A stretch of 64,000 bases of DNA from Adlercreutzia caecimuris B7 (GTDB lineage: Bacteria; Actinomycetota; Coriobacteriia; Coriobacteriales; Eggerthellaceae), in contig NZ_KE159646.1 in assembly GCF_000403355.2 (NCBI RefSeq), positions 2,555,960 through 2,619,959 on the forward strand, given 5' to 3'. The position numbers were made by a program, and so were the translations under genes. A model generated the notes under the pieces. That model saw nothing but the letters and a program-made list of their open reading frames with translations, was not told the DNA's origin and searched no databases. Of the stretch, positions 1 through 64,000 are shown piece by piece; positions within the stretch are counted from its first letter, which is position 1, and every line of letters begins with the position of its first letter.

Positions 1-1
1 G

Positions 2-178
2 GTCGAGGTGAAGGTTGCCGTGGGCGACACCGTGGCGACCAAGGACGTGCTCGGCGTCATGGAGGCGATGAAGATGAACCAGAACATCGCCTGCCCCTGC
101 GACGGCGTGGTGAAGGAGATCAACTTCGCCGCCGGCGATCGCGTCGACGCCGGTGCTGTGATGTTCGTCATCGAGTAA
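2..178 (+). CDS. madF: Biotin carrier protein, C-terminal part (probable MadF)
   Basis: The 5' end lies outside the window; 58 residues remain. The segment is the classical biotinyl/lipoyl hammerhead: a VMEAMKMN motif with the biotin-accepting lysine encoded at 71-73, followed by a GVVKEINFAAGDRVDAG strand and the terminal FVIE. Such domains swing a carboxylated biotin between active sites. Because madL and madM follow directly, with CitG-type and biotin-ligase genes after them, the best reading is the biotin carrier of the Na+-translocating malonate decarboxylase, where a malonyl-thioester is decarboxylated through carboxybiotin. A carrier subunit of another biotin-dependent decarboxylase cannot be excluded from this fragment alone. 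Confidence 0.8.
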   Translation, partial: VEVKVAVGDTVATKDVLGVMEAMKMNQNIACPCDGVVKEINFAAGDRVDAGAVMFVIE

Positions 179-250
179 CTGAGAAACCGCGGGGGGCGCT
201 CTCGCAGGGGTAACGCGGGGCGCCCCTCACCGAAACGTAAGGGGCAATTC

Positions 251-640
251 ATGGTTATTTACGGATTAGCCTTGCTTTCGGGATGCTTCTTCGGCGGCAT
301 GCTGCTCGGAGACATCCTGGGCATGATCACCGGCGTTGGATCCAACGTCGGCGGCGTGGGTTTCGCCATGTTGGCATTGATCCTCGTCTCGAGCAAGCTC
401 TTGAAGGAGAACAAGCTGTCCAGCAAGGCCCAGGACGGCATTATGTTCTGGAGCGCGATGTACATCCCCATCGTGGTGGCAATGACGGCCTGCCAGGACG
501 TCGCTGCGGCCATCATGGGCGGCGGCGTGCTCACCATCATGTGCGGCATCGTGTGCACCATCGTGCCGCTGCTGCTCATTCCGGTTATCTCGAAGTTGGG
601 CGCGCCTTCCGAGCCGCTGCCCCCGCTGAGCAAGGAATAA
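251..640 (+). CDS. madL: Malonate transporter subunit MadL
   Basis: 129-residue, almost entirely hydrophobic protein with about four membrane segments and a glycine-rich start (GCFFGGMLLGDILGM), matching the small subunit of the two-component MadLM Na+/malonate symporter. The size (about 130 residues) and its position just before a 254-residue MadM partner are diagnostic. ATG start preceded by a purine-rich GTAAGGGGCA. It lies 72 bases after the biotin carrier gene and 10 bases before madM, so the genes are probably cotranscribed. The proposed role is uptake of malonate for decarboxylation inside the cell; substrate is inferred from family and context. Confidence 0.88.
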   Translation: MVIYGLALLSGCFFGGMLLGDILGMITGVGSNVGGVGFAMLALILVSSKLLKENKLSSKAQDGIMFWSAMYIPIVVAMTACQDVAAAIMGGGVLTIMCGIVCTIVPLLLIPVISKLGAPSEPLPPLSKE

Positions 641-650
641 GGGGGTCGTC

Positions 651-2475
<1,825 letters not shown>

Positions 2476-2496
2476 GGCGGTGGAAGGGAGCTTGCC

Positions 2497-3408
2497 GTGA
2501 TATCCTGCCAGGCCATTGCTGCCGAGCTGCGCCTCGGTCACCCCTGGACCATTCGCAGCTTCGATGAAGTGGGCTCCACTATGACTGAGATTAGTCGGGC
2601 CGCCGAGGAAGGTGCGCCCCCCTTCACGGTGGCCGTGGCCGAGAGCCAGACCGCGGGCACCGGCCGCCACGACCGCCCCTGGGCATCGGCGGCGGGGGAC
2701 GGCCTGTGGATGACGGCCCTGCTGCGACCCTCCCTTCCTGCGGATCGGGCACCCTGGTTCACCCTGGGCGCTGCGGTGGCCGTGGCCGACGGCCTGCTCT
2801 CCCTCGGGTTCCCCGTGGGCATCAAATGGCCCAACGACGTGCTCGTGGCCGACGGCCCCCTCTTTCGACGCAAGCTGTGCGGCATTCGGGCCGAGATGGC
2901 CGTGGCCGAAGACGGGAGCCTGGCTTGGGTGAGCATCGGTATCGGTCTCAACGTGCACCAGGCCGCCTTCGAGGGGGAGCTGGCTTCGGTGGCTGCCAGC
3001 CTGCGCATGGTGGCGGCCGCGGGGGGCGTGGAGGGGGCTGGCGATTGCGCGGCCTCGGGCGAGCATTCGGGCGCGGCTTTCGGCAACGTGGCGACGGCTG
3101 GCAGGTGTGGCGCCGCGGGAGCAGGCGGGGCGGCGGGAGAGCCCTCGCGGGCCCAGTGCGCCGGAGCCATTTTGAACCGTTTGGAACGGGTGAACCGCTC
3201 TTTTGCCGAAGAGGGCTTCGGCCCGGTGCGGAGCCGCTGGCTTGATCTGGCCCTCGGCCTGAACCGAGAGGCCACGGTGCGTGACATCGAGGGCGAGCAG
3301 ACCGGTATCGTGCGCGGCATGGACGAGGAAGGGCACCTGCTGCTGGAGCGGCCCGGCGACGACGCCCCTTTCCCCATTGTGGCGGGAGATCTCGTATTCG
3401 CCGTGTAG
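2497..3408 (+). CDS. birA: Biotin--protein ligase without DNA-binding domain
   Basis: Attaches biotin to the acceptor lysine of biotin-carrier proteins via biotinyl-AMP. Seen: the biotin/ATP loop TAGTGRHDRPW, the catalytic KWPNDVL lysine motif, and the GIGLNVH block; the protein begins at the catalytic domain, so it is a class I ligase with no N-terminal helix-turn-helix repressor. GTG start at 2497 with GGAAGGGAG upstream. An unusual 45-residue Gly/Ala-rich insert (roughly residues 172-225) separates the core from the C-terminal SH3-like cap. Its place next to the madF-L-M genes suggests a dedicated ligase for the malonate decarboxylase carrier, although it could serve the whole cell. Confidence 0.9.
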   Translation: MISCQAIAAELRLGHPWTIRSFDEVGSTMTEISRAAEEGAPPFTVAVAESQTAGTGRHDRPWASAAGDGLWMTALLRPSLPADRAPWFTLGAAVAVADGLLSLGFPVGIKWPNDVLVADGPLFRRKLCGIRAEMAVAEDGSLAWVSIGIGLNVHQAAFEGELASVAASLRMVAAAGGVEGAGDCAASGEHSGAAFGNVATAGRCGAAGAGGAAGEPSRAQCAGAILNRLERVNRSFAEEGFGPVRSRWLDLALGLNREATVRDIEGEQTGIVRGMDEEGHLLLERPGDDAPFPIVAGDLVFAV

Positions 3409-3604
3409 GGCGGCGGTTTGGCGGCCCGATCCCGCGCAGGGGCGCGGCGGCTCCCTTTCCTTGGTGCGGAATGGTGCCGTCGGGGTAGTGCGGTCAGAGG
3501 TTCGCGAGGGCTGGGAATGCAGCTGACGCGCCCCGGCCTTGTTGACGCTCGTTCGGGCTTTTCGATCTTTCACCCTTTTGGCCGATGGGCTGTGCGTTTT
3601 TGTA

Positions 3605-3633
3605 TCGACATTCGTTCCCGCGTCGTTTATCAT
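3605..3633 (+). promoter_or_regulatory. Predicted promoter of the Ala/Pro-rich membrane protein gene
   Basis: TCGACA, 17-base spacer, TATCAT, ending 43 bases before the proposed GTG at 3677. The rest of the 268-base gap after birA shows no gene. Confidence 0.4.
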
Positions 3634-3676
3634 CCAAATAGCTGATGATATGCCCGCTGCGGGAGGGGTTGTTCCT

Positions 3677-4585
3677 GTGTTTGAATTCTTGTCTTCGCCA
3701 TTCGGTTTGGTAGCCGTGGGCCTCGGTGTCCTGGCGGTGGCCGTCTTGGCCCTGTGCCTGTGGATCACCACCCTCGACCGCCGTATGCGCGGCATGGCCG
3801 ATGGTCTGGAGGCGGAGCGACGCAAGGTGGCCGAAATGCAGATGGTCATCGGCCGCCGCAATAACGCGGCCCGCAGCTATGGGCGCGGCGGCCGCCCTGC
3901 CCCGGCGGCTGCTCCGGCCCCGACGGCCGCCTCGGTGCCCAACGGCGCCCCTGCGGCCATGGCCCAGGCCGCTCCGGTTCCGAGCGGTGCCGCCGCAACG
4001 GCGCCCGGTGCCTCCGTGCCCGGCCGCCCGGCTCCCGCACCCCGCGGTGCGGCCGGCCATCCGTCCCAGCCGACCCCCAATCCGCAGCAGACGCCGCAGG
4101 GCTGCGGCCCGCAGGCCGCGCCGGCTCGCGGTGGTCGTCCCGCCCGGGGCCAGGGCAGCCGGCATCCGCAGATCCCCCGCGGCGCTCAGGCTGCCCCGGC
4201 TCCCACGCCCCAGCCGGCCGCTGCCGGGTGGACCCCCACGAGCATTCCCCTGCCCACGGGCCAGGAGGTGGATTCCTGGGTGCAGGGCGGTCCGGCCGAT
4301 CAGGCCATCGTCATGCCCGGGAAGAAGATGAGCCGCAAGGCCCGCCGCGAGGCCGAGCGCGCCTTCGCCGCTCGGGCCGCTGCCGAGCTGGAGGCCCGTC
4401 AGGCCCGCCGCGCCCAGGAGGTTTCGGTGCCTCGGGGCGCCCAGCGCACGGGCAATCCCCGGGCTGTGGCTGCCCGCGGCGTCGAGGCCCGCGGGGCCGT
4501 GCGTCCCTACGGCGGGCCGGCCGCTCCGGTGCCGTCGGCTGTGGCCCAAGCCCAGGTCCAGGCCCGCGGCCGCCACGCCCGCTAA
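3677..4585 (+). CDS. Membrane-anchored Ala/Pro-rich protein of unknown function
   Basis: About 302 residues. One N-terminal transmembrane helix (PFGLVAVGLGVLAVAVLALCLW) is followed by a short basic, possibly coiled segment (DRRMRGMADGLEAERRKVAEMQ) and then about 200 residues dominated by Ala, Pro, Gly and Arg, with no recognisable domain. A basic helix-like stretch (GKKMSRKARREAERAFAARAAAELEARQARRAQE) lies near the C-terminus. GTG at 3677 is preferred because GGGAGGGGTT precedes it; ATG 3650 is possible. The topology (helix then cytoplasmic low-complexity tail) is seen; no function is assigned. Confidence 0.6.
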   Translation: MFEFLSSPFGLVAVGLGVLAVAVLALCLWITTLDRRMRGMADGLEAERRKVAEMQMVIGRRNNAARSYGRGGRPAPAAAPAPTAASVPNGAPAAMAQAAPVPSGAAATAPGASVPGRPAPAPRGAAGHPSQPTPNPQQTPQGCGPQAAPARGGRPARGQGSRHPQIPRGAQAAPAPTPQPAAAGWTPTSIPLPTGQEVDSWVQGGPADQAIVMPGKKMSRKARREAERAFAARAAAELEARQARRAQEVSVPRGAQRTGNPRAVAARGVEARGAVRPYGGPAAPVPSAVAQAQVQARGRHAR

Positions 4586-4654
4586 GGCCCTCGCCCACCG
4601 CAAGGCCCTCCGCCCACCGCAAGGCCCCCGTTCGCCACGGCGAACGGGGGCCTT
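4586..4654. terminator. Bidirectional hairpin between convergent genes
   Basis: A perfect 16-base-pair stem (4621-4636 with 4639-4654, loop AC) lies between two convergent genes. It is preceded by two 19-base copies of an AAGGCCCTC(C)GCCCACCGC unit. There is no clear T-run on either strand. Confidence 0.6.
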
Positions 4655-4665
4655 GCGGTTGCTGC

Positions 4666-5505
4666 CTACTTGCCCGTATAGGCCGCTCGGAATCGGGCCA
4701 CGTCGTGCTCGTAGATGACGAGCGTGCTGTCGGGCTCTTCCAGGTAGAAGGGCACCCCGGCCAGCTTCGGATGGTTCACGAGGGCTGCCAGGGCCTCAAA
4801 GCCGATCGCACCCTCGCCGATGCGGGCGTGGCGATCCACATGGCTGCCGCGCTCGTGGATGGCATCGTTGAGGTGCACGGCCTTCAGCTTGTCCAGACCG
4901 ACGGTGCGATCGAACTGCCCGAGCACGCCGTCCAGGTCGCCCGCGATGTCGTAGCCCTCGGCCCACACGCCGGCGCAATCGAGGCACACACCCACGTGAT
5001 CGGCCAGCTTCACCTGGTCGATGATGGCTGCCAGCTGCTCGAAGGAGGTGCCCACTTGGCTGCCTTCCCCGGCCATGGTGTCCAGCAGCACCAGGGTGGT
5101 CTGGCTGGGGGTGATCACCTTGTTCAGGGCATCGGCCACATCGGCCAGCCCCTCTTCCACGGAAATGCCCATGCGGCTGCCCGGGCGCACCAGGTACAGC
5201 GGCACTTGCAACTCGGCCAGCTGGGCCAGATCCTCGGCGTAGGTCATGAGGGCGAAATCGCGCTCGCTCATCTGGGCCGCGGCCGGGTCGGTGTCGTAGG
5301 GGGCGTAGGCCAGCACGTCGCGCATGCCGTGATCGGCTGCGAAAGCGAGGTATTCCCGCACGTCCTTGGTATCCAGCTCCGCCTGTCGGCTGCCCCGCGG
5401 GCTGCGGGTGAAGTACTGGAAGGTGTTCGCGTTGATGGATGCGGCCTCTTTCGCCATTTCCAGATAGCCGCGCCGCTTCGACAAGTGGCAACCGATAGTC
5501 AGCAT
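4666..5505 (-). CDS. Endonuclease IV-like TIM-barrel protein with lost metal ligands
   Basis: 279 residues, the normal length of Nfo, with clear family blocks: IGCHLSKRRGYLEMA, ANTFQYFTRSPRG, SFEQLAAIIDQV, VGVCLDC, GYDI, VHLNDA, GSHVDRHARIGEG and a late YLEEP. Endonuclease IV cleaves abasic sites using nine Zn ligands. Compared with E. coli Nfo, four are changed here: His69 is Tyr (AYAPY), His109 is Arg (LVRPGS), Glu145 is Asp (LLDTMAG) and His182 is Gly (LDCAG). Asp179, His216, Asp229, His231 and Glu261 remain. Start ATG at 5505 has GAAAGGA upstream. It may be a non-AP-endonuclease member (isomerase-like or one-metal enzyme) or be inactive. Confidence 0.8.
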   Translation of the reverse strand: MLTIGCHLSKRRGYLEMAKEAASINANTFQYFTRSPRGSRQAELDTKDVREYLAFAADHGMRDVLAYAPYDTDPAAAQMSERDFALMTYAEDLAQLAELQVPLYLVRPGSRMGISVEEGLADVADALNKVITPSQTTLVLLDTMAGEGSQVGTSFEQLAAIIDQVKLADHVGVCLDCAGVWAEGYDIAGDLDGVLGQFDRTVGLDKLKAVHLNDAIHERGSHVDRHARIGEGAIGFEALAALVNHPKLAGVPFYLEEPDSTLVIYEHDVARFRAAYTGK

Positions 5506-5533
5506 GGGGGTCCTTTCGCGAGTAGATTCTATT

Positions 5534-5715
5534 TTTTGTGGCCAAAAAGCCGCCGAGTGAGCTCGAGATGATGGGAAGATCATAGTTCAGGGGTTGTCGA
5601 GGGGCCGAGAGTGGGGAAATTCGTTCAATAATCCGTTGCTTTGTACCCATGGGGGACTCTTGTATGCGGTCCGGCGCGCTCCCAGAGCTCACTCGGCGGC
5701 TTTTTGGCCACAAAA
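5534..5715. repeat. 182-bp element with perfect 31-bp terminal inverted repeats
   Basis: Positions 5534-5564 and 5685-5715 are exact reverse complements over 31 bases (outer end TTTTGTGGCC..., inner end ...GAGCTC). The 120 bases between carry no credible gene. It lies in the leader of the endonuclease IV-like gene, on the divergent side of the kinase gene. Size and arms resemble a miniature inverted-repeat element or a very long hairpin. Confidence 0.75.
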
Positions 5716-5739
5716 CGGCGGAGTGCTCCCATTCCTGTG

Positions 5740-5871
5740 CCCCCCCACACTCTCCACACCCCCGCACCCCACGTACCCCACACACCCACATTCCCGCCCC
5801 TGCACGCCCCCGCACCCCGCACCCTCGCACCCGGCGCACCCAGCTCCCGCACACCGTGCTTCGCCCCTCTC
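5740..5871 (+). other. C-rich, G-poor tract upstream of the kinase gene
   Basis: About 130 bases are almost free of G on the + strand and packed with CCC/CAC steps. There is no gene in it. On a + strand transcript this composition resembles a Rho-utilisation region; a purely structural or mutational origin is equally possible. Confidence 0.4.
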
Positions 5872-6000
5872 ACGTTGGCGCAGCACCGTTTGGCCCGTGG
5901 AAGCCGCCGATCAACGGTCGCCGCGGCGTTGCCCGGGTGGTAGAATGGCCCTACCTCAAGAACATGCAGCCCAAACGAAGACAGAAGAGGTTCTCGCCCC

Positions 6001-8442
6001 ATGGCACGATCTCAGCTCATCCTCAATCGCTATCGCGTTATCGACCAGGCTGGTGCCGGCGGCTACGGTACCGTCGTGCACGCCTTCGACACCCATCTCA
6101 AACGCGATGTGGCCATCAAGTGCATCGAGCTCTCGGAAGACGAGGTGGCCCGGGCGCGCCTCGTGGCCCTAGAGGCCCGCATGGCCGCCGATCTGGAGGA
6201 CGGGGAGCCCTCCGCGGGCGCTGTAGCCGCTGGCGTTACGGCTCCTGCGGGTGCCGCGCCTTCCGGCGCCTCCGCCCCGGCCTCCGGTGCCGCCGATTTC
6301 CCCGCCGACCCCGCCTTCCTCCGGGGTGTCGACGAACGTCGCAGCGGTCGTCACTCGGCTGCGACTGTGCGCAGCGCCGAGGAGGTGCCCCCCTGGGAGG
6401 ACATGGCCTTTGCCGAGGAAGAGGACGACTCCCTTGCTCCCTGGAACGCCGCTACCGGCGGTTTCGCCGGCCGTTCGCGGCCGAGCTTGGACGGCCGGGT
6501 GGGGCCCCGCAAGACGCGCCATGCCCCCGAGGCCCCCTACGTACCGCCGGTGGAGGTGCAGGATGCCGCCCCCATGAGCGACTACTTCGACGAGAGTGCC
6601 GTGGATGTGCGCCATCTGCGGGGCATCCGGGCATCCCGCACCATCGACGGGGCCGCCGAGAAGCGCCGCCGCCGCGGGGGCCGTGCCGCGGCCGCCTCCG
6701 TCGCCGTGTCGAGCGTATCGGCCGCAGTGGGCGGGGCCGGCGCCTCCGTGCCCCCGGCTTCCACCGACTTCGACGAGACCGACGATGCCGATCTCTTCGA
6801 GCACATTCCCGGCTTGGAGGAGGCCCGATCGGTGGCGAAGCTCTCGGACGCCAACATCGTCACCGTGTACGATTGCGCCGTGGAAGACTCCTGCGCCTAC
6901 GTCATCATGGAGTACATCGAGGGCAAGACCTTGGCGCAGATCATCGACGAGATCGACGACAGCATCACCTTGGATGTGGTGGCCGCCGTCTTCTCGGCCG
7001 TGGCCCATGCCCTCGAGGTGGCCCACGGCGCGAACACGCTGCACCTGGACATCAAGCCCGAGAACGTCATCGTGAACTCCAAGGGCGTGGCGAAGGTGAC
7101 CGACTTCGGCCTGGCCGCCCTCATGGACGCTACGGGATCGGGCACCACCGGCGGCGGCACTATCGGCTATATGCCGTTAGAGCAGATGCGCCAGGAGCCT
7201 TTGGACGTGCGCACCGACGAGTGGGCCCTGGCGAGCCTCACCTACGAGATGCTCTCTGGCGAGAACCCCTTCTTCGCCAACGATCTGCCCGAGGCCGAGG
7301 AGGCCATCGAGGAGGCGGAGCTGGTGCTGCCCTCTCTGTGCTGGGACGAGTTGCCCGCCGAGGCCGACGACATCATGTTCGCCGCCCTCGACCCCGACCG
7401 CGACGAGCGCTTCGATACCGTAGCCGACTTCTCCGAGGCCCTCATGCCCCTGCTCGGCAATGTGAAGAAGGGCAAGAAGGTGCTCGCCGACATCGTGAAG
7501 GGCAAGGAGGACGCCGTGGCGCCCCCCGAGCCCGCCGCGCCGGCCGAGCCCCTGCCGCCGCTAGTGGACCGCCTCGGCCTGCGCGGCCTGACCGTGCTCG
7601 GCCATGCCGTTGCCGCGGTGGCCGTGGGGCTTATGGCGGCAGTGGCCTGCGCGAACATCCACCTGACGGGCGGGTCGGCCCTGGGGCTGCTCACCGACTC
7701 GCCGGTGGTGTTCTGGGTTGTGGTGGCTGTGGCTGCGGGTGTGGCCGCCATCCGCCCCTCCATCGGCGCGCTTCTCGGCTACGGCGCGCTCGTGGTGGCC
7801 CTCGGCGCCCATGGCGACTGGGTGCTCGCCCTGTTCACGGCTGCGGCCACGGGTGGCTGGTGGTATCTCATCGGGCGGCGGGGCACCACCCAGGCGGTCT
7901 CGGCGCTCGTGCAGCCGCTGCTTGGCGCCTTCGGCTTCGCCGGCGTCTCCCCGGTGCTCTCCGGTGTGCTCCTGCCGGTGCTGCAAGCGGCCATTTCGGC
8001 GGCCTTCGCCTTCCTCATGGCCCTCGTGATGGGCAGCTTCGGCTCGCTCGATCTGCTCAACTGGGATGCGGTGCTCCATATGGAGCTGTCCGGCAACCCG
8101 CAGGCGGCCTGCATGGCCATGCTCTCCCAGAGCGGCACCTGGGTTATCGGCATCAGCTGGGTGGTGGGCGCGGTTGTCTACAGCCTGTTCTGCGTGCGCG
8201 GCACCAAGGCCTTCGACGTGGCCGGCTCAATCGCCTGCGCGGTGGTGCTCATGCTGGGGGTGTGCGCGGCGAGCCACTTGTCGGCTTTCGGCGGCTCGTG
8301 GCTGCCCACGCCGGCCGCGCTTTTGGGGGCGCTCGTGCCCGGGGTGCTCGGTATCGTCGCGGCCGTTATGAACGCGCCGGATCGTGCGCGCTGGGCCGAG
8401 GAGGAGTGGTACCTCGACGAGGAAGAGGTGCTCGGGGACTAG
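6001..8442 (+). CDS. Ser/Thr protein kinase with split N-lobe and polytopic membrane tail
   Basis: 813 residues. The Gly loop AGAGGYGTV (residues 17-25) and ATP lysine (VAIK, Lys40) start a Hanks-type kinase, but about 185 residues of Ala/Pro/acidic low-complexity sequence (roughly 75-258) interrupt the N-lobe before the alphaC region (GLEEARSVAKLSDANIV). The catalytic loop is HLDIKPEN (Asp350, Leu in place of the usual Arg), Mg motif DFG at 368, then GTIGYMPLEQ and DEWALASLTYEMLSG. Residues from about 520 form a series of hydrophobic helices, so the kinase is cytoplasmic and membrane-tethered. Start ATG has AGAAGAGG upstream. Substrates and stimulus are unknown; no phosphatase gene is adjacent. 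Confidence 0.88.
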   Translation: MARSQLILNRYRVIDQAGAGGYGTVVHAFDTHLKRDVAIKCIELSEDEVARARLVALEARMAADLEDGEPSAGAVAAGVTAPAGAAPSGASAPASGAADFPADPAFLRGVDERRSGRHSAATVRSAEEVPPWEDMAFAEEEDDSLAPWNAATGGFAGRSRPSLDGRVGPRKTRHAPEAPYVPPVEVQDAAPMSDYFDESAVDVRHLRGIRASRTIDGAAEKRRRRGGRAAAASVAVSSVSAAVGGAGASVPPASTDFDETDDADLFEHIPGLEEARSVAKLSDANIVTVYDCAVEDSCAYVIMEYIEGKTLAQIIDEIDDSITLDVVAAVFSAVAHALEVAHGANTLHLDIKPENVIVNSKGVAKVTDFGLAALMDATGSGTTGGGTIGYMPLEQMRQEPLDVRTDEWALASLTYEMLSGENPFFANDLPEAEEAIEEAELVLPSLCWDELPAEADDIMFAALDPDRDERFDTVADFSEALMPLLGNVKKGKKVLADIVKGKEDAVAPPEPAAPAEPLPPLVDRLGLRGLTVLGHAVAAVAVGLMAAVACANIHLTGGSALGLLTDSPVVFWVVVAVAAGVAAIRPSIGALLGYGALVVALGAHGDWVLALFTAAATGGWWYLIGRRGTTQAVSALVQPLLGAFGFAGVSPVLSGVLLPVLQAAISAAFAFLMALVMGSFGSLDLLNWDAVLHMELSGNPQAACMAMLSQSGTWVIGISWVVGAVVYSLFCVRGTKAFDVAGSIACAVVLMLGVCAASHLSAFGGSWLPTPAALLGALVPGVLGIVAAVMNAPDRARWAEEEWYLDEEEVLGD

Positions 8443-8445
8443 CGT

Positions 8446-8553
8446 CAGCCGGCTTTCCGCAGGTGGTTCCGCCCGCGTGCCGGCTTTCTACAGGTGGTTC
8501 CGCCCGCGTGCCGGCTTGCCGCGCATGGTTCTACGGGCGTGCCGGTTTACCGC
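8446..8553 (+). repeat. Decaying 31-bp tandem repeat, about 3.5 copies
   Basis: Units at 8446-8476, 8477-8507 and 8508-8538, with a partial fourth, share GTGCCGGCTTTC and a GGTTCCGCCCGC end. Similarity declines towards the 3' end. It sits in the 3' flank of the kinase gene and is non-coding (the period is not a multiple of three). There are no spacers, so it is not a CRISPR. Confidence 0.75.
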
Positions 8554-8604
8554 GGCCTCACCCGCCGCGGGTCGCTTGCCCTGTTCCCGACGTTCAAAAT
8601 AACT

Positions 8605-8636
8605 GGGCGCTGCGCTCTGTGAGGCGGCGCCCTTTT
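8605..8636 (+). terminator. Rho-independent terminator after the kinase region
   Basis: Stem GGGCGCTGC / GCGGCGCCC (one G-T pair), 10-base loop, followed by TTTT. The following 190 bases up to the EF-G-like start contain another short GC-rich hairpin (8778-8798) but no gene. Confidence 0.65.
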
Positions 8637-8828
8637 GCTAAGATGAATCCATGTTGAAAAAGCCGTTCGCCGGTTCAAAGCGACCGCTCGCTGTCACTGC
8701 GTCAACAAGCGATCGGCCGTCCGGCACGACGGCACCGCTTTGCCGCGCGGCCCGCGTGCGCCGTGCGATCAGGGAATGCTCGCGCAAGGGGCGCGAGCGC
8801 CCTCGACAAGGAAGGCAGGTGGTCGCTC

Positions 8829-10913
8829 ATGGCAGCTCCGGCTCCCGAACACGTCAGAAACATCGTCCTTGTGGGACAGGATGGCGCCGGCAAGACCTCG
8901 CTGGCCGAGGCCATGCTCTTCGTTTCCGGCAAGACCCCGCGCATGGGCACCACCCATGACGGCAAGTCGTATCTCGATTACGACCCCGAGGAGATCAAGC
9001 GCAAGTTCACCATCTCCACCTCCATTGCGCCCATCCCTTACAAGGACTACAAGATCAACGTGCTGGACACCTCCGGCCACCCCGATTTCATCGGCGACAC
9101 CCTGGCCACCATGCAGGCCGCCGAAATGGCCCTGTTCGTGGTGGACGCCGCCGACGGCCCGGGCGTTATGACTACGAAGCTGTGGCGCGAGGCCGAGGAC
9201 ATGCGCCTGTCCCGCGCCGTATACATCAACCACATCGACCGCGAGGGGGCCGACTTCGATACCGCCATGGCCCTGCTGCACGCGCGCTTCGGCGGACGTT
9301 TGGGCGCCGTGACCATTCCCATCGGCCAGGGCCCCGATTTTGCGGGCGTCATCGACATCATCCGCATGAAGGCCCGCTACTTCGAGCCGGGCGGCACCGC
9401 CGAGCGCGTGGAAGACGTGGACAGCCTGCCGGCGAAGTACCAAGAAGAGGCCCGCATCGCCCGCGATAAGCTGTGCGATCTGGTGGCCGAGGCCGACGAC
9501 GAGCTCATGATGAAGTACCTCGATGGCACCGAGCAGCTCACCCAAGAGGAGCTGGAGAGCCTGCTCGACAAAGCCATCGCCCAGGAGCTTGTCATTCCCG
9601 TGTTCGTGGGAAGCACCATCATCATGCAGGGTGTGCAGGGGCTCATGGAGGACATCTGCACCTACTTCCCGCATCCGCGCAGCCACGGCCGCTTCCAGAT
9701 GGCCGACGACGTCACCGTGCGCATCGACGAGACGAAGCCTCCCTGCGCCTTCGCCTTCAAGACCGTCTCCGACCCGTTCGTGGGGCGCCTTACCTTCCTG
9801 AAAGTCATCTCCGGCTATCTGGAGCCCGGTCTGGAGCTCGTGTGCGGGCGCACGGGCAAGAAGGAGCGCCTGGGCAAGATCCAAGTGATGATGGGCAAAG
9901 AGGCCATGGACGTGAAGAGCGCGAAGGCCGGCGACATCGTGGTGGTGCCGAAGCTGAATGACGTGCGCGCCGGCGACACCCTGTCCTGCGAGGGCACCAT
10001 CGCCATCGAGCCGCTGCCCCTGCCCGAGCCGCTGTACCCGGTGGCCATCGAGGCGGTGTCGAAGAAGGAGGAGGACAAGCTCGGCACCTTCCTCGCCCGT
10101 GCCGCCGAGGCCGATCCCACCATCCGCATCACCCGCGACGAGGACACGCACCAGACCATCATTCACGCCATGGGCGAGGCCCAGGTGGACATGCTGCTTG
10201 CCCGCCTGCGCGATCAGTCCGGGGTTGAGGCGCGTCTCGTGCCCGTGCGCATTCCCTATCGCGAGACCATCACGAAGACCGCCGAGGCTCAGGGCCGCCA
10301 CAAGAAGCAGACCGGCGGCGCCGGCCAGTTCGGCGACTGCTGGCTGCGCCTGGCTCCCATTCCCGGCGAGGGCTACGAGTTCGTGGACGAGATCAAGGGC
10401 GGCGCCATCCCGAACGGCCTCATCCCGGCCGTGGACAAGGGCGTGCGCGAGGCCATGGAGGAGGGCTTCCTCGCGGGATACCCCATGGTGGATATTAAGT
10501 GCACGGTGTTCGACGGGTCGTACCATTCCGTGGACTCCAACGAGATGGCCTTCAAGACCGCCGCGCGCATCGGCTTCCGCGCCTGCTGCGAGCAGGCCGG
10601 CCCCATCATCCTGGAGCCCTGGGCCACCATGGAAGTGACCGTGGGGGAGGAGTACGCCGGCACCATCATGGGCGACATCTCCACCCGTCGCGGCCGCATC
10701 GTCGGCACCGACGCCGGCTTCGCGGCCGGCGAGACCATCATTAAGATGCGCGCTCCCTACGCCGAGGTGATCAACTACACCAAGGACCTGCGGTCCATGA
10801 CCCGCGGGTCCGGCTCCTACAGCCTGGCGCTGGAAGGCTACGAGGCCGCACCAGCCGACGTGACCCGGAAGCTCGTCGCCGAATACGAAGCGGCACGGGC
10901 CGCGGGGAACTAA
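8829..10913 (+). CDS. EF-G paralogue (FusA2-like translational GTPase)
   Basis: 694 residues with the full EF-G layout: G domain, domain II, and the C-terminal III-V region (TGGAGQFGDCWLRL, MEEGFLAGYP, GDISTRRGRIVGT). GTPase motifs are altered from housekeeping EF-G: P-loop GQDGAGKTS, G3 DTSGHPDF instead of DTPGH, and G4 NHID instead of NKxD. The changed G4 is typical of the EF-G2/EF-G-like branch and may change guanine recognition. ATG 8829 is chosen over upstream in-frame starts because homology begins there, with AAGGAAGGCAGG upstream. The gene stands alone, away from rpsL-rpsG-fusA, so it is a second copy of unknown role. Confidence 0.88.
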   Translation: MAAPAPEHVRNIVLVGQDGAGKTSLAEAMLFVSGKTPRMGTTHDGKSYLDYDPEEIKRKFTISTSIAPIPYKDYKINVLDTSGHPDFIGDTLATMQAAEMALFVVDAADGPGVMTTKLWREAEDMRLSRAVYINHIDREGADFDTAMALLHARFGGRLGAVTIPIGQGPDFAGVIDIIRMKARYFEPGGTAERVEDVDSLPAKYQEEARIARDKLCDLVAEADDELMMKYLDGTEQLTQEELESLLDKAIAQELVIPVFVGSTIIMQGVQGLMEDICTYFPHPRSHGRFQMADDVTVRIDETKPPCAFAFKTVSDPFVGRLTFLKVISGYLEPGLELVCGRTGKKERLGKIQVMMGKEAMDVKSAKAGDIVVVPKLNDVRAGDTLSCEGTIAIEPLPLPEPLYPVAIEAVSKKEEDKLGTFLARAAEADPTIRITRDEDTHQTIIHAMGEAQVDMLLARLRDQSGVEARLVPVRIPYRETITKTAEAQGRHKKQTGGAGQFGDCWLRLAPIPGEGYEFVDEIKGGAIPNGLIPAVDKGVREAMEEGFLAGYPMVDIKCTVFDGSYHSVDSNEMAFKTAARIGFRACCEQAGPIILEPWATMEVTVGEEYAGTIMGDISTRRGRIVGTDAGFAAGETIIKMRAPYAEVINYTKDLRSMTRGSGSYSLALEGYEAAPADVTRKLVAEYEAARAAGN

Positions 10914-10924
10914 CTTGTTCGCAA

Positions 10925-10959
10925 CAGGGGTCGGGTGCCTTGTCGCGCTCCGACCCCTG
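10925..10959. terminator. Hairpin between convergent EF-G-like and DUF3800 genes
   Basis: Ten-base-pair stem CAGGGGTCGG / CCGACCCCTG with a 15-base loop, in the 62-base gap between the two stop codons. No T-run follows on the + strand. Confidence 0.5.
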
Positions 10960-10975
10960 CTCTGAAACACGTCTC

Positions 10976-11650
10976 CTACATTCTTTTGTGACGGACTTCT
11001 TTCAGAATTCCCTTTTTGAACATCGACCAACTCCCGAAGAATTTTTCGTCAGTGGGCGTCGCTTCATTGACAGCGTATTTGAGCGCGGTAAATTCTATGG
11101 TACAGATATAGTCAGCCACTTGAGCAAGGCGATAATCGGTCGGGTTTGTGGACTTATAAGCGATGGCGTTCTTTGACAAGGCGTAGTCAATGGCCTTATG
11201 GAGCGCGTCGGCGATGGATCGCTGCCCGTTGTCGTAGTAAATCTTGATAGTGTCGAACTGCTGAAAGTACGCGAGGTTGTCAAACAGCAGGTCAATGAGT
11301 GCGCGGCGCATGGCGCGTTCGATGTCTTCAGGCGATCGGTGCTCCCGGGTTTTTACCGAAAATACCCAGTATTTGATTGGTAGATGCCTGAAAAACACAC
11401 GAAACGAGGACAGCATCTTCTTGCGGGTTTCCGGTGTGAGACTCTTGTACTCGTCTTTGCCGTAGAGGAGCGGCGAGGCGTGAAACGCAAGATCGGGAAG
11501 ACCTTTGTCGACCAGAGCGCGCTCATAGCGGGTGATGGAATTCACGATCGAATCGCTTTGATCGTGAATGACGAGTGTCAGCAAGTAGTAGCGGCTGTCC
11601 AGTGCGTCGCTGCCCGATTCGTCGCAGAAAAGGCTGAGTTCGAGGGGCAT
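10976..11650 (-). CDS. DUF3800 domain protein
   Basis: 224 residues. The family is recognised from the start FCDESG, the YYLLTLVI strand, and the late DYRLAQVADYICTIEF motif. DUF3800 proteins have a predicted RNase H-like fold with conserved acidic residues (Asp of DESG, Asp of ADYIC) and unknown biological function; many are in accessory islands. Start ATG 11650 has AAGGAGG four bases upstream. The coding region is clearly less GC-rich than its neighbours, which suggests horizontal acquisition. A promoter and a short leader containing an intrinsic terminator precede it. Convergent with the EF-G-like gene. Confidence 0.85.
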   Translation of the reverse strand: MPLELSLFCDESGSDALDSRYYLLTLVIHDQSDSIVNSITRYERALVDKGLPDLAFHASPLLYGKDEYKSLTPETRKKMLSSFRVFFRHLPIKYWVFSVKTREHRSPEDIERAMRRALIDLLFDNLAYFQQFDTIKIYYDNGQRSIADALHKAIDYALSKNAIAYKSTNPTDYRLAQVADYICTIEFTALKYAVNEATPTDEKFFGSWSMFKKGILKEVRHKRM

Positions 11651-11670
11651 GGGGCCTCCTTGAGATAGCA

Positions 11671-11695
11671 AAAAGCCGGGGAAAACGTCCCCGGC
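11671..11695 (-). terminator. Terminator hairpin inside the DUF3800 leader
   Basis: On the minus strand GCCGGGGA, loop, TCCCCGGC then TTTTT, ending about 20 bases before the start codon and just before the ribosome-binding site. A terminator in this position acts as an attenuator, or ends a small RNA starting at the promoter 11728-11756. The leader also has a small CTTT-CGC-AAAG hairpin upstream. Confidence 0.7.
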
Positions 11696-11727
11696 ACTTG
11701 GTAGCCCTCTTTGCGAAAGCCAGTTAC

Positions 11728-11756
11728 TTTATAGCATCTGATCGGCGTGCTGGCAA
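11728..11756 (-). promoter_or_regulatory. Promoter of the DUF3800 leader
   Basis: On the minus strand TTGCCA (11756-11751), 17-base spacer, TATAAA (11733-11728). The start of transcription would fall near 11721, giving a leader of about 70 nucleotides. Confidence 0.6.
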
Positions 11757-11982
11757 GCCTTCTGCTGCTATTGAGCTAGAGCGGTGACCGCGTAGTCAAA
11801 CTTAGGCGATGTCATGGGCGTGGTGGTGTTTCGCGGCGATGAGCTTGCGGGAAGAAGCATGCTGCCGCGGTCGCCCTGCATGGAGCAGCTAGCTGCCCAC
11901 CGCTCTACATGGTCTCCACTGCATTCCAAGGTCGGGGAGAACACCCTTCCCGGCCTTCTATGTCAGTAAGAGCAGCTGAAAA

Positions 11983-12144
11983 TGGCGCAAAATTTCGTTT
12001 TTGGTGCATGCGGGCGCCTTCGAAGGGTGTGATCTTCCCATTTTTGCCCTCCGGAATGCCCCAGTTGGCCTTTTATGGCGTCGTTTTGGGTGTATGGCAC
12101 CGCGAAGATGGGTGCGGTTGCACCAAAAACGGAATTTTGCGCCA
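11983..12144. repeat. 162-bp element with 26-bp terminal inverted repeats
   Basis: 11983-12008 (TGGCGCAAAATTTCG...) and 12119-12144 (...CGGAATTTTGCGCCA) are inverted copies with a single mismatch. The interior is AT-richer than the surroundings and has short open frames on both strands, but none with a convincing start. It lies in the long gap between the DUF3800 promoter and rpoB. Nothing else is recognised between 11760 and 11980. Confidence 0.7.
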
Positions 12145-12297
12145 CATTTGCTTGCGTAAGCCTGCGTCTAAGAGATTCGGCAGGCTCGGGCGATTCGGTC
12201 TATCATAGAAGTAACGCTGCCCGCTGCTTTCCAATCCATAGAACCCCTGCTCTGGGGCTATTTTCCAGAAAATTTCCATGGCTGCTAAAAATTTTTC

Positions 12298-12326
12298 TTG
12301 ACTCGGCCTTCGCGTAGTAGTAGTTT
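12298..12326 (+). promoter_or_regulatory. Promoter of rpoB-rpoC
   Basis: TTGACT, 17-base spacer, TAGTTT, 55 bases before the rpoB start. A weaker TATCAT at 12201-12206 may be a second promoter. No rplJ-rplL genes precede rpoB here, so the pair needs its own promoter. Confidence 0.6.
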
Positions 12327-12380
12327 AGCGGATTGCAACTTTTTGCAGATTTGCGATGGACGTGAAGGAGGAACAGCCTC

Positions 12381-15914
<3,534 letters not shown>

Positions 15915-15917
15915 ATA

Positions 15918-20342
<4,425 letters not shown>

Positions 20343-20381
20343 AGCCTTCGCGGCGACGGAATAAAGTTATTCCATTTGGGA

Positions 20382-20409
20382 GGAGGGGCGAGAAATCGCC
20401 CCTCCTTTT
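20382..20409 (+). terminator. rpoBC terminator
   Basis: Perfect 10-base-pair stem GGAGGGGCGA / TCGCCCCTCC with a GAAA loop, followed by TTTT. Confidence 0.9.
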
Positions 20410-20417
20410 CGTTGCGG

Positions 20418-20486
20418 GGCAAGGCTGCGCCGAAGGAGCGCCTGACGTCGCCGGCTCTGGACGACCTGGAGCTCGAGGAGGCCTGA
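20418..20486 (+). pseudogene. Possible orphan C-terminal gene fragment
   Basis: A 22-codon stretch ending in TGA reads with strong GC-third-position codon bias (GKAAPKERLTSPALDDLELEEA) and is followed after 38 bases by its own terminator-like hairpin, yet has no start or upstream coding frame. It may be the remnant end of a lost gene. No family is recognised. Confidence 0.25.
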
Positions 20487-20524
20487 TCGGCCCGACGGCC
20501 CGCATTCGCATTGAGTGATTTGGA

Positions 20525-20557
20525 GAAGGTGGCCCGTGCGGGTCACCTTCTTCTTGT
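20525..20557 (+). terminator. Second terminator downstream of rpoC
   Basis: Stem GAAGGTGGCCCG / CGGGTCACCTTC (one mismatch) followed by the T-rich TTCTTGTTG. Confidence 0.7.
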
Positions 20558-20624
20558 TGTACGGGTATCATAGGCAGGCTGGCAAAGTCCGAACGTGGGC
20601 GGCGCTTCGAGAGGAGTGTTGCCT

Positions 20625-20723
20625 ATGGACGGAGTTCATGAAACTCTTAACGTGCTGGCGATGGTTTCGACCGTTGCCTTGTTCATACTTGAAGTATGGC
20701 GAACATGGAGGGAGCATAAATGA
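20625..20723 (+). CDS. Small hydrophobic peptide, candidate type I toxin
   Basis: 32 codons: MDGVHETLN, a single membrane helix (VLAMVSTVALFILEVW) and the charged tail RTWREHK. GAGAGGAG sits 7 bases before the ATG. Length, one N-in helix and a Trp/Arg/Lys end resemble the small holin-like toxins of type I systems. A convergent antisense RNA is suggested by a minus-strand terminator at 20749-20772 and a minus-strand TATACT at 20838-20833 which would overlap the 3' end of this transcript. A 15-codon Arg/Lys-rich frame starts within the stop (ATGA at 20720). The toxin role is inferred only from shape and context. Confidence 0.5.
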   Translation: MDGVHETLNVLAMVSTVALFILEVWRTWREHK

Positions 20724-20767
20724 GAAGACGACGGAAGAGGAAAGAAATAAGGGCCAGCTGCCACTGA
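20720..20767 (+). CDS. Very short Arg/Lys-rich reading frame overlapping the peptide gene
   Basis: Fifteen codons beginning MRRRRKRKEIRAS, with the ATG overlapping the preceding stop (ATGA). It could be translationally coupled to the peptide gene or be chance. Too short to call with confidence. Confidence 0.25.
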   Translation: MRRRRKRKEIRASCH

Positions 20768-20838
20768 CCCTTAAATCAACCACTTGCGCCGCCCGACCGC
20801 TGTAAGGTCACTCGAGCTTTGCCAGTATCGATAGTATA
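20740..20838 (-). ncRNA. Candidate antisense RNA to the small peptide gene
   Basis: On the minus strand TATACT (20838-20833) could be a -10 element, though no good -35 is seen. About 65 bases on, a hairpin AAGGGTCAG / CTGGCCCTT (20772-20749, one mismatch) is followed by ATTTCTTTCC, a plausible terminator. The RNA would pair with the 3' end of the peptide mRNA. Inferred from sequence only. Confidence 0.35.
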
Positions 20839-20873
20839 TCACGCTCGACTTTGAAGAGAAAGCGCTGAACTCA

Positions 20874-21416
20874 ATGGTTGATAAGACGTACATCCCTAAA
20901 GGCGAGGTTCCCCCGGCCTCGCAGATCGGCGCCACGCTGGAAGCGCTCGGTGCTGCAATTGCCGCGCGGCGCGAGGCTGACGAGACGAGCTACACCCACC
21001 GGCTTCTGGCCGGCAACGTGGACGGCGTGCTGAAGAAGGTCATGGAAGAGGCCGGGGAAGTGGCCCTGGCCGCCAAGGACGTGGAGGGCTGGGCCACCTC
21101 GTCGCTGGCCGCTGCCGTGGCTTTGCAGGCCGCCGGCGATAAGGCCGCTGACGACCAGAGCGAGACGTTGGGCCAGGGTGGCGCCGCGGCCGAGCTGCAG
21201 CCCCTTTCGGTGCAGCTTCCGCCCGAGTACGGCGAGGCGGTGGACCATCTGCGCTACGAGGCGGCCGACGTGGTGTATCATTTGCTGGTAGTGCTCGAGC
21301 GCTATGGCATCTCGCTTGACGAGTTCGCCGCCGAATTGAACATGCGCATGACCGACGAGGAACGCCCCGCTGGCGCTGTGCGCCTGCACGGGGAATATGT
21401 GAGAAGGGGAAAGTAA
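20874..21416 (+). CDS. hisE: Phosphoribosyl-ATP pyrophosphatase with internal insert
   Basis: Hydrolyses phosphoribosyl-ATP to phosphoribosyl-AMP, second step of histidine synthesis. HisE motifs are visible on both sides of an insertion: ARREADETSYTHRLLAG and KVMEEAGEVALAAKD first, then RYEAADVVYHLLVVLERYGISLDEF. Between them about 45 residues of Ala/Gln-rich sequence (roughly 73-118) interrupt the helical MazG-like fold, making the protein 180 residues rather than about 100. ATG start with a weak AGAGAAAG upstream. It overlaps the glmM ribosome site and is not near other his genes. Confidence 0.8.
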   Translation: MVDKTYIPKGEVPPASQIGATLEALGAAIAARREADETSYTHRLLAGNVDGVLKKVMEEAGEVALAAKDVEGWATSSLAAAVALQAAGDKAADDQSETLGQGGAAAELQPLSVQLPPEYGEAVDHLRYEAADVVYHLLVVLERYGISLDEFAAELNMRMTDEERPAGAVRLHGEYVRRGK

Positions 21417-21417
21417 C

Positions 21418-22845
21418 ATGGCCCGACTGTTTGGAACCGACGGCGTGCGCGGCATCGCCAACGTGGAGCTCACCTGCGAGATGGCCTATCGTCTGGGTCA
21501 GGCTGCCGCTATGTACCTGGGAAAGACCATCGTGGTCGGGCGCGATACGCGCTATTCGGGGGACATGCTGGGCGCGGCTCTTTCCGCGGGCATCATGAGC
21601 GCCGGGGGCACGGTGCTCGAGGCCGGCATCATCCCTACGCCGGGCGTGGCCCTGCTCGTGCGTGAGATGAGGGCAGCCGGCGGCGCGGTCATCTCCGCGT
21701 CCCACAACCCGCCGGAGTACAACGGCATCAAGCTGTTCGATTCGGCGGGCTTCAAGCTGCCCGATGCCGTTGAGGACGAGATCGAGCGCTTTATCACGAC
21801 TGGCGGCTTGGAAGGCCAGGTGACCCGCATGGAAGAGGCGGCGTGGGGGGCATCCCAAGAGGCGACCGACCTGCTCGCCGCCGATGCTACGAGCTATCTC
21901 GCGTCCGAGATCGCCATGCCCTCGGGCGGCTCGCTCGGCGTGACCGTGCCCTTGGAGCAGGCCCGCGAGATCTACATCGATCACGTGGTGCGCTCCATCA
22001 GCGAGCAGGGCCTTGATTTCTCCGGCCTGCGCATCGCTTTGGATACGGGTCATGGGGCCGCCGCCTTGACGAGCCCGGAGGCCCTGCGTCGCCTGGGTGC
22101 CGAGGTCATCGTCATCAACGACGACTTCAACGGCATGGATATCAACGTGCAGTGCGGCTCCACCCACCTGGAGCCCTTGCGCATGCTCTTGGCCGAGAGC
22201 GGGGCCGATGTGGGTATTGCCCATGATGGCGATGCCGATCGCGTGATGATCATGTGCCCCGACGGCACCGTGGTGGACGGCGACATGGTGGAGGCCGTGT
22301 GCGCCCTGGACATGCGCGAGCGCGGCGTGCTGGCCGGCAACACGGTCGTGTCCACGGTCATGGCGAACTTCGGGTTCGTCCGTGCCATGCGCGAGGCGGG
22401 CATCGAAGTGGTGCAGACGAAGGTGGGCGACCGCTACGTTCTGGAGGCCATGCGCGAGGGCGGCTACGCCATCGGCGGCGAGCAGTCGGGCCACATGATC
22501 CTGTTGGACCACAATTCCACGGGCGACGGCCTCATGACGGCCTGCCAGTTCCTGGCGGCGGTCATCCGCTCCGGCAAGCCCGTGGGCGAGGCCGTGGGCG
22601 TCATGGAGAAGATGCCCCAGACCCTCATCAACGTGCGGGTGCGCGACAAGCATGCTGTGGACGGCAACGCCGAGGTGGCCGCCGCCGTGGCCGCCGCGGA
22701 GGAGGCGCTCGCCGGCGACGGCCGGGTGCTCCTGCGCCCGAGCGGCACCGAGCCGGTGGTGCGCGTGATGGTGGAGGCGGCCGACCCCGCCGAGGCCGAG
22801 CGCCATGCCCAGGCCATCGCCGCTGTGGTGGAGGCCTCTGTCTAG
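21418..22845 (+). CDS. glmM: Phosphoglucosamine mutase
   Basis: Converts glucosamine-6-phosphate to glucosamine-1-phosphate for peptidoglycan precursor UDP-GlcNAc. Seen: N-terminal FGTDGVRGIAN, phosphoserine loop ISASHNPPEYNGIK (Ser95), Mg loop DGDADR, sugar-specificity GGEQSGHMIL and phosphate-binding LRPSGTEPVVRVM. 475 residues, slightly longer than the usual 445-450, because of an insert around residues 140-180. ATG start with GAGAAGGGG inside the end of hisE; one base separates the genes. The stop codon overlaps that of the convergent permease gene by four bases (CTAG). Confidence 0.93.
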   Translation: MARLFGTDGVRGIANVELTCEMAYRLGQAAAMYLGKTIVVGRDTRYSGDMLGAALSAGIMSAGGTVLEAGIIPTPGVALLVREMRAAGGAVISASHNPPEYNGIKLFDSAGFKLPDAVEDEIERFITTGGLEGQVTRMEEAAWGASQEATDLLAADATSYLASEIAMPSGGSLGVTVPLEQAREIYIDHVVRSISEQGLDFSGLRIALDTGHGAAALTSPEALRRLGAEVIVINDDFNGMDINVQCGSTHLEPLRMLLAESGADVGIAHDGDADRVMIMCPDGTVVDGDMVEAVCALDMRERGVLAGNTVVSTVMANFGFVRAMREAGIEVVQTKVGDRYVLEAMREGGYAIGGEQSGHMILLDHNSTGDGLMTACQFLAAVIRSGKPVGEAVGVMEKMPQTLINVRVRDKHAVDGNAEVAAAVAAAEEALAGDGRVLLRPSGTEPVVRVMVEAADPAEAERHAQAIAAVVEASV

Positions 22846-23597
22846 CGCGACTCCCGAGCGCTGCGCCACGCCTTCATGCACCGGCGCAGCCAGAGCAGGG
22901 CGAGGATGAGCCACGCAACGAGGTTGGCTGCGAGCGCGGGGAGGGGAAGGCCCAGGGCGTCAGGCGTGCCCGTGGTCGCCGCGACGCAGCTGCCGGCGAG
23001 AAACCCCACAGGGCTTGCCGCGACGAGCGGCGCCCACTGCGGCCCGAGCGCACCGAACAGCGGCAGCATACCGGCAACGACGAGGGGCCAGGCCCATCCG
23101 TTCGTGCGCATCTGGTCGGCAGCGCGCAGGCCGCATCCGCAGAACAGCACGAGAACGGGCAGACTGCCCACGGCCGTCAGCAGCACGGCCGGCCCAAGAC
23201 AGCCCCGAGGTGCGCCCGCGAGCGCCAGGCACACGGGGACGAGCACCGTGCATCCCACGGCGCCGACGATCACTTTCGCTGCTACGATAGCCTCCAGGCT
23301 CGCGCCTCCCCGCACCATGACGTCATAGGTGCCGTGGGCGTCCTCCTCGCTCATGGCGAACAGGGTGACGACTCCGCCCGCCTCCAGGGTGGGCAGGATC
23401 GTCGCGAAGGCCATGAGGAAAACGGCGAAGCCGGGTGTTGCGGTCAGCTCGTCGGCCAGCGTTGCGCCGAAGAGCCATGAGAAGGCCGCGGCCACCGCCG
23501 CGCACAGAAGCACCGTGGGATTGCGCAGGGCGCAACCCGCATCCCGCGCGACAAGTGCGCCGATGATGCGCGGCGTCGCGCGCTCCTGTTGCTCCAT
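22842..23597 (-). CDS. ABC-2 type transporter permease (orphan, minus strand)
   Basis: 251 residues with six hydrophobic segments and the ABC-2/CcmB-like motif AMSEEDAHGTYDVMVRGG, followed by ASLEAIVAAKVIVG; the permease at 25865 has the corresponding GLAEEKEKHTLRTLMLANVS. It has no ATPase of its own strand, but the ABC ATPase at 25020 could serve it. Start ATG 23597 with GGAAGGAAAG upstream. Divergently transcribed from the LytTR regulator across a 72-base promoter region. Substrate unknown; lipid, peptide or antibiotic export is the usual role. Confidence 0.75.
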   Translation of the reverse strand: MEQQERATPRIIGALVARDAGCALRNPTVLLCAAVAAAFSWLFGATLADELTATPGFAVFLMAFATILPTLEAGGVVTLFAMSEEDAHGTYDVMVRGGASLEAIVAAKVIVGAVGCTVLVPVCLALAGAPRGCLGPAVLLTAVGSLPVLVLFCGCGLRAADQMRTNGWAWPLVVAGMLPLFGALGPQWAPLVAASPVGFLAGSCVAATTGTPDALGLPLPALAANLVAWLILALLWLRRCMKAWRSARESR

Positions 23598-23631
23598 GAC
23601 CGTCTTTCCTTCCCTTATCTTTCCGCTCGCC

Positions 23632-23639
23632 ATTATAAT
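23632..23639. promoter_or_regulatory. Shared -10 region of divergent promoters
   Basis: ATTATAAT reads as TATAAT on both strands (23634-23639 plus, 23637-23632 minus), in the 72-base gap between the permease and the LytTR regulator. The two polymerase sites would overlap and exclude each other. No strong -35 is seen on either strand, so activation is likely. Confidence 0.5.
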
Positions 23640-23669
23640 AAACGGCGCAACCGACTGGGAAGAGAAGCC

Positions 23670-24617
23670 ATGGCCTCAGAGACCTTCGCCACCGAATACC
23701 CCTCCATCGAAGCGCTCATCCGCGCGGAGGCGGGGCAGGCGTGCCGCAGCGTGCACGTGGAATGCGCCCGCGAGACGAGCCTGCGCGCCCGCCAGGCCGT
23801 CGCCGAGATCCAGGGTGCGCGCCGCGGTGCCTACTTTCTGGAAGACGACGGCGGTTTCGACCGCGATACGACGCGGTCCTACCTGCTCTTTTTCGCCCGG
23901 CTCGCTGGACGGGACGGCGCGGCGGTTGGGGACGCCCTGGCCCATTTTGGCCTGGAGGGGTGCGCCCGCTCTCTGGTGGCGAAGCTCGCGCCCGAGCAGC
24001 GCGCCCTGCTCGCCTTCGCCCGCATGAGCCTCTTCGAGCCGGAGCTGTGCTTCTGCGAACGGCCCCTGCTGGATTTAAGCGCTTCCTCCCGTGCCCTCGT
24101 GCTGGCGTGGATCGCCGAGCGCCATGAGGCCGGCACCGTGTTCGTCACCGTGGGCCAGCCCCTGCGCGAGGCGCTTCTTTTGCCGGGGCGGGCGTTTTGG
24201 GAAGAAGAGGGGCGCCTGTTCGCGGCCGATGTGGAGGAGGCGGACGTCGAGGAGGACGATGGCTTTTCCGACGAGGTGCGCGTGTGCAAGATCGCCGCGA
24301 AGGCCGGCGACGCCACATTGCTGCTCGACCCTCGCGACATCGACTTCATCGAGAGTGCCAACCGGGTGAACTACGCGAGCGTGCGCGGCGAGCTGTACCC
24401 CACGAGCCTCACCATGGACGAGCTGGAGGCCGAGCTTACCCGCTTCGGGTTCTTCCGCTGCCACCGCTCCTATATCGTCAACGTGCAGAAGGTGGCTCGC
24501 GTGGAGCGCTACACCCGCAACACCTTCAACCTCGTGCTGTCCGACGCGGCGCATACCTCGCTGCCGCTGTCGAAGGGCCGAGCCGAGGCCATGCGCGATC
24601 GTTACGGCTGGAAGTAG
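23670..24617 (+). CDS. LytTR regulator fused to a degenerate ABC ATPase-like domain
   Basis: 315 residues. C-terminal LytTR DNA-binding domain is clear: LLLDPRDIDFIESANRVNYA, FFRCHRSYIVNVQKVARVERY and a final LSKGRAEAMRDRYGWK. The N-terminal half has the late part of an ABC ATPase in eroded form: LAPEQRALLAFARMSLFEPELCFCERPLLDLSASSRALVLAWIAE matches signature, Walker B and D-loop positions, then TVFVTVGQP, but there is no Walker A lysine. So it probably senses a nucleotide or partner protein rather than hydrolysing ATP. ATG 23670 with AAGAGAAG upstream. It flanks an ABC exporter that it likely controls. Confidence 0.8.
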   Translation: MASETFATEYPSIEALIRAEAGQACRSVHVECARETSLRARQAVAEIQGARRGAYFLEDDGGFDRDTTRSYLLFFARLAGRDGAAVGDALAHFGLEGCARSLVAKLAPEQRALLAFARMSLFEPELCFCERPLLDLSASSRALVLAWIAERHEAGTVFVTVGQPLREALLLPGRAFWEEEGRLFAADVEEADVEEDDGFSDEVRVCKIAAKAGDATLLLDPRDIDFIESANRVNYASVRGELYPTSLTMDELEAELTRFGFFRCHRSYIVNVQKVARVERYTRNTFNLVLSDAAHTSLPLSKGRAEAMRDRYGWK

Positions 24618-24727
24618 AAGCCGCTGCGGAATCTGCGCGCGGGGCCCTCCCGCCGGCCTTGCCCTACTCCTCTCGTGCGCCCGTGGGCTCCTCTCGGGCA
24701 GCCGATGCGCGCGTCGTGCAGAAGATA

Positions 24728-24756
24728 TTGCAGGCAGCGGTCGCTTTTCCGATCAT
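24728..24756 (+). promoter_or_regulatory. Predicted promoter of the ABC exporter operon
   Basis: TTGCAG, 17-base spacer, GATCAT, 55 bases before the small membrane protein start. LytTR sites usually sit just upstream; no unambiguous pair is seen. Confidence 0.4.
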
Positions 24757-24810
24757 GGACCCCGTCAGTTCACCGGCGCTCTCGCGGCGCCCTGAAAGAG
24801 AGGATTTCCC

Positions 24811-25023
24811 ATGATCACGACCCACGCCCTCACCATTCTGGTTGGTGCCCTCGCCTTCGCCTTCGTGCTTATCGGCGCGGGGGTGGTGTACCTGCAGCGC
24901 CATATCGACGAAGGCCTCGCCAAGGTGAACAAGCGCTTGGACGCCCTAGAGCCCGGCCACTCCGCCTCGGCCGAGACCGGCGACGCCGCCGTGGCCGTCG
25001 GCACCTTGAAAGCCGCTCGATGA
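24811..25023 (+). CDS. Small single-pass membrane protein of the ABC operon
   Basis: 70 residues: one N-terminal helix (ALTILVGALAFAFVLIGAGVVYLQ) then a hydrophilic tail with a short amphipathic stretch (RHIDEGLAKVNKRLDALE). GAAAGAGAGGA precedes the ATG. It overlaps the ATPase gene by four bases (ATGA), indicating translational coupling. No family recognised; it may be a transporter accessory subunit. Confidence 0.7.
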   Translation: MITTHALTILVGALAFAFVLIGAGVVYLQRHIDEGLAKVNKRLDALEPGHSASAETGDAAVAVGTLKAAR

Positions 25024-25865
25024 GCGCGGCCATTCTCTCCATGGAGGCAGTGGGTCTGAGCTTCGGCGACAAGCGCGTGCTCGACAACCTCACCTTCTCG
25101 GTGCGTCGCGGCGAGGTATTCGGCTTCCTGGGTCCGTCGGGAGCCGGCAAGACCTCCACCATCAAGCTGCTTACGCGCCAGCTCTCTCGCGACGGGGGTC
25201 GCATCAGCCTGCTGGGGCGCCCTCTCGAGCGCGCGACAGAGGCCGACTATGAGCGGGTGGGCATCCTGTCGGACACGAGCGCTCTGTACGACCGCATGTC
25301 CATCGCCGACAACGTGGAGCTCTATGCGCGGCTGCGCGGGGTAGGGCGACGTCGGGTGCCCATGCTGCTTCAGCGGCTCGGCCTGGCCGAGGATGCCAAG
25401 ACGCTCGTCAAGCACTGCTCGAAGGGCATGCGTCAGCGCGCGGCCCTTGCGGCGGCCCTCGTGCACGAGCCGGAGCTGCTGTTCTTAGATGAGCCGACAA
25501 GCGGACTCGACCCTGCGGCCCGTGCCGAGGTTCACAAGCTGCTCGCCGACCTGCGCGCCCGGGGCGCGACGGTGTTCCTCACCACCCACGACATGGCCGA
25601 GGCGGAGACGGTATGCGACCGCGTGGCCATCCTGGCCGACGGTGCCATTGCCGCCTGCGACGACCCCGACGAGCTGAAGTTGCGCTATGCTCGCAACCGC
25701 ATCGCGGTGCGCACCCGCACGCGCGGCACGCTGGAGCTCTCCAAAGACCCCGCCGATGTCGCAAAGCTGCCCGAGCTGGCCTGTGCCGGCGAGCTGCTCG
25801 CGGTGCATTCCGACGAGCCGAACCTGGAGGAAGTGTTTCTGGAGTTGACGGGAAGGGAGTTCTGA
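25020..25865 (+). CDS. ABC transporter ATP-binding protein
   Basis: 281 residues. All ATPase motifs intact: Walker A GPSGAGKTS, Q-loop region VGILSDTSALYDRMSI, signature HCSKGMRQRAALAAAL, Walker B LLFLDEP with GLDP, and switch THDMAEAE. The C-terminal extension (about 70 residues with NLEEVFLELTG) is typical of the DrrA/CcmA drug- and lipid-export class. Coupled by overlap to the upstream membrane peptide and to the downstream permease (TGATG). Confidence 0.92.
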   Translation: MSAAILSMEAVGLSFGDKRVLDNLTFSVRRGEVFGFLGPSGAGKTSTIKLLTRQLSRDGGRISLLGRPLERATEADYERVGILSDTSALYDRMSIADNVELYARLRGVGRRRVPMLLQRLGLAEDAKTLVKHCSKGMRQRAALAAALVHEPELLFLDEPTSGLDPAARAEVHKLLADLRARGATVFLTTHDMAEAETVCDRVAILADGAIAACDDPDELKLRYARNRIAVRTRTRGTLELSKDPADVAKLPELACAGELLAVHSDEPNLEEVFLELTGREF

Positions 25866-26638
25866 TGCAAGCGAATCTGCGCAAGTTGGGCGCCCTTATC
25901 GCCAAGGACGCCGCCGATCTCGCCAAGAACCCGACCATGATCCTGTGCGTGCTGATGCCGGTGGGGTTCGCCGTGTTCTATCGGTTCTTCATCGGGGATA
26001 TGGGCCTGGCCGGTTCGCTGCGCGGCGACGGAGGCCTGGGCGCGAGCTCCCAGGTGACGTCGGTCGTCCAATACATCGTGCTGTCGATGTCGCTGTGCCT
26101 ATCCATCGGTATGGGCGCCTCTGTGTCGCTCATCTACGGGCTGGCCGAGGAGAAGGAGAAGCACACCCTGCGCACGCTCATGCTGGCGAACGTGAGCGCC
26201 GAGCAGCTCATGCTGGCCAAGGGGTTCGTGGCCTTCGTCCTGACCATAGCGACCGAGTTGGTGTGCTTCGCCGTGTCGGGGGCTCCGTGGAGCCTGGCAG
26301 GGTGGTATCTGCTCCTCGGTAGCGTGGGGGCGGTGCCCGTCATCCTGGTGTCGCTCGTAGTGGGGCTCGCCTCGCGCGACCAGATGACCGCGGGCCTGTA
26401 CAGCGTGCCGGTGCTCCTGCTGACCATGGCGCCCATCTTCGGCAGTTTTTCCGAGGGTATCCGCGCGGTCGTGCGCTTCGCACCCACGGGAGGCGCGGAC
26501 GAGCTGCTGCGCCTTATCGTCAGCGGAAGCCTGACGCCGGCGGCTGCGGTGGCGCCCCTCGCGGTGACGGCCGTGTGGATGGTGGCGGCCGTAGTGGTCT
26601 TCAAGCTGCTCTACCGACGCCTCCTCCGCGACAACTAG
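25865..26638 (+). CDS. ABC-2 type transporter permease
   Basis: 257 residues with six membrane segments. The conserved cytoplasmic GLAEEKEKHTLRTLMLANVS block is the ABC-2 hallmark that contacts the ATPase, followed by a helical LMLAKGFVAFVL. The ATG overlaps the ATPase stop by one base. With the ATPase it forms one exporter; the minus-strand permease at 22842 may form an alternative or heterodimeric partner. Substrate unknown. Confidence 0.88.
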   Translation: MQANLRKLGALIAKDAADLAKNPTMILCVLMPVGFAVFYRFFIGDMGLAGSLRGDGGLGASSQVTSVVQYIVLSMSLCLSIGMGASVSLIYGLAEEKEKHTLRTLMLANVSAEQLMLAKGFVAFVLTIATELVCFAVSGAPWSLAGWYLLLGSVGAVPVILVSLVVGLASRDQMTAGLYSVPVLLLTMAPIFGSFSEGIRAVVRFAPTGGADELLRLIVSGSLTPAAAVAPLAVTAVWMVAAVVVFKLLYRRLLRDN

Positions 26639-26719
26639 CGCTCCTGCCGACGAAAAGCCGCGCCCAGACGTTCCATCATTCGCTATAGTGGTGGGCACGG
26701 AATTTTCAAGGAGGACGCT

Positions 26720-28123
26720 GTGGCGAACAGAAGCGACAACATCGTGGCGGAAGAGGCGCGGGCCATCGAGGTCGGCGAGGAGACGGGCGCGACGGGCGGA
26801 CGGCGGCGTGACACGTGGGCCACCCACACTGGGTTCATCCTGGCCTGCGTGGGCAGTGCGGTGGGCATGGCCAATATCTGGCTGTTCCCGTACCGCGTGG
26901 CCCAGCTGGGGGGCGCGGCCTTCCTCATTCCGTACCTCATCTTCGTGGCGCTGCTCGGTTTCACGGGCGTGATCGGGGAAATGTCCTTCGGTCGCGCCAT
27001 GGGCACGGGCCCCATGGGCGCTTTCGGCAAGGCGATGGAGATGCGCGGCGTGAGGAACGGCGACCGCATCGGCAAGATCATCGGCCTCGTTCCCACGCTG
27101 GGGTCGCTGGCCCTGGCCATCGGATATGCGGTGGTGCTCGGCTGGGCGTGCCATTACCTGTTCTCGGCCCTGACCGGCGAGCTCATGGCCCAAACCGATA
27201 CGGGTGCCTTCTTCGGGGCCATGGCGTCGGACTTCGGCAACGTGACTTTTCACCTGCTGGGCCTGGCCGTCACCTTTGGCATCATGATCCTCGGCGTGTC
27301 CCGCGGCATCGAGAAGGCGAACAGAGTGCTCATGCCCACCTTCTTCGTGCTGTTCGTCATCATTGCCATTCGCGTGGCCATGCTGCCGGGGGCGGAAGCG
27401 GGCTATATGTATCTGCTCGTGCCTCGCTGGGAGGCGCTGTTGAACCCCACTACCTGGGTATATGCCCTGGGCCAGGCCTTCTTCAGCCTGTCGCTGGCCG
27501 GCTGCGGCACACTCGTGTACGGCAGCTACCTCAAGAAGGACGTGGATGTGGTGGATGCGGCGAAGAACGTCGCCATCTTCGACACCATTGCCGGTCTGGT
27601 GGCCGCCTGCGTGGTGGTGCCGGCGGTGTTCGCCTTCGGGCTCGATGTATCCTCCGGGCCACCGCTTTTGTTTATCACCCTGGCCCAGGTGTTCCAGGAG
27701 ATGCCCTTTGGCGGCATCTTCGCCATCATCCTGTTCGTGGCCGTGGTGTTTGCTGCCATTACGAGCCTCATGAACCTGTTCGAGGCGCCCGTGGAGGCGC
27801 TCCAGGGGCAGCTGGGGCTGTCGCGAGTGGTATCGGTGGGCATCGTTGCCGTGGCTGCTGTGGCCGTGGGCTTGTTCATCGAGAACGGCAGCGCCGTGAG
27901 TGACTGGATGGACGTCATCTCCATCTACGTCATTCCCGTGGGAGCGTTCTTGGCGGCTGTCATGTTCTTCTGGGTGTGCCCGGCGGGCTTCGCGAAGCAG
28001 CAGGCGGAGCTCGGGCGCGCGAAGCCCTTGGGGAAGTGGTTCAACTTCATGACCCGCTACGTGTTCGTGGGCATCACCGCCGTGGTCATCGTGCTCGGCA
28101 TCTTCTACGGCGGCATCGGGTAG
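26720..28123 (+). CDS. Neurotransmitter:sodium symporter (NSS/SNF) family transporter
   Basis: 467 residues, 11-12 predicted helices with the LeuT fold. The TM1 sodium/substrate signature GSAVGMANIWLFPYRVAQLGG is close to the LeuT GNAVGLGNFWRFP motif, and the TM6 region is FFSLSLAGCGTLVYGSYLKKD. Bacterial relatives carry amino acids such as tryptophan, leucine or tyrosine with Na+. GTG start with AAGGAGGACGCT upstream. A TATAGT at 26684-26689 may be its -10. It is monocistronic, with a terminator after it. Substrate cannot be read from sequence. Confidence 0.92.
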   Translation: MANRSDNIVAEEARAIEVGEETGATGGRRRDTWATHTGFILACVGSAVGMANIWLFPYRVAQLGGAAFLIPYLIFVALLGFTGVIGEMSFGRAMGTGPMGAFGKAMEMRGVRNGDRIGKIIGLVPTLGSLALAIGYAVVLGWACHYLFSALTGELMAQTDTGAFFGAMASDFGNVTFHLLGLAVTFGIMILGVSRGIEKANRVLMPTFFVLFVIIAIRVAMLPGAEAGYMYLLVPRWEALLNPTTWVYALGQAFFSLSLAGCGTLVYGSYLKKDVDVVDAAKNVAIFDTIAGLVAACVVVPAVFAFGLDVSSGPPLLFITLAQVFQEMPFGGIFAIILFVAVVFAAITSLMNLFEAPVEALQGQLGLSRVVSVGIVAVAAVAVGLFIENGSAVSDWMDVISIYVIPVGAFLAAVMFFWVCPAGFAKQQAELGRAKPLGKWFNFMTRYVFVGITAVVIVLGIFYGGIG

Positions 28124-28160
28124 GATCCCCGCCGCCCTGCGATTATCGTGCGCTCCCGAC

Positions 28161-28192
28161 GTCCCGTCGCTTTCGCAGCGGCGGGACTTTTT
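28161..28192 (+). terminator. Terminator of the NSS transporter gene
   Basis: Stem GTCCCGTCGCT / AGCGGCGGGAC (one G-T pair), loop TTCGC, then TTTTT. Confidence 0.88.
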
Positions 28193-28372
28193 GCGCGATA
28201 GGGACGGCGCATGCGGGCGGTTTGTGGGGGCAGGCGCTTCAGATGTGGTTCGGGCGTGGTTCACGGGAGACCCCATTGCGGTTCGGGCTGGTATGGGGCG
28301 GGCCTTTTCGGCGGTTCGGCGACGGCTGAAAAGGGGAATGAAATGCGACATTCTCGAGACAAGATCACGGTT

Positions 28373-28401
28373 TTGAGATTGTAGGCTTGAGGCAGTTTAT
28401 T
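28373..28401 (+). promoter_or_regulatory. Predicted promoter of the Rpn-type nuclease gene
   Basis: TTGAGA, 17-base spacer, TTTATT, ending 24 bases before the ATG. The region 28193-28370 shows no gene. Confidence 0.4.
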
Positions 28402-28425
28402 CCTCGATCAGCCAAAGGAGCCGCT

Positions 28426-29262
28426 ATGCACCTGAGAAACCTCAAGTTCTCGAATCGTTGGATGTTCAATCGCGTTATGTGCCAGGAGGAGGTGTGCCGC
28501 GAGGTGCTGGGGGCCGTGCTCGGCATTCCCATCGGCGAGATCCGCTATCTCAACGCCGAACAGGCCAAAGAACCGGCAGCGGCGAGCCGCGGAATCCGCA
28601 TGGACGTGTTCGCCCGCGAAGACGGGCGCGTGTACGACGTTGAGATGCAGCTGGCGCACGAGCGCCATATCGGGCGCAGGCTGCGCTACTATCAGGCGGC
28701 TATCGATGCCACCGAGCTCGGTGAGGGAGAAGGCTACGAAGAGCTGCCCGAGAGCTTTGTCATCTTCATAGGTGCCGTCGATTTCCTTGGTGCCGGCAAG
28801 CCGCTCTATACCATCGAACGCATGTGTCTCGAAGATTCCGCTGTTTCCATTGGCGATGACTCCCACTGGATCGTGCTAAATGCTTCGGCAGCAGAGCTCG
28901 TGGCCGACCCGGTGCTACGGGATTTGCTACACTACGTGCGTACGGAACGGGCCGAAGGGCCGTTGTCGCGCCAGATCGACTCGTTCGTCGAGAGGTACAA
29001 CCAAGACCGAGAGTGGGTGACGAGGGTGCTTACCTATGAGCAGGACACGGAGATGCGCTGCCGTCAAGCAAGAGCGGAGGGCTTGGAAGAGGGCATGGAG
29101 AAGGGCATGGAGAAGGGTATGGAGAAGGGCATGGACCAGTTCGGGGGTCTTGTATCCTACCTCATTGACGAAGGGCGACTCGACGACGCGAAGCGGGCAG
29201 CCGCGGACGCCTCGTACCGCGATCTGCTGTTGGCGGAGTTCGAAGTCGGCGGCGGTTGTTAG
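28426..29262 (+). CDS. Rpn-family PD-(D/E)XK nuclease (recombination-promoting nuclease / transposase-like)
   Basis: 278 residues. Starts FSNRWMFNRVMCQEEVCREVLGAVLG, as in this family, and has the nuclease core GIRMDVFAREDGRVYDVEMQ (Asp, Glu, Gln) followed by RLRYYQAAIDATEL. Family members are DNA nucleases that promote RecA-independent recombination or act in defence-like roles. The C-terminal linker contains GMEKGMEKGMEKGMD, encoded by 12-bp repeats. AAAGGAG precedes the ATG. It is a single gene at the edge of the accessory region. Confidence 0.85.
   Translation: MHLRNLKFSNRWMFNRVMCQEEVCREVLGAVLGIPIGEIRYLNAEQAKEPAAASRGIRMDVFAREDGRVYDVEMQLAHERHIGRRLRYYQAAIDATELGEGEGYEELPESFVIFIGAVDFLGAGKPLYTIERMCLEDSAVSIGDDSHWIVLNASAAELVADPVLRDLLHYVRTERAEGPLSRQIDSFVERYNQDREWVTRVLTYEQDTEMRCRQARAEGLEEGMEKGMEKGMEKGMDQFGGLVSYLIDEGRLDDAKRAAADASYRDLLLAEFEVGGGC
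29092..29136 (+). repeat. 12-bp in-frame tandem repeat in the Rpn gene
   Basis: Three full units GG(C/T)ATGGAGAAG at 29092-29103, 29104-29115 and 29116-29127 and a partial fourth. Each adds four residues (GMEK), so slippage would change linker length without a frameshift. Confidence 0.85.
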
Positions 29263-29377
29263 GGGTCGTTCGCGACGATATTGCACATATGGCGGGGCGA
29301 GCGCGACAGCCGATCGCCTGCTATTTTGCAGGCTTTCCTCCCGAGCCCGCTTACCTTAAGGCAAGTTATTAACAAAT

Positions 29378-29409
29378 CGCAATGACTTGGCAATATCCCA
29401 GCTATGGGA
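29378..29409 (+). promoter_or_regulatory. Upstream box A (conserved with 32760-32791)
   Basis: Thirty-two bases are shared with positions 32760-32791 with only a few mismatches, both upstream of cytochrome-like lipoprotein genes. The core contains an inverted repeat ATCCCA-GCTA-TGGGAT. It is 66 bases before the start codon here and could be a regulator site. Confidence 0.55.
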
Positions 29410-29475
29410 TTTGCTGACTGGCGAGCGTAGGATTTCTCTCATATTCGGGGCATTGTTTTCGGAAGGAGAGGAATC

Positions 29476-30852
29476 ATGATAGACGTACGTAGGAAAGTCG
29501 GTGCGGCGGTCGCGGTTGTATCGCTGTGCGCCATGGTGGGGGTCGGGGGCCTTATCGGATGCGCTCCCCAGGCTACGCCGGCGCCATCCACGGGCGGCGA
29601 CGCGCCGGCACCCGCCGCGGCGGAATCGACGGCGGAGGAATCTGCCGGCATTGCCTCGGGCAATCTCGACAAATGGGCCGAGCAGTTCCCGCTTCAGTAC
29701 AACTCGTATCATCAGAGCCCGGTGAAGGCCGACGGCAAGCATCATGGCCACTACGACCTGAAGGCGAAGCTGTTCGCGCCAGTGGTGCGCGACGGTTCGG
29801 CGCTCATCACCACTAACGAAGACGGCACGACCGATACCAACGGCGATGGTATGTACAAGATCAGTGGTTTCCATTACGATGAGGCGAGCCACCAGTGGGT
29901 TATCGACGAGGATGAATTGGGTCAGGTGAAAGCCCAGACGTTCAAGATGGGCTGCTATTCCTGCAAATCGGGCACCTTCGACCAGGTGCTGGAGCAGCGA
30001 GGTCCCGAGATTTTCACCCAGGAGGTCGACCAGGAGTTCATGGATTCAATGGACGGCCAGATCTGGGCCTGCAACATCTGCCATGGCGATATGCCCGGCA
30101 CCAAGCCCACCTCCACGTTCACCTATTTCAACACAGTGGGTCGCGACGGTTTGGACGAGTTCTCCGATAACGAGAAGGCCTGCGGCCAGTGCCACAACTC
30201 GCTCGACTACCGTCATGCCATCACCGACGACGAGGTGTTCCAGAAGTTCTCCGCCTACAAGTACGGCACCGATGTGGACTCGCTTATCAAGGCCGTGAAC
30301 GAGGATGACATCACCACGCTGGACGAGGAGATCGGCGTGAAGCTCGTGTGCTTCGACCACGACGAGGTGGAGTTCGCCCACACGAGCCCCATGGCCGAGC
30401 TGGGCGTCGACTGCGTGACCTGCCATATGCCGCAGTCCACCGAGGGCGGCACCACCTACACCAACCACCACGCCTCCGGCTCTCCGCTGGAGAACCCGGA
30501 CTCGCTGGCCAAGTGCTTGGAGTGCCACGAGAGCCAGGGTATCAAGACCGCTGACGAGATGGTGAAGATGGTGCGCGACAAGCAGGCTGACGCCACCGCC
30601 ACCTACGAGGCCGTGAAGGCCAAGCTCGACCAGGCGTACGACTTGCTGGCCGCCAAGACGGCTGCTGGTACGCCCGACGCCGACCTTGCCGAGGTGCGCA
30701 CGAAGTACCAGACCGCCGACGGCTACCTGCAGCATATTCGCGGCGGCAACAACGGCATGGGCACCAAGGTGGTGCACAACGTGCCGCAGTTCTACGACCT
30801 GGCCGCTAAGGCCGACGTGCTCTGCGACGAGATGATCGCCGCGCTGAGCTAG
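29476..30852 (+). CDS. NrfA-family pentahaem cytochrome c lipoprotein
   Basis: 458 residues with a lipobox signal (GGLIGCAPQ), so anchored outside the membrane. Five haem motifs: CYSCK (residue 160, the lysine-ligated catalytic haem typical of NrfA), CNICH (199), CGQCH (236), CVTCH (313) and CLECH (347); the context AELGVDCVTCHMP is NrfA-like. NrfA reduces nitrite to ammonium with six electrons. The catalytic Tyr usually three residues after the third haem motif appears to be Leu (CGQCHNSLDY), and no nrfH partner is adjacent, so another substrate is possible. ATG has GGAAGGAGAGG upstream. Confidence 0.85.
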   Translation: MIDVRRKVGAAVAVVSLCAMVGVGGLIGCAPQATPAPSTGGDAPAPAAAESTAEESAGIASGNLDKWAEQFPLQYNSYHQSPVKADGKHHGHYDLKAKLFAPVVRDGSALITTNEDGTTDTNGDGMYKISGFHYDEASHQWVIDEDELGQVKAQTFKMGCYSCKSGTFDQVLEQRGPEIFTQEVDQEFMDSMDGQIWACNICHGDMPGTKPTSTFTYFNTVGRDGLDEFSDNEKACGQCHNSLDYRHAITDDEVFQKFSAYKYGTDVDSLIKAVNEDDITTLDEEIGVKLVCFDHDEVEFAHTSPMAELGVDCVTCHMPQSTEGGTTYTNHHASGSPLENPDSLAKCLECHESQGIKTADEMVKMVRDKQADATATYEAVKAKLDQAYDLLAAKTAAGTPDADLAEVRTKYQTADGYLQHIRGGNNGMGTKVVHNVPQFYDLAAKADVLCDEMIAALS

Positions 30853-30880
30853 CAACGACGAGACAGGCAGTGCCCCTCCC

Positions 30881-30917
30881 GGGGAACGGCGCGCCGCGAG
30901 GGGCGCCGTTCCCCTTT
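30881..30917 (+). terminator. Terminator of the cytochrome gene
   Basis: Stem GGGGAACGGCGC / GCGCCGTTCCCC, followed by TTTCCC. Confidence 0.75.
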
Positions 30918-30928
30918 CCCGTTGGGAT

Positions 30929-31861
30929 GTGACCATGGACGCAACACGCAAACCCCCGAGCCTGCGGACGCTGTCGCTTCGCGTGGCGGTGGTGATCGCC
31001 GTGATCGTCGGCGCGGCCGGCGCAGTCTACCTCGTCTGGTGCGATGGCGCCGAACAGTGCGAGGTGGAGACCAAGGTGCTCGCCGAGGCCTGCACCTTGA
31101 ACAAGCAGATGACTGCCGCCTGGGACTATATCGACGATGCCCAGACGGCCATCAACACCGACAAGGACGGTAGCTACGACTTCAAGAACGTGTACTGCGC
31201 CGTCGCGGGCAAGGGCATCGCGCGTCGGTTCACCCAGACCTCCGATGGCTACGTCATCCGCTACGTGCGCGAGAACCCGCGCACGGGCACCGATGCTCCC
31301 GACGGGTTCGAGCAGCGTGCCCTGAACCATTTCACGGTGGGCGGTTCCACGGAGTACTACGAGATGTCTGAGACGAACGGCGCCCCGGTGCTCATGCTCA
31401 CGGCCAAAGGCGACATCGTCGACAAGAAGATCGGCTTCCACGCGGGTGCCGACGACTACATGGTGAAGCCCTTCAACGACGAGGAGCTGCTGCTGCGCAT
31501 TGAGGCCCTGCTGCGGCGGCGCGGTCGCGGCGAGAGGGCGACGCCCTCGGCAGTAGGCCAGACGGTGGTCGTGGGCGCCATGACCATCGATCCGCGGCGC
31601 TGCGAGGTGGCGGTGGATGGCCGTGTGGTGGCGCTCACGCCGAAGGAGTTCCAGATCGTGGCGACCATGGCCGAAAGCCCCGGGAAGGTGTTCACCCGGG
31701 AGGACCTCATCGAACTGGTGTGGGGGCGCGAGTACGACGCGGCCTCGGTGAGCATTCCCGTCTACATCCGCCGCATCCGCGAGAAGGTGGAGGCCGATCC
31801 CTCGAACCCCCTCTACGTGCAGACCGTCTGGGGCTTCGGCTACCGCTTGGGCGGAGAGTAG
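30929..31861 (+). pseudogene. Hybrid gene: DUF3365 sensor start fused to response-regulator end
   Basis: 310 codons, open but chimeric. Residues 1-150: signal anchor (LRVAVVIAVIVGAAGAVYLVW) and a DUF3365 (Tll0287-like, haem or redox sensing) domain running to FTVGGSTEYYEMSETNG. It then jumps, at APVLMLTAKGD, into the second half of an OmpR-type receiver (GFHAGADDYMVKPF with no phospho-acceptor Asp) and a complete winged-helix DNA-binding domain ending TVWGFGYRLGGE. The parts would lie on opposite sides of the membrane in separate proteins, so this looks like a deletion fusion of a sensor and its regulator. It could still be a membrane-bound transcription factor. No good ribosome site at the GTG 30929 or ATG 30935. 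Confidence 0.75.
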
Positions 31862-31902
31862 GTTGCCGATGGGGAGGAGCTCGGGGAAGGGGTTGCGATG
31901 CC

Positions 31903-32370
31903 TTAGGGGCCGACCTCTTCCTCGGGCGGCAGATCGACGGCGTCGTAGATGATCCCATCGCGCTCTCTGAGAACGAGCCATTCATTGGGGGAGAGGGCGG
32001 GCACCATGGAGCGCTCGAATCCCTTGGCATCGCGCGTGATGAGATAATCGGCGCGGGCTTTCTGCGCGGCGAGGGCGACGAGACAGTCCTCGTAATCGTC
32101 CCACTGAAGTCGTGCGGCAGTGGCAAGGTCGTCAGCGGTGAGCGCAACAGGGGTGATAATCTCGTAGGCCTTCAGTAGGGCCTGCTGGATGCGCTGGGAG
32201 TCTATATAGCGTTCAAGCACATAGAACGCATCTTTGGGGGATTGCGCCGCCATCCACAGGGTGGCATCGCCGAAAAAACCTGCGGCTACAATACGCTCGG
32301 CATTGGCGAAGAACGGTTCCTTTCGGCCGAGGTAGTCGATCAGCACATTGGTGTCAAGCAAGAGATTCAT
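31903..32370 (-). CDS. PIN-domain toxin (VapC-like)
   Basis: 155 residues. Begins MNLLLDTNVLIDYLGR, the N-terminal acidic PIN motif, then LQWDDYEDCLVALAAQKARADYLITRD, the central and C-terminal acidic cluster. PIN toxins are Mg-dependent RNases that cleave tRNA or mRNA. It overlaps the antitoxin gene by 17 bases and is read after it, the standard toxin-antitoxin order. ATG at 32370 is chosen at the start of homology. The pair sits inside the broken-gene region. Confidence 0.85.
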   Translation of the reverse strand: MNLLLDTNVLIDYLGRKEPFFANAERIVAAGFFGDATLWMAAQSPKDAFYVLERYIDSQRIQQALLKAYEIITPVALTADDLATAARLQWDDYEDCLVALAAQKARADYLITRDAKGFERSMVPALSPNEWLVLRERDGIIYDAVDLPPEEEVGP

Positions 32371-32650
32371 AGTCGGCCAATCGACGATCGCGGATAAGGG
32401 CACGATAATCTCCCTCAGGGGCGTCCTCGCCCCAGGGAATAGGCAGCGTGCTCTCTTCAACAAAGCGGGCGAAATCTGCTTGACTTTGCCTGCTGGGTGC
32501 TAGTGCGGTGGGTAGCTCGCGATGCGAGAGCACGTAGTCGAAGGCGCAGTTTATGAGATCGGACGTGGTCGCTCCAAGGGACGCTAGCACGCCGACCCCT
32601 GCGTCCTTCTTTGCCCGAGGCACCCGGGCGCTGACTAAGGTGTTGTCCAT
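32354..32650 (-). CDS. Ribbon-helix-helix antitoxin (RelB/DinJ-like)
   Basis: 98 residues with an N-terminal RHH-type segment (TLVSARVPRAKKDAGVGVLASLGATTSDLINCAFDYV) resembling RelB/DinJ antitoxins, and a C-terminal acidic part that would bind the toxin. Start ATG 32650 with GAAAGGA upstream. A strong promoter with a partial palindrome over the -10 lies 27-56 bases upstream, consistent with autorepression. Confidence 0.8.
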   Translation of the reverse strand: MDNTLVSARVPRAKKDAGVGVLASLGATTSDLINCAFDYVLSHRELPTALAPSRQSQADFARFVEESTLPIPWGEDAPEGDYRALIRDRRLADYESLA

Positions 32651-32676
32651 AGCGGTCCTTTCTCTGAGATGTAAAA

Positions 32677-32706
32677 CGTATAACACATGGACAATGCAAC
32701 TGTCAA
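32677..32706 (-). promoter_or_regulatory. Toxin-antitoxin promoter and probable operator
   Basis: On the minus strand TTGACA (32706-32701), 18-base spacer, TATACG (32682-32677). The -10 is inside an imperfect palindrome ending ATGT...ACAT. Confidence 0.65.
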
Positions 32707-32759
32707 GGGGAATATGCGCCACAGTCCTGAGGGGTCAAGCCGCGGCCAAGTCATGAAAG

Positions 32760-32791
32760 CGCAATAACTGGGCAACATCTCAGCTATGGGA
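32760..32791 (+). promoter_or_regulatory. Upstream box B (conserved with 29378-29409)
   Basis: Second copy of the 32-base box. Between it and the start at 32944 is also a perfect 7-base inverted repeat GATTGCG-CATT-CGCAATC (about 32835-32852). Confidence 0.55.
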
Positions 32792-32943
32792 GGGGAGTCT
32801 CCCGCCTTCTATCATGGAGGCGAGCAAAGTTTTTGATTGCGCATTCGCAATCGGAATGCAAATTTGCCTCTACGGGGATGGCGGTACCGCAGGCGTATGC
32901 TTCTCGTATCGGTTTGGCTGAAGACGAATGTAAGGAGGAGGCA

Positions 32944-33219
32944 ATGGAAAAGAAGAGACTGGGCATGGGCGTGACCGTCGTCGCCCTGTGCGGTGTTCTT
33001 GCTGGCGGCATGGCCCTGGCAGGCTGCACCGGCACGGCCCCCGCTGGCGATGCTGGCGAGAAAACCCCCGCAACGGGCGCTGCAACTGAGGCGCCTCAAG
33101 TAGATGGTGAGACGGTGGCGCTTACGCCCAAGGAGTTCCAGATCTTGTCACTCATGGCCGACGCCTGCTCGAAGGCGTCGGGTGTGTCGGCGACGTTGCG
33201 CGGCGTATCGCTCACGTAG
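32944..33219 (+). pseudogene. Truncated cytochrome-like lipoprotein joined to response-regulator and antisense DUF3365 pieces
   Basis: 92 codons. First about 53 residues: lipoprotein signal (VVALCGVLAGGMALAGCTG) and an Ala/Thr/Pro linker like that of the cytochrome at 29476, with a strong TAAGGAGGAGG. Then VDGETVALTPKEFQILSLMAD, a piece of an OmpR winged-helix domain (compare VDGRVVALTPKEFQI in the hybrid at 30929). The last 18 codons are the complement of a DUF3365 gene. Three genes have therefore been joined; no functional product is expected beyond a short lipoprotein. Confidence 0.75.
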
Positions 33220-33518
33220 CGCACCGAGTAGTCGGTGTCGCGGGAGAAGAACGCTCCTACCGAGCGCCCGGCGATGGAACATTGCAGGCCCTTGAACTCG
33301 AAGTTGCCGGCGCTGTCGTAGTTGATCTTGTCCTGGTTCTTGTTCATGAACTCCCAGACGGCCTCCATGTTGGCCGACAGCGCCCGGGCCTGCTGCACCA
33401 GCTCGGCCTCCTCCAGCTCGGCTCTGCGGGACGATTCCCACGCCACGTTCGCCATCAGGAACGCCGCCACGACGCCGAGCACCAGCACGGCGATCTTGGT
33501 ACGAAGCTTGATGCGCAT
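33096..33518 (-). pseudogene. DUF3365 sensor domain fragment, inverted
   Basis: 140 codons. Signal anchor (KIAVLVLGVVAAFLMANVAW) then DUF3365: LVQQARALSANMEAVWEFMNKNQDKINYD, FEFKGLQCSIAGR, DYSVRYVSDTPRN, PDAFEQA. It breaks off there and runs into the complement of the response-regulator fragment. Ribosome site GGGAGGAACC precedes ATG 33518. The intact protein would continue into a CxxCH site or kinase module. Confidence 0.78.
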
Positions 33519-33522
33519 GGGC

Positions 33523-33574
33523 GGTTCCTCCCCTCGGTTGTGCCCCGAATAGCGGTACAACCGAGGAGGAAACC
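33523..33574. repeat. Inverted pair of near-identical gene leaders
   Basis: The 5' leader of the inverted DUF3365 fragment and that of the ferredoxin fragment are nearly the same sequence (ACAACCGAGG then AGGAAACC or GGAGGAACC) facing each other, making an imperfect inverted repeat (33523-33541 and 33557-33574). Recombination between such leaders could explain the inversion. Confidence 0.6.
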
Positions 33575-33577
33575 ATC

Positions 33578-33919
33578 ATGGCGAGAAAAGCCTTTTACTT
33601 CGACAGCAGCCGGTGCGTGGCCTGCAAGACCTGCCAGGTAGCCTGCAAGAAGAAGAACGACCTGCCCATCGGCATCAACTACCGGGCGGTGACCAGCTAC
33701 GAGGTGGGGGAGTTCCCCACGGCGAAGATGTACCACATCTCGCACACCTGCAACCACTGTCTGAATAGATGCGCACTCCGCCAGTCCGAGCAGCGTCTGA
33801 CGGCCGATTGCCGCTGGGCTGCCCGTCTTGGAGCGGCGATGTGCTATCATAGTCGCAGCTTGAAGTACATAGCCTGCCGCCGGGTAGGCGAGAAGCGCTC
33901 ACTGAGCGAGCATCGTTAG
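33578..33919 (+). pseudogene. Truncated DmsB-type 4Fe-4S ferredoxin gene
   Basis: Starts with a normal respiratory ferredoxin: FYFDSSRCVACKTCQVACKKKNDLP, EVGEFPTAKMYHISHTCNHC, with ACCGAGGAGGAAACC upstream. After the CNHC of the second cluster (about 33766) homology stops; the expected ENPxCxxxCP is replaced by unrelated sequence that is only open by chance to 33919. The four clusters are incomplete, so it is broken. The intact type is at 59419. Confidence 0.8.
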
Positions 33920-33953
33920 GCCTTTGAAGATGCTCGCCCCGTGGGCGCTTTTT
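33842..33953 (+). ncRNA. Candidate structured leader or small RNA with long terminator
   Basis: An extended -10 (TG-C-TATCAT, 33842-33850) is followed by about 100 bases with a GCCT/AGGC hairpin and a long stem: AAGCGC-TCAC and GCGAGCATC (33893-33913) pair with GATGCTCGC and GTGG-GCGCTT (33929-33950), then TTT. It is upstream of the B3/4 gene. It could be an attenuating leader or an independent RNA. No known riboswitch class was recognised. 33954-34073 contains two similar GC-rich hairpins (around GGAAGCCGGGCC) and no gene. Confidence 0.45.
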
Positions 33954-34073
33954 GTTTGTCGAGGGTTGGCGCGGCCGTTGGGATCGCCCCGGAAGCCGGG
34001 CCACCGTTGCGGTCGCCCTGGAAGCCGGGCCGCCGCCCGCCGCCCGGCAGCACGAGGAGAAAGGATCGGAAGC

Positions 34074-34799
34074 ATGAAGCAGTTCGTCACGGAGGAATCG
34101 TTTTGGGAGTTGTTCCCCGAGGCCCGTATCGGCATCGTGGTGGCCCACGGCATGAAGCCGACCGACGAGGTGGCTCCCGAGGACGCCGCCGCCATCGCCC
34201 GTGCGCTCGCCGAGGCCAACGGGAAGGCCGACCAGCATCTGGAGAGCAACACCATCTCCCAGAACGAGGTGGTGGCCGTGTGGCGCGACGCCTACCAGCA
34301 GTTCAAGACGAAGAAGGGCGCCCGCTGCTCCATCGAGAACCTGCTCAAGCGCGTGCTGAAGGGCAATCCCGTGGGCTCTATCACGCCCTCGGTGGATATC
34401 TACAACGCCGTGTCGCTCGCCCACGCGCTGCCCGTGGGCGGCGAGGACATCGACGCCATGGTCGGCGATATCCGACTGGGCATCACCGAGGGAGGCGACG
34501 CGTTCCGCCCGCTCGGCGAGGACGAGGACGCCCCCACCTTGGAAGGCGAGCTGTGCTACCGCGACGACGCCGGCGCCATCTGCCGCTGCTGGAACTGGCG
34601 CGACGGCGAGCGGACGGCGCTGACCGACGAGTCGGGCAAGGCCTTCCTCATCATCGAGTCGGTGGACCCGGCCCGCGCTGACGACCTTGAGGCGGCCGTC
34701 GATCAGTTGGCCGACATGGTGCAGCGCTATCTGGGCGCCGACATCTTCGCCAAGCAGATCATCACCCGCGACAACCCCACGATGGTGATCGACGAGTAG
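34074..34799 (+). CDS. B3/4 (tRNA-binding-like) domain protein
   Basis: 241 residues. The sequence IGIVVAHGMKP, NTISQNEVVAVWRDAYQQFKTKKGARCSIENLLKRVLKG, ITPSVDIYNAVSLAHALPVGGEDID and GDAFRPLGEDE is the stand-alone B3/B4 domain that is otherwise part of phenylalanyl-tRNA synthetase beta, where it edits misacylated tRNA. Free-standing copies may be trans-editing or amino-acid-related enzymes; their role is not settled. GAGGAGAAAGGA precedes the ATG. It is 74 bases before the sugE-like gene. Confidence 0.82.
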   Translation: MKQFVTEESFWELFPEARIGIVVAHGMKPTDEVAPEDAAAIARALAEANGKADQHLESNTISQNEVVAVWRDAYQQFKTKKGARCSIENLLKRVLKGNPVGSITPSVDIYNAVSLAHALPVGGEDIDAMVGDIRLGITEGGDAFRPLGEDEDAPTLEGELCYRDDAGAICRCWNWRDGERTALTDESGKAFLIIESVDPARADDLEAAVDQLADMVQRYLGADIFAKQIITRDNPTMVIDE

Positions 34800-34873
34800 A
34801 TCGACCGGACAAGGAAGCGAGGGCGCGGGCCGGCCGGCTGCCGCGCCCCGCTCCAGCGGGAAAGGAGGAGCCG

Positions 34874-35200
34874 GTGAACTGGCTCGTGCTCATTGCCTCG
34901 GGTGTCATGGAGTCGGTCTGGGCCATCGCCCTGGGGAAGTCGGAGGGGTTTACCCACGCCGGCCCTACCGTGGTGTTCGTCGTGGCGCTCGTGCTCTCCA
35001 TGCTGGGGCTTTCCTTTGCCGTGAAGACGCTGCCCACGGGTACGGCCTACGCGGTGTGGGTGGGTATCGGCGCGGCGCTCACGGTCATCTACGGCATGGT
35101 CACCGGCTCCGAACCCGCCAGCCTCGCCCGCATCTTGCTTATCGTCGGGCTCGTCGGCTGCATCATCGGGCTCAAGCTCGTCAGCGGCGCGGAGGCGTAA
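34874..35200 (+). CDS. sugE: SMR-family exporter (SugE/Gdx type)
   Basis: 108 residues, four helices. Conserved small-multidrug-resistance features: N-terminal WLVLIASGVMESVWAIALGKSEGF with the coupling Glu in TM1, and LPTGTAYAVWVGIGAALTVIYGM. The GxMESxWA form and G-T-A-Y-A-V-W match the Gdx (guanidinium exporter) subgroup rather than EmrE. GTG start with AAAGGAGGAG upstream. No guanidine riboswitch was recognised upstream. Confidence 0.88.
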   Translation: MNWLVLIASGVMESVWAIALGKSEGFTHAGPTVVFVVALVLSMLGLSFAVKTLPTGTAYAVWVGIGAALTVIYGMVTGSEPASLARILLIVGLVGCIIGLKLVSGAEA

Positions 35201-35207
35201 GGACCCC

Positions 35208-35271
35208 GCGGGGCCGGCCTTGTCTTCTCGCGATGTCCTGCGGGGCCGGCCTTGCTTTCTCGCGGTGATCC
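35208..35271 (+). repeat. 32-bp tandem duplication in the gap before ppk1
   Basis: Units 35208-35239 and 35240-35271 share GCGGGGCCGGCCTTG and TCTCGCG. Non-coding. Confidence 0.6.
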
Positions 35272-35316
35272 GTGGGGCTGCCCCTGCCCCTTCGCTATTC
35301 CTCGGGTTTTTCCCTG

Positions 35317-35345
35317 TTGACGCGTAACCAGTGGTAAAATATGAA
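35317..35345 (+). promoter_or_regulatory. Predicted ppk1 promoter
   Basis: TTGACG, 17-base spacer, TATGAA, 61 bases before the start codon. Confidence 0.5.
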
Positions 35346-35406
35346 AATCGCACATTTTTGGTGTGCGGCTTCATTTTTTCGGTTAACGACGGGGAGGCGC
35401 AAGCGT

Positions 35407-38400
35407 ATGAACCAGCAGGCATCCAAGGACGCGAACGAGACGACGACCACGTCAAAGCCCCCCTATATGCAGAATCGTGAGCTCTCCTGGCTCGATTTCA
35501 ACAAGCGCGTACTTGATCAGGGTGCCGACCCTACGGTGCCGCTTTTGGAACGCCTGAACTTCATCTCCATCTTTTGGAGCAACCTCCAGGAATTCTTCAT
35601 GGTGCGCGTGGGATCGCTCACCGACCTCGCGTTGCTGAAGAAGTCCATTGTCGATCCGAAATCCGGCATGACGCCGGCCGAGCAGCTGGACGCCGTGTAC
35701 GCGCGCTGCCATGAGCTGTACCCTTACTACGAGGAAACTTTCGAGAACCTGCGCGGCCTGCTGGCTCAGGAAAACATCTGCCAGCTGCGCAAGGACGATC
35801 TGACCGATGAGCAGCTCGTGGCCCTGGACGACTACATGGCCGACAACGTGCTGCCGTTCCTCTCGCCGCAGATCGTGAACGCGCGCCACCCCTTCCCGCA
35901 TCTGGAGAACGGCGGCCTCTATATCGTCGTGCGGCTCGACGAGCAGGCCGCTCCCAAGCAGAAGAAGACCAAGGAGGAGAAGGCTCGCGCCAAGGCCGAG
36001 AAAGCCGAGCGCGCCGAGAAGGGCGAGGGGAAGCAGTCGAAGAATCTCGGCGCCGAGGGCGTCACCCTCGGCATTATCCCGCTGCCTCGCCAGACCAACC
36101 GCGTCATTCAGCTGCCCGGCGAGGGCTTGTCCTACATGCTCGTCGAGCACGCCATCGAGATGTGGGTGCCCGAAATCTTCTCTATGTACACGGTGAAGCA
36201 CACCAACATCATCTGCGTCACGCGCAATGCCGACCTGGACGCCACGGAAGGCGCCGAGGAGCAGGGCGAGGACTACCGCGAGCATATGAAGCGCATTCTG
36301 AAGAAGCGCAGCCGCCTGGCGCCGGTGCGCCTGGAGAGCGAGCGGCCCCTCTCGCGCACGGTGAAGAAGCTGCTGCTGGACAAGCTGGGCCTGGCCGAGC
36401 ACCAGATCTTCGTGACCAAGGTGCCGCTGAACATGGGCTACACTTGGGGCCTCGGCGCGCGTCTGACGCCCGAGCGCCGTGCGGCCCTCACCCAGAAGCC
36501 CTTCGCTCCCCAGTGGCCGGCATGCCTGGATCGCAACCGCTCTATCATCGAGCAGGTGAGCGAGCGGGAGGTGCTGCTGTCCTACCCCTACCAGTCCATG
36601 GACGCTTTCGTGCGCCTGCTGCACGAGGCGGCCAACGACCCGGCCGTCATTTCCATCAAGATCACCCTGTACCGCCTGGCCAGCCAGTCGCATCTCGCCG
36701 AGGCCCTTATCGCCGCGGCCGAGAACGGCAAGGAGGTCACGGCCTTGTTCGAGCTGCGGGCCCGCTTCGACGAGTCGAACAACATCGAGTGGTCCCAGCG
36801 CTTCGAGCAGGCCGGCTGCCACGTCATCTACGGGTTCCGCAACTTCAAGGTGCATTCCAAGATCTGCACCATCACGCGCCAGACCGAGGATGGGCTCCAG
36901 CACATCACCCAGCTGGGCACCGGCAACTACAACGAGAAGACGGCGAAGCTCTACACCGACTTCTCGTTCATCACCACCGATGCGCGCATCGGCGCGGATG
37001 CGGCCGACTTCTTCCGCAATATGGCGCTGGAGAACACCTCCGACGACTACAGCATCCTGTGGGTGGCGCCGCTTATGATCAAGCAGAACATCATGCGCAA
37101 GATCGACGAGCAGATTGCCCTGGCGAAGGCTGGCAAGCCCTGTGGGCTATTCTTCAAGACGAATTCCATCACCGACAAAGAGGTGATCGATAAGTTGGTG
37201 GAAGCCTCCCAGGCTGGGGTGGAGACCCATCTGTTCGTGCGCGGCATCTCGTGCCTTCTGCCCGGGGTTGCCGGCTATACCGATCATGTGCACGAGGTGT
37301 CCATCGTGGGCCAGCTTTTGGAGCACAGCCGCATCTACGGCTTCGGTCCGCGCGAGGGGTGCGAGATCTACCTGTCGAGTGCCGATCTTATGACGCGCAA
37401 CATGGACAAGCGCATCGAGATTGCCTGGCCCATTTTGAATCCGGTGCTGCGCGAGCAGGTGCTGGGGTATCTGGACATCAGCTGGTCGGACACGGCGAAG
37501 TTGCGCGAGCTTCTGCCTGACGGCTCTTACACCCCTCTTGGGTTTTTCGCCCAGGCCGATGAGGCGGGAAACGTTGAGCTGTTCGATTCTCAGAAGTACC
37601 TCATCGCCGAGGCGCAGCGCATGCGTCTGGCCGCCGCCGAGCTGGCCGCGCGCCACGAGGCCGAGCGCGCCGAGGACCGCCGGGTCGTGTTCCCGCTGGG
37701 GCGCGTGGAGACGAGCACGCCCGATATGCCGGAGGTGGTGACCGAGGAGGAGTCGGAATTCGTCGTGCGCGAGGATGCGATACCGGCCGAGGTCCCGGTG
37801 GCCGAGCCGGCAGCTGCCTCAATGGCCGATATCGCGGAGGGGCGTGCAACCGATGTGGTCGACGAGGCCCTGGCGGCCCTGCGGGGCGTGGCGGGGACGT
37901 CTCGGTCTGAGGGCGATTCGGAGGCGGCGCAGGATCTTGCAGCGGGGAAGTCGGCGCCGGCCTCCAAGACCGAGGATGCGGAGGCGGTGAAGCCTGCTGC
38001 TGAGGCGAGGCTCGCGCCCGAGGCTTCGTCCGAGCCTTCGGTTGAGGCGACCCCCGCGCCTGAGGCCCCCGCGTCGGCGGCCGCGGTGATGGCGGTTGCC
38101 GCCGGGGCCACGGCCGCCTCGGTGCTGCAATCGGCGGCCGTGCCGGCGGCCTCCCTCTCTGCGCCCGAGGCGAAGCACGCGGTGGCGGCTGCTCCCGCGG
38201 CGACCGAGAAAGCGCCCAAGCATGCCGCTCCGGCCCCCTCGTCGGCTCCGACCCCCGCAGCTCCCGCGCTGGCTCCCTCGTCGGCGCCTGCCCCTGCAGC
38301 GACGACGCCGGCGGCCCCTGCGCCCTCGGCTCCGGCTCCCGCAGCGACGAAGCCGACGGCCCCTGCGCCCTCGGCTCCGGCTCCCGCGTCGGCGTCGACT

Positions 38401-38598
38401 CCGGCTGCCCCGGCTACCCCCGCGGCGACCCTGGAGCCCGACCCTTTTGCTCCGGCCGCGGAGATCGTCGATCCGGCGAGCCCCTCCGCGGCGACGGTGC
38501 GCGAGACGCTGCCGACCGAGTGCGTGACGACCGAGATCGTGACGGCGCCGAAGAAGCTGGGCTTTTTCGGTCGCCTGCTGAAGCTGCTGTTCGGCTAG
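35407..38598 (+). CDS. ppk1: Polyphosphate kinase 1 with long Ala/Pro-rich C-terminal extension
   Basis: Polymerises the gamma-phosphate of ATP into polyphosphate. Core features: N-terminal MQNRELSWLDFNKRVLDQ, FMVRVGSL, a phospholipase-D-like active site NFKVHSKICTI with the catalytic His, LGTGNYNEKTAKLYTD, and the second CEIYLSSADLMTRNMDKRIE. A Lys/Glu-rich insert (KQKKTKEEKARAKAEKAERAEKG) lies near residue 190. The core ends at about residue 735; the last 330 residues are Ala/Pro/Glu-rich and of unknown use, giving 1063 residues against the usual 690-720. ATG with GGGGAGGCG. The pap gene follows after 26 bases. Confidence 0.94.
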   Translation: MNQQASKDANETTTTSKPPYMQNRELSWLDFNKRVLDQGADPTVPLLERLNFISIFWSNLQEFFMVRVGSLTDLALLKKSIVDPKSGMTPAEQLDAVYARCHELYPYYEETFENLRGLLAQENICQLRKDDLTDEQLVALDDYMADNVLPFLSPQIVNARHPFPHLENGGLYIVVRLDEQAAPKQKKTKEEKARAKAEKAERAEKGEGKQSKNLGAEGVTLGIIPLPRQTNRVIQLPGEGLSYMLVEHAIEMWVPEIFSMYTVKHTNIICVTRNADLDATEGAEEQGEDYREHMKRILKKRSRLAPVRLESERPLSRTVKKLLLDKLGLAEHQIFVTKVPLNMGYTWGLGARLTPERRAALTQKPFAPQWPACLDRNRSIIEQVSEREVLLSYPYQSMDAFVRLLHEAANDPAVISIKITLYRLASQSHLAEALIAAAENGKEVTALFELRARFDESNNIEWSQRFEQAGCHVIYGFRNFKVHSKICTITRQTEDGLQHITQLGTGNYNEKTAKLYTDFSFITTDARIGADAADFFRNMALENTSDDYSILWVAPLMIKQNIMRKIDEQIALAKAGKPCGLFFKTNSITDKEVIDKLVEASQAGVETHLFVRGISCLLPGVAGYTDHVHEVSIVGQLLEHSRIYGFGPREGCEIYLSSADLMTRNMDKRIEIAWPILNPVLREQVLGYLDISWSDTAKLRELLPDGSYTPLGFFAQADEAGNVELFDSQKYLIAEAQRMRLAAAELAARHEAERAEDRRVVFPLGRVETSTPDMPEVVTEEESEFVVREDAIPAEVPVAEPAAASMADIAEGRATDVVDEALAALRGVAGTSRSEGDSEAAQDLAAGKSAPASKTEDAEAVKPAAEARLAPEASSEPSVEATPAPEAPASAAAVMAVAAGATAASVLQSAAVPAASLSAPEAKHAVAAAPAATEKAPKHAAPAPSSAPTPAAPALAPSSAPAPAATTPAAPAPSAPAPAATKPTAPAPSAPAPASASTPAAPATPAATLEPDPFAPAAEIVDPASPSAATVRETLPTECVTTEIVTAPKKLGFFGRLLKLLFG

Positions 38599-38624
38599 AG
38601 ATCATCGAGGAGGGCGTTCGTTCC

Positions 38625-40325
38625 ATGCTGGAGACCGTTGATTTCAACCAGAAGAAACTTCCCAAGGCCGCCTACAAGCAGGAATGGGACGAGCTCATCG
38701 AGAAGCTCGTCGTGCTCCAGCAGCAGGCGCATAACGCCGGGGTGGGGCTCGTGGTGCTGTTCGAAGGATGGAACGGCGCCGGCAAGGGCAGCCGCATTTC
38801 CGACCTCATGTACAATCTGGACGCTCGTTCCACCGGCGTCTACGTGGGGCTCGACCTCGATGCCGATAAGGCCCGCGAGTTCGCCGGCCGCGAGTGGGGC
38901 GTGACGGGCTACTACCCCATCATGCAGGACTTCTGGAAGGCCCTCGGCGAGCGCAACTCCATCACCTTCTACGATCGCGGTTGGTACTCGGCGGTTATCC
39001 AGTCCATGATGTACAGCGCGCCGGCCAAGCTGCTGCTGCCCAAGGAGGAGGAGCGCCACTATCTGGACTCCATTCACGACTTCGAGCGCCAGTTGACCGC
39101 CGACGGTTACATTGTGGTGAAGTTCTTCGTGCACATGACCAAGGAGGCGCAGGTGAAGCGCTTGCGCAGCCTGCACGATGATCCAGCGACCCGCTGGCGG
39201 GTCACCGATAAGAAGCTGCACAGCCATCACGGCTACGAGGCCGCCTACGAGCTGTATGACCGCCTGCTGGAGCGCAGCGACTACCCCTTCGCCCCGTGGG
39301 TGCTGCTGAACGGCGAGGACAAGCGTCGTTCGAACCTGACCATCGCCCGCACGCTTGTGGAGGCGCTGGAGCAGGGCCTGCGCCAGAAGGAGGCCAATGA
39401 CGCTCTGCGCGGTGCGTTCTCGGCGCACCAGGCCGAGCTGGAAGCCCAGTTCAACTTGGAGGACCTGGAGGGCGTCGGAGACGGTGCCGCTCCGGGACGC
39501 GGCATGCTGTCGGGCGCGCGTCTGACGCGGGCGAAGGCCCAGGCCGAGACTGCCCACGATTTGGCGCCTCGCGAGTCGCGCTTCGCCATCGTGGAGGACT
39601 ACCCGCAGGTCGATTTCATCGATCACAGCCTGGCCGCCGATCCCGAGACCTACAAGCAGACGCTGAGGGCCTTGCAAGCGCGCCTGTTCCGCCTGGAGAA
39701 CATCATGTTCCAGCGTCGGGTGCCCCTCATCCTTATGTACGAGGGCTGGGATGCCGCGGGCAAGGGCGGCAACATCAAGCGCGTGGCCCAGGCCCTCGAC
39801 GCCCGCGCTTACAACATCTTCCCGTCGCCGGCCCCCACCAAGCCCGAGCTGGCGCATCCGTTCCTCTGGCGCTACTGGACGCGTCTGCCCAAGGCGGGGC
39901 ATGTGGGCATGTACGACCGCAGCTGGTACGGCCGCGTGCTCGTGGAGCGCGTGGAGGGCTTTGCTACCCCCGAGGAGTGGAGCCGCGCCTACGACGAGAT
40001 CAACGAGTTCGAGCATGATCTGGTGGATTGGGGCGCCATCCTGCTGAAGTTCTGGGTGGACGTGAGTCCCGAAGAGCAGCTGCGCCGCTTCCAGGATCGC
40101 GAGACGGATCCGACCAAGCAGTGGAAGATCACCGAGGACGACTGGCGCAATCGCGAGAAGTACCCCCAGTACAAGGCCGCCATCGACGACATGTTCCGCC
40201 TGACGAGCACCACCTTCGCCCCCTGGATCGTGTTGGAGTCCGACGACAAGAAGTACGCCCGCCTGAAGGCCCTGCGCATCATCGTGGACGCCCTGGAGCA
40301 GCGCCTCGGCGTAGAGGGGCTGTAG
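38625..40325 (+). CDS. pap: Polyphosphate:AMP phosphotransferase (two-domain PPK2)
   Basis: 566 residues with two PPK2 domains in tandem, as in Acinetobacter-type PAP. Domain 1: P-loop GWNGAGKGSR, FYDRGWYSAV, TRWRVTDKK. Domain 2: P-loop GWDAAGKGGN, MYDRSWYGRVLVERVEGF, KQWKITEDDWRNREKY. Class II PPK2 enzymes convert AMP plus polyP to ADP; only the second domain is usually catalytic. It begins 26 bases after ppk1, so polymer synthesis and use would be coupled. ATG 38625 with GAGGAGGG somewhat distant upstream. Confidence 0.92.
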   Translation: MLETVDFNQKKLPKAAYKQEWDELIEKLVVLQQQAHNAGVGLVVLFEGWNGAGKGSRISDLMYNLDARSTGVYVGLDLDADKAREFAGREWGVTGYYPIMQDFWKALGERNSITFYDRGWYSAVIQSMMYSAPAKLLLPKEEERHYLDSIHDFERQLTADGYIVVKFFVHMTKEAQVKRLRSLHDDPATRWRVTDKKLHSHHGYEAAYELYDRLLERSDYPFAPWVLLNGEDKRRSNLTIARTLVEALEQGLRQKEANDALRGAFSAHQAELEAQFNLEDLEGVGDGAAPGRGMLSGARLTRAKAQAETAHDLAPRESRFAIVEDYPQVDFIDHSLAADPETYKQTLRALQARLFRLENIMFQRRVPLILMYEGWDAAGKGGNIKRVAQALDARAYNIFPSPAPTKPELAHPFLWRYWTRLPKAGHVGMYDRSWYGRVLVERVEGFATPEEWSRAYDEINEFEHDLVDWGAILLKFWVDVSPEEQLRRFQDRETDPTKQWKITEDDWRNREKYPQYKAAIDDMFRLTSTTFAPWIVLESDDKKYARLKALRIIVDALEQRLGVEGL

Positions 40326-40478
40326 GAAGGCCGCCTATCTGCCTGGCGAGCGGAAGCCTTACCCGGCGAGATGCTCCGCTTTTCGCCGGGTGCGGTGTCC
40401 CATACGAGAAGCGGGCCGTCGCATTCGGCTGGCTTATCCCGCCTACCGCGCTGGCTGTCGGCCGCTTCGGGGTTTTTC

Positions 40479-40507
40479 TTGCGAAAACGGGCTCTTCACG
40501 GTACTAT
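40479..40507 (+). promoter_or_regulatory. Promoter of the 38-residue membrane peptide
   Basis: TTGCGA, 17-base spacer, TACTAT. Start of transcription would be near 40514; the leader contains a GC-rich hairpin. Confidence 0.55.
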
Positions 40508-40575
40508 GAACCCAACATCAGCAAGGAGACGGGGCGCGTGGGAGCGCGGGCCCCGTGGCATAGAAGGAGCCCGGT

Positions 40576-40692
40576 ATGTCGTTGTTCGGATTTGAAGTGC
40601 CCATGGAGGCTATTTGGGTCGTGGTGGCCATTATCGTGCTGGTCATCGTGGTGTTCATCGCCAAGGGCTTCATGGACGAGATGAAGAAGTAG
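40576..40692 (+). CDS. Small single-helix membrane peptide with own promoter and terminator
   Basis: 38 residues: short start, one long hydrophobic helix (AIWVVVAIIVLVIVVFIAKG) and a charged FMDEMKK tail. AGAAGGAG is seven bases before the ATG. A promoter at 40479 and a strong terminator at 40703 frame it as a complete transcription unit, so it is probably a real gene. Function unknown. Confidence 0.75.
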   Translation: MSLFGFEVPMEAIWVVVAIIVLVIVVFIAKGFMDEMKK

Positions 40693-40702
40693 CATCGCGG
40701 AG

Positions 40703-40725
40703 AGGCCCCTTCGGGGGCCTTTTTT
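40703..40725 (+). terminator. Terminator of the small membrane peptide gene
   Basis: Stem AGGCCCC / GGGGCCT with a TTCG tetraloop, then TTTTT. Confidence 0.93.
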
Positions 40726-40823
40726 GTTTTGGGCCGGCCGTCCGGTACGCACGCCCCGATAGGGGGCGGTAGCGTTGCGGCAGGCGATGATGGTAGGGTC
40801 GATCGCTGGGGAAGGGAGCCGAG

Positions 40824-41717
40824 GTGGCGACCGAAGAGCAGGACAAGAAGAAGAAAAAGAAGAAGGGCGGCTGCCTGTGGCGCCTGGTGTTCTGGGTGGC
40901 GCTGCTTGTGTTCATTGCATCGGTGGGCGTTTTGGGCTACCTGGCGTGGACCTACTGGGCCGGCCAGAACGAGTACGACGAAATCGCCAGCCGCGCCTTC
41001 CCGAACGAGGATACGACGACCTTGGCCGACATGGTGGTCGACTGGGATGCGCTGCGCGAGATCAACCCCGATGTCGTGGCCTGGGTGTACGTGCCGGGTA
41101 CGGTGATCAACTACCCGGTGGCCCACAAGGAGGGCGACTCGGAGTACTACCTGCATCACAACTTCAGCCTGGGCGAGGGCAAGTTCGGCGCCGAGTACGG
41201 ATCCATTATGCTCTCGGGTGAGAACAAGGGCGACTTCTCGGACGAGGTGAACATCCTCTACGGCCACCATATGCGCAACGGGAGCATGTTCGCCCCCTTC
41301 GCGGAATTCCGCGAGAGCGAGGCGTTCAACAAGCACCGTACCATCTACCTGCTCACTCCCGGCGGCAACTACCGCCTGCAGACCTTCGCCGTGGAGCACG
41401 TGCCCATGACCCACGCCTCCATTGCCACGCCGAACTATCCGACCGATCAGGAGTTCAACGACTTCAAGCAGTGGCTGCTGGACGAGTCGGTGGTTACGCC
41501 CGACCCGGATACGTCCTCTACCGTGGCCGATGCCACGAAGCTCTTCGGCTTCTGCACCTGCGACGGCGCCGACAACACCTGGCGCTACATCACGTTCGCC
41601 GACGTGGCCGAGTTCGTGCCGGCCGAGCATGTGGGCGATCCGAACTACAGCGGCAAGAAGGTGAAGGACAGCCAGGTAGACAAGATCGAGGGCGAGGTAA
41701 AGGAGCGCACGGAGTAA
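40824..41717 (+). CDS. srtB: Class B sortase
   Basis: Cysteine transpeptidase that links surface proteins to the cell wall. 297 residues: basic start (KKKKKKKGG), one signal-anchor helix (LVFWVALLVFIASVGVLGYLAW), catalytic His in ILYGHHMRNG, catalytic Cys in FGFCTCDG (Cys246, TLxTC-like position) and Arg in NTWRYI. The WDALREINPDVVAWVYVPGT block is typical for class B. GTG start, GGGAAGGGAG upstream. Its substrate is not adjacent; the anchored protein at 50515 is a possible one. Confidence 0.92.
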   Translation: MATEEQDKKKKKKKGGCLWRLVFWVALLVFIASVGVLGYLAWTYWAGQNEYDEIASRAFPNEDTTTLADMVVDWDALREINPDVVAWVYVPGTVINYPVAHKEGDSEYYLHHNFSLGEGKFGAEYGSIMLSGENKGDFSDEVNILYGHHMRNGSMFAPFAEFRESEAFNKHRTIYLLTPGGNYRLQTFAVEHVPMTHASIATPNYPTDQEFNDFKQWLLDESVVTPDPDTSSTVADATKLFGFCTCDGADNTWRYITFADVAEFVPAEHVGDPNYSGKKVKDSQVDKIEGEVKERTE

Positions 41718-41819
41718 CCGACGGGGCGCCGCCGGCTTCTCTTGCCGGCGCCTCTGCGCGGGACGATGCGCGTGTCGCCTATAATGATGAGCAGCAAGAT
41801 CGGCTTCGAAAGGAACCCC

Positions 41820-42896
41820 ATGGAAAACCAGAACAGCGTGACCTATGCCCAGGCCGGCGTTGACATCGTGGAGGGCGCCCGCGCGGTGGACGCCATCAAG
41901 GACACGGTGCACTCCACCTACCGCCCCGAGGTGGTGGGCGACATCGGCGGCTTCGGGGGGCTGTTCTCCATCGCCGCGGCCAAGGCCATGGACGATCCGC
42001 TGCTGGTGTCCGGCACCGACGGCGTGGGCACGAAGCTCAAGGTGGCCCAGCGCTTGGGCGTGCACGACACTGTGGGCATCGATTTGGTGGCCATGTGCGT
42101 GAACGACATCCTGGCCACAGGTGCCGAGCCGCTGTTCTTTCTCGATTACGTGGCCGTGGGCAAGCTCGATTCCGAGGCCATGGCCAAGATCGTCGGCGGT
42201 ATCGGCGAGGGCTGTCGCCAGGCCGGCTGCGCGCTCATCGGCGGCGAGATGGCCGAGCACCCCGGCGTGATGGATCCCGATGACTACGACCTGTCCGGCT
42301 TCTGCGTGGGCCTGGTGGATCGCCCGCGCATGCTCGATCCCGAAAGCGTTCGCGAGGGCGACGTGCTCATCGGCCTGGCCTCCTCCGGCCTGCACTCCAA
42401 CGGCTATTCCCTGGCCCGCAAGGTGTGCGTTGAGGGTCGCAGCGAAGAGGCGCTGCACGAGGCCCGTGAGGACTTGGCCGGCCAGAGCATCCTGGAGGCC
42501 CTGCTTACCCCCACGCGCATCTACGTGAAGCCGGTACGCGCCGTGATGGACGCGGTGCCCGGCGGCATCCGCGCGCTCGCCCATATCACCGGCGGCGGCA
42601 TTACCGAGAACCTGAACCGCGCCCTGCCGGCCGGCGTGAACGCCGAGGTGGACCTGGGCACGTGGCCCCTTCCGCCTGTGGTGCGCTTTGCCTGCGGCGA
42701 GGCGAACCTGTCGGAGGCCGAGGCCCTGAAGACTTTCAACATGGGCCTGGGACTCGTGCTCATCGTGGATCCCGAGAAGGCCGAGGCTGTGGAGGCCGCC
42801 CTGGCCGAGGCCGGCGAGCAGACCTTCCGCGTCGGCCGTATCGTTGCCGGTTCCGGCGAGGTGCAGTACACGGGCGAAGGCGCCCTGTTCGCGTAG
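41820..42896 (+). CDS. purM: Phosphoribosylformylglycinamidine cyclo-ligase
   Basis: AIR synthetase, fifth step of purine synthesis, making the imidazole ring from FGAM with ATP. 358 residues: SVTYAQAGVDIVEGARAVDAI, GGFGGLF, SGTDGVGTKLKVA, DLVAMCVNDILATGAEPLFFLDY, GGEMAEHPGVM, ITGGGITENLNR. Start ATG at 41820 with GAAAGGAACCCC; a TATAAT at 41780-41785 is its likely -10. purN follows after 35 bases. Confidence 0.96.
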   Translation: MENQNSVTYAQAGVDIVEGARAVDAIKDTVHSTYRPEVVGDIGGFGGLFSIAAAKAMDDPLLVSGTDGVGTKLKVAQRLGVHDTVGIDLVAMCVNDILATGAEPLFFLDYVAVGKLDSEAMAKIVGGIGEGCRQAGCALIGGEMAEHPGVMDPDDYDLSGFCVGLVDRPRMLDPESVREGDVLIGLASSGLHSNGYSLARKVCVEGRSEEALHEAREDLAGQSILEALLTPTRIYVKPVRAVMDAVPGGIRALAHITGGGITENLNRALPAGVNAEVDLGTWPLPPVVRFACGEANLSEAEALKTFNMGLGLVLIVDPEKAEAVEAALAEAGEQTFRVGRIVAGSGEVQYTGEGALFA

Positions 42897-42931
42897 CGTC
42901 CGCGCTTTTCCAGTCAAGAGAGGGGAATGGG

Positions 42932-43549
42932 ATGACCGACAAGCTGAAGATCGGCGTGCTGCTTTCTGGCAGCGGTACCAACTTGCAGGCCATTATCGAT
43001 GCCATCGCGAACGACGGGCTGCCCGTGGAGATCGTGCACGTGCTTTCCTCGCGCCCCGATGCCTACGGCATCGAACGCGCCCGAACCGCGGGCATTCCCG
43101 TGACGGTGTTCGACCGCACCGTGTACGAGGACCGCGAGGCCGCCGATGGGCGCATTGCCGCCATCATGGCCGAGGCCGGAGCCGAGTACCTGGTCATGGC
43201 CGGCTACATGCGCAAGCTCACGCCGGTGGTGCTCGATGCTTTCCCCGACCATGTGCTGAACCTGCATCCGGCCCTGCTGCCCTCCTTCAAGGGTGCGCAC
43301 GCCATCCAGGACGCGTGGGATGCTGGCGTGAAGGTGACCGGCGTCACCGTGCATCTGGCCAACGAGGACTACGACAAGGGCCCCATTGTGGCCCAGCGCG
43401 CCGTGCCCGTGCTTGAGGGCGACGACATCGACGCGCTTGAGGCGCGCATCCACGAGACCGAGCACGTCATCTACCCCGAGGTGCTGCGCGCCATCGCCGA
43501 GGGGCGCATGACCATGGACGAGCGCCGCATCATCCATATTGCCGAGTAG
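42932..43549 (+). CDS. purN: Phosphoribosylglycinamide formyltransferase
   Basis: GAR transformylase, third purine step, uses 10-formyl-THF. 205 residues with GVLLSGSGTNLQAIIDAI, LVMAGYMRKL, NLHPALLPSFKGAHAIQDA (catalytic Asn, His) and TVHLANEDYDKGPIVAQ (Asp). GAGAGGGGAATGGG precedes the ATG. Operon with purM, closed by a terminator. Confidence 0.96.
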   Translation: MTDKLKIGVLLSGSGTNLQAIIDAIANDGLPVEIVHVLSSRPDAYGIERARTAGIPVTVFDRTVYEDREAADGRIAAIMAEAGAEYLVMAGYMRKLTPVVLDAFPDHVLNLHPALLPSFKGAHAIQDAWDAGVKVTGVTVHLANEDYDKGPIVAQRAVPVLEGDDIDALEARIHETEHVIYPEVLRAIAEGRMTMDERRIIHIAE

Positions 43550-43556
43550 GCAGCTT

Positions 43557-43584
43557 AAGGGCGGCCCGGGGCCGCCCTTTCTTT
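43557..43584 (+). terminator. purMN terminator
   Basis: Nine-base-pair stem AAGGGCGGC / GCCGCCCTT, loop CCGGG, followed by TCTTTAT. Confidence 0.85.
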
Positions 43585-43615
43585 ATGCGATCTGCTACGA
43601 GAATCGAGGAATACC

Positions 43616-44608
43616 ATGAAACGTGAGACCATAGAGGCGATCATCGCCGATGTGCGCGCGGGGCGCGTGCCGGAGTTGTCCGTGGCGGATTTCCCGGCGT
43701 TCTCCGAGGAGGCCACGGCGGGCGATCCGCATATCGGCCCTGAGACGCTGGCCGCTATCGGCGCCGCGCTGAGCGAGGCCGACATTCCCACCTTCGAGCG
43801 GGCGCTCGCCGCCATGGACGAGGGCGATTTGGCCTGGCTCGGCTTCAAGGTGGTCTACGACGCCGCGGCAGCCCAGGCCAATGTGGACAACGAGGTCACC
43901 AAGAAGTACGGCGAGGTGGGCTCGGCCGATGGCGAGCCGCTTGTGTTCTTCTGCAACGACGCTAAGGAGATCGTCGCCTCCCGCGAGCTGTCGCCCCGCG
44001 ACATCTTCCAGGCCAAAGACGTCACGCGCGGCCCTTCGATGCACAACGACCAGTTCGACGGTCTCACCTGGGCGAGCGAGCCGCTCTTCGGCAAGGTGCG
44101 CGTGTGGCTGCTCGGCGCGTCGGATGCGGCGGTGGAAGTGGCGGTGCTCGCCGAGCACGTGGGCTTCCATGTGATCGCCGTCGACTACGATCCGGCCTTC
44201 CTCAACGCCGAGCGTTTCCCAGGCGCCGAGCGCATCATGCTGCACGGCGGCAACTTCGACGAGCTGGCGAACATGCCGGCGGCACCTGAGGACTATGTGT
44301 GCGTGCTCACCCGCGGGCACATGTTCGATCCCGAGAGCTGCGTTTGGGCGCTCCAGAACGGCGTGCACTACGTGGGCATGATGGGCTGCGCGGGGAAGAA
44401 CTCCACGGTGCACGACCTTGTGGTGGGCGCCGGCATCTCCGAGGCCGACTGGGATCGCGTGAAGCGGCCCATCGGGCTCAAGTTCGGGGCGAAGACCCCG
44501 GCGGAGCTGGCTATCGCCATCGTGGCCGAGCTCGTGGACGTGCGCTATCGCGAGCGCTACAGCGACGAGGCCCGCGCGCGCCATGAGAAGAGCCTGGGGC
44601 GGGAGTAG
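43616..44608 (+). CDS. xdhC: XdhC/CoxI-family molybdoenzyme maturation factor
   Basis: 330 residues. N-terminal part lacks the common XdhC-CoxI box; the C-terminal Rossmann domain is clear: VWLLGASDAAVEVAVLAEHVGFHVIAVDYD, RFPGAERIM, YVCVLTRGHMFDPE, YVGMMGCAGK, PIGLKFGAKTPAELAIAIVAELV. XdhC proteins insert the (sulfurated) molybdenum cofactor into xanthine dehydrogenase-type enzymes. No such hydroxylase is in the window, so it acts on a distant target or a selenium-dependent hydroxylase. ATG start; the leader AATCGAGGAATACC gives GAGGAA. Confidence 0.85.
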   Translation: MKRETIEAIIADVRAGRVPELSVADFPAFSEEATAGDPHIGPETLAAIGAALSEADIPTFERALAAMDEGDLAWLGFKVVYDAAAAQANVDNEVTKKYGEVGSADGEPLVFFCNDAKEIVASRELSPRDIFQAKDVTRGPSMHNDQFDGLTWASEPLFGKVRVWLLGASDAAVEVAVLAEHVGFHVIAVDYDPAFLNAERFPGAERIMLHGGNFDELANMPAAPEDYVCVLTRGHMFDPESCVWALQNGVHYVGMMGCAGKNSTVHDLVVGAGISEADWDRVKRPIGLKFGAKTPAELAIAIVAELVDVRYRERYSDEARARHEKSLGRE

Positions 44609-44715
44609 CCGCACAGCTTTCCCTACGGGCTCGCCAGGCGGTTTGCGGGATGCGCTGGTGGGGGGCGGTACGCCCCTTCGCCAGCGAGCCGCATCGCCTC
44701 TGGTGGATAGATCTG

Positions 44716-44743
44716 GAGCCGTTCCTTCGGGGACGGCTCTTTT
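44716..44743 (+). terminator. Terminator of xdhC
   Basis: Stem GAGCCGTTCC / GGGACGGCTC around TTCG, then TTTTA. Confidence 0.85.
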
Positions 44744-44774
44744 ATGTCATAATACCGCCGTCAATGGCTCATCG

Positions 44775-44985
44775 GGCCGCGGTATGCGGTGCGGATGCGC
44801 GCGGGCGGCACGAGTCGCGCGCGGGTATCTTTGCCTTGGGGAATGCGGGTGCGAATCCCGCGCTATGCCAGTAACCGTAAGGTTCTCGGGCGGAAGGACG
44901 GACGGCGAAGCGAGGCTTCGGCTGTCGCGCCCCCTCCGCGCCGGGGCGAAGTCGGAACACCAAGCCGAGAGGCACGAGCCCTGGA
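44775..44985 (+). promoter_or_regulatory. Cobalamin-type riboswitch
   Basis: The core reads GGGGAA-TGCGGGTGCGAATCCC, then GCCAGTAACCGTAAGG, and 70 bases later AAGTCGGAACACCAAGCC (44949-44966), a near match to the B12 box AGYCMGRAGACCYGCC. After it GAGGCA (44969-44974) can pair with TGCCTC (44997-45002), placing the ribosome site AAGAGAAAGG in a hairpin next to the ATG, so translational control is likely. CATAAT at 44748 may be the -10. Confidence 0.85.
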
Positions 44986-45002
44986 AGAGAAAGGTTTGCC
45001 TC

Positions 45003-45533
45003 ATGTACCAGAATGTCGAGAAATCCCTGCGCAAGAAGTTTTTCGCGAGCGTCCTCGCCCTCGCCCTCGCGGCAATGCTGGCTCTCGCCGGATGCGCCGG
45101 CGAGACCGCTCCGGCCGATACTGCCGCCGATGCGGACAATGCCGCAGCCGAGCAGCCGGCAACCGGCGACGGCGCGGCTGCGGGCGCGGACGCGAAGGCC
45201 GGAGACGCAGCTGGCGCCTCCGATGCTGCCGAGGCGAAGGTGACTGTGTCGGTGGCCATGCCCGAGGGCGCGGCGGCTTCCTCCGAGAGCGCCGAGGTGT
45301 CCATCCCCGCCGAGGGCACCGTCTACGACGCGCTTGTGGCCACGGGCTGGGACGTGCAGGCCGAGGACGGCGATTACGGGAAGTACGTCACCTCCATCAA
45401 CGGCATTGCCAACGGCTCGGAGGGTGAGATGAGCGGTTGGGTGTTCACGGTGAACAGCGAGCAGGTCACGGAAGGCTGCGACGCCTGCAAGCTGGCCGAC
45501 GGCGACACTGTCGAGTGGACGTTCTTCGTCTAG
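45003..45533 (+). CDS. DUF4430 (transcobalamin-like) lipoprotein
   Basis: 176 residues. Lipobox signal (LALAAMLALAGCAG), then an Ala/Asp-rich linker to about residue 78, then a DUF4430 domain: VTVSVAMPEG, IPAEGTVYDALVATGWDVQ, YVTSINGIANG, SGWVFTVNSEQVTEGCDACKLADGDTVEWTFFV. This fold is the C-terminal domain of intrinsic factor and transcobalamin, which binds the corrin face. Directly under a cobalamin riboswitch and before an ECF transporter, it is best read as a surface corrinoid-capture protein. Only the small beta-domain is present, without the alpha6-alpha6 barrel. Confidence 0.85.
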   Translation: MYQNVEKSLRKKFFASVLALALAAMLALAGCAGETAPADTAADADNAAAEQPATGDGAAAGADAKAGDAAGASDAAEAKVTVSVAMPEGAAASSESAEVSIPAEGTVYDALVATGWDVQAEDGDYGKYVTSINGIANGSEGEMSGWVFTVNSEQVTEGCDACKLADGDTVEWTFFV

Positions 45534-45670
45534 GATTCCCTTTGGCCCGGGCGAAGCGCCGGCAGGGGCCGCTGCCCGAGGCGGCCATCCGTGCAGGAGG
45601 GTAGCGTCAGCTGCCTTGGCGCTTTCTCGGGCCGCTTTCTTCTATGGGCCTGTTTGGAGACGACATACTC

Positions 45671-46543
45671 ATGCGGAGCCACCCGGGGCTTGCCCTGGCC
45701 TACTTCGCGTGCGTCATCGGCATCACCATGGTGGTCGCAAGCCCGGTGTTCGCCGGCATCTCCCTGGCCGGAGCTGCTTTGGCGGCGCTGGCGGCCCGCG
45801 GTCGGGCGGCGCTGCCCGGGCTGGGCGCCTCCGTGGTGCTCGTGGTCTTCGTGACGGCGGTGAACCCCCTGTTCAACACCGCGGGCAGCACCGTGTTGCT
45901 GCAGGTGTTCGGCCGCCCTTACACGGCCGAGGCCCTTCTGTTCGGGGCGGTGCTCGCCGCTCAGCTGGCGGCGTCCCTCCTGTGGTTTTCGGCGGCGGGC
46001 CGGGCACTGACCCCCGAGAAGGCGACCTACCTCTTCGGTGGGGCGGCACCGGCGCTGTCTGCCGTGCTCACCCTGGTCGTGCGGCTCGTGCCCGCTTACG
46101 GGCGCCGGGCGCGCGCCGCGGCCGAGGCGCGGGACGCGATGGGCTGCGGCCCTGCGTCGGCGCACGGCATGGTGGGAAAGGCCCGGGCCGGGGCGACGGT
46201 GCTCGCCGCGCTGACGGCATGGTCGTTGGAACAGGGGGTGACTACGGCCGATTCCCTGGCGGCGCGCGGCTTCGGCACGGGGCGGCGCACGGTGTGGGGG
46301 CGCTATCGCCTCACGGTACGTGCGGGGCTCGCCATGGCCGCGCTTGTCGCCCTTCTGGCCCTCGTGGGCGTAGGGCTCGCGGCCGGTGCGGGCGGGGCGC
46401 AGTTCCTGCCGCAGTTCGCGTTGCCGGCCGCAAGCCCCCTCGTGGCGGCCGCATGGGCGGCTTGGGCCGCGCTCGTCATCGCGCCGACGCTCGTCGGCGC
46501 GGGAGAGGAGGCGCTGTGGCGCTGCTCGCTCTCGACCAGGTGA
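45671..46543 (+). CDS. ecfT: ECF transporter transmembrane component T
   Basis: 290 residues, CbiQ/EcfT type: hydrophobic N-terminal helices, FVTAVNPLFNT, and the cytoplasmic coupling region with the two Ala-Arg-Gly type motifs (ARAAAEARDAMG and SLAARGFGTGRR). It couples the S-component to the ATPases. ATG 45671 is preferred because GGAGACG precedes it; ATG 45644 is also in frame. It overlaps the ATPase gene by 28 bases. A 137-base gap separates it from the lipoprotein gene. Confidence 0.85.
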   Translation: MRSHPGLALAYFACVIGITMVVASPVFAGISLAGAALAALAARGRAALPGLGASVVLVVFVTAVNPLFNTAGSTVLLQVFGRPYTAEALLFGAVLAAQLAASLLWFSAAGRALTPEKATYLFGGAAPALSAVLTLVVRLVPAYGRRARAAAEARDAMGCGPASAHGMVGKARAGATVLAALTAWSLEQGVTTADSLAARGFGTGRRTVWGRYRLTVRAGLAMAALVALLALVGVGLAAGAGGAQFLPQFALPAASPLVAAAWAAWAALVIAPTLVGAGEEALWRCSLSTR

Positions 46544-48321
46544 CCTTCACCTACTCCGGCGCGGAGGCCCCGGCGATCGACGGGGTGACCCTCGCGTTCC
46601 CGCCGGGCAGCTATACGCTTATCGCGGGGCTTTCGGGCTGCGGGAAGACGACGCTTTTGCGCGCGCTCAAGACCCCGCTCGCGCCTGCAGGCCGGTGGGA
46701 GGGCGCGGTGCGCTGCGATGGCGTGCCCCTGGCGGAAATTCCCCTGCGCGATCAGGCTCGGCGCATCGGCTTTGTCATGCAGGAGCCCGATGCCCAGATC
46801 GTCTGCGACTCAGTGGAGGCCGAGCTGGCCTTCGGATTGGAGAACGTGGGCGCCCCGCGCGAGGTTATCGGGTTGAAGGTGGCGGAGATGGCGAGCTTCT
46901 TCGGCATCCAGCCATGGCTGTGCTGCCGAACGGCGTGCTTATCGGGCGGTCAGAAGCAGCTGTTGAACTTGGCGGCCGTTCTGGCGCTCGGGCCGGAGGT
47001 GCTCGTGCTGGACGAGCCCACGAGTCAGCTCGACCCCTTGGCAGCCGACGAGTTCCTCGCCGCGGTGCGCCGCGTGAACCGCGAGCTGGGTGTGACGGTG
47101 GTCATGGCCGAGCATCGGTTGGAAGGAACCCTCGCTGACGCCGACCAGCTCGCAGTGCTCGAAGACGGACGTGTGGCCGCGGCGGGGGAGCCCCGTGCGG
47201 TGGCGGCTCAGCTATGCGCGGCGGATTCGCCGATGGCAGCCGCCCTCCCGGCGGCCCTGCGGGTGTGGGCCGCGGTGGAGGGCACCGGTAACTGTGCACC
47301 CGAGGCCGGCTCCCTGCCGCCCCTGACGGTGCGCGAGGGCCGCGCGTGGCTGGGGGCGCGAGAGCGCGGTCACGCTGCGGGCGGCGCTCCCGAAGGCATC
47401 CTCTCGTCCCCGGCGGCAGGGTCAGGTTCGATGGGCGCCTCTGACGCAGCATACGCCCCTGCCCCGTGCGGCGGAAGCGGTTCGGGGGCGAGCGGCCCTG
47501 CGGCCCTGCGCCTGCGCGACGTGTGGTTCCGCTACGAGCGCGAGGCGCCCGACGTGCTGCGGGGCTTTTCCCTCGACGTGCGGGCGGGCAGCGTGACAGC
47601 GCTCATCGGTGCCAACGGGGCCGGGAAGTCCACTGTGCTCAGGGCGGCCTGCGGCTTGGCACGGCCCTACCGTGGCTCGGTGGAAGTGCTCGGGCAGAGG
47701 CTGCGCCGCCGCGGTGCAGCGCCCGCTGCCGGCCCGGTGGCACTCCTTCCTCAGGATCCCACGCTGCTCTTTTCCCGCGAGACCGTGCGCGAGGAGCTGG
47801 CGGACGGGGGCCCCGATGCCCGCGATGCCGAGGCCCTGTCCCTCCGCACCCGTAGCGTCGAGGCCGCCTCGGCCAGCGCTTCGGCTGTGGCCGAGATCGC
47901 GGCGCTCTGCGCCATCGAGCCGCTCATGGACGTCCATCCCCTCGATCTGTCGGGCGGCGAGCGCCAGCGCGTGGCCCTGGCGAAGGTGCTGCTCGCACGT
48001 CCGCGCTTGTTGCTGCTCGATGAGCCGGGCAAGGGGGTCGATGCGGCCTTCAAGGCCGAGCTCGGCGCGCTGCTGCGCCAGGTGGCCGCTCAGGGAGCCG
48101 CGGTGCTCATCGCCTCCCACGACCTTGACTTCTGCGCCCGATGGGCCGACGAGACGGCGCTCGTCTTCGACGGGGCCGTGGCCGCCGCAGCCCCGCCGCG
48201 CGCCCTGTTCGCCCGCGCCGACTTCTACACCACCGCTGCGAGCCGCATGGCCCGGGGCATCATCCCAGATGCGGTGACGGTGGAAGACATCGTGGAAGCC
48301 TGCCGCCGAGAAGGGGAGTGA
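46516..48321 (+). CDS. ecfA: Fused ECF ATPase (EcfA-EcfA')
   Basis: 601 residues with two complete ABC ATPase domains. Domain 1: Walker A GLSGCGKTT, signature LSGGQKQLLNLAAVLAL, Walker B VLVLDEPTSQLDP, AEHR switch. Domain 2 begins near residue 330: Walker A GANGAGKST, signature LSGGERQRVALAKVLLA, Walker B LLLLDEPGKGVD, ASHDLDF. The linker (about residues 235-330) is Ala/Gly-rich. GTG start with GGGAGAGGAGG. It powers the ECF module; ecfS follows after 4 bases. Confidence 0.93.
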   Translation: MALLALDQVTFTYSGAEAPAIDGVTLAFPPGSYTLIAGLSGCGKTTLLRALKTPLAPAGRWEGAVRCDGVPLAEIPLRDQARRIGFVMQEPDAQIVCDSVEAELAFGLENVGAPREVIGLKVAEMASFFGIQPWLCCRTACLSGGQKQLLNLAAVLALGPEVLVLDEPTSQLDPLAADEFLAAVRRVNRELGVTVVMAEHRLEGTLADADQLAVLEDGRVAAAGEPRAVAAQLCAADSPMAAALPAALRVWAAVEGTGNCAPEAGSLPPLTVREGRAWLGARERGHAAGGAPEGILSSPAAGSGSMGASDAAYAPAPCGGSGSGASGPAALRLRDVWFRYEREAPDVLRGFSLDVRAGSVTALIGANGAGKSTVLRAACGLARPYRGSVEVLGQRLRRRGAAPAAGPVALLPQDPTLLFSRETVREELADGGPDARDAEALSLRTRSVEAASASASAVAEIAALCAIEPLMDVHPLDLSGGERQRVALAKVLLARPRLLLLDEPGKGVDAAFKAELGALLRQVAAQGAAVLIASHDLDFCARWADETALVFDGAVAAAAPPRALFARADFYTTAASRMARGIIPDAVTVEDIVEACRREGE

Positions 48322-48325
48322 TCCC

Positions 48326-49033
48326 ATGTCCAAAAGCGCATACCGCCTCGTGCTCGCCGGGCTGGCCGTCCTCGTGCTTGCGGCCACGGCTGTCATCACG
48401 GTGCAGCGCGTCAGCCCCTACGTGGCCGCCGTCCTCATCATCGCTTTGGCCACGGCACCCTTCCTCATCTCCTTCGAGCGAAGCCGGCCCGATGCTCGCG
48501 AGGTGGTGCTCATGGCGGTGCTCACGGCCCTGGCCGTGGCCTCCCGGGCCGCCTTCGCCTTCGTGCCGCACTTCAAGCCCATGGCGGGCGTGGTCATGAT
48601 CGCCGGCATCGCCCTCGGCCCCCGGGCCGGGTTTCTCGTGGGCGTGCTCGCGGCTCTCGCCTCGGGCTTTTTGTTCGGCCAAGGGCCTTGGACGCCGTTT
48701 CAGATGCTCGCCTTCGGGGCGGCGGGCGCCGCGGCGGGCCTGCTGGGCGCATGCGGCGCCTTCCCCCGCGCGGGCTTGAGCTTGGGCCAGCGCGTCGGTC
48801 TCGCTGCGGGCGGCTTTGTCTTCGTCGTGCTCGTGCTCGGACCGATCCTCGACACGAGCACGCTCTTCCTCATGGCCTCGTCCCTCACGCCGGCCAGCGC
48901 TGCCGCGGTGTACCTGGCGGGACTTCCCGTAAACACCGTCCACGGTGCGGCCACGGCCCTCACGCTGCTTTTGGCCGCCAACCCGCTGCTCGGCCAGATC
49001 GCCCGGGTGCGACGCAAGTACGGTCTGGAGTAG
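48326..49033 (+). CDS. ECF transporter substrate-binding S component (CbrT-like)
   Basis: 235 residues, about six helices. The stretch FAFVPHFKPMAGVVMIAGIALGPRAGFLVGVLAALASGFLFGQGPWTPFQMLAFG is characteristic of the S components linked to B12 uptake (CbrT group). With the riboswitch and DUF4430 protein, cobalamin or another corrinoid is the likely substrate. ATG follows the ATPase stop; GAAGGGGAG precedes it. Confidence 0.85.
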   Translation: MSKSAYRLVLAGLAVLVLAATAVITVQRVSPYVAAVLIIALATAPFLISFERSRPDAREVVLMAVLTALAVASRAAFAFVPHFKPMAGVVMIAGIALGPRAGFLVGVLAALASGFLFGQGPWTPFQMLAFGAAGAAAGLLGACGAFPRAGLSLGQRVGLAAGGFVFVVLVLGPILDTSTLFLMASSLTPASAAAVYLAGLPVNTVHGAATALTLLLAANPLLGQIARVRRKYGLE

Positions 49034-49138
49034 CCCGTCGCAGCGTCCGCCGGGGCCCTGCTCGCGTGGGCAGCGGCGATGCGCCCAACGCGCCGGCAAC
49101 GCGGGGTGCCTTTGCGCCCATCCGATGCCCGCAAAGCC

Positions 49139-49144
49139 TATAAT
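49139..49144 (+). promoter_or_regulatory. -10 element of the ATP-grasp gene
   Basis: TATAAT, 34 bases before the ATG; no matching -35 at the right distance. Confidence 0.4.
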
Positions 49145-49178
49145 GAACCTGTCATGCCCGAGACGAAGGAGTATCCCC

Positions 49179-50336
49179 ATGGTCATCCTCGACGCCCCCT
49201 ACGCGTCTGCGCCCCTGCTCGACTATTTAGAGACGTCGGCGCAGCCGGTGCTCGCCAACGATTTCTCTCGCCAGCTCGTGGCGGAAGGCCGCACCTTGCA
49301 CCTGGCCGACGATGCCGAGGCGGCCCGGCGCCTGGAGGCGGGCGAGCGCGTGTACACCAATTCCGAGAACGCTCTCGCGTGGATTCTCGAGCGCGTTGAC
49401 AACCCCGTGCTCACTGATGCCATCCGTCTGTTCAAGGACAAGGCGGCCATGCGCGAGAAACTCGCCGCTCTGAACCCGGGGCTGTTCTACGCCACGGTTT
49501 CCCGTGAGGAGCTGGATGCCGTGAACGTGGCCGATCTGCCCCTGCCTGTGGTGCTGAAGCCGTCGGTGGGCTTCTGCTCCATGGGCGTCTACGTCATCGG
49601 GGAGCCCGACGACTGGGCCGAGGCCACCTCCGACATTGCCCGGCGCGAGGAGGGCTGGCATGCGCGCTATCCCGACAGCGTCGTGGGCGGCGAGACCTAC
49701 ATCATCGAGGGCTTCATCGCCGGCACCGAGTACGCGCTCGATTGCTACTTCGACGAAGAGGGCGCGCCGCACATCCTGAACATCCTGCGCCACGACTTCG
49801 CCGACGCGGAGGACACCTCCGACCGCATGTACCTTACCGATGCGGCCATCGTGAGCGCCATGGAGCCGCGCTTTGCCGCGTGGCTCGCCCAGGTGAACGA
49901 GGTGGTGGGCGCCCGCAGCATCCCCGTTCACGTGGAGGTGCGGGTGGACGGCGACGCCATCGCCCCCATCGAGTTCAACCCCCTGCGTTTCGCCGGCCTC
50001 GGCGGCACCGACGTGGCCTATTTCGGCGTGGGCCTGCGCACCTACGAGGCCTTCCTGGAAAACGAGAAGGTCGATCTCGCGGCGCTCTACGCGGCCCGTC
50101 CCGACTCGGTGTATTCCATGTCGCTGCTGAACCCCGCGCCCGAGGCCGATCTGGCCGCCCCCTTTAACAGCGAGGCGCTGCTGGCCCGCTGCTCGCACGT
50201 GCTGTCCTATCACGACTTCGATCCCGAGACCGTGGGCTTCTACGGCTTCCTCTTCCTGGAAACAGGGGCCGATGAGGCCGGGGCCGCCGAGCGCGACTGG
50301 CTCCTGCGCAGCGATCTTTTGGAGTTCGTCGGCTAG
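49179..50336 (+). CDS. ATP-grasp domain protein
   Basis: 385 residues. ATP-grasp features: LPLPVVLKPSVGFCSMGVYVI (lysine-containing small loop), GETYIIEGFIAGTEYALDCYFDEEG, PVHVEVRVDGDAIAPIEFNPLRFAGLGG with the metal-binding Glu and Asn. These enzymes ligate a carboxylate to an amine or thiol through acyl-phosphate. The substrate is unknown; related stand-alone proteins act on amino acids. AAGGAG precedes the ATG. It is a single gene between the ECF operon and the pilin-like gene. Confidence 0.82.
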   Translation: MVILDAPYASAPLLDYLETSAQPVLANDFSRQLVAEGRTLHLADDAEAARRLEAGERVYTNSENALAWILERVDNPVLTDAIRLFKDKAAMREKLAALNPGLFYATVSREELDAVNVADLPLPVVLKPSVGFCSMGVYVIGEPDDWAEATSDIARREEGWHARYPDSVVGGETYIIEGFIAGTEYALDCYFDEEGAPHILNILRHDFADAEDTSDRMYLTDAAIVSAMEPRFAAWLAQVNEVVGARSIPVHVEVRVDGDAIAPIEFNPLRFAGLGGTDVAYFGVGLRTYEAFLENEKVDLAALYAARPDSVYSMSLLNPAPEADLAAPFNSEALLARCSHVLSYHDFDPETVGFYGFLFLETGADEAGAAERDWLLRSDLLEFVG

Positions 50337-50514
50337 TCCTCGCGCGCCCGGCGGGTTGTTTCCAAGCGGCGGCAACCTGCTTCCAACGGCGGGATGACGG
50401 CCCGCGAACAAACCTATCGCGAATCGAACCGCTCAGCTTTTGCCCCTCTATGCTGAAGCTGGCACGGTAACGACGCTTGCCGTGCCTTCTCCGAGTGCAA
50501 GGTGGGTGATCGCG

Positions 50515-52566
50515 ATGACGCGAATGAGCGAGTGGAAGAGCGGCCGTCGAGGGGGTCTGCCGGCGGCTTTGGCGTTGGCGGCTCTCTTGGCAGTGGGCTT
50601 CGGGCTCGTGGGGGCTCCGTCTGCCGCCGCGGCGGAAGCCGACGCCCTACCGGGTTCCTATCAGTTGCCGCTGCACGCCGCGGCCGCCTCTGCGAAGGGC
50701 GGCACGCCGGTCGCAACGGGGGACGGCGCCCCGGCTGCGACGAAGAGCAGCTCCCCGGCTGCGAAGGGGGACGGTGCCCCGGCTGCGACGAAGGACGGCT
50801 CCGCATCGGCCACGGCGAAGAGCAGCTCCCCGGCTGCGAAGGGGGACGGTGCCCCGGCTGCGACGAAGGACGGCTCCGCATCGGCGGCGGGGAAGGAGCC
50901 GCGAGCCATCAAGCCTGCCCAGCCCGCATCGTTTGCCATTACCGGCATGAAGTATCTGCAAGGGCGCTCTCTTGCGGCTGGCGAGTTCACCTTCCGCTTG
51001 GGCGTGGCTGGCGTTGCATCGATTCCGCCTCAGTCCGATTTGCCGAAGAAGCTGCGCCAGGGCAGCTCGCTGAGCGCAGCCGAGAAGTACGAGCTGGTAA
51101 CTGAGGCCGACCTGACCTACTATCCCTCGGCCACTCAGCCTGCGCCTTCCGATATCACGGTGGAAAACGCCGCCGACGGCACGGTGGCTTTCGAGCCCCT
51201 CGTCTTCGACGCGACGTCGGTTGGGGAGACGGCCACCCAGCGCCACCAGGGAGCGATCTTCTGCTACACCATTGCCGAGCTGCCCCCGCGCAACGCCGAT
51301 GGCACGTTGAAGGACGGCGTGACGCGCGACGCCCTCGGGCGGTACGTCTATCGGGGCGTCACCTACGACAACTCCGTGAAGCGCGTGTACCTCTACGCAT
51401 ACGAGACCGGCGACGATTCCAACAATCCCGAGATTGCCGTCGTGCCGCTGGGCGATGCCGCCTTCGCGGGTGCTCCGCTGAAGAGCGCCGTCGGCTCCGG
51501 CATGGGCTTCGTGAACATATTCAACGGCGCTGTGCTCGATTCGTATCGGGGCGCCGTTTCCCTTGATGGCGACGCCATCGCATCCGGCGAGTTCAACTTC
51601 GCCGTGCGCGAGGTGGGCGAAGACGGCAAGCTGATCGACGAGCACGAGGTGTCGTGCGAGGCGTCGAAGGGCGGCCATGCGGCACCGATCCAACTTATTG
51701 CCGATGCGACGTACGATGAGCCAGGGCGTTTCTTCTATGCGGTGAGCCAGATCGAGTCGGCGCGGTCGGTTGCCTCGAAGGTGAAGCTGGACGAGGCGTC
51801 CTATGTCATCACCGTGGAGGTGCGAAAGGGCGACGACGAGCGCCTCGATGCCGCGGTGACCTATGTGCGCAAGAAACCGGCGGACAGCGACCAATGGGTC
51901 GATGTGGACCTCGATGCCAAGCCGAGCCCCGTTGTCTGGGAGAACACGCAGAAGGCGGCCGACAATCCGGCTGACGACGGGAGCGAGGGCGGAAGCGGTG
52001 CGGGATCGGCGACGAAGCCGGACGATTCCCAGAACGCCGGTGCGGATGCAGGCACCAGCGGCAGCGGCGTCGGCGCCGGAGCAGATGCAGACGCTGGCGG
52101 TGGAGCAGATGCCGGTGCGGATGCGGGCACCAGCGGCAGCGGGGCCGATGGCGGCCCGGGGGATGCGACGACCACCGTTCCCGCTGAGGGCGTCGGGCGC
52201 CCCGATGCCGCCGGCTCCGGCGACGTCGCGACCGACGCGGCCTCCGAGGCCGATGGGCCCGATGGGACCGGCGATGCCGACGATGCCGCTGGGGTCGATG
52301 AGGCCGTCAAGCCGGGCGACCACCAGGGCAACGCTTCTGCGTCTTCCAAGCCGACCGCCAAGGACGATGAGTCCTCCGCGGATGGTGGTGCGGCGAAAAC
52401 GGACGTTGCCGCGGGCGCAGAGGGCGCCGATGCGTCCAAGGCCCCCGGCGCCTTCGCCCAGACCGGCGACGACCTCGGTTTGCCGATGCTCATCGCATTT
52501 CTCGTGGTCATTGCAAGCGGCGTGGTCTTGGCTGTGGTGAGCCGTCGTCGCAACCCGCGAGGCTAG
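50515..52566 (+). CDS. Sortase-anchored pilin-like surface protein with Spy0128/FctA domains
   Basis: 683 residues. Signal peptide (PAALALAALLAVGFGLVG...AAAA), a repeat-rich Ala/Lys/Ser segment, then FctA/Spy0128-type beta domains with FAITGMKYLQGRSLAAGEFTFRL, KRVYLYAYETGDDSNN and SLDGDAIASGEFNFAVREVGEDG (Lys...Asn...Glu isopeptide-type), a second YVITVEV block, a Gly/Ala/Asp-rich stalk and an end FAQTGDD, membrane helix, RRRNPRG. FAQTG is a variant of LPXTG. The start is ATG 50515 or 50524. It is a wall-anchored pilin or adhesin; the class B sortase at 40824 is the only sortase in view. Confidence 0.85.
   Translation: MTRMSEWKSGRRGGLPAALALAALLAVGFGLVGAPSAAAAEADALPGSYQLPLHAAAASAKGGTPVATGDGAPAATKSSSPAAKGDGAPAATKDGSASATAKSSSPAAKGDGAPAATKDGSASAAGKEPRAIKPAQPASFAITGMKYLQGRSLAAGEFTFRLGVAGVASIPPQSDLPKKLRQGSSLSAAEKYELVTEADLTYYPSATQPAPSDITVENAADGTVAFEPLVFDATSVGETATQRHQGAIFCYTIAELPPRNADGTLKDGVTRDALGRYVYRGVTYDNSVKRVYLYAYETGDDSNNPEIAVVPLGDAAFAGAPLKSAVGSGMGFVNIFNGAVLDSYRGAVSLDGDAIASGEFNFAVREVGEDGKLIDEHEVSCEASKGGHAAPIQLIADATYDEPGRFFYAVSQIESARSVASKVKLDEASYVITVEVRKGDDERLDAAVTYVRKKPADSDQWVDVDLDAKPSPVVWENTQKAADNPADDGSEGGSGAGSATKPDDSQNAGADAGTSGSGVGAGADADAGGGADAGADAGTSGSGADGGPGDATTTVPAEGVGRPDAAGSGDVATDAASEADGPDGTGDADDAAGVDEAVKPGDHQGNASASSKPTAKDDESSADGGAAKTDVAAGAEGADASKAPGAFAQTGDDLGLPMLIAFLVVIASGVVLAVVSRRRNPRG
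50743..50885 (+). repeat. 75-bp tandem duplication in the pilin-like gene
   Basis: 50743-50810 and 50818-50885 are copies at a period of 75 bases, adding 25 residues (KSSSPAAKGDGAPAATKDGS...). In frame, so length can vary without a frameshift. Confidence 0.85.
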
Positions 52567-52589
52567 GCCGTGAACAACCAATGATGACA

Positions 52590-52629
52590 GGGCGCCTCGG
52601 CTTTGAGCTAAGGCGCCCCATTGTATAAT
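52590..52629 (+). promoter_or_regulatory. Hairpin and promoter before the flippase gene
   Basis: An 8-base-pair stem GGGCGCCT / AGGCGCCC (52590-52618) without T-run overlaps TTTGAG (52602-52607), which is 16 bases from TATAAT (52624-52629). Confidence 0.5.
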
Positions 52630-52703
52630 GAGCAAGTCTGCCGCCTCGGCGGCTTAGATGCCCTGAAACGCACTGCAACCGCACCACCCGAGGAGGTCCG
52701 TCC

Positions 52704-54365
52704 TTGAAGAAAGCCCTGCTGCTCATATTGGGCATCGTGGCCGTCTGCTTCCTCATCGGCAATGCCGATTACCTGGCCAACTTCATCGATACACTGAAGA
52801 CGGGGGCGCTTGTGCCCCTTGTACTCTCCATTATTCTCATGCTGGGACGCCATTTCGTGCAGGCCGCCTCCTACGACGCCGCCTTCGACGCCGTGGGCCA
52901 CGCCACGGGCTTCTGGCACAACGTCATCCTTATCTTCTCGCTCGTGTTCATCAACACGTTCTGCCTGTTCTCGGGAGCTACCGGGGTGGCCTTCATCATC
53001 GACGACGCCCATCGCGAGGGGTGCGATGCGGGGCAGTCCACGGGAGGTGCCATTCTCTCCCAGATCGGATACTTCGCCGCCATCTTCGTCATTTCCGCCA
53101 TCGGGTTTTTCACGATGCTCGTGGCCGGTCAGGTGAACTTCCTCTTCGTGACCGGCGCGGTGGTGCTGGCGGGCACGCTTGTGGCCCTGTCGAGCCTGTT
53201 TTTCATCGGCTACCGCAAGCCGCGGGTGCTCTACCGGTTCTTTTTGGGGCTCGAGCGTGCGCTCAACCGCGTGATCGGCCTGTTCAAGAAGGCCCTGCCC
53301 GCCGGGTGGGGGCGCAAGACGGCCCATTCCTTCGAGAACACGGCGAACATTTTGGCCCGCAACCCCAAGGGCACGCTCATCACCGTGGCCTATGCGTCGC
53401 TGTCGGCCATTCTGAACATGGCCACACTCGTGGCCATCGGCTTCGCCTTCGGCTTCGAGCAGGCGGCGCCTTTGGTGGCGGCCTTCGCCGTGGCGGCCAT
53501 CTCGGTCATCTTGAGCCCCACGCCCCAGGGCATCGGCGTGGTGGAGGCGGCCATTGCGGCCATCCTCACGGCATCGGGCTGCTCGCTGGCCACGGCCACG
53601 GCCATCGCGCTCGTGTACCGCGGCATCATGTTCTGGATTCCCTTCTGCATCGGCGCGGTGCTGCTCTCCCAATCGGGCTTCTTCGCCAGCAAGAAGACGG
53701 CCACCGAGGAGCAGAAACACAAGGACATCGGCTGGATCGCCGGCACGCTCGTGGCCATTATCGGGCTCGTGAACATTGGCCTCGCGTTCATCCCCTCGTC
53801 GTTTGCGCCCTACACCATGCTCACGTCCTGGATCGACATGTCCACGGTGTTCGTGGGCGGCCCGCTCATCATCGGCTCCATGCTGCTGCTCGTGCTGGCG
53901 GTGGGGCTTGTGCTGCGCTTCCGTACGGCGTGGGCCTTCACGGTGTGTCTGCTCGTGCTCATCGCCGGGGCCGAGTTTCTGTTCCAGGGCACGATCCATG
54001 TGGGCGTCGCGGGCGTTCTGCTGGCGGTGTGGCTGTTCCTGAAGCGCCCCGCCTTCGACCGCCCCTTCTCGCTCGGATCGCTCCAGCACTACGTGGACGA
54101 CGCCCTCGCCCACGCGCGCAAGCGCATCGACGGTGCGCGCGAGCGGAGCCAGGCCCGGCGTGCGGCCACGGAGGCGGCTTCCGAAGATTTACGAAGGAAA
54201 ACAGGTTGGGAACAGCAGGCCCAGGAGGGGCTAACGCTGAGTAAAACCACCCCCGATGGCGCTATGCTGGTAGCCGAGGACGACGGTGCGTCCGGCTCGC
54301 CCTGCCCGGCAGCTTCCGAGGGTCCCGTGCTCTGCCCGGGACGTGCCGAGGGACGCGAGGGCTAG
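52704..54365 (+). CDS. LPG-synthase-type flippase, first copy
   Basis: 553 residues, integral membrane protein of the UPF0104/lysylphosphatidylglycerol-synthase TM family: GRHFVQAASYDAAF, FINTFCLFSGATGVAFIIDDAH, LSPTPQGIGVVEAAIAAIL and a YRGIMFWIPFCIGAVLL. Bacterial members move lipids or attach lysine to PG; no aminoacyltransferase domain is seen, but the C-terminal 200 residues add extra helices and a soluble tail. TTG start with GAGGAGG. A paralogue follows. Confidence 0.82.
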   Translation: MKKALLLILGIVAVCFLIGNADYLANFIDTLKTGALVPLVLSIILMLGRHFVQAASYDAAFDAVGHATGFWHNVILIFSLVFINTFCLFSGATGVAFIIDDAHREGCDAGQSTGGAILSQIGYFAAIFVISAIGFFTMLVAGQVNFLFVTGAVVLAGTLVALSSLFFIGYRKPRVLYRFFLGLERALNRVIGLFKKALPAGWGRKTAHSFENTANILARNPKGTLITVAYASLSAILNMATLVAIGFAFGFEQAAPLVAAFAVAAISVILSPTPQGIGVVEAAIAAILTASGCSLATATAIALVYRGIMFWIPFCIGAVLLSQSGFFASKKTATEEQKHKDIGWIAGTLVAIIGLVNIGLAFIPSSFAPYTMLTSWIDMSTVFVGGPLIIGSMLLLVLAVGLVLRFRTAWAFTVCLLVLIAGAEFLFQGTIHVGVAGVLLAVWLFLKRPAFDRPFSLGSLQHYVDDALAHARKRIDGARERSQARRAATEAASEDLRRKTGWEQQAQEGLTLSKTTPDGAMLVAEDDGASGSPCPAASEGPVLCPGRAEGREG

Positions 54366-54413
54366 GCGCGCAGCCGTCCCGCGCCGCCAAAAACGGAAAA
54401 GCGGAGGTACGCT

Positions 54414-55676
54414 ATGCGCGGGAATTTGCAGAAGATCATGATCGGCATTGTGGTTGTGATCGTGCTCGCGTTCATATTGTTTTCGGGCGACTCGCTCGTG
54501 AAGCTGGTGGACACCATCAAGCAGGGCACGCCTGCTTTCATTATCGCGGCGGTGGCGGCCCAAGTGGGCAAGTACCTGGCCCAAGGCCGGGGCTTCCAGG
54601 CCTGCTTCAACACGGTGAACGGACATGTCAGCTATGGTACGGGGCTTTCGCTCGTGTTCGGCACCTTCTTCATGAACACGGTGGCACCCTCTATGAACCT
54701 GGCGGGCACCTCGCTCGTTATGGCCACGGCCACGAAGAACGGCATGCAGGCGGGCAAGGGCACTACGGCAGCGCTGCTCATGCAGCTGTCCATCGACACC
54801 GGGTTCGTCATCATCATGCTTGTCACCTTCGGGGCGCTGTCGTTTACCGTGGGGCTGCAGCCGGGGTGGCTCGCCGTCGGCGCAGTGGCCATCGCGCTCG
54901 TGGGTGGCCTCGTGTTCATGATCACCGTGGGCGGCCTCAAGCCCAATTTGGTGCTGAAGGTGCTGCACCCCTTCGTGAAGCTGGCCGACAAGGTGCTTGC
55001 CCATTTCAAGAAGCCGCCGGTGGACGATGCCGTCACGCGCACCATCCACAACTTCTCCGATGCGGCCCACCTCATCACTAAGAACCCGCGAAAGACCGTG
55101 CAGTCGTTTCTGTGGACCACGTTGTCGAGCGTCTGCGAGATGGGCTGCTTCGTGCTCGTGGGCTTCGCCTTCGGCGTGCACCACCCAGAAGCGCTGATCT
55201 GCGGGTATGTGGTGGCCACGCTGTTTGCTATGATTTCTTTCGTACCCCAGGGCGTGGGCGTGGTGGAGGCGGCGGTGACCGTGGCCTTCGCGCTGTTCGG
55301 CGTCGACTCGGCCACGGGTCTGGCTGTGGTCATGGTGTACCGCGGCATCGTGTTCTGGCTGCCGTTCTTGGTGGGCGCCTTCGTCATCCAGCGTATGAGG
55401 GCCTTCGTGCCCAGCAAGAAAAAGATCGAAGGCGCCATGGCCCAGGATCTGAACTCGGCGGTCTCCGGCCAGGCGGCGGCTTTGGAAGAGGCTTCGGAAG
55501 CTTTCGCAGCGGAGCCCGCAGGCATCTCGACCACGTCGATGGAGGTCGAGCCCGCGGCTGCGGCCGGCGAGCCCGCGGCTGTCGCGACCGCCTCACAGGA
55601 GGCGGAGTCGTCGGTTGCGGCCGACGCGCCGAAGGAAGGAACGCGCTCGGCGAAGGCGCCTGAGCTGGCGAAGTGA
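54414..55676 (+). CDS. LPG-synthase-type flippase, second copy
   Basis: 420 residues, same family and architecture as the first copy: GKYLAQGRGFQACF, FFMNTVAPSMNLAGTSLVMA, FVPQGVGVVEAAVTVAFALFG, VYRGIVFWLPFLVGAFV. The conserved FVPQGVGVVEA matches LSPTPQGIGVVEA of the first. A C-terminal Ala/Glu-rich tail follows from about residue 345. 48 bases after the first copy, GCGGAGG upstream. A tandem duplication with divergence. Confidence 0.82.
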   Translation: MRGNLQKIMIGIVVVIVLAFILFSGDSLVKLVDTIKQGTPAFIIAAVAAQVGKYLAQGRGFQACFNTVNGHVSYGTGLSLVFGTFFMNTVAPSMNLAGTSLVMATATKNGMQAGKGTTAALLMQLSIDTGFVIIMLVTFGALSFTVGLQPGWLAVGAVAIALVGGLVFMITVGGLKPNLVLKVLHPFVKLADKVLAHFKKPPVDDAVTRTIHNFSDAAHLITKNPRKTVQSFLWTTLSSVCEMGCFVLVGFAFGVHHPEALICGYVVATLFAMISFVPQGVGVVEAAVTVAFALFGVDSATGLAVVMVYRGIVFWLPFLVGAFVIQRMRAFVPSKKKIEGAMAQDLNSAVSGQAAALEEASEAFAAEPAGISTTSMEVEPAAAAGEPAAVATASQEAESSVAADAPKEGTRSAKAPELAK

Positions 55677-55689
55677 GAGGATATCGCAG

Positions 55690-56166
55690 ATGGAAGAGAC
55701 GAAGCTGACCGGAGCGGCCGAGGATGTGGCCCGCAAGCGCGAGGCCCAGGGGCTAAACCACACCCTCGGCGTGAAGTTCACCAAAATAGAGCCGGGGCTT
55801 GTGGAGGCCGTGATGCCCATCACTCCGGCCATCCTGCAGCCCTTTGGTTTTGTGCACGGAGGCGCCACCATCGCGCTTTTGGAATCGGTGGCCTCGGCCG
55901 GCGGCGAGTTCGCCTGCGATCTGGAAACCGAGCAGCCCTTCGGCGTGCATGTGGATATTCGCCACAAGAAGAGCGGCAAGGTCGGTAGCGTGCGCGGGGT
56001 GGCCAGGCTGACTGAACGTGTTCCCTCCACAAAGGCTGGCTACAAGCTGATGTGGGACGTGGCGGCCTACGATGACGATGGCGACATTATGAGCGATGGC
56101 GTTATCGTGGTGAAGGTGGTGCCGAAGGACTACCTCGCACAAAAGGAAGCCGAGCGCGGCCGGTAG
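55690..56166 (+). CDS. Hotdog-fold acyl-CoA thioesterase (PaaI-like)
   Basis: 158 residues. LQPFGFVHGGATIALLESVASAGGEFA is the PaaI/YbgC-type helix with the HGG turn, and GVHVDIRHKKSGKVGSVRGVA the next strand. Such enzymes hydrolyse acyl- or hydroxyphenylacetyl-CoA. ATG with GAGAGGATATCGC upstream, 13 bases after the flippase. Substrate unknown. Confidence 0.85.
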   Translation: MEETKLTGAAEDVARKREAQGLNHTLGVKFTKIEPGLVEAVMPITPAILQPFGFVHGGATIALLESVASAGGEFACDLETEQPFGVHVDIRHKKSGKVGSVRGVARLTERVPSTKAGYKLMWDVAAYDDDGDIMSDGVIVVKVVPKDYLAQKEAERGR

Positions 56167-56271
56167 GGTTTCGGCATGCTAGGGGAGCTAAGCGCTTCGA
56201 GGCGGCTGGGCCTGGAGGGGTGTCGAGGCGGCTGGGCTTGAGGGGGGGCGGCAGGAGCGCGCCCTGGTCAC

Positions 56272-56441
56272 CTTATGCATATCGGGCTAGAATTCGCAGC
56301 GGTGCGCATTTTGCGGCGATTTGTATAGGTTTGCTGCGAGTTTTCCCTCGATATGCATAGATTCCAGCTTGCTGAGGCTCTCAAAACTATGCATATCGAA
56401 CCAAAAGATGCAGAAGCGAGAATCTGGCGAGATATGCATGG
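56272..56441. repeat. 170-bp palindromic element with four ATATGCAT motifs
   Basis: Ends are imperfect inverted repeats (TATGCATATC at 56274 and GATATGCATG at 56431, with similar flanks). Inside, CGATATGCATAG (56349-56360) and CTATGCATATCG (56387-56398) are perfect inverted copies. AT-richer than the rest; no gene. The surrounding 56167-56270 and 56442-56630 hold nothing else recognisable. Confidence 0.7.
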
Positions 56442-56632
56442 GCCGCTCCGGATGCGGACGAACGCAAGCCGCCTGTGCCGATACTAGAAAGACGACGGGC
56501 TGCGTTCTCGCGTAAGCCACCCGCATCGATGCCGGCAGTGATGGGTTGCACTCTCGCTTGCCGCCGCGGCCCCGGTGTCGTGCGTGTGCATCCTCGATTC
56601 GCGTGAAGAGTGCGTATCTCCGAACTTTTTCC

Positions 56633-56660
56633 TTGCGCGGTGCAGCTTCTGTGGTATCAT
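56633..56660 (+). promoter_or_regulatory. tRNA-Pro promoter
   Basis: TTGCGC, 16-base spacer, TATCAT preceded by TGG (extended -10). Confidence 0.6.
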
Positions 56661-56690
56661 ATCGTTCGCTGTTCGCGAGAAGAGCACTTT

Positions 56691-56767
56691 CGGGTTGTGG
56701 CTCAGTTTGGTAGAGCGCTGCGTTCGGGACGCAGAGGCCGCAGGTTCAAATCCTGTCAACCCGACCA
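56691..56767 (+). tRNA. tRNA-Pro (CGG anticodon)
   Basis: 77 nucleotides with encoded CCA. Acceptor CGGGTTG / CAACCCG, D arm GCTC...GAGC, anticodon stem CTGCG / CGCAG with loop TTCGGGA (CGG at 56725-56727), T arm GCAGG-TTCAAAT-CCTGT. Reads CCG. A strong terminator follows. Confidence 0.95.
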
Positions 56768-56776
56768 TGAAACGTT

Positions 56777-56815
56777 CGAACCCCGGCATCTTACGATGCC
56801 GGGGTTCGTTGTTTT
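56777..56815 (+). terminator. tRNA-Pro terminator
   Basis: Fourteen-base-pair stem CGAACCCCGGCATC / GATGCCGGGGTTCG, loop TTAC, then TTGTTTT. The next 220 bases to 57039 carry no gene; GGGCATTATCCCAGATGG at 56836-56853 partly resembles the 29378 box. Confidence 0.93.
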
Positions 56816-57039
56816 CTACCAGAGTGTCAATATATGGGCATTATCCCAGATGGAATTTATATTCATACAAGCATAGTGTGTTTTACGGTAGGGCGTTTTC
56901 GCCTTGGGCCGCCGGCTGCGTCCTAAATCCTTTGTTATGCAGGATGCGGTACGGCGAGGTCTGTCTATAAGATGACCGCGACCCGTAACGAAGCACGTGT
57001 TCCCAATGGATCGGGTCAAGACCGGAAGAGGAGGATTCC

Positions 57040-59388
57040 ATGGCTAGCACTGATTTGAAGCATTCCGGAGGAGGGCTTTCTCGCCGTCGCTTTCTCCAGG
57101 GGCTTGCGGTCGGCACCGTGGCCGCTGCGGGGTTGACCAGCTGCGCGCCGGCGGCCGATTCAGGCGACGATTCGTTGTCTGAGACGGGCGAGGGGAGTGG
57201 CGCGGGCTACCAGTACGATTGGGAGACGGCCGAGGGGGAGATCGTCCACGGCGTATGCCCGAAGAACTGCTACGACACCTGCCGCATCTGCACCAAGGTC
57301 GTCGATGGCGTTGCCGTTCAGATTCGCGGTGACAAGGACAACCCCTACACGGCGGGCAGCCCGTGCGTCAAGGGCCAGACCTACCTCGACTACCACTATT
57401 CGGAAGACCGCATCATCTATCCCATGAAGCGCGTGGGACCGAAGGGCCCCGGCGCCCAGTTCGAGCGCATCTCCTGGGAAGAAGCCGTGCAGACGGTGAC
57501 CGACCGCTTCAAGGAGATCATTGCCAACGAGGGTTCCGAGGCCATTGTGCCCTATACGTTCTCGGGTACGTTTGGCCTGATCAACGGTTGCTTCTTCAGC
57601 GGCGTTCTGCGCTTTTTGTACCGCATGGGTGCCTCGGCTCTGATGCCGAATATGTGCGAGGCCGCCGGCGTGGCCGCACTGCCCTACACGTTCGGCTCCC
57701 AGAAGGACGTCGATCCCGAGCAGTATGCCAATACCAAGCTGTACGTGTCGTGGGGCAGCAACCTCTCGGCGACGTCGGTCCATGCTGTCAAGTACGTCAA
57801 GCAGTGCATCGAGAACGGCGGCAAGGTCGTCGTGGTCAACCCGTTCCGCATTCCGTTGTGCGAGTGGGCCGATCAGTGGATCAAGATTCGTCCCGGCACC
57901 GACACGCCGTTCGCTCTGGGTGTCGTGAAGATCCTGCTCGATGAGGGCATCTACGACAAGGAGTACGTCGAGAAGTACTGCATGGGCCTTGACCAGCTGA
58001 AGGCCGCCGCCGACTTGTGGCCGGCCGAGCGCGTGGCCAAGACGTGCGATTGCACGGTGGAGGAGTTGCAGACGTTCGCTCGCACCTACGCGGAGGCCGA
58101 GACGTCCATCATTCAGATCGGCATGCAGGTCAACCGCGACTCCAACGGCGGTTCGAAGATTCGTGCTATCAGCTTCCTGCCCGCCCTGACCGGTCAGATC
58201 GGCACGAATGCCGCCGCTGGCTTCCAGTGGCTCACCTGCGGCTATTGGGCGCTCAACTTCGACAATGTGAGCATGGGCACCGAGCTGTTGGGCGCGTCCA
58301 CGCCCGGTGGCGGCTATGTGACCACGTGGGATCAGATTAAGGATGGCGGCTACAAGTACCGCGTCATCAACATCACCGACTATGCGGACGTCCTGAACGA
58401 GACGGGCCGCTATGAAGGCGAGCCCTGCCGCGCGGTCTTTGTCTACAACGGCAACCCCCTGGTCAGTGTTCCCAACAACAAGCGCGTGCGCGAGGGCTTG
58501 GCCCGCGACGAGGTGTTCGTGGTGGTCTCGGACAAGTGGTACACCGACACGGCCGACTACGCCGACATCATCCTGCCTTGCACGGACCTGCTGGAGACCG
58601 AGGACATCCACCAGGACTACCATGGTTGGTACATCAACCACAACACGCCGGCTGTTGAGCCGGCAGGCGAGGCCAAGACCAACATCGAGATGGCCAACAC
58701 CCTGGCCAAGGCCATGGGCTACACCGATCCGTGCTTCGACGACGACATTCCCGCTCTGGCCAAGGCCCTGATCGAGGGAACCGAGGGCGCGAACCCCATT
58801 TACGGGCCCAATATGAGCTACGAGACGCTCAAGCAGGAGCACTGGCGCAAGCTTCCCGACTTCGTTCCCTATGCGGACGATCTCGCTAACGGCTTCGCCA
58901 CGCCCTCGGGCAAGATCGAGTTCTACTCCGATCGCCTCAAGGAGCTGGGATTGCACCCGGTCGTCGAGTACATTCCCTCGGCCGAGAGCAAAGACGGCAC
59001 GCCCGATCTGGCGGCGGTCTATCCCCTCAACTTCCTTACGGTGACCTCGAAGAATCTGTGCGGCTCGAACTGGCACAACATCGGCAAGATCCGTCTGCTG
59101 CACGGCGACCCCTACCTGTACATCAACGAGGCCGATGCTGCAGCCCGCGGTATCGCCGACGGGGATGCGGTCGAGGTGTTCAACGATCGCGGCGTGTGCA
59201 ACTCGCTGACGGCCATGGTCGTCGGGGACGACGTTATTGCTGCGGGCAACGTTGCCGGCTTGAAGAGCGCATGGCCGAAGGTCATGGACGGCAAGAACAA
59301 TGTGAATGTGACCACGCCCAGTTACACGTCCGATTACGGCATGGGCACGTCCTTCCAGGCCAACCTGGTTGATGTGCGCAAGGCCTAA
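57040..59388 (+). CDS. Tat-exported molybdopterin oxidoreductase (DMSO reductase family catalytic subunit)
   Basis: 782 residues. Twin-arginine signal (SRRRFLQGLAVGTVAAAGLTSC), possibly a lipoprotein. N-terminal cluster ligands Cys73, 77, 81 and 109 (CPKNCYDTC, GSPCVKG). Mo-bis-MGD domains follow; Cys206 (NMCEAAG) is a candidate Mo ligand. Conserved blocks: GSNLSATSVHAVKY, VFVYNGNPLVSVPNNK, ADIILPCTDLLETEDI, GTSFQANLVDVR at the end. The substrate cannot be told; in gut Eggerthellaceae these are respiratory reductases for many N- or S-oxides and catechols. First of a four-to-five-gene operon, GAAGAGGAGG upstream. Confidence 0.9.
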   Translation: MASTDLKHSGGGLSRRRFLQGLAVGTVAAAGLTSCAPAADSGDDSLSETGEGSGAGYQYDWETAEGEIVHGVCPKNCYDTCRICTKVVDGVAVQIRGDKDNPYTAGSPCVKGQTYLDYHYSEDRIIYPMKRVGPKGPGAQFERISWEEAVQTVTDRFKEIIANEGSEAIVPYTFSGTFGLINGCFFSGVLRFLYRMGASALMPNMCEAAGVAALPYTFGSQKDVDPEQYANTKLYVSWGSNLSATSVHAVKYVKQCIENGGKVVVVNPFRIPLCEWADQWIKIRPGTDTPFALGVVKILLDEGIYDKEYVEKYCMGLDQLKAAADLWPAERVAKTCDCTVEELQTFARTYAEAETSIIQIGMQVNRDSNGGSKIRAISFLPALTGQIGTNAAAGFQWLTCGYWALNFDNVSMGTELLGASTPGGGYVTTWDQIKDGGYKYRVINITDYADVLNETGRYEGEPCRAVFVYNGNPLVSVPNNKRVREGLARDEVFVVVSDKWYTDTADYADIILPCTDLLETEDIHQDYHGWYINHNTPAVEPAGEAKTNIEMANTLAKAMGYTDPCFDDDIPALAKALIEGTEGANPIYGPNMSYETLKQEHWRKLPDFVPYADDLANGFATPSGKIEFYSDRLKELGLHPVVEYIPSAESKDGTPDLAAVYPLNFLTVTSKNLCGSNWHNIGKIRLLHGDPYLYINEADAAARGIADGDAVEVFNDRGVCNSLTAMVVGDDVIAAGNVAGLKSAWPKVMDGKNNVNVTTPSYTSDYGMGTSFQANLVDVRKA

Positions 59389-59418
59389 CGACGTTCGTGA
59401 AGAAGAAGGAGCTACCTC

Positions 59419-59940
59419 ATGGCTAGTCAAATGGGTTTTCTTTTGGATCAGAAGTGGTGCATCGGCTGCCAGTCCTGCGTCACGGGCTGCCAGATGCGCC
59501 ATCGCACCCCCGATGAGGTGCAGCTGCGCAAGGCCACCAGCTTCGAGCAGCAGCCCGTGGGTCCCTGGATTACCGTGGCCTGCAACCACTGCGCCGATCC
59601 GGCCTGCGTCAGCGTGTGCCCCACGGGTGCTACGGTGAAGCGCGAGGACGGTATCGTGGTGCACGACCCCGAGGTGTGCATCGGCTGCCAGTCGTGCATC
59701 AAGGCGTGCCCTTACGAGCACCCCGTGTACCTGGAGGAAGAGAACCGCATCATCCGCTGCGATATGTGCGCTGCGCGCCTGGATGCGGGCGATGTGCCGG
59801 CCTGCGTCGAGGCCTGCCCGATGAAGATCCTCACCGTGGATACGGTGGAGAACAACGAGGCTGCAGGCGGCGTGCCCGAGGGCGCGGGCTTCACTGTTGA
59901 GTCCACGAATCCTACGACGCGCTTCATTCCCATTCGGTAA
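59419..59940 (+). CDS. Four-cluster 4Fe-4S ferredoxin subunit (DmsB-type)
   Basis: 173 residues with four cysteine clusters: CIGCQSCVTGC, CNHCADPACVSVC, CIGCQSCIKAC, CDMCAARLDAGDVPACVEAC. It moves electrons to the molybdoenzyme. AAGAAGGAG precedes the ATG; 30 bases after the catalytic gene. No DmsC-type anchor is adjacent except perhaps the membrane protein at 63616. Confidence 0.93.
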   Translation: MASQMGFLLDQKWCIGCQSCVTGCQMRHRTPDEVQLRKATSFEQQPVGPWITVACNHCADPACVSVCPTGATVKREDGIVVHDPEVCIGCQSCIKACPYEHPVYLEEENRIIRCDMCAARLDAGDVPACVEACPMKILTVDTVENNEAAGGVPEGAGFTVESTNPTTRFIPIR

Positions 59941-59963
59941 GCGCCGATCTACCCGTTGAGAGC

Positions 59964-59985
59964 GGCCGCCTCTTCGGAGGCGGCC
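59964..59985 (+). terminator. Intercistronic hairpin
   Basis: Nine-base-pair stem GGCCGCCTC / GAGGCGGCC with TTCG loop; no T-run. More likely an RNA-stability or attenuating structure than a full terminator. Confidence 0.5.
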
Positions 59986-60072
59986 CCTATGAGAGAGGGG
60001 CCTCGGGGCGGCATTGCGCGCCTCCCCTTTGCAGGCAATGCTGCACCGAGGCCCGCGATGCGAGGAGACATC

Positions 60073-62736
60073 ATGGATCACCAGGCAACTCTGGAAGCGT
60101 TGCAAAGCGAATTAGGCGACCGCGCCAGCACGGTGGACGTGCGCCGCGTGGTGTACAGCCACGACATGGGCACCCTGCCCGATGTGGTGAAGAAGTTCAT
60201 CCGCACCCTGCCCGATATGGTGGTGCAGCCGGAAACGGTGGAAGAGGTGCAGCAGATCGCGCGCCTGGCTCGCGACGGGGGCGTGCCCCTCACGCCGCGG
60301 GGCTCGGCCTCGGCCGGCTATGGCGGCGCGGTGCCCGCGGCCGGCGGCATCGTGGTGGATATGTACCGCATGCGCGGCCTGGTGTCTGTAGACGCCGAGG
60401 CCGGCACGGCCACGGCGCTGCCGGCGACCACCCTGCAGGATATCGACGAGGCTCTGCGCGCTCAGGGCTTCCGCATGCCCCTCATGCCGACGAGCGCCCC
60501 TTCGGCTACGATCGGCGGGTTTGTGGGCCAGGGCGGTGCCGGCATCGGCAGCGCCGCTGCGGGCACCCTGGCCGACAATCTCGTGTCGGTGACCGCTGTG
60601 CTGGGCGATGGCTCCCTGCGCACCTTCGAGGGCGATGAGGTGGCCCTCGTCTACGGTATGGAGGGCATTACCGGCATCGTGACCGCTGTGACTTTCCGCA
60701 TGCTATCCGCCGGGGAAGAAACCGTGGCGGCGTTCTCCTTTGCCGATGCTGCGGCGGCTCAAGCCTTCGCCCGTGCAGCCCAGCGGGCCGGCGCATGGCA
60801 CGTGAACATCCAGCCGCCGAACTACGTGGCTCTTATGAACCGAGCCACCGGTGCCGCCCTCCCCGAGAACTGGATCGTGCTGGCGGTGACCGCCGACGTC
60901 GATGGCCTGGGCGCGGCTGCGGCGGCAGCCCACGGCACCGATCTGGGCGCCGGGGCGGCTGCTGCCCTCTGGGCCGAGCGTTACTATCCGCTGCGGGGCA
61001 AGAAATTCGGTCCCTCGATCATCCCCGTCGATGTCCTGGTGCCCCAGGACAAGCTAGTCGCCTTCAACGAGACCATGGTGAAGAAGTACGAGGACTCCTT
61101 CGTCTACGAGGCCACGGTGATGGGCGATACCATGCTGGCCCTGATCGGCTTTATTCTGGCCGACGAGCGCAAGGACGACTTCACCATGGCCTTTGCGAAT
61201 TCGCTCGTTATCTCGGAGGTGGCGAAGAAGCTGGGCGGCCGCGCCTACGCTTCGGGCATGTATTTGACCGCCGAGTCCGAGGACATCTTCGGCCTGGACA
61301 CCTTGAAGCGTGTGGCCTCCTTCAAGGCCGAGACCGATCCGGCCGGCATCATGAATCCCGGCAAGGTGCTGCCCCCGTCGCTGGACGGGAAGTCGCCGGC
61401 AAAGCTGATCGCCCGCGCCATTGGATCGGCTCGCGGAGTGGCCGGCATCGGTGCGGCTCTGGGCCGCGTGCTCGGCGGCCGCAATAACGAGGTGAAGCCC
61501 CTCACCGATCTGCCCAATCATATGGAAGAGAGCGCCTTCGCCTGCGCCGAGTGCGGTTTCTGCCGCAGCAAGTGCACGGTCTTTCTGCCCGATCCGTGGG
61601 AGGACAACTCCCCGCGCGGCAAGTGGTACCTCATCAAGGAATACGCCAAGGGCCATATTCCCTTCGACGTGTCCATGGTGCACAAGCTGAACATCTGCAC
61701 TACTTGCAAGCGCTGCGAGCAGACCTGTGAAGTGTCGCTGAAGATGGCCGACGAGTACCTGGGTGCCAAGCCCTACTTCAAGCAGAAGGGCTTCTCGAAC
61801 GCCGGCCTGGCGGCCCTGCGCGGCAACGTGCTGGGCACGGGCAACTTCTGGGGGTCGGACGTGGAGGCCCTGAGTTGGCATACCGACGACATGCGCTTCA
61901 GCGATACTGGAGAAATCGGGTTCTGGCCTGGCTGCTGGACCCAGACCATCTCGAAGAACGCAGCTCAAAACGCTGTGCACCTGTTGAACGCCGCTGGCAT
62001 CGAGCCGGTAGATCTGGGCGATAACGGATCGGATATCTGCTGCGGCTTCTACCTGTTCTTGGGCGGCTACGCCGAGGATTTCGAAGCACGCGTCGTGGAG
62101 AACATCAAGCGCATGAACGCGGCCGGCGTGAAGCAGGTTATCACCCCCTGCCCTGCGTGCCTGGCCACCTTCGCCGAGCTGTACGGCGGCATCGCCGAGG
62201 CCCACGGGTTGCCCTTCGACATCGAGTTCGTCCACTCGGTGGTCGTGTTGAACGAGCTGGTGGAAAGCGGCACGCTGGACTTGGGCGCTGGCGAGCCAGT
62301 GGATGTGAAGGTCACTTATCACGATCCGTGCCATCTGGGTCGTTGGTTCAACGTGTACGAGGAGCCGCGCAACTTTATCAGGGCGGTGCCTGGTGTGGAC
62401 TACGAGGACATGCGCCACAACCGCCAGGACTCGCTGTGCTGCGGTTTGGTGAACGCCTTCTACGAGATCGGCAGCGTGCCAACCTCCGGCGTGGCCCGCG
62501 TGTCCGAGGCCGATGAGGTGGGCGCCGACTACATTCTGACTGCCTGCGCCGGTTGTGGCGTACAGGTGAACAACATGTGCGTGGCGGCCCAGACCCATGC
62601 TCGGCAGATGGACATCACCGATTTGGCGGCGAAATCCTTGGGATTTGAGGTGTACGACTCCAACGAGGCAGCCCAGGCCTACTTTGCGGCAGCGGTCGAT
62701 CTGCTGAGTACCTCCACCACCATCCAGGACCAGTAG
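60073..62736 (+). CDS. FAD-linked oxidase fused to FeS and CCG domains (GlcD-GlcF type)
   Basis: 887 residues. Residues 40-220: PCMH FAD domain (VVQPETVEEVQQIARLARDGG, PRGSASAGYGG, TSAPSATIGGFVGQGGAGIGS). Residues to 460: the FAD-oxidase cap ending DPAGIMNPGKVLPP. Then two clusters CAECGFCRSKC (489) and CTTCKRCEQTC (542), and two CCG modules (DICCGFYLFLGG...CPACLATF; DPCHLGRW...LCCGL...CAGCGVQ). This is a glycolate/D-lactate dehydrogenase with its iron-sulfur subunit in one chain. It has no signal, so it is cytoplasmic; in this operon it may feed electrons to the quinone pool or the reductase. GAGGAGAC precedes ATG 60073. Confidence 0.9.
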   Translation: MDHQATLEALQSELGDRASTVDVRRVVYSHDMGTLPDVVKKFIRTLPDMVVQPETVEEVQQIARLARDGGVPLTPRGSASAGYGGAVPAAGGIVVDMYRMRGLVSVDAEAGTATALPATTLQDIDEALRAQGFRMPLMPTSAPSATIGGFVGQGGAGIGSAAAGTLADNLVSVTAVLGDGSLRTFEGDEVALVYGMEGITGIVTAVTFRMLSAGEETVAAFSFADAAAAQAFARAAQRAGAWHVNIQPPNYVALMNRATGAALPENWIVLAVTADVDGLGAAAAAAHGTDLGAGAAAALWAERYYPLRGKKFGPSIIPVDVLVPQDKLVAFNETMVKKYEDSFVYEATVMGDTMLALIGFILADERKDDFTMAFANSLVISEVAKKLGGRAYASGMYLTAESEDIFGLDTLKRVASFKAETDPAGIMNPGKVLPPSLDGKSPAKLIARAIGSARGVAGIGAALGRVLGGRNNEVKPLTDLPNHMEESAFACAECGFCRSKCTVFLPDPWEDNSPRGKWYLIKEYAKGHIPFDVSMVHKLNICTTCKRCEQTCEVSLKMADEYLGAKPYFKQKGFSNAGLAALRGNVLGTGNFWGSDVEALSWHTDDMRFSDTGEIGFWPGCWTQTISKNAAQNAVHLLNAAGIEPVDLGDNGSDICCGFYLFLGGYAEDFEARVVENIKRMNAAGVKQVITPCPACLATFAELYGGIAEAHGLPFDIEFVHSVVVLNELVESGTLDLGAGEPVDVKVTYHDPCHLGRWFNVYEEPRNFIRAVPGVDYEDMRHNRQDSLCCGLVNAFYEIGSVPTSGVARVSEADEVGADYILTACAGCGVQVNNMCVAAQTHARQMDITDLAAKSLGFEVYDSNEAAQAYFAAAVDLLSTSTTIQDQ

Positions 62737-62745
62737 CCAACGCGC

Positions 62746-62773
62746 GGCGGCCGGGCTTCCTTCCCCGGTCGCC
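62746..62773 (+). terminator. Intercistronic hairpin before the chaperone gene
   Basis: Stem GGCGGCCGGG / CCCGGTCGCC (one G-T pair) with a short loop, no T-run. Confidence 0.4.
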
Positions 62774-62799
62774 GCCTAACCTGCGAGGAGCTGTGAGCT

Positions 62800-63567
62800 A
62801 TGGACGAATCGATGAACCCGGCTGCTGCGGTGGCTGCCCTGGCCGATATCACGGCCATGCGGCGCGAGCGTTTCGCCGTGACTGCCGCGGTGTTCAGCCG
62901 CGAGACTCCCGCCGAGGCCGTGCGCCACATGGTGGCCGAGGCCGCAGGGGCGGTCGGCGTGCCGGACGCCTCGCCTGAGGATCGGCTGGGCCGGGCTCTG
63001 GCGGCGCTGTCTTGCGACGATATGGAATCCCTGGCCACGGCCACGCGTACCGAGTACGCCCGGCTGTTCTTGGGGCCGCGCGAGGTGATGGCGCCGCTGC
63101 ACGAATCGGCCTATCTGTCGGGCGTATCGCGCATGTTCACGGCGGATACCCTGGCCGTGCGTCGTTTCTACGAGTGTCATGGCTACATCATGAAGGCGAA
63201 GAACCGCGAGCCCGAAGATGCTATCGGTACCGAGTTGGAGTTTTTGCGCAACCTGTGCGACGGCCTGTTGGTGGCCCTCGGCTCGGAGGCGTCTCGCGAG
63301 GTCGCCGATGGCGCCTTGGCCGCCGGCATCGAGAGCGTGGAGTCGGCGGTTGTCGATCCGGCGGCGGTAGTGGCGCTGCTGCGCACCCAGAGCGCTTTCG
63401 CCGAGCAGCATCTGAACCGGTGGGCGCATCGATTCTGCGCTCGTGTGCGCGAGCATGATCGAAGCGGTTTCTACGCGGCTTGGGCCCGCTATCTCGATGA
63501 AGTGCTGGACGAGGACGCGGTGCTGGAAGAGGAGAGCGAGCGGCTCGCCGCGATGCTGACGGCGTAG
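62800..63567 (+). CDS. torD: TorD/DmsD-family molybdoenzyme chaperone
   Basis: 255 residues, all-helical. TRTEYARLFLGPREVMAPLHESAYLSG is the family block (YARLFxGP...P.ESxY), then MFTADTLAVRRFYECHGY and PEDAIGTELEFLRNLCDG. These chaperones protect the Tat signal and insert Mo cofactor. It presumably serves the 57040 enzyme. ATG start, GCGAGGAGC upstream. Confidence 0.9.
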   Translation: MDESMNPAAAVAALADITAMRRERFAVTAAVFSRETPAEAVRHMVAEAAGAVGVPDASPEDRLGRALAALSCDDMESLATATRTEYARLFLGPREVMAPLHESAYLSGVSRMFTADTLAVRRFYECHGYIMKAKNREPEDAIGTELEFLRNLCDGLLVALGSEASREVADGALAAGIESVESAVVDPAAVVALLRTQSAFAEQHLNRWAHRFCARVREHDRSGFYAAWARYLDEVLDEDAVLEEESERLAAMLTA

Positions 63568-63615
63568 GGAGCGCTTGGGCTCGGTTTCGGGCTCATCGTG
63601 AAGGGGAGAGTTCCT

Positions 63616-64000
63616 ATGAGTTTTCTCGTTGTGTTGATCATCACGGCGGCGGTGGTGGCGGTGGCGCACCGCTGCATTCATCGGATGCCGTGGCTATGGT
63701 ACGGTTTGGCCGTGGCTCTGGATCTGCTGTATGTGGCAGGGGTGGGACTGAACTTCCCGCCGGCCGCGCTGCGGGTGCTGGCCCCAGTGGTGCAGCAGGG
63801 CATGGCGGCCACCTCGCTGTTCGTCATCGTGATGTACTGCGGCGTGTTCGCGGAGTCATCGCCCGTGCGCCGCGCCATCGGCCCCATTCGGGCCGAGCTG
63901 TCCCTCATGGCGTGCATCCTCGCGCTTGCCCATTGTCTGAACTACCTCAGCTCCTATCTGGGGCCGCTGGCAACTCACCTGGACGCCCTGGCAGTCAACC
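63616..64000 (+). CDS. Polytopic membrane protein, ferric-reductase-like (partial)
   Basis: First 128 codons; the end is outside. Several helices; MPWLWYGLAVALDLLYVAGVGLNF, VIVMYCGVF and LSLMACILALAHCLNYLSSYLG with histidines in helices look like a cytochrome b-type ferric reductase/MsrQ membrane domain that binds haem. GGGGAGAG precedes the ATG. It may be the quinone or haem anchor of the operon. Assignment is tentative. Confidence 0.6.
   Translation, partial: MSFLVVLIITAAVVAVAHRCIHRMPWLWYGLAVALDLLYVAGVGLNFPPAALRVLAPVVQQGMAATSLFVIVMYCGVFAESSPVRRAIGPIRAELSLMACILALAHCLNYLSSYLGPLATHLDALAVN

Follow-up and report, generated by a model that had tools for sequence, protein, structure and literature searches.

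A conserved sister clade of endonuclease IV in the Eggerthellaceae with an incomplete set of metal ligands

The metal centre of endonuclease IV (Nfo) is trinuclear. According to a structural report from 2026, the equivalents of H69, H109 and E145 make up site 1, those of E145, D179, H216 and E261 site 2, and those of D179, H182, D229 and H231 site 3 (PMC13113976). The transfer of these assignments to E. coli numbers is ours, and the report itself numbers the site 2 histidine as 224 in the legend of Fig. 2 and as 229 in the text. In the same report, E261 is described as a water activator (PMC13113976). Other residues serve to hold the DNA. H7, F32 and E261 line the bottom of the abasic-sugar pocket, with the position of Tyr72 acting as its gate (PMC7076025), and R37 and Y72 insert into the DNA (PMC8396254).

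The metals have also been linked to separate reactions. For E. coli Nfo, Zn1 is reported to play a particular part in nucleotide incision repair (NIR) and in exonuclease activity, and Nfo mutants that are normal in base excision repair (BER) and deficient in NIR protect a strain devoid of AP endonucleases from alkylation, not from oxidation (PMC2923195). A structure of the H69A protein exists (4k1g). The E. coli separation-of-function mutants are H69A, H109A and G149D, all of which retain E145 and H182; each of the three reportedly loses one zinc (Ishchenko et al. 2006). Narrowing is also known outside this family, in the protein NExo of Neisseria meningitidis, which has the ExoIII fold, is unrelated to Nfo and, to our knowledge, has lost no metal site. 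As a class II AP-family paralogue that lacks AP endonuclease activity and is specialised for 3′-phosphate removal (PMC6294502), NExo sets a precedent for a narrowed AP-endonuclease paralogue beside a canonical one. For Nfo, searches of open-licence papers listed no description of a ligand-deficient paralogue; subscription papers lay outside this scope, so that this is weak evidence of absence.

The window analysed here is a stretch of 64,000 nucleotides from Adlercreutzia caecimuris B7, and it contains such a gene (Table 1). The product was originally predicted to be Nfo-like in length and blocks, and this description holds: it scores above the cut-offs of TIGR00587 (deoxyribonuclease IV; values in Table 1) and PF01261 (135.4 against 31.1), and below those of the four stricter PRK01060 equivalog models. 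A separate canonical nfo, which had been suggested as something to look for, was found in the same genome (C1:1415842-1416669; L002), as was xth (C1:1944289-1945068). The two Nfo-type proteins share 150 of 279 residues, and their alignment is gapless up to the last residue. Thus, the ligand positions are certain, and a misalignment that would place the ligands elsewhere is ruled out. The closest named protein is an identical one from Adlercreutzia muris DSM 29508.

Table 1. The divergent nfo paralogue of the window and its ligand positions (window coordinates; counts refer to 32 distinct divergent sequences; reference residues follow E. coli Nfo)
Feature	Position	Strand	Remarks
Divergent endonuclease IV paralogue, 279 aa	4666..5505	minus	ATG at 5505-5503; TIGR00587 226.9 bits (cut-off 129.65); groups in one clade with further ligand-deficient copies
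Shine-Dalgarno-like AAAGGA, 5 nt before ATG	5511..5516	minus	Read directly
Tyr67 for His69 (site 1 ligand)	5305..5307	minus	Tyr in 32/32
Arg107 for His109 (site 1 ligand)	5185..5187	minus	R 21, Q 5, H 6
Asp142 for Glu145 (common to sites 1 and 2)	5080..5082	minus	D 15, E 2, rest A/V/Q/L/M/C
Gly179 for His182 (site 3 ligand)	4969..4971	minus	His in 0/32
Asp176, equivalent to Asp179	4978..4980	minus	Unchanged in 32/32
His211, equivalent to His216	4873..4875	minus	Unchanged in 32/32
Asp224, equivalent to Asp229	4834..4836	minus	Unchanged in 26/32
His226, equivalent to His231	4828..4830	minus	Unchanged in 32/32
Glu256, equivalent to Glu261	4738..4740	minus	Unchanged in 32/32

Ligands were read in an alignment of 143 proteins and the window protein, with the numbering of E. 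coli K-12 Nfo (MG1655 record). The string H69, H109, E145, D179, H182, H216, D229, H231, E261 is YRDDGHDHE in the window copy and HHEDHHDHE in its canonical counterpart L002. With four of nine ligands replaced, the full trinuclear set is absent from the window protein. The alignment thus agrees with the original prediction, which had His69, His109, Glu145 and His182 replaced by Tyr, Arg, Asp and Gly, and Asp179, His216, Asp229, His231 and Glu261 kept. That one side of the centre is lost was likewise borne out: H69, H109 and E145 all belong to site 1, and the loss extends across a clade in a constrained gene. Three of the four ligands are intact both in site 2, where Asp stands for Glu at E145, and in site 3, where H182 is gone. 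The arrangement of an NIR-deficient, Zn1-less Nfo, in which site 1 is lost and the other ligands are intact, is therefore not matched, since E145 (site 2) and H182 (site 3) are changed as well.

The protein is predicted to adopt the Nfo-type TIM barrel. A structure model built with 18 aligned sequences (pLDDT 94.5, pTM 0.92) has endonuclease IV entries as its best structural matches (Z 30.1-39.5). Against the Nfo-DNA complex 1qum, Z is 39.0 over 274 residues (rmsd 1.6), and 1qum and the H69A mutant 4k1g together give 38.9-39.0. The viral AsfvAP comes next after the Nfo entries (Z about 27), followed by the D-tagatose 3-epimerase-like proteins 3wqo (Z 25.0) and 2zvr, at Z 24-25 and 12-15% identity. 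Foldseek also puts Nfo entries first. In its predicted fold, length, pocket residues H7, F32, R37 and Y72 and ligands D179, H216, D229, H231 and E261, the protein resembles endonuclease IV, from which it differs in the three changed ligands of site 1, the lost H182 of site 3 and scores that do not reach the PRK01060 models. Like the NIR-deficient, BER-proficient E. coli mutants, it has lost site 1 and carries a replacement at H69. Unlike them, it is natural, bears Tyr and Arg rather than Ala, and also has E145 and H182 gone.

The window copy is one of 32 distinct divergent sequences. All of them have Tyr at H69 and have lost H182, and D179, H216, H231 and E261 are fixed throughout, as are the lesion-pocket and wedge residues H7, F32, R37 and Y72. 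E145 is changed in 30. Six sequences (from genera g16, g34 and g57 and from genome G067) keep H109 and have lost D229, while D229 is present and 109 is R or Q in the remaining 26. All 32 thus share the changed H69 and the lost H182, and the other ligands of sites 1 and 3 went separate ways; the order of these events within the clade is something that we infer. Among 121 distinct rows, 92 have all nine ligands and 29 lack three or more, and no row was read in which just one or two were lost.

This loss had been described as not being random decay of the whole site. In canonical rows 79 columns are invariant, 33 of which are also fixed in the 29 divergent rows. Against this background, the retention of all four pocket residues is unusual (P=0.027); the fixation of four of nine ligands (P=0.57) and of none of the three site 1 ligands (P=0.19) is not. 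Chance is disfavoured not by column counts but by the inheritance of the same substitutions across the clade under selection.

Nfo matches were found in 100 of the 119 sampled genomes of the family, and ligands were read for all listed family matches except six fragments (in G025, G035, G106 and G117). A ligand-deficient copy is present in 28 of the 119 genomes and 11 of the 48 sampled genera, so the recurrence of the substitutions in Eggerthellaceae, which had been proposed as a check, extends to related genera. All 28 genomes carry a second Nfo, canonical in 27 and represented by two contig-end fragments in G117. The divergent copy occurs in seven of seven sampled genomes of the window's genus (of nine in all; G309 and G310 lay outside the ligand survey) and is patchy elsewhere, for instance in one of five sampled g44 genomes and two of five in g41. 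Separately, one canonical-type match (G052:C25:117176-118012) has an internal TAA.

A further 67 rows were read, 63 of them with all nine ligands. Fifteen came from the family and are all canonical; the other 52 (51 genes) came from other families of the class or phylum and comprise 48 canonical and three divergent genes, one each in G270, G191 and G264. This reading left out the second G270 match and most rows from other families. In G191 and G264, members of genus g57 in another family (98% and 96% complete), the divergent copy is the sole Nfo match, and no Nfo was matched in G197, the third genome of g57. Canonical nfo is thus absent from the matches of all three g57 genomes, and xth is present in all three. 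A second duplication, without ligand loss, is seen in another family of the order: G283 has two Nfo copies (L140 and L141), both with all nine ligands.

The divergent rows group into a single clade within the family's canonical Nfo in three trees, all made with the ligand columns removed. In a quick tree of 121 rows, left from 144 after duplicates and sequences below 250 aa were dropped, the clade (29 rows) has an SH-aLRT support of 90. In a careful tree, from which 37 more rows (E. coli, long rows and near copies) were dropped, 26 of 84 rows are divergent and support is 99/94. A third tree, extended by the copies found in other families (29 divergent among 78 rows, three of the 32 being left out), gives 98/95; long rows (L129, L132 and L097) and the joining of a long branch at L129 call for some caution here. 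All three trees have the row of G031 as the nearest canonical one. Independent losses of the ligands are thus unsupported, as a single clade forms even without the ligand columns. Copies from other families nest inside the divergent clade, which suggests that they were acquired by transfer. The clade is conserved and deficient in ligands; it is a sister group to endonuclease IV, placed outside the trinuclear enzyme by its ligands. A phage or plasmid origin was also considered and rejected: all matches in such records (41 plasmid, 7 phage) are below 60% identity, and the best among the matches listed reach 47% and 37%.

The divergent gene is under purifying selection, with dN/dS (Nei-Gojobori, uncorrected for codon bias) at least about double the value for canonical nfo. 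Among eight Adlercreutzia sequences it is 0.045-0.308 (27 of 28 pairs, the remaining pair being without amino-acid change), compared with 0.048-0.109 for canonical copies of the same genus (15 pairs). Beyond these, the range is 0.099-0.353 in seven divergent and 0.093-0.143 in four canonical pairs, so that all 19 canonical pairs span 0.048-0.143. No listed divergent match contains an internal stop. A pseudogene or a sequencing error is rejected, given the same substitutions in many genomes and dN/dS of at most 0.353. A functionless, decaying duplicate is very improbable for similar reasons, even with a constraint weaker than that on canonical nfo and the patchiness within g44 and g41, as the listed matches lack stops, eight active-site and pocket residues are fixed in 32/32, the gene is in every sampled genome of the window's genus, and two genomes from another family yielded no Nfo besides it.

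The genomic neighbourhood of the divergent copy often includes repair genes. In six genomes (G027, G031, G075, G093, G104 and G112) it directly precedes canonical nfo on the same strand, with 73-96 nt between the two. In G067 the tandem is reversed, with a gap of 193 nt, and this opposite order leaves a slight chance of a second duplication there. In the genomes of g17 (3/3), xth follows the divergent copy on the same strand, and the listed matches are separated by 26, 284 and 405 nt. In genus g5 it is convergent and 608-740 nt away in 4/4 genomes; GTP cyclohydrolase I stands between the two genes in the one genome read (G050). Thus, in 14 of 28 genomes an AP-site repair gene (nfo or xth) is beside or near the divergent copy. 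In 21 of the 28 genomes xth is elsewhere, or was not found in the case of G030. This genome of the same family is 98% complete and has both Nfo copies, and 31 of the 32 genomes searched have an xth match. Regarding xth itself, in 12 genomes (G004, G050, G081, G100, G027, G069, G031, G093, G104, G075, G112 and G091) the profile match falls into two segments adjoining near position 138, within open frames of 288-370 aa, and this pattern points to an insertion in the ExoIII homologues concerned.

The region upstream of the window copy has features of its own. Here and in L033, L034, L036, L037 and L038, divergent nfo faces away from a gene of cluster c1, which encodes a protein kinase in both copies that were scanned; the kinase gene of the window is at 6001. 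A perfect 31-nt inverted repeat (5534-5564 and 5685-5715, arms 120 nt apart) lies just upstream of divergent nfo. Its 16-nt core has exact matches nowhere else in the genome, and one further place matches with one mismatch. In Adlercreutzia mucosicola (L034) a change in one arm is matched by the same change in the other, which indicates that the arms evolve together; the arms are degenerate in L036, and the repeat is absent from L033, L035, L037 and L038. An invertible promoter was considered and rejected, as the inner segment is oriented like the gene in the three of nine genus genomes where this segment was found and likewise, judged by eye, in L036, so that no inversion was seen. A sigma-70 consensus scan of positions 4580-6010 found no promoter. 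Between divergent nfo and the kinase gene, five partly overlapping 28-nt copies of a C-rich degenerate direct repeat occupy positions 5742-5841.

The substitutions are clade-wide, a single origin is supported, the gene is constrained, its product has a predicted Nfo fold, and it co-exists with canonical nfo and xth; what we infer concerns DNA binding, the number of metals and all catalysis of the divergent protein. Our preferred reading, held tentatively and at a little below an even chance, is a retained Nfo duplicate that docks damaged DNA at a centre reduced to site 2, has lost NIR and exonuclease activity, and keeps a narrowed activity. Endonuclease IV would have been duplicated in Eggerthellaceae, one copy would have lost metal site 1 (His69 to Tyr and, mostly, His109) together with His182 of site 3, and this ligand-deficient duplicate would then have been maintained as a second protein. 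Abasic or otherwise damaged DNA would dock in the ordinary Nfo pocket (H7, F32, R37, Y72 and E261), at a site 2 metal held by D179, H216 and E261, plus D145 where present, and perhaps a weak site 3 metal on D179, D229 and H231. There would be neither NIR nor 3′-5′ exonuclease, and AP-site incision or 3′-end trimming would be what is left.

This reading leans on what has been published on the E. coli enzyme. Zn1 is tied there to NIR and exonuclease activity, and the clade lacks the Zn1 site; the divergent protein is thus predicted to be negative for both, and it is probably unable to carry out NIR. The pocket is intact, as is most of one metal site, and NIR-deficient mutants keep AP-site repair (PMC2923195), so a loss or narrowing of activities seems at least as likely as the new activity originally proposed. 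Nevertheless, with E145 (30/32) and H182 (32/32) changed too, and D229 also absent in 6/32, AP incision is perhaps weak or absent, and a narrowed 3′-end activity like that of NExo, or plain binding, are real alternatives to it. Lost positive and gained acidic positions could moreover weaken DNA binding, dN/dS is raised relative to the canonical gene, and xth is not near the divergent copy in 21 of 28 genomes.

Binding alone would be the role of a dead pseudoenzyme that shields abasic sites or signals their presence, its remaining metal or metals merely holding phosphate. The lost site 1, the damage to site 3 in 32/32 and the fixed lesion pocket would all fit such a protein, as would its position next to canonical nfo in seven genomes. 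Yet E261 and D179/H216 are fixed in all 32 sequences, which is more than a mere binder should need, and the two g57 genomes have the divergent copy and no canonical nfo. We therefore regard a pseudoenzyme as somewhat unlikely. The same two genomes (G191 and G264) speak against a protein that works solely in partnership with canonical Nfo. A more novel reading is a natural one-metal (site 2) family of Nfo fold that would receive abasic or end-damaged DNA in the ordinary pocket, carry out a reaction foreign to canonical endonuclease IV, and outlive it in some genomes; this we consider unlikely.

A one-metal TIM-barrel enzyme might instead have left DNA altogether and act on a small sugar (phosphate) or nucleotide, as a return to an isomerase- or epimerase-like site. 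The constant site is site 2, which we take to be the counterpart of the single-metal site in D-tagatose 3-epimerase-like enzymes, which rank structurally behind the Nfo entries (3wqo, Z 25.0). Positive charge has also gone from several canonical positions: the canonical family's charge at 150, 40, 228 and 65 is lost in most divergent copies, with K150 replaced by E in 24/32 and K228 by V in 16/32. T262 is E in 23/32 and T73 is D in 17/32, and the mean pI is 4.86 compared with 5.30 in canonical proteins. Acidic residues 153, 160 and 185 have likewise gone from most of the divergent proteins, and E. coli Nfo itself lacks K150 and K228. Against a sugar enzyme, the DNA-inserting R37 and Y72 are invariant in 32/32, as are H7 and F32 of the pocket, and a repair gene stands beside or near the divergent copy in half of the 28 genomes. 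Furthermore, in epimerases the glutamate equivalent to E145 is an acid/base residue. Of the epimerase-type E, D, H, E site, which has two catalytic Glu, the divergent copies keep D, H and E, whereas the first ligand is D in 15/32, E in 2/32 and otherwise non-acidic, so that this glutamate is missing in 30/32. Such an enzyme is distinctly unlikely.

The clade may bear on which metals of the enzyme serve which reaction. The metal roles of endonuclease IV and the separate importance of NIR have so far rested largely on laboratory point mutants. A similar experiment appears to have been run by evolution, and its product is kept beside the intact enzyme in several genera of gut Actinomycetota. For the divergent clade, the annotation 'deoxyribonuclease IV' is in question.
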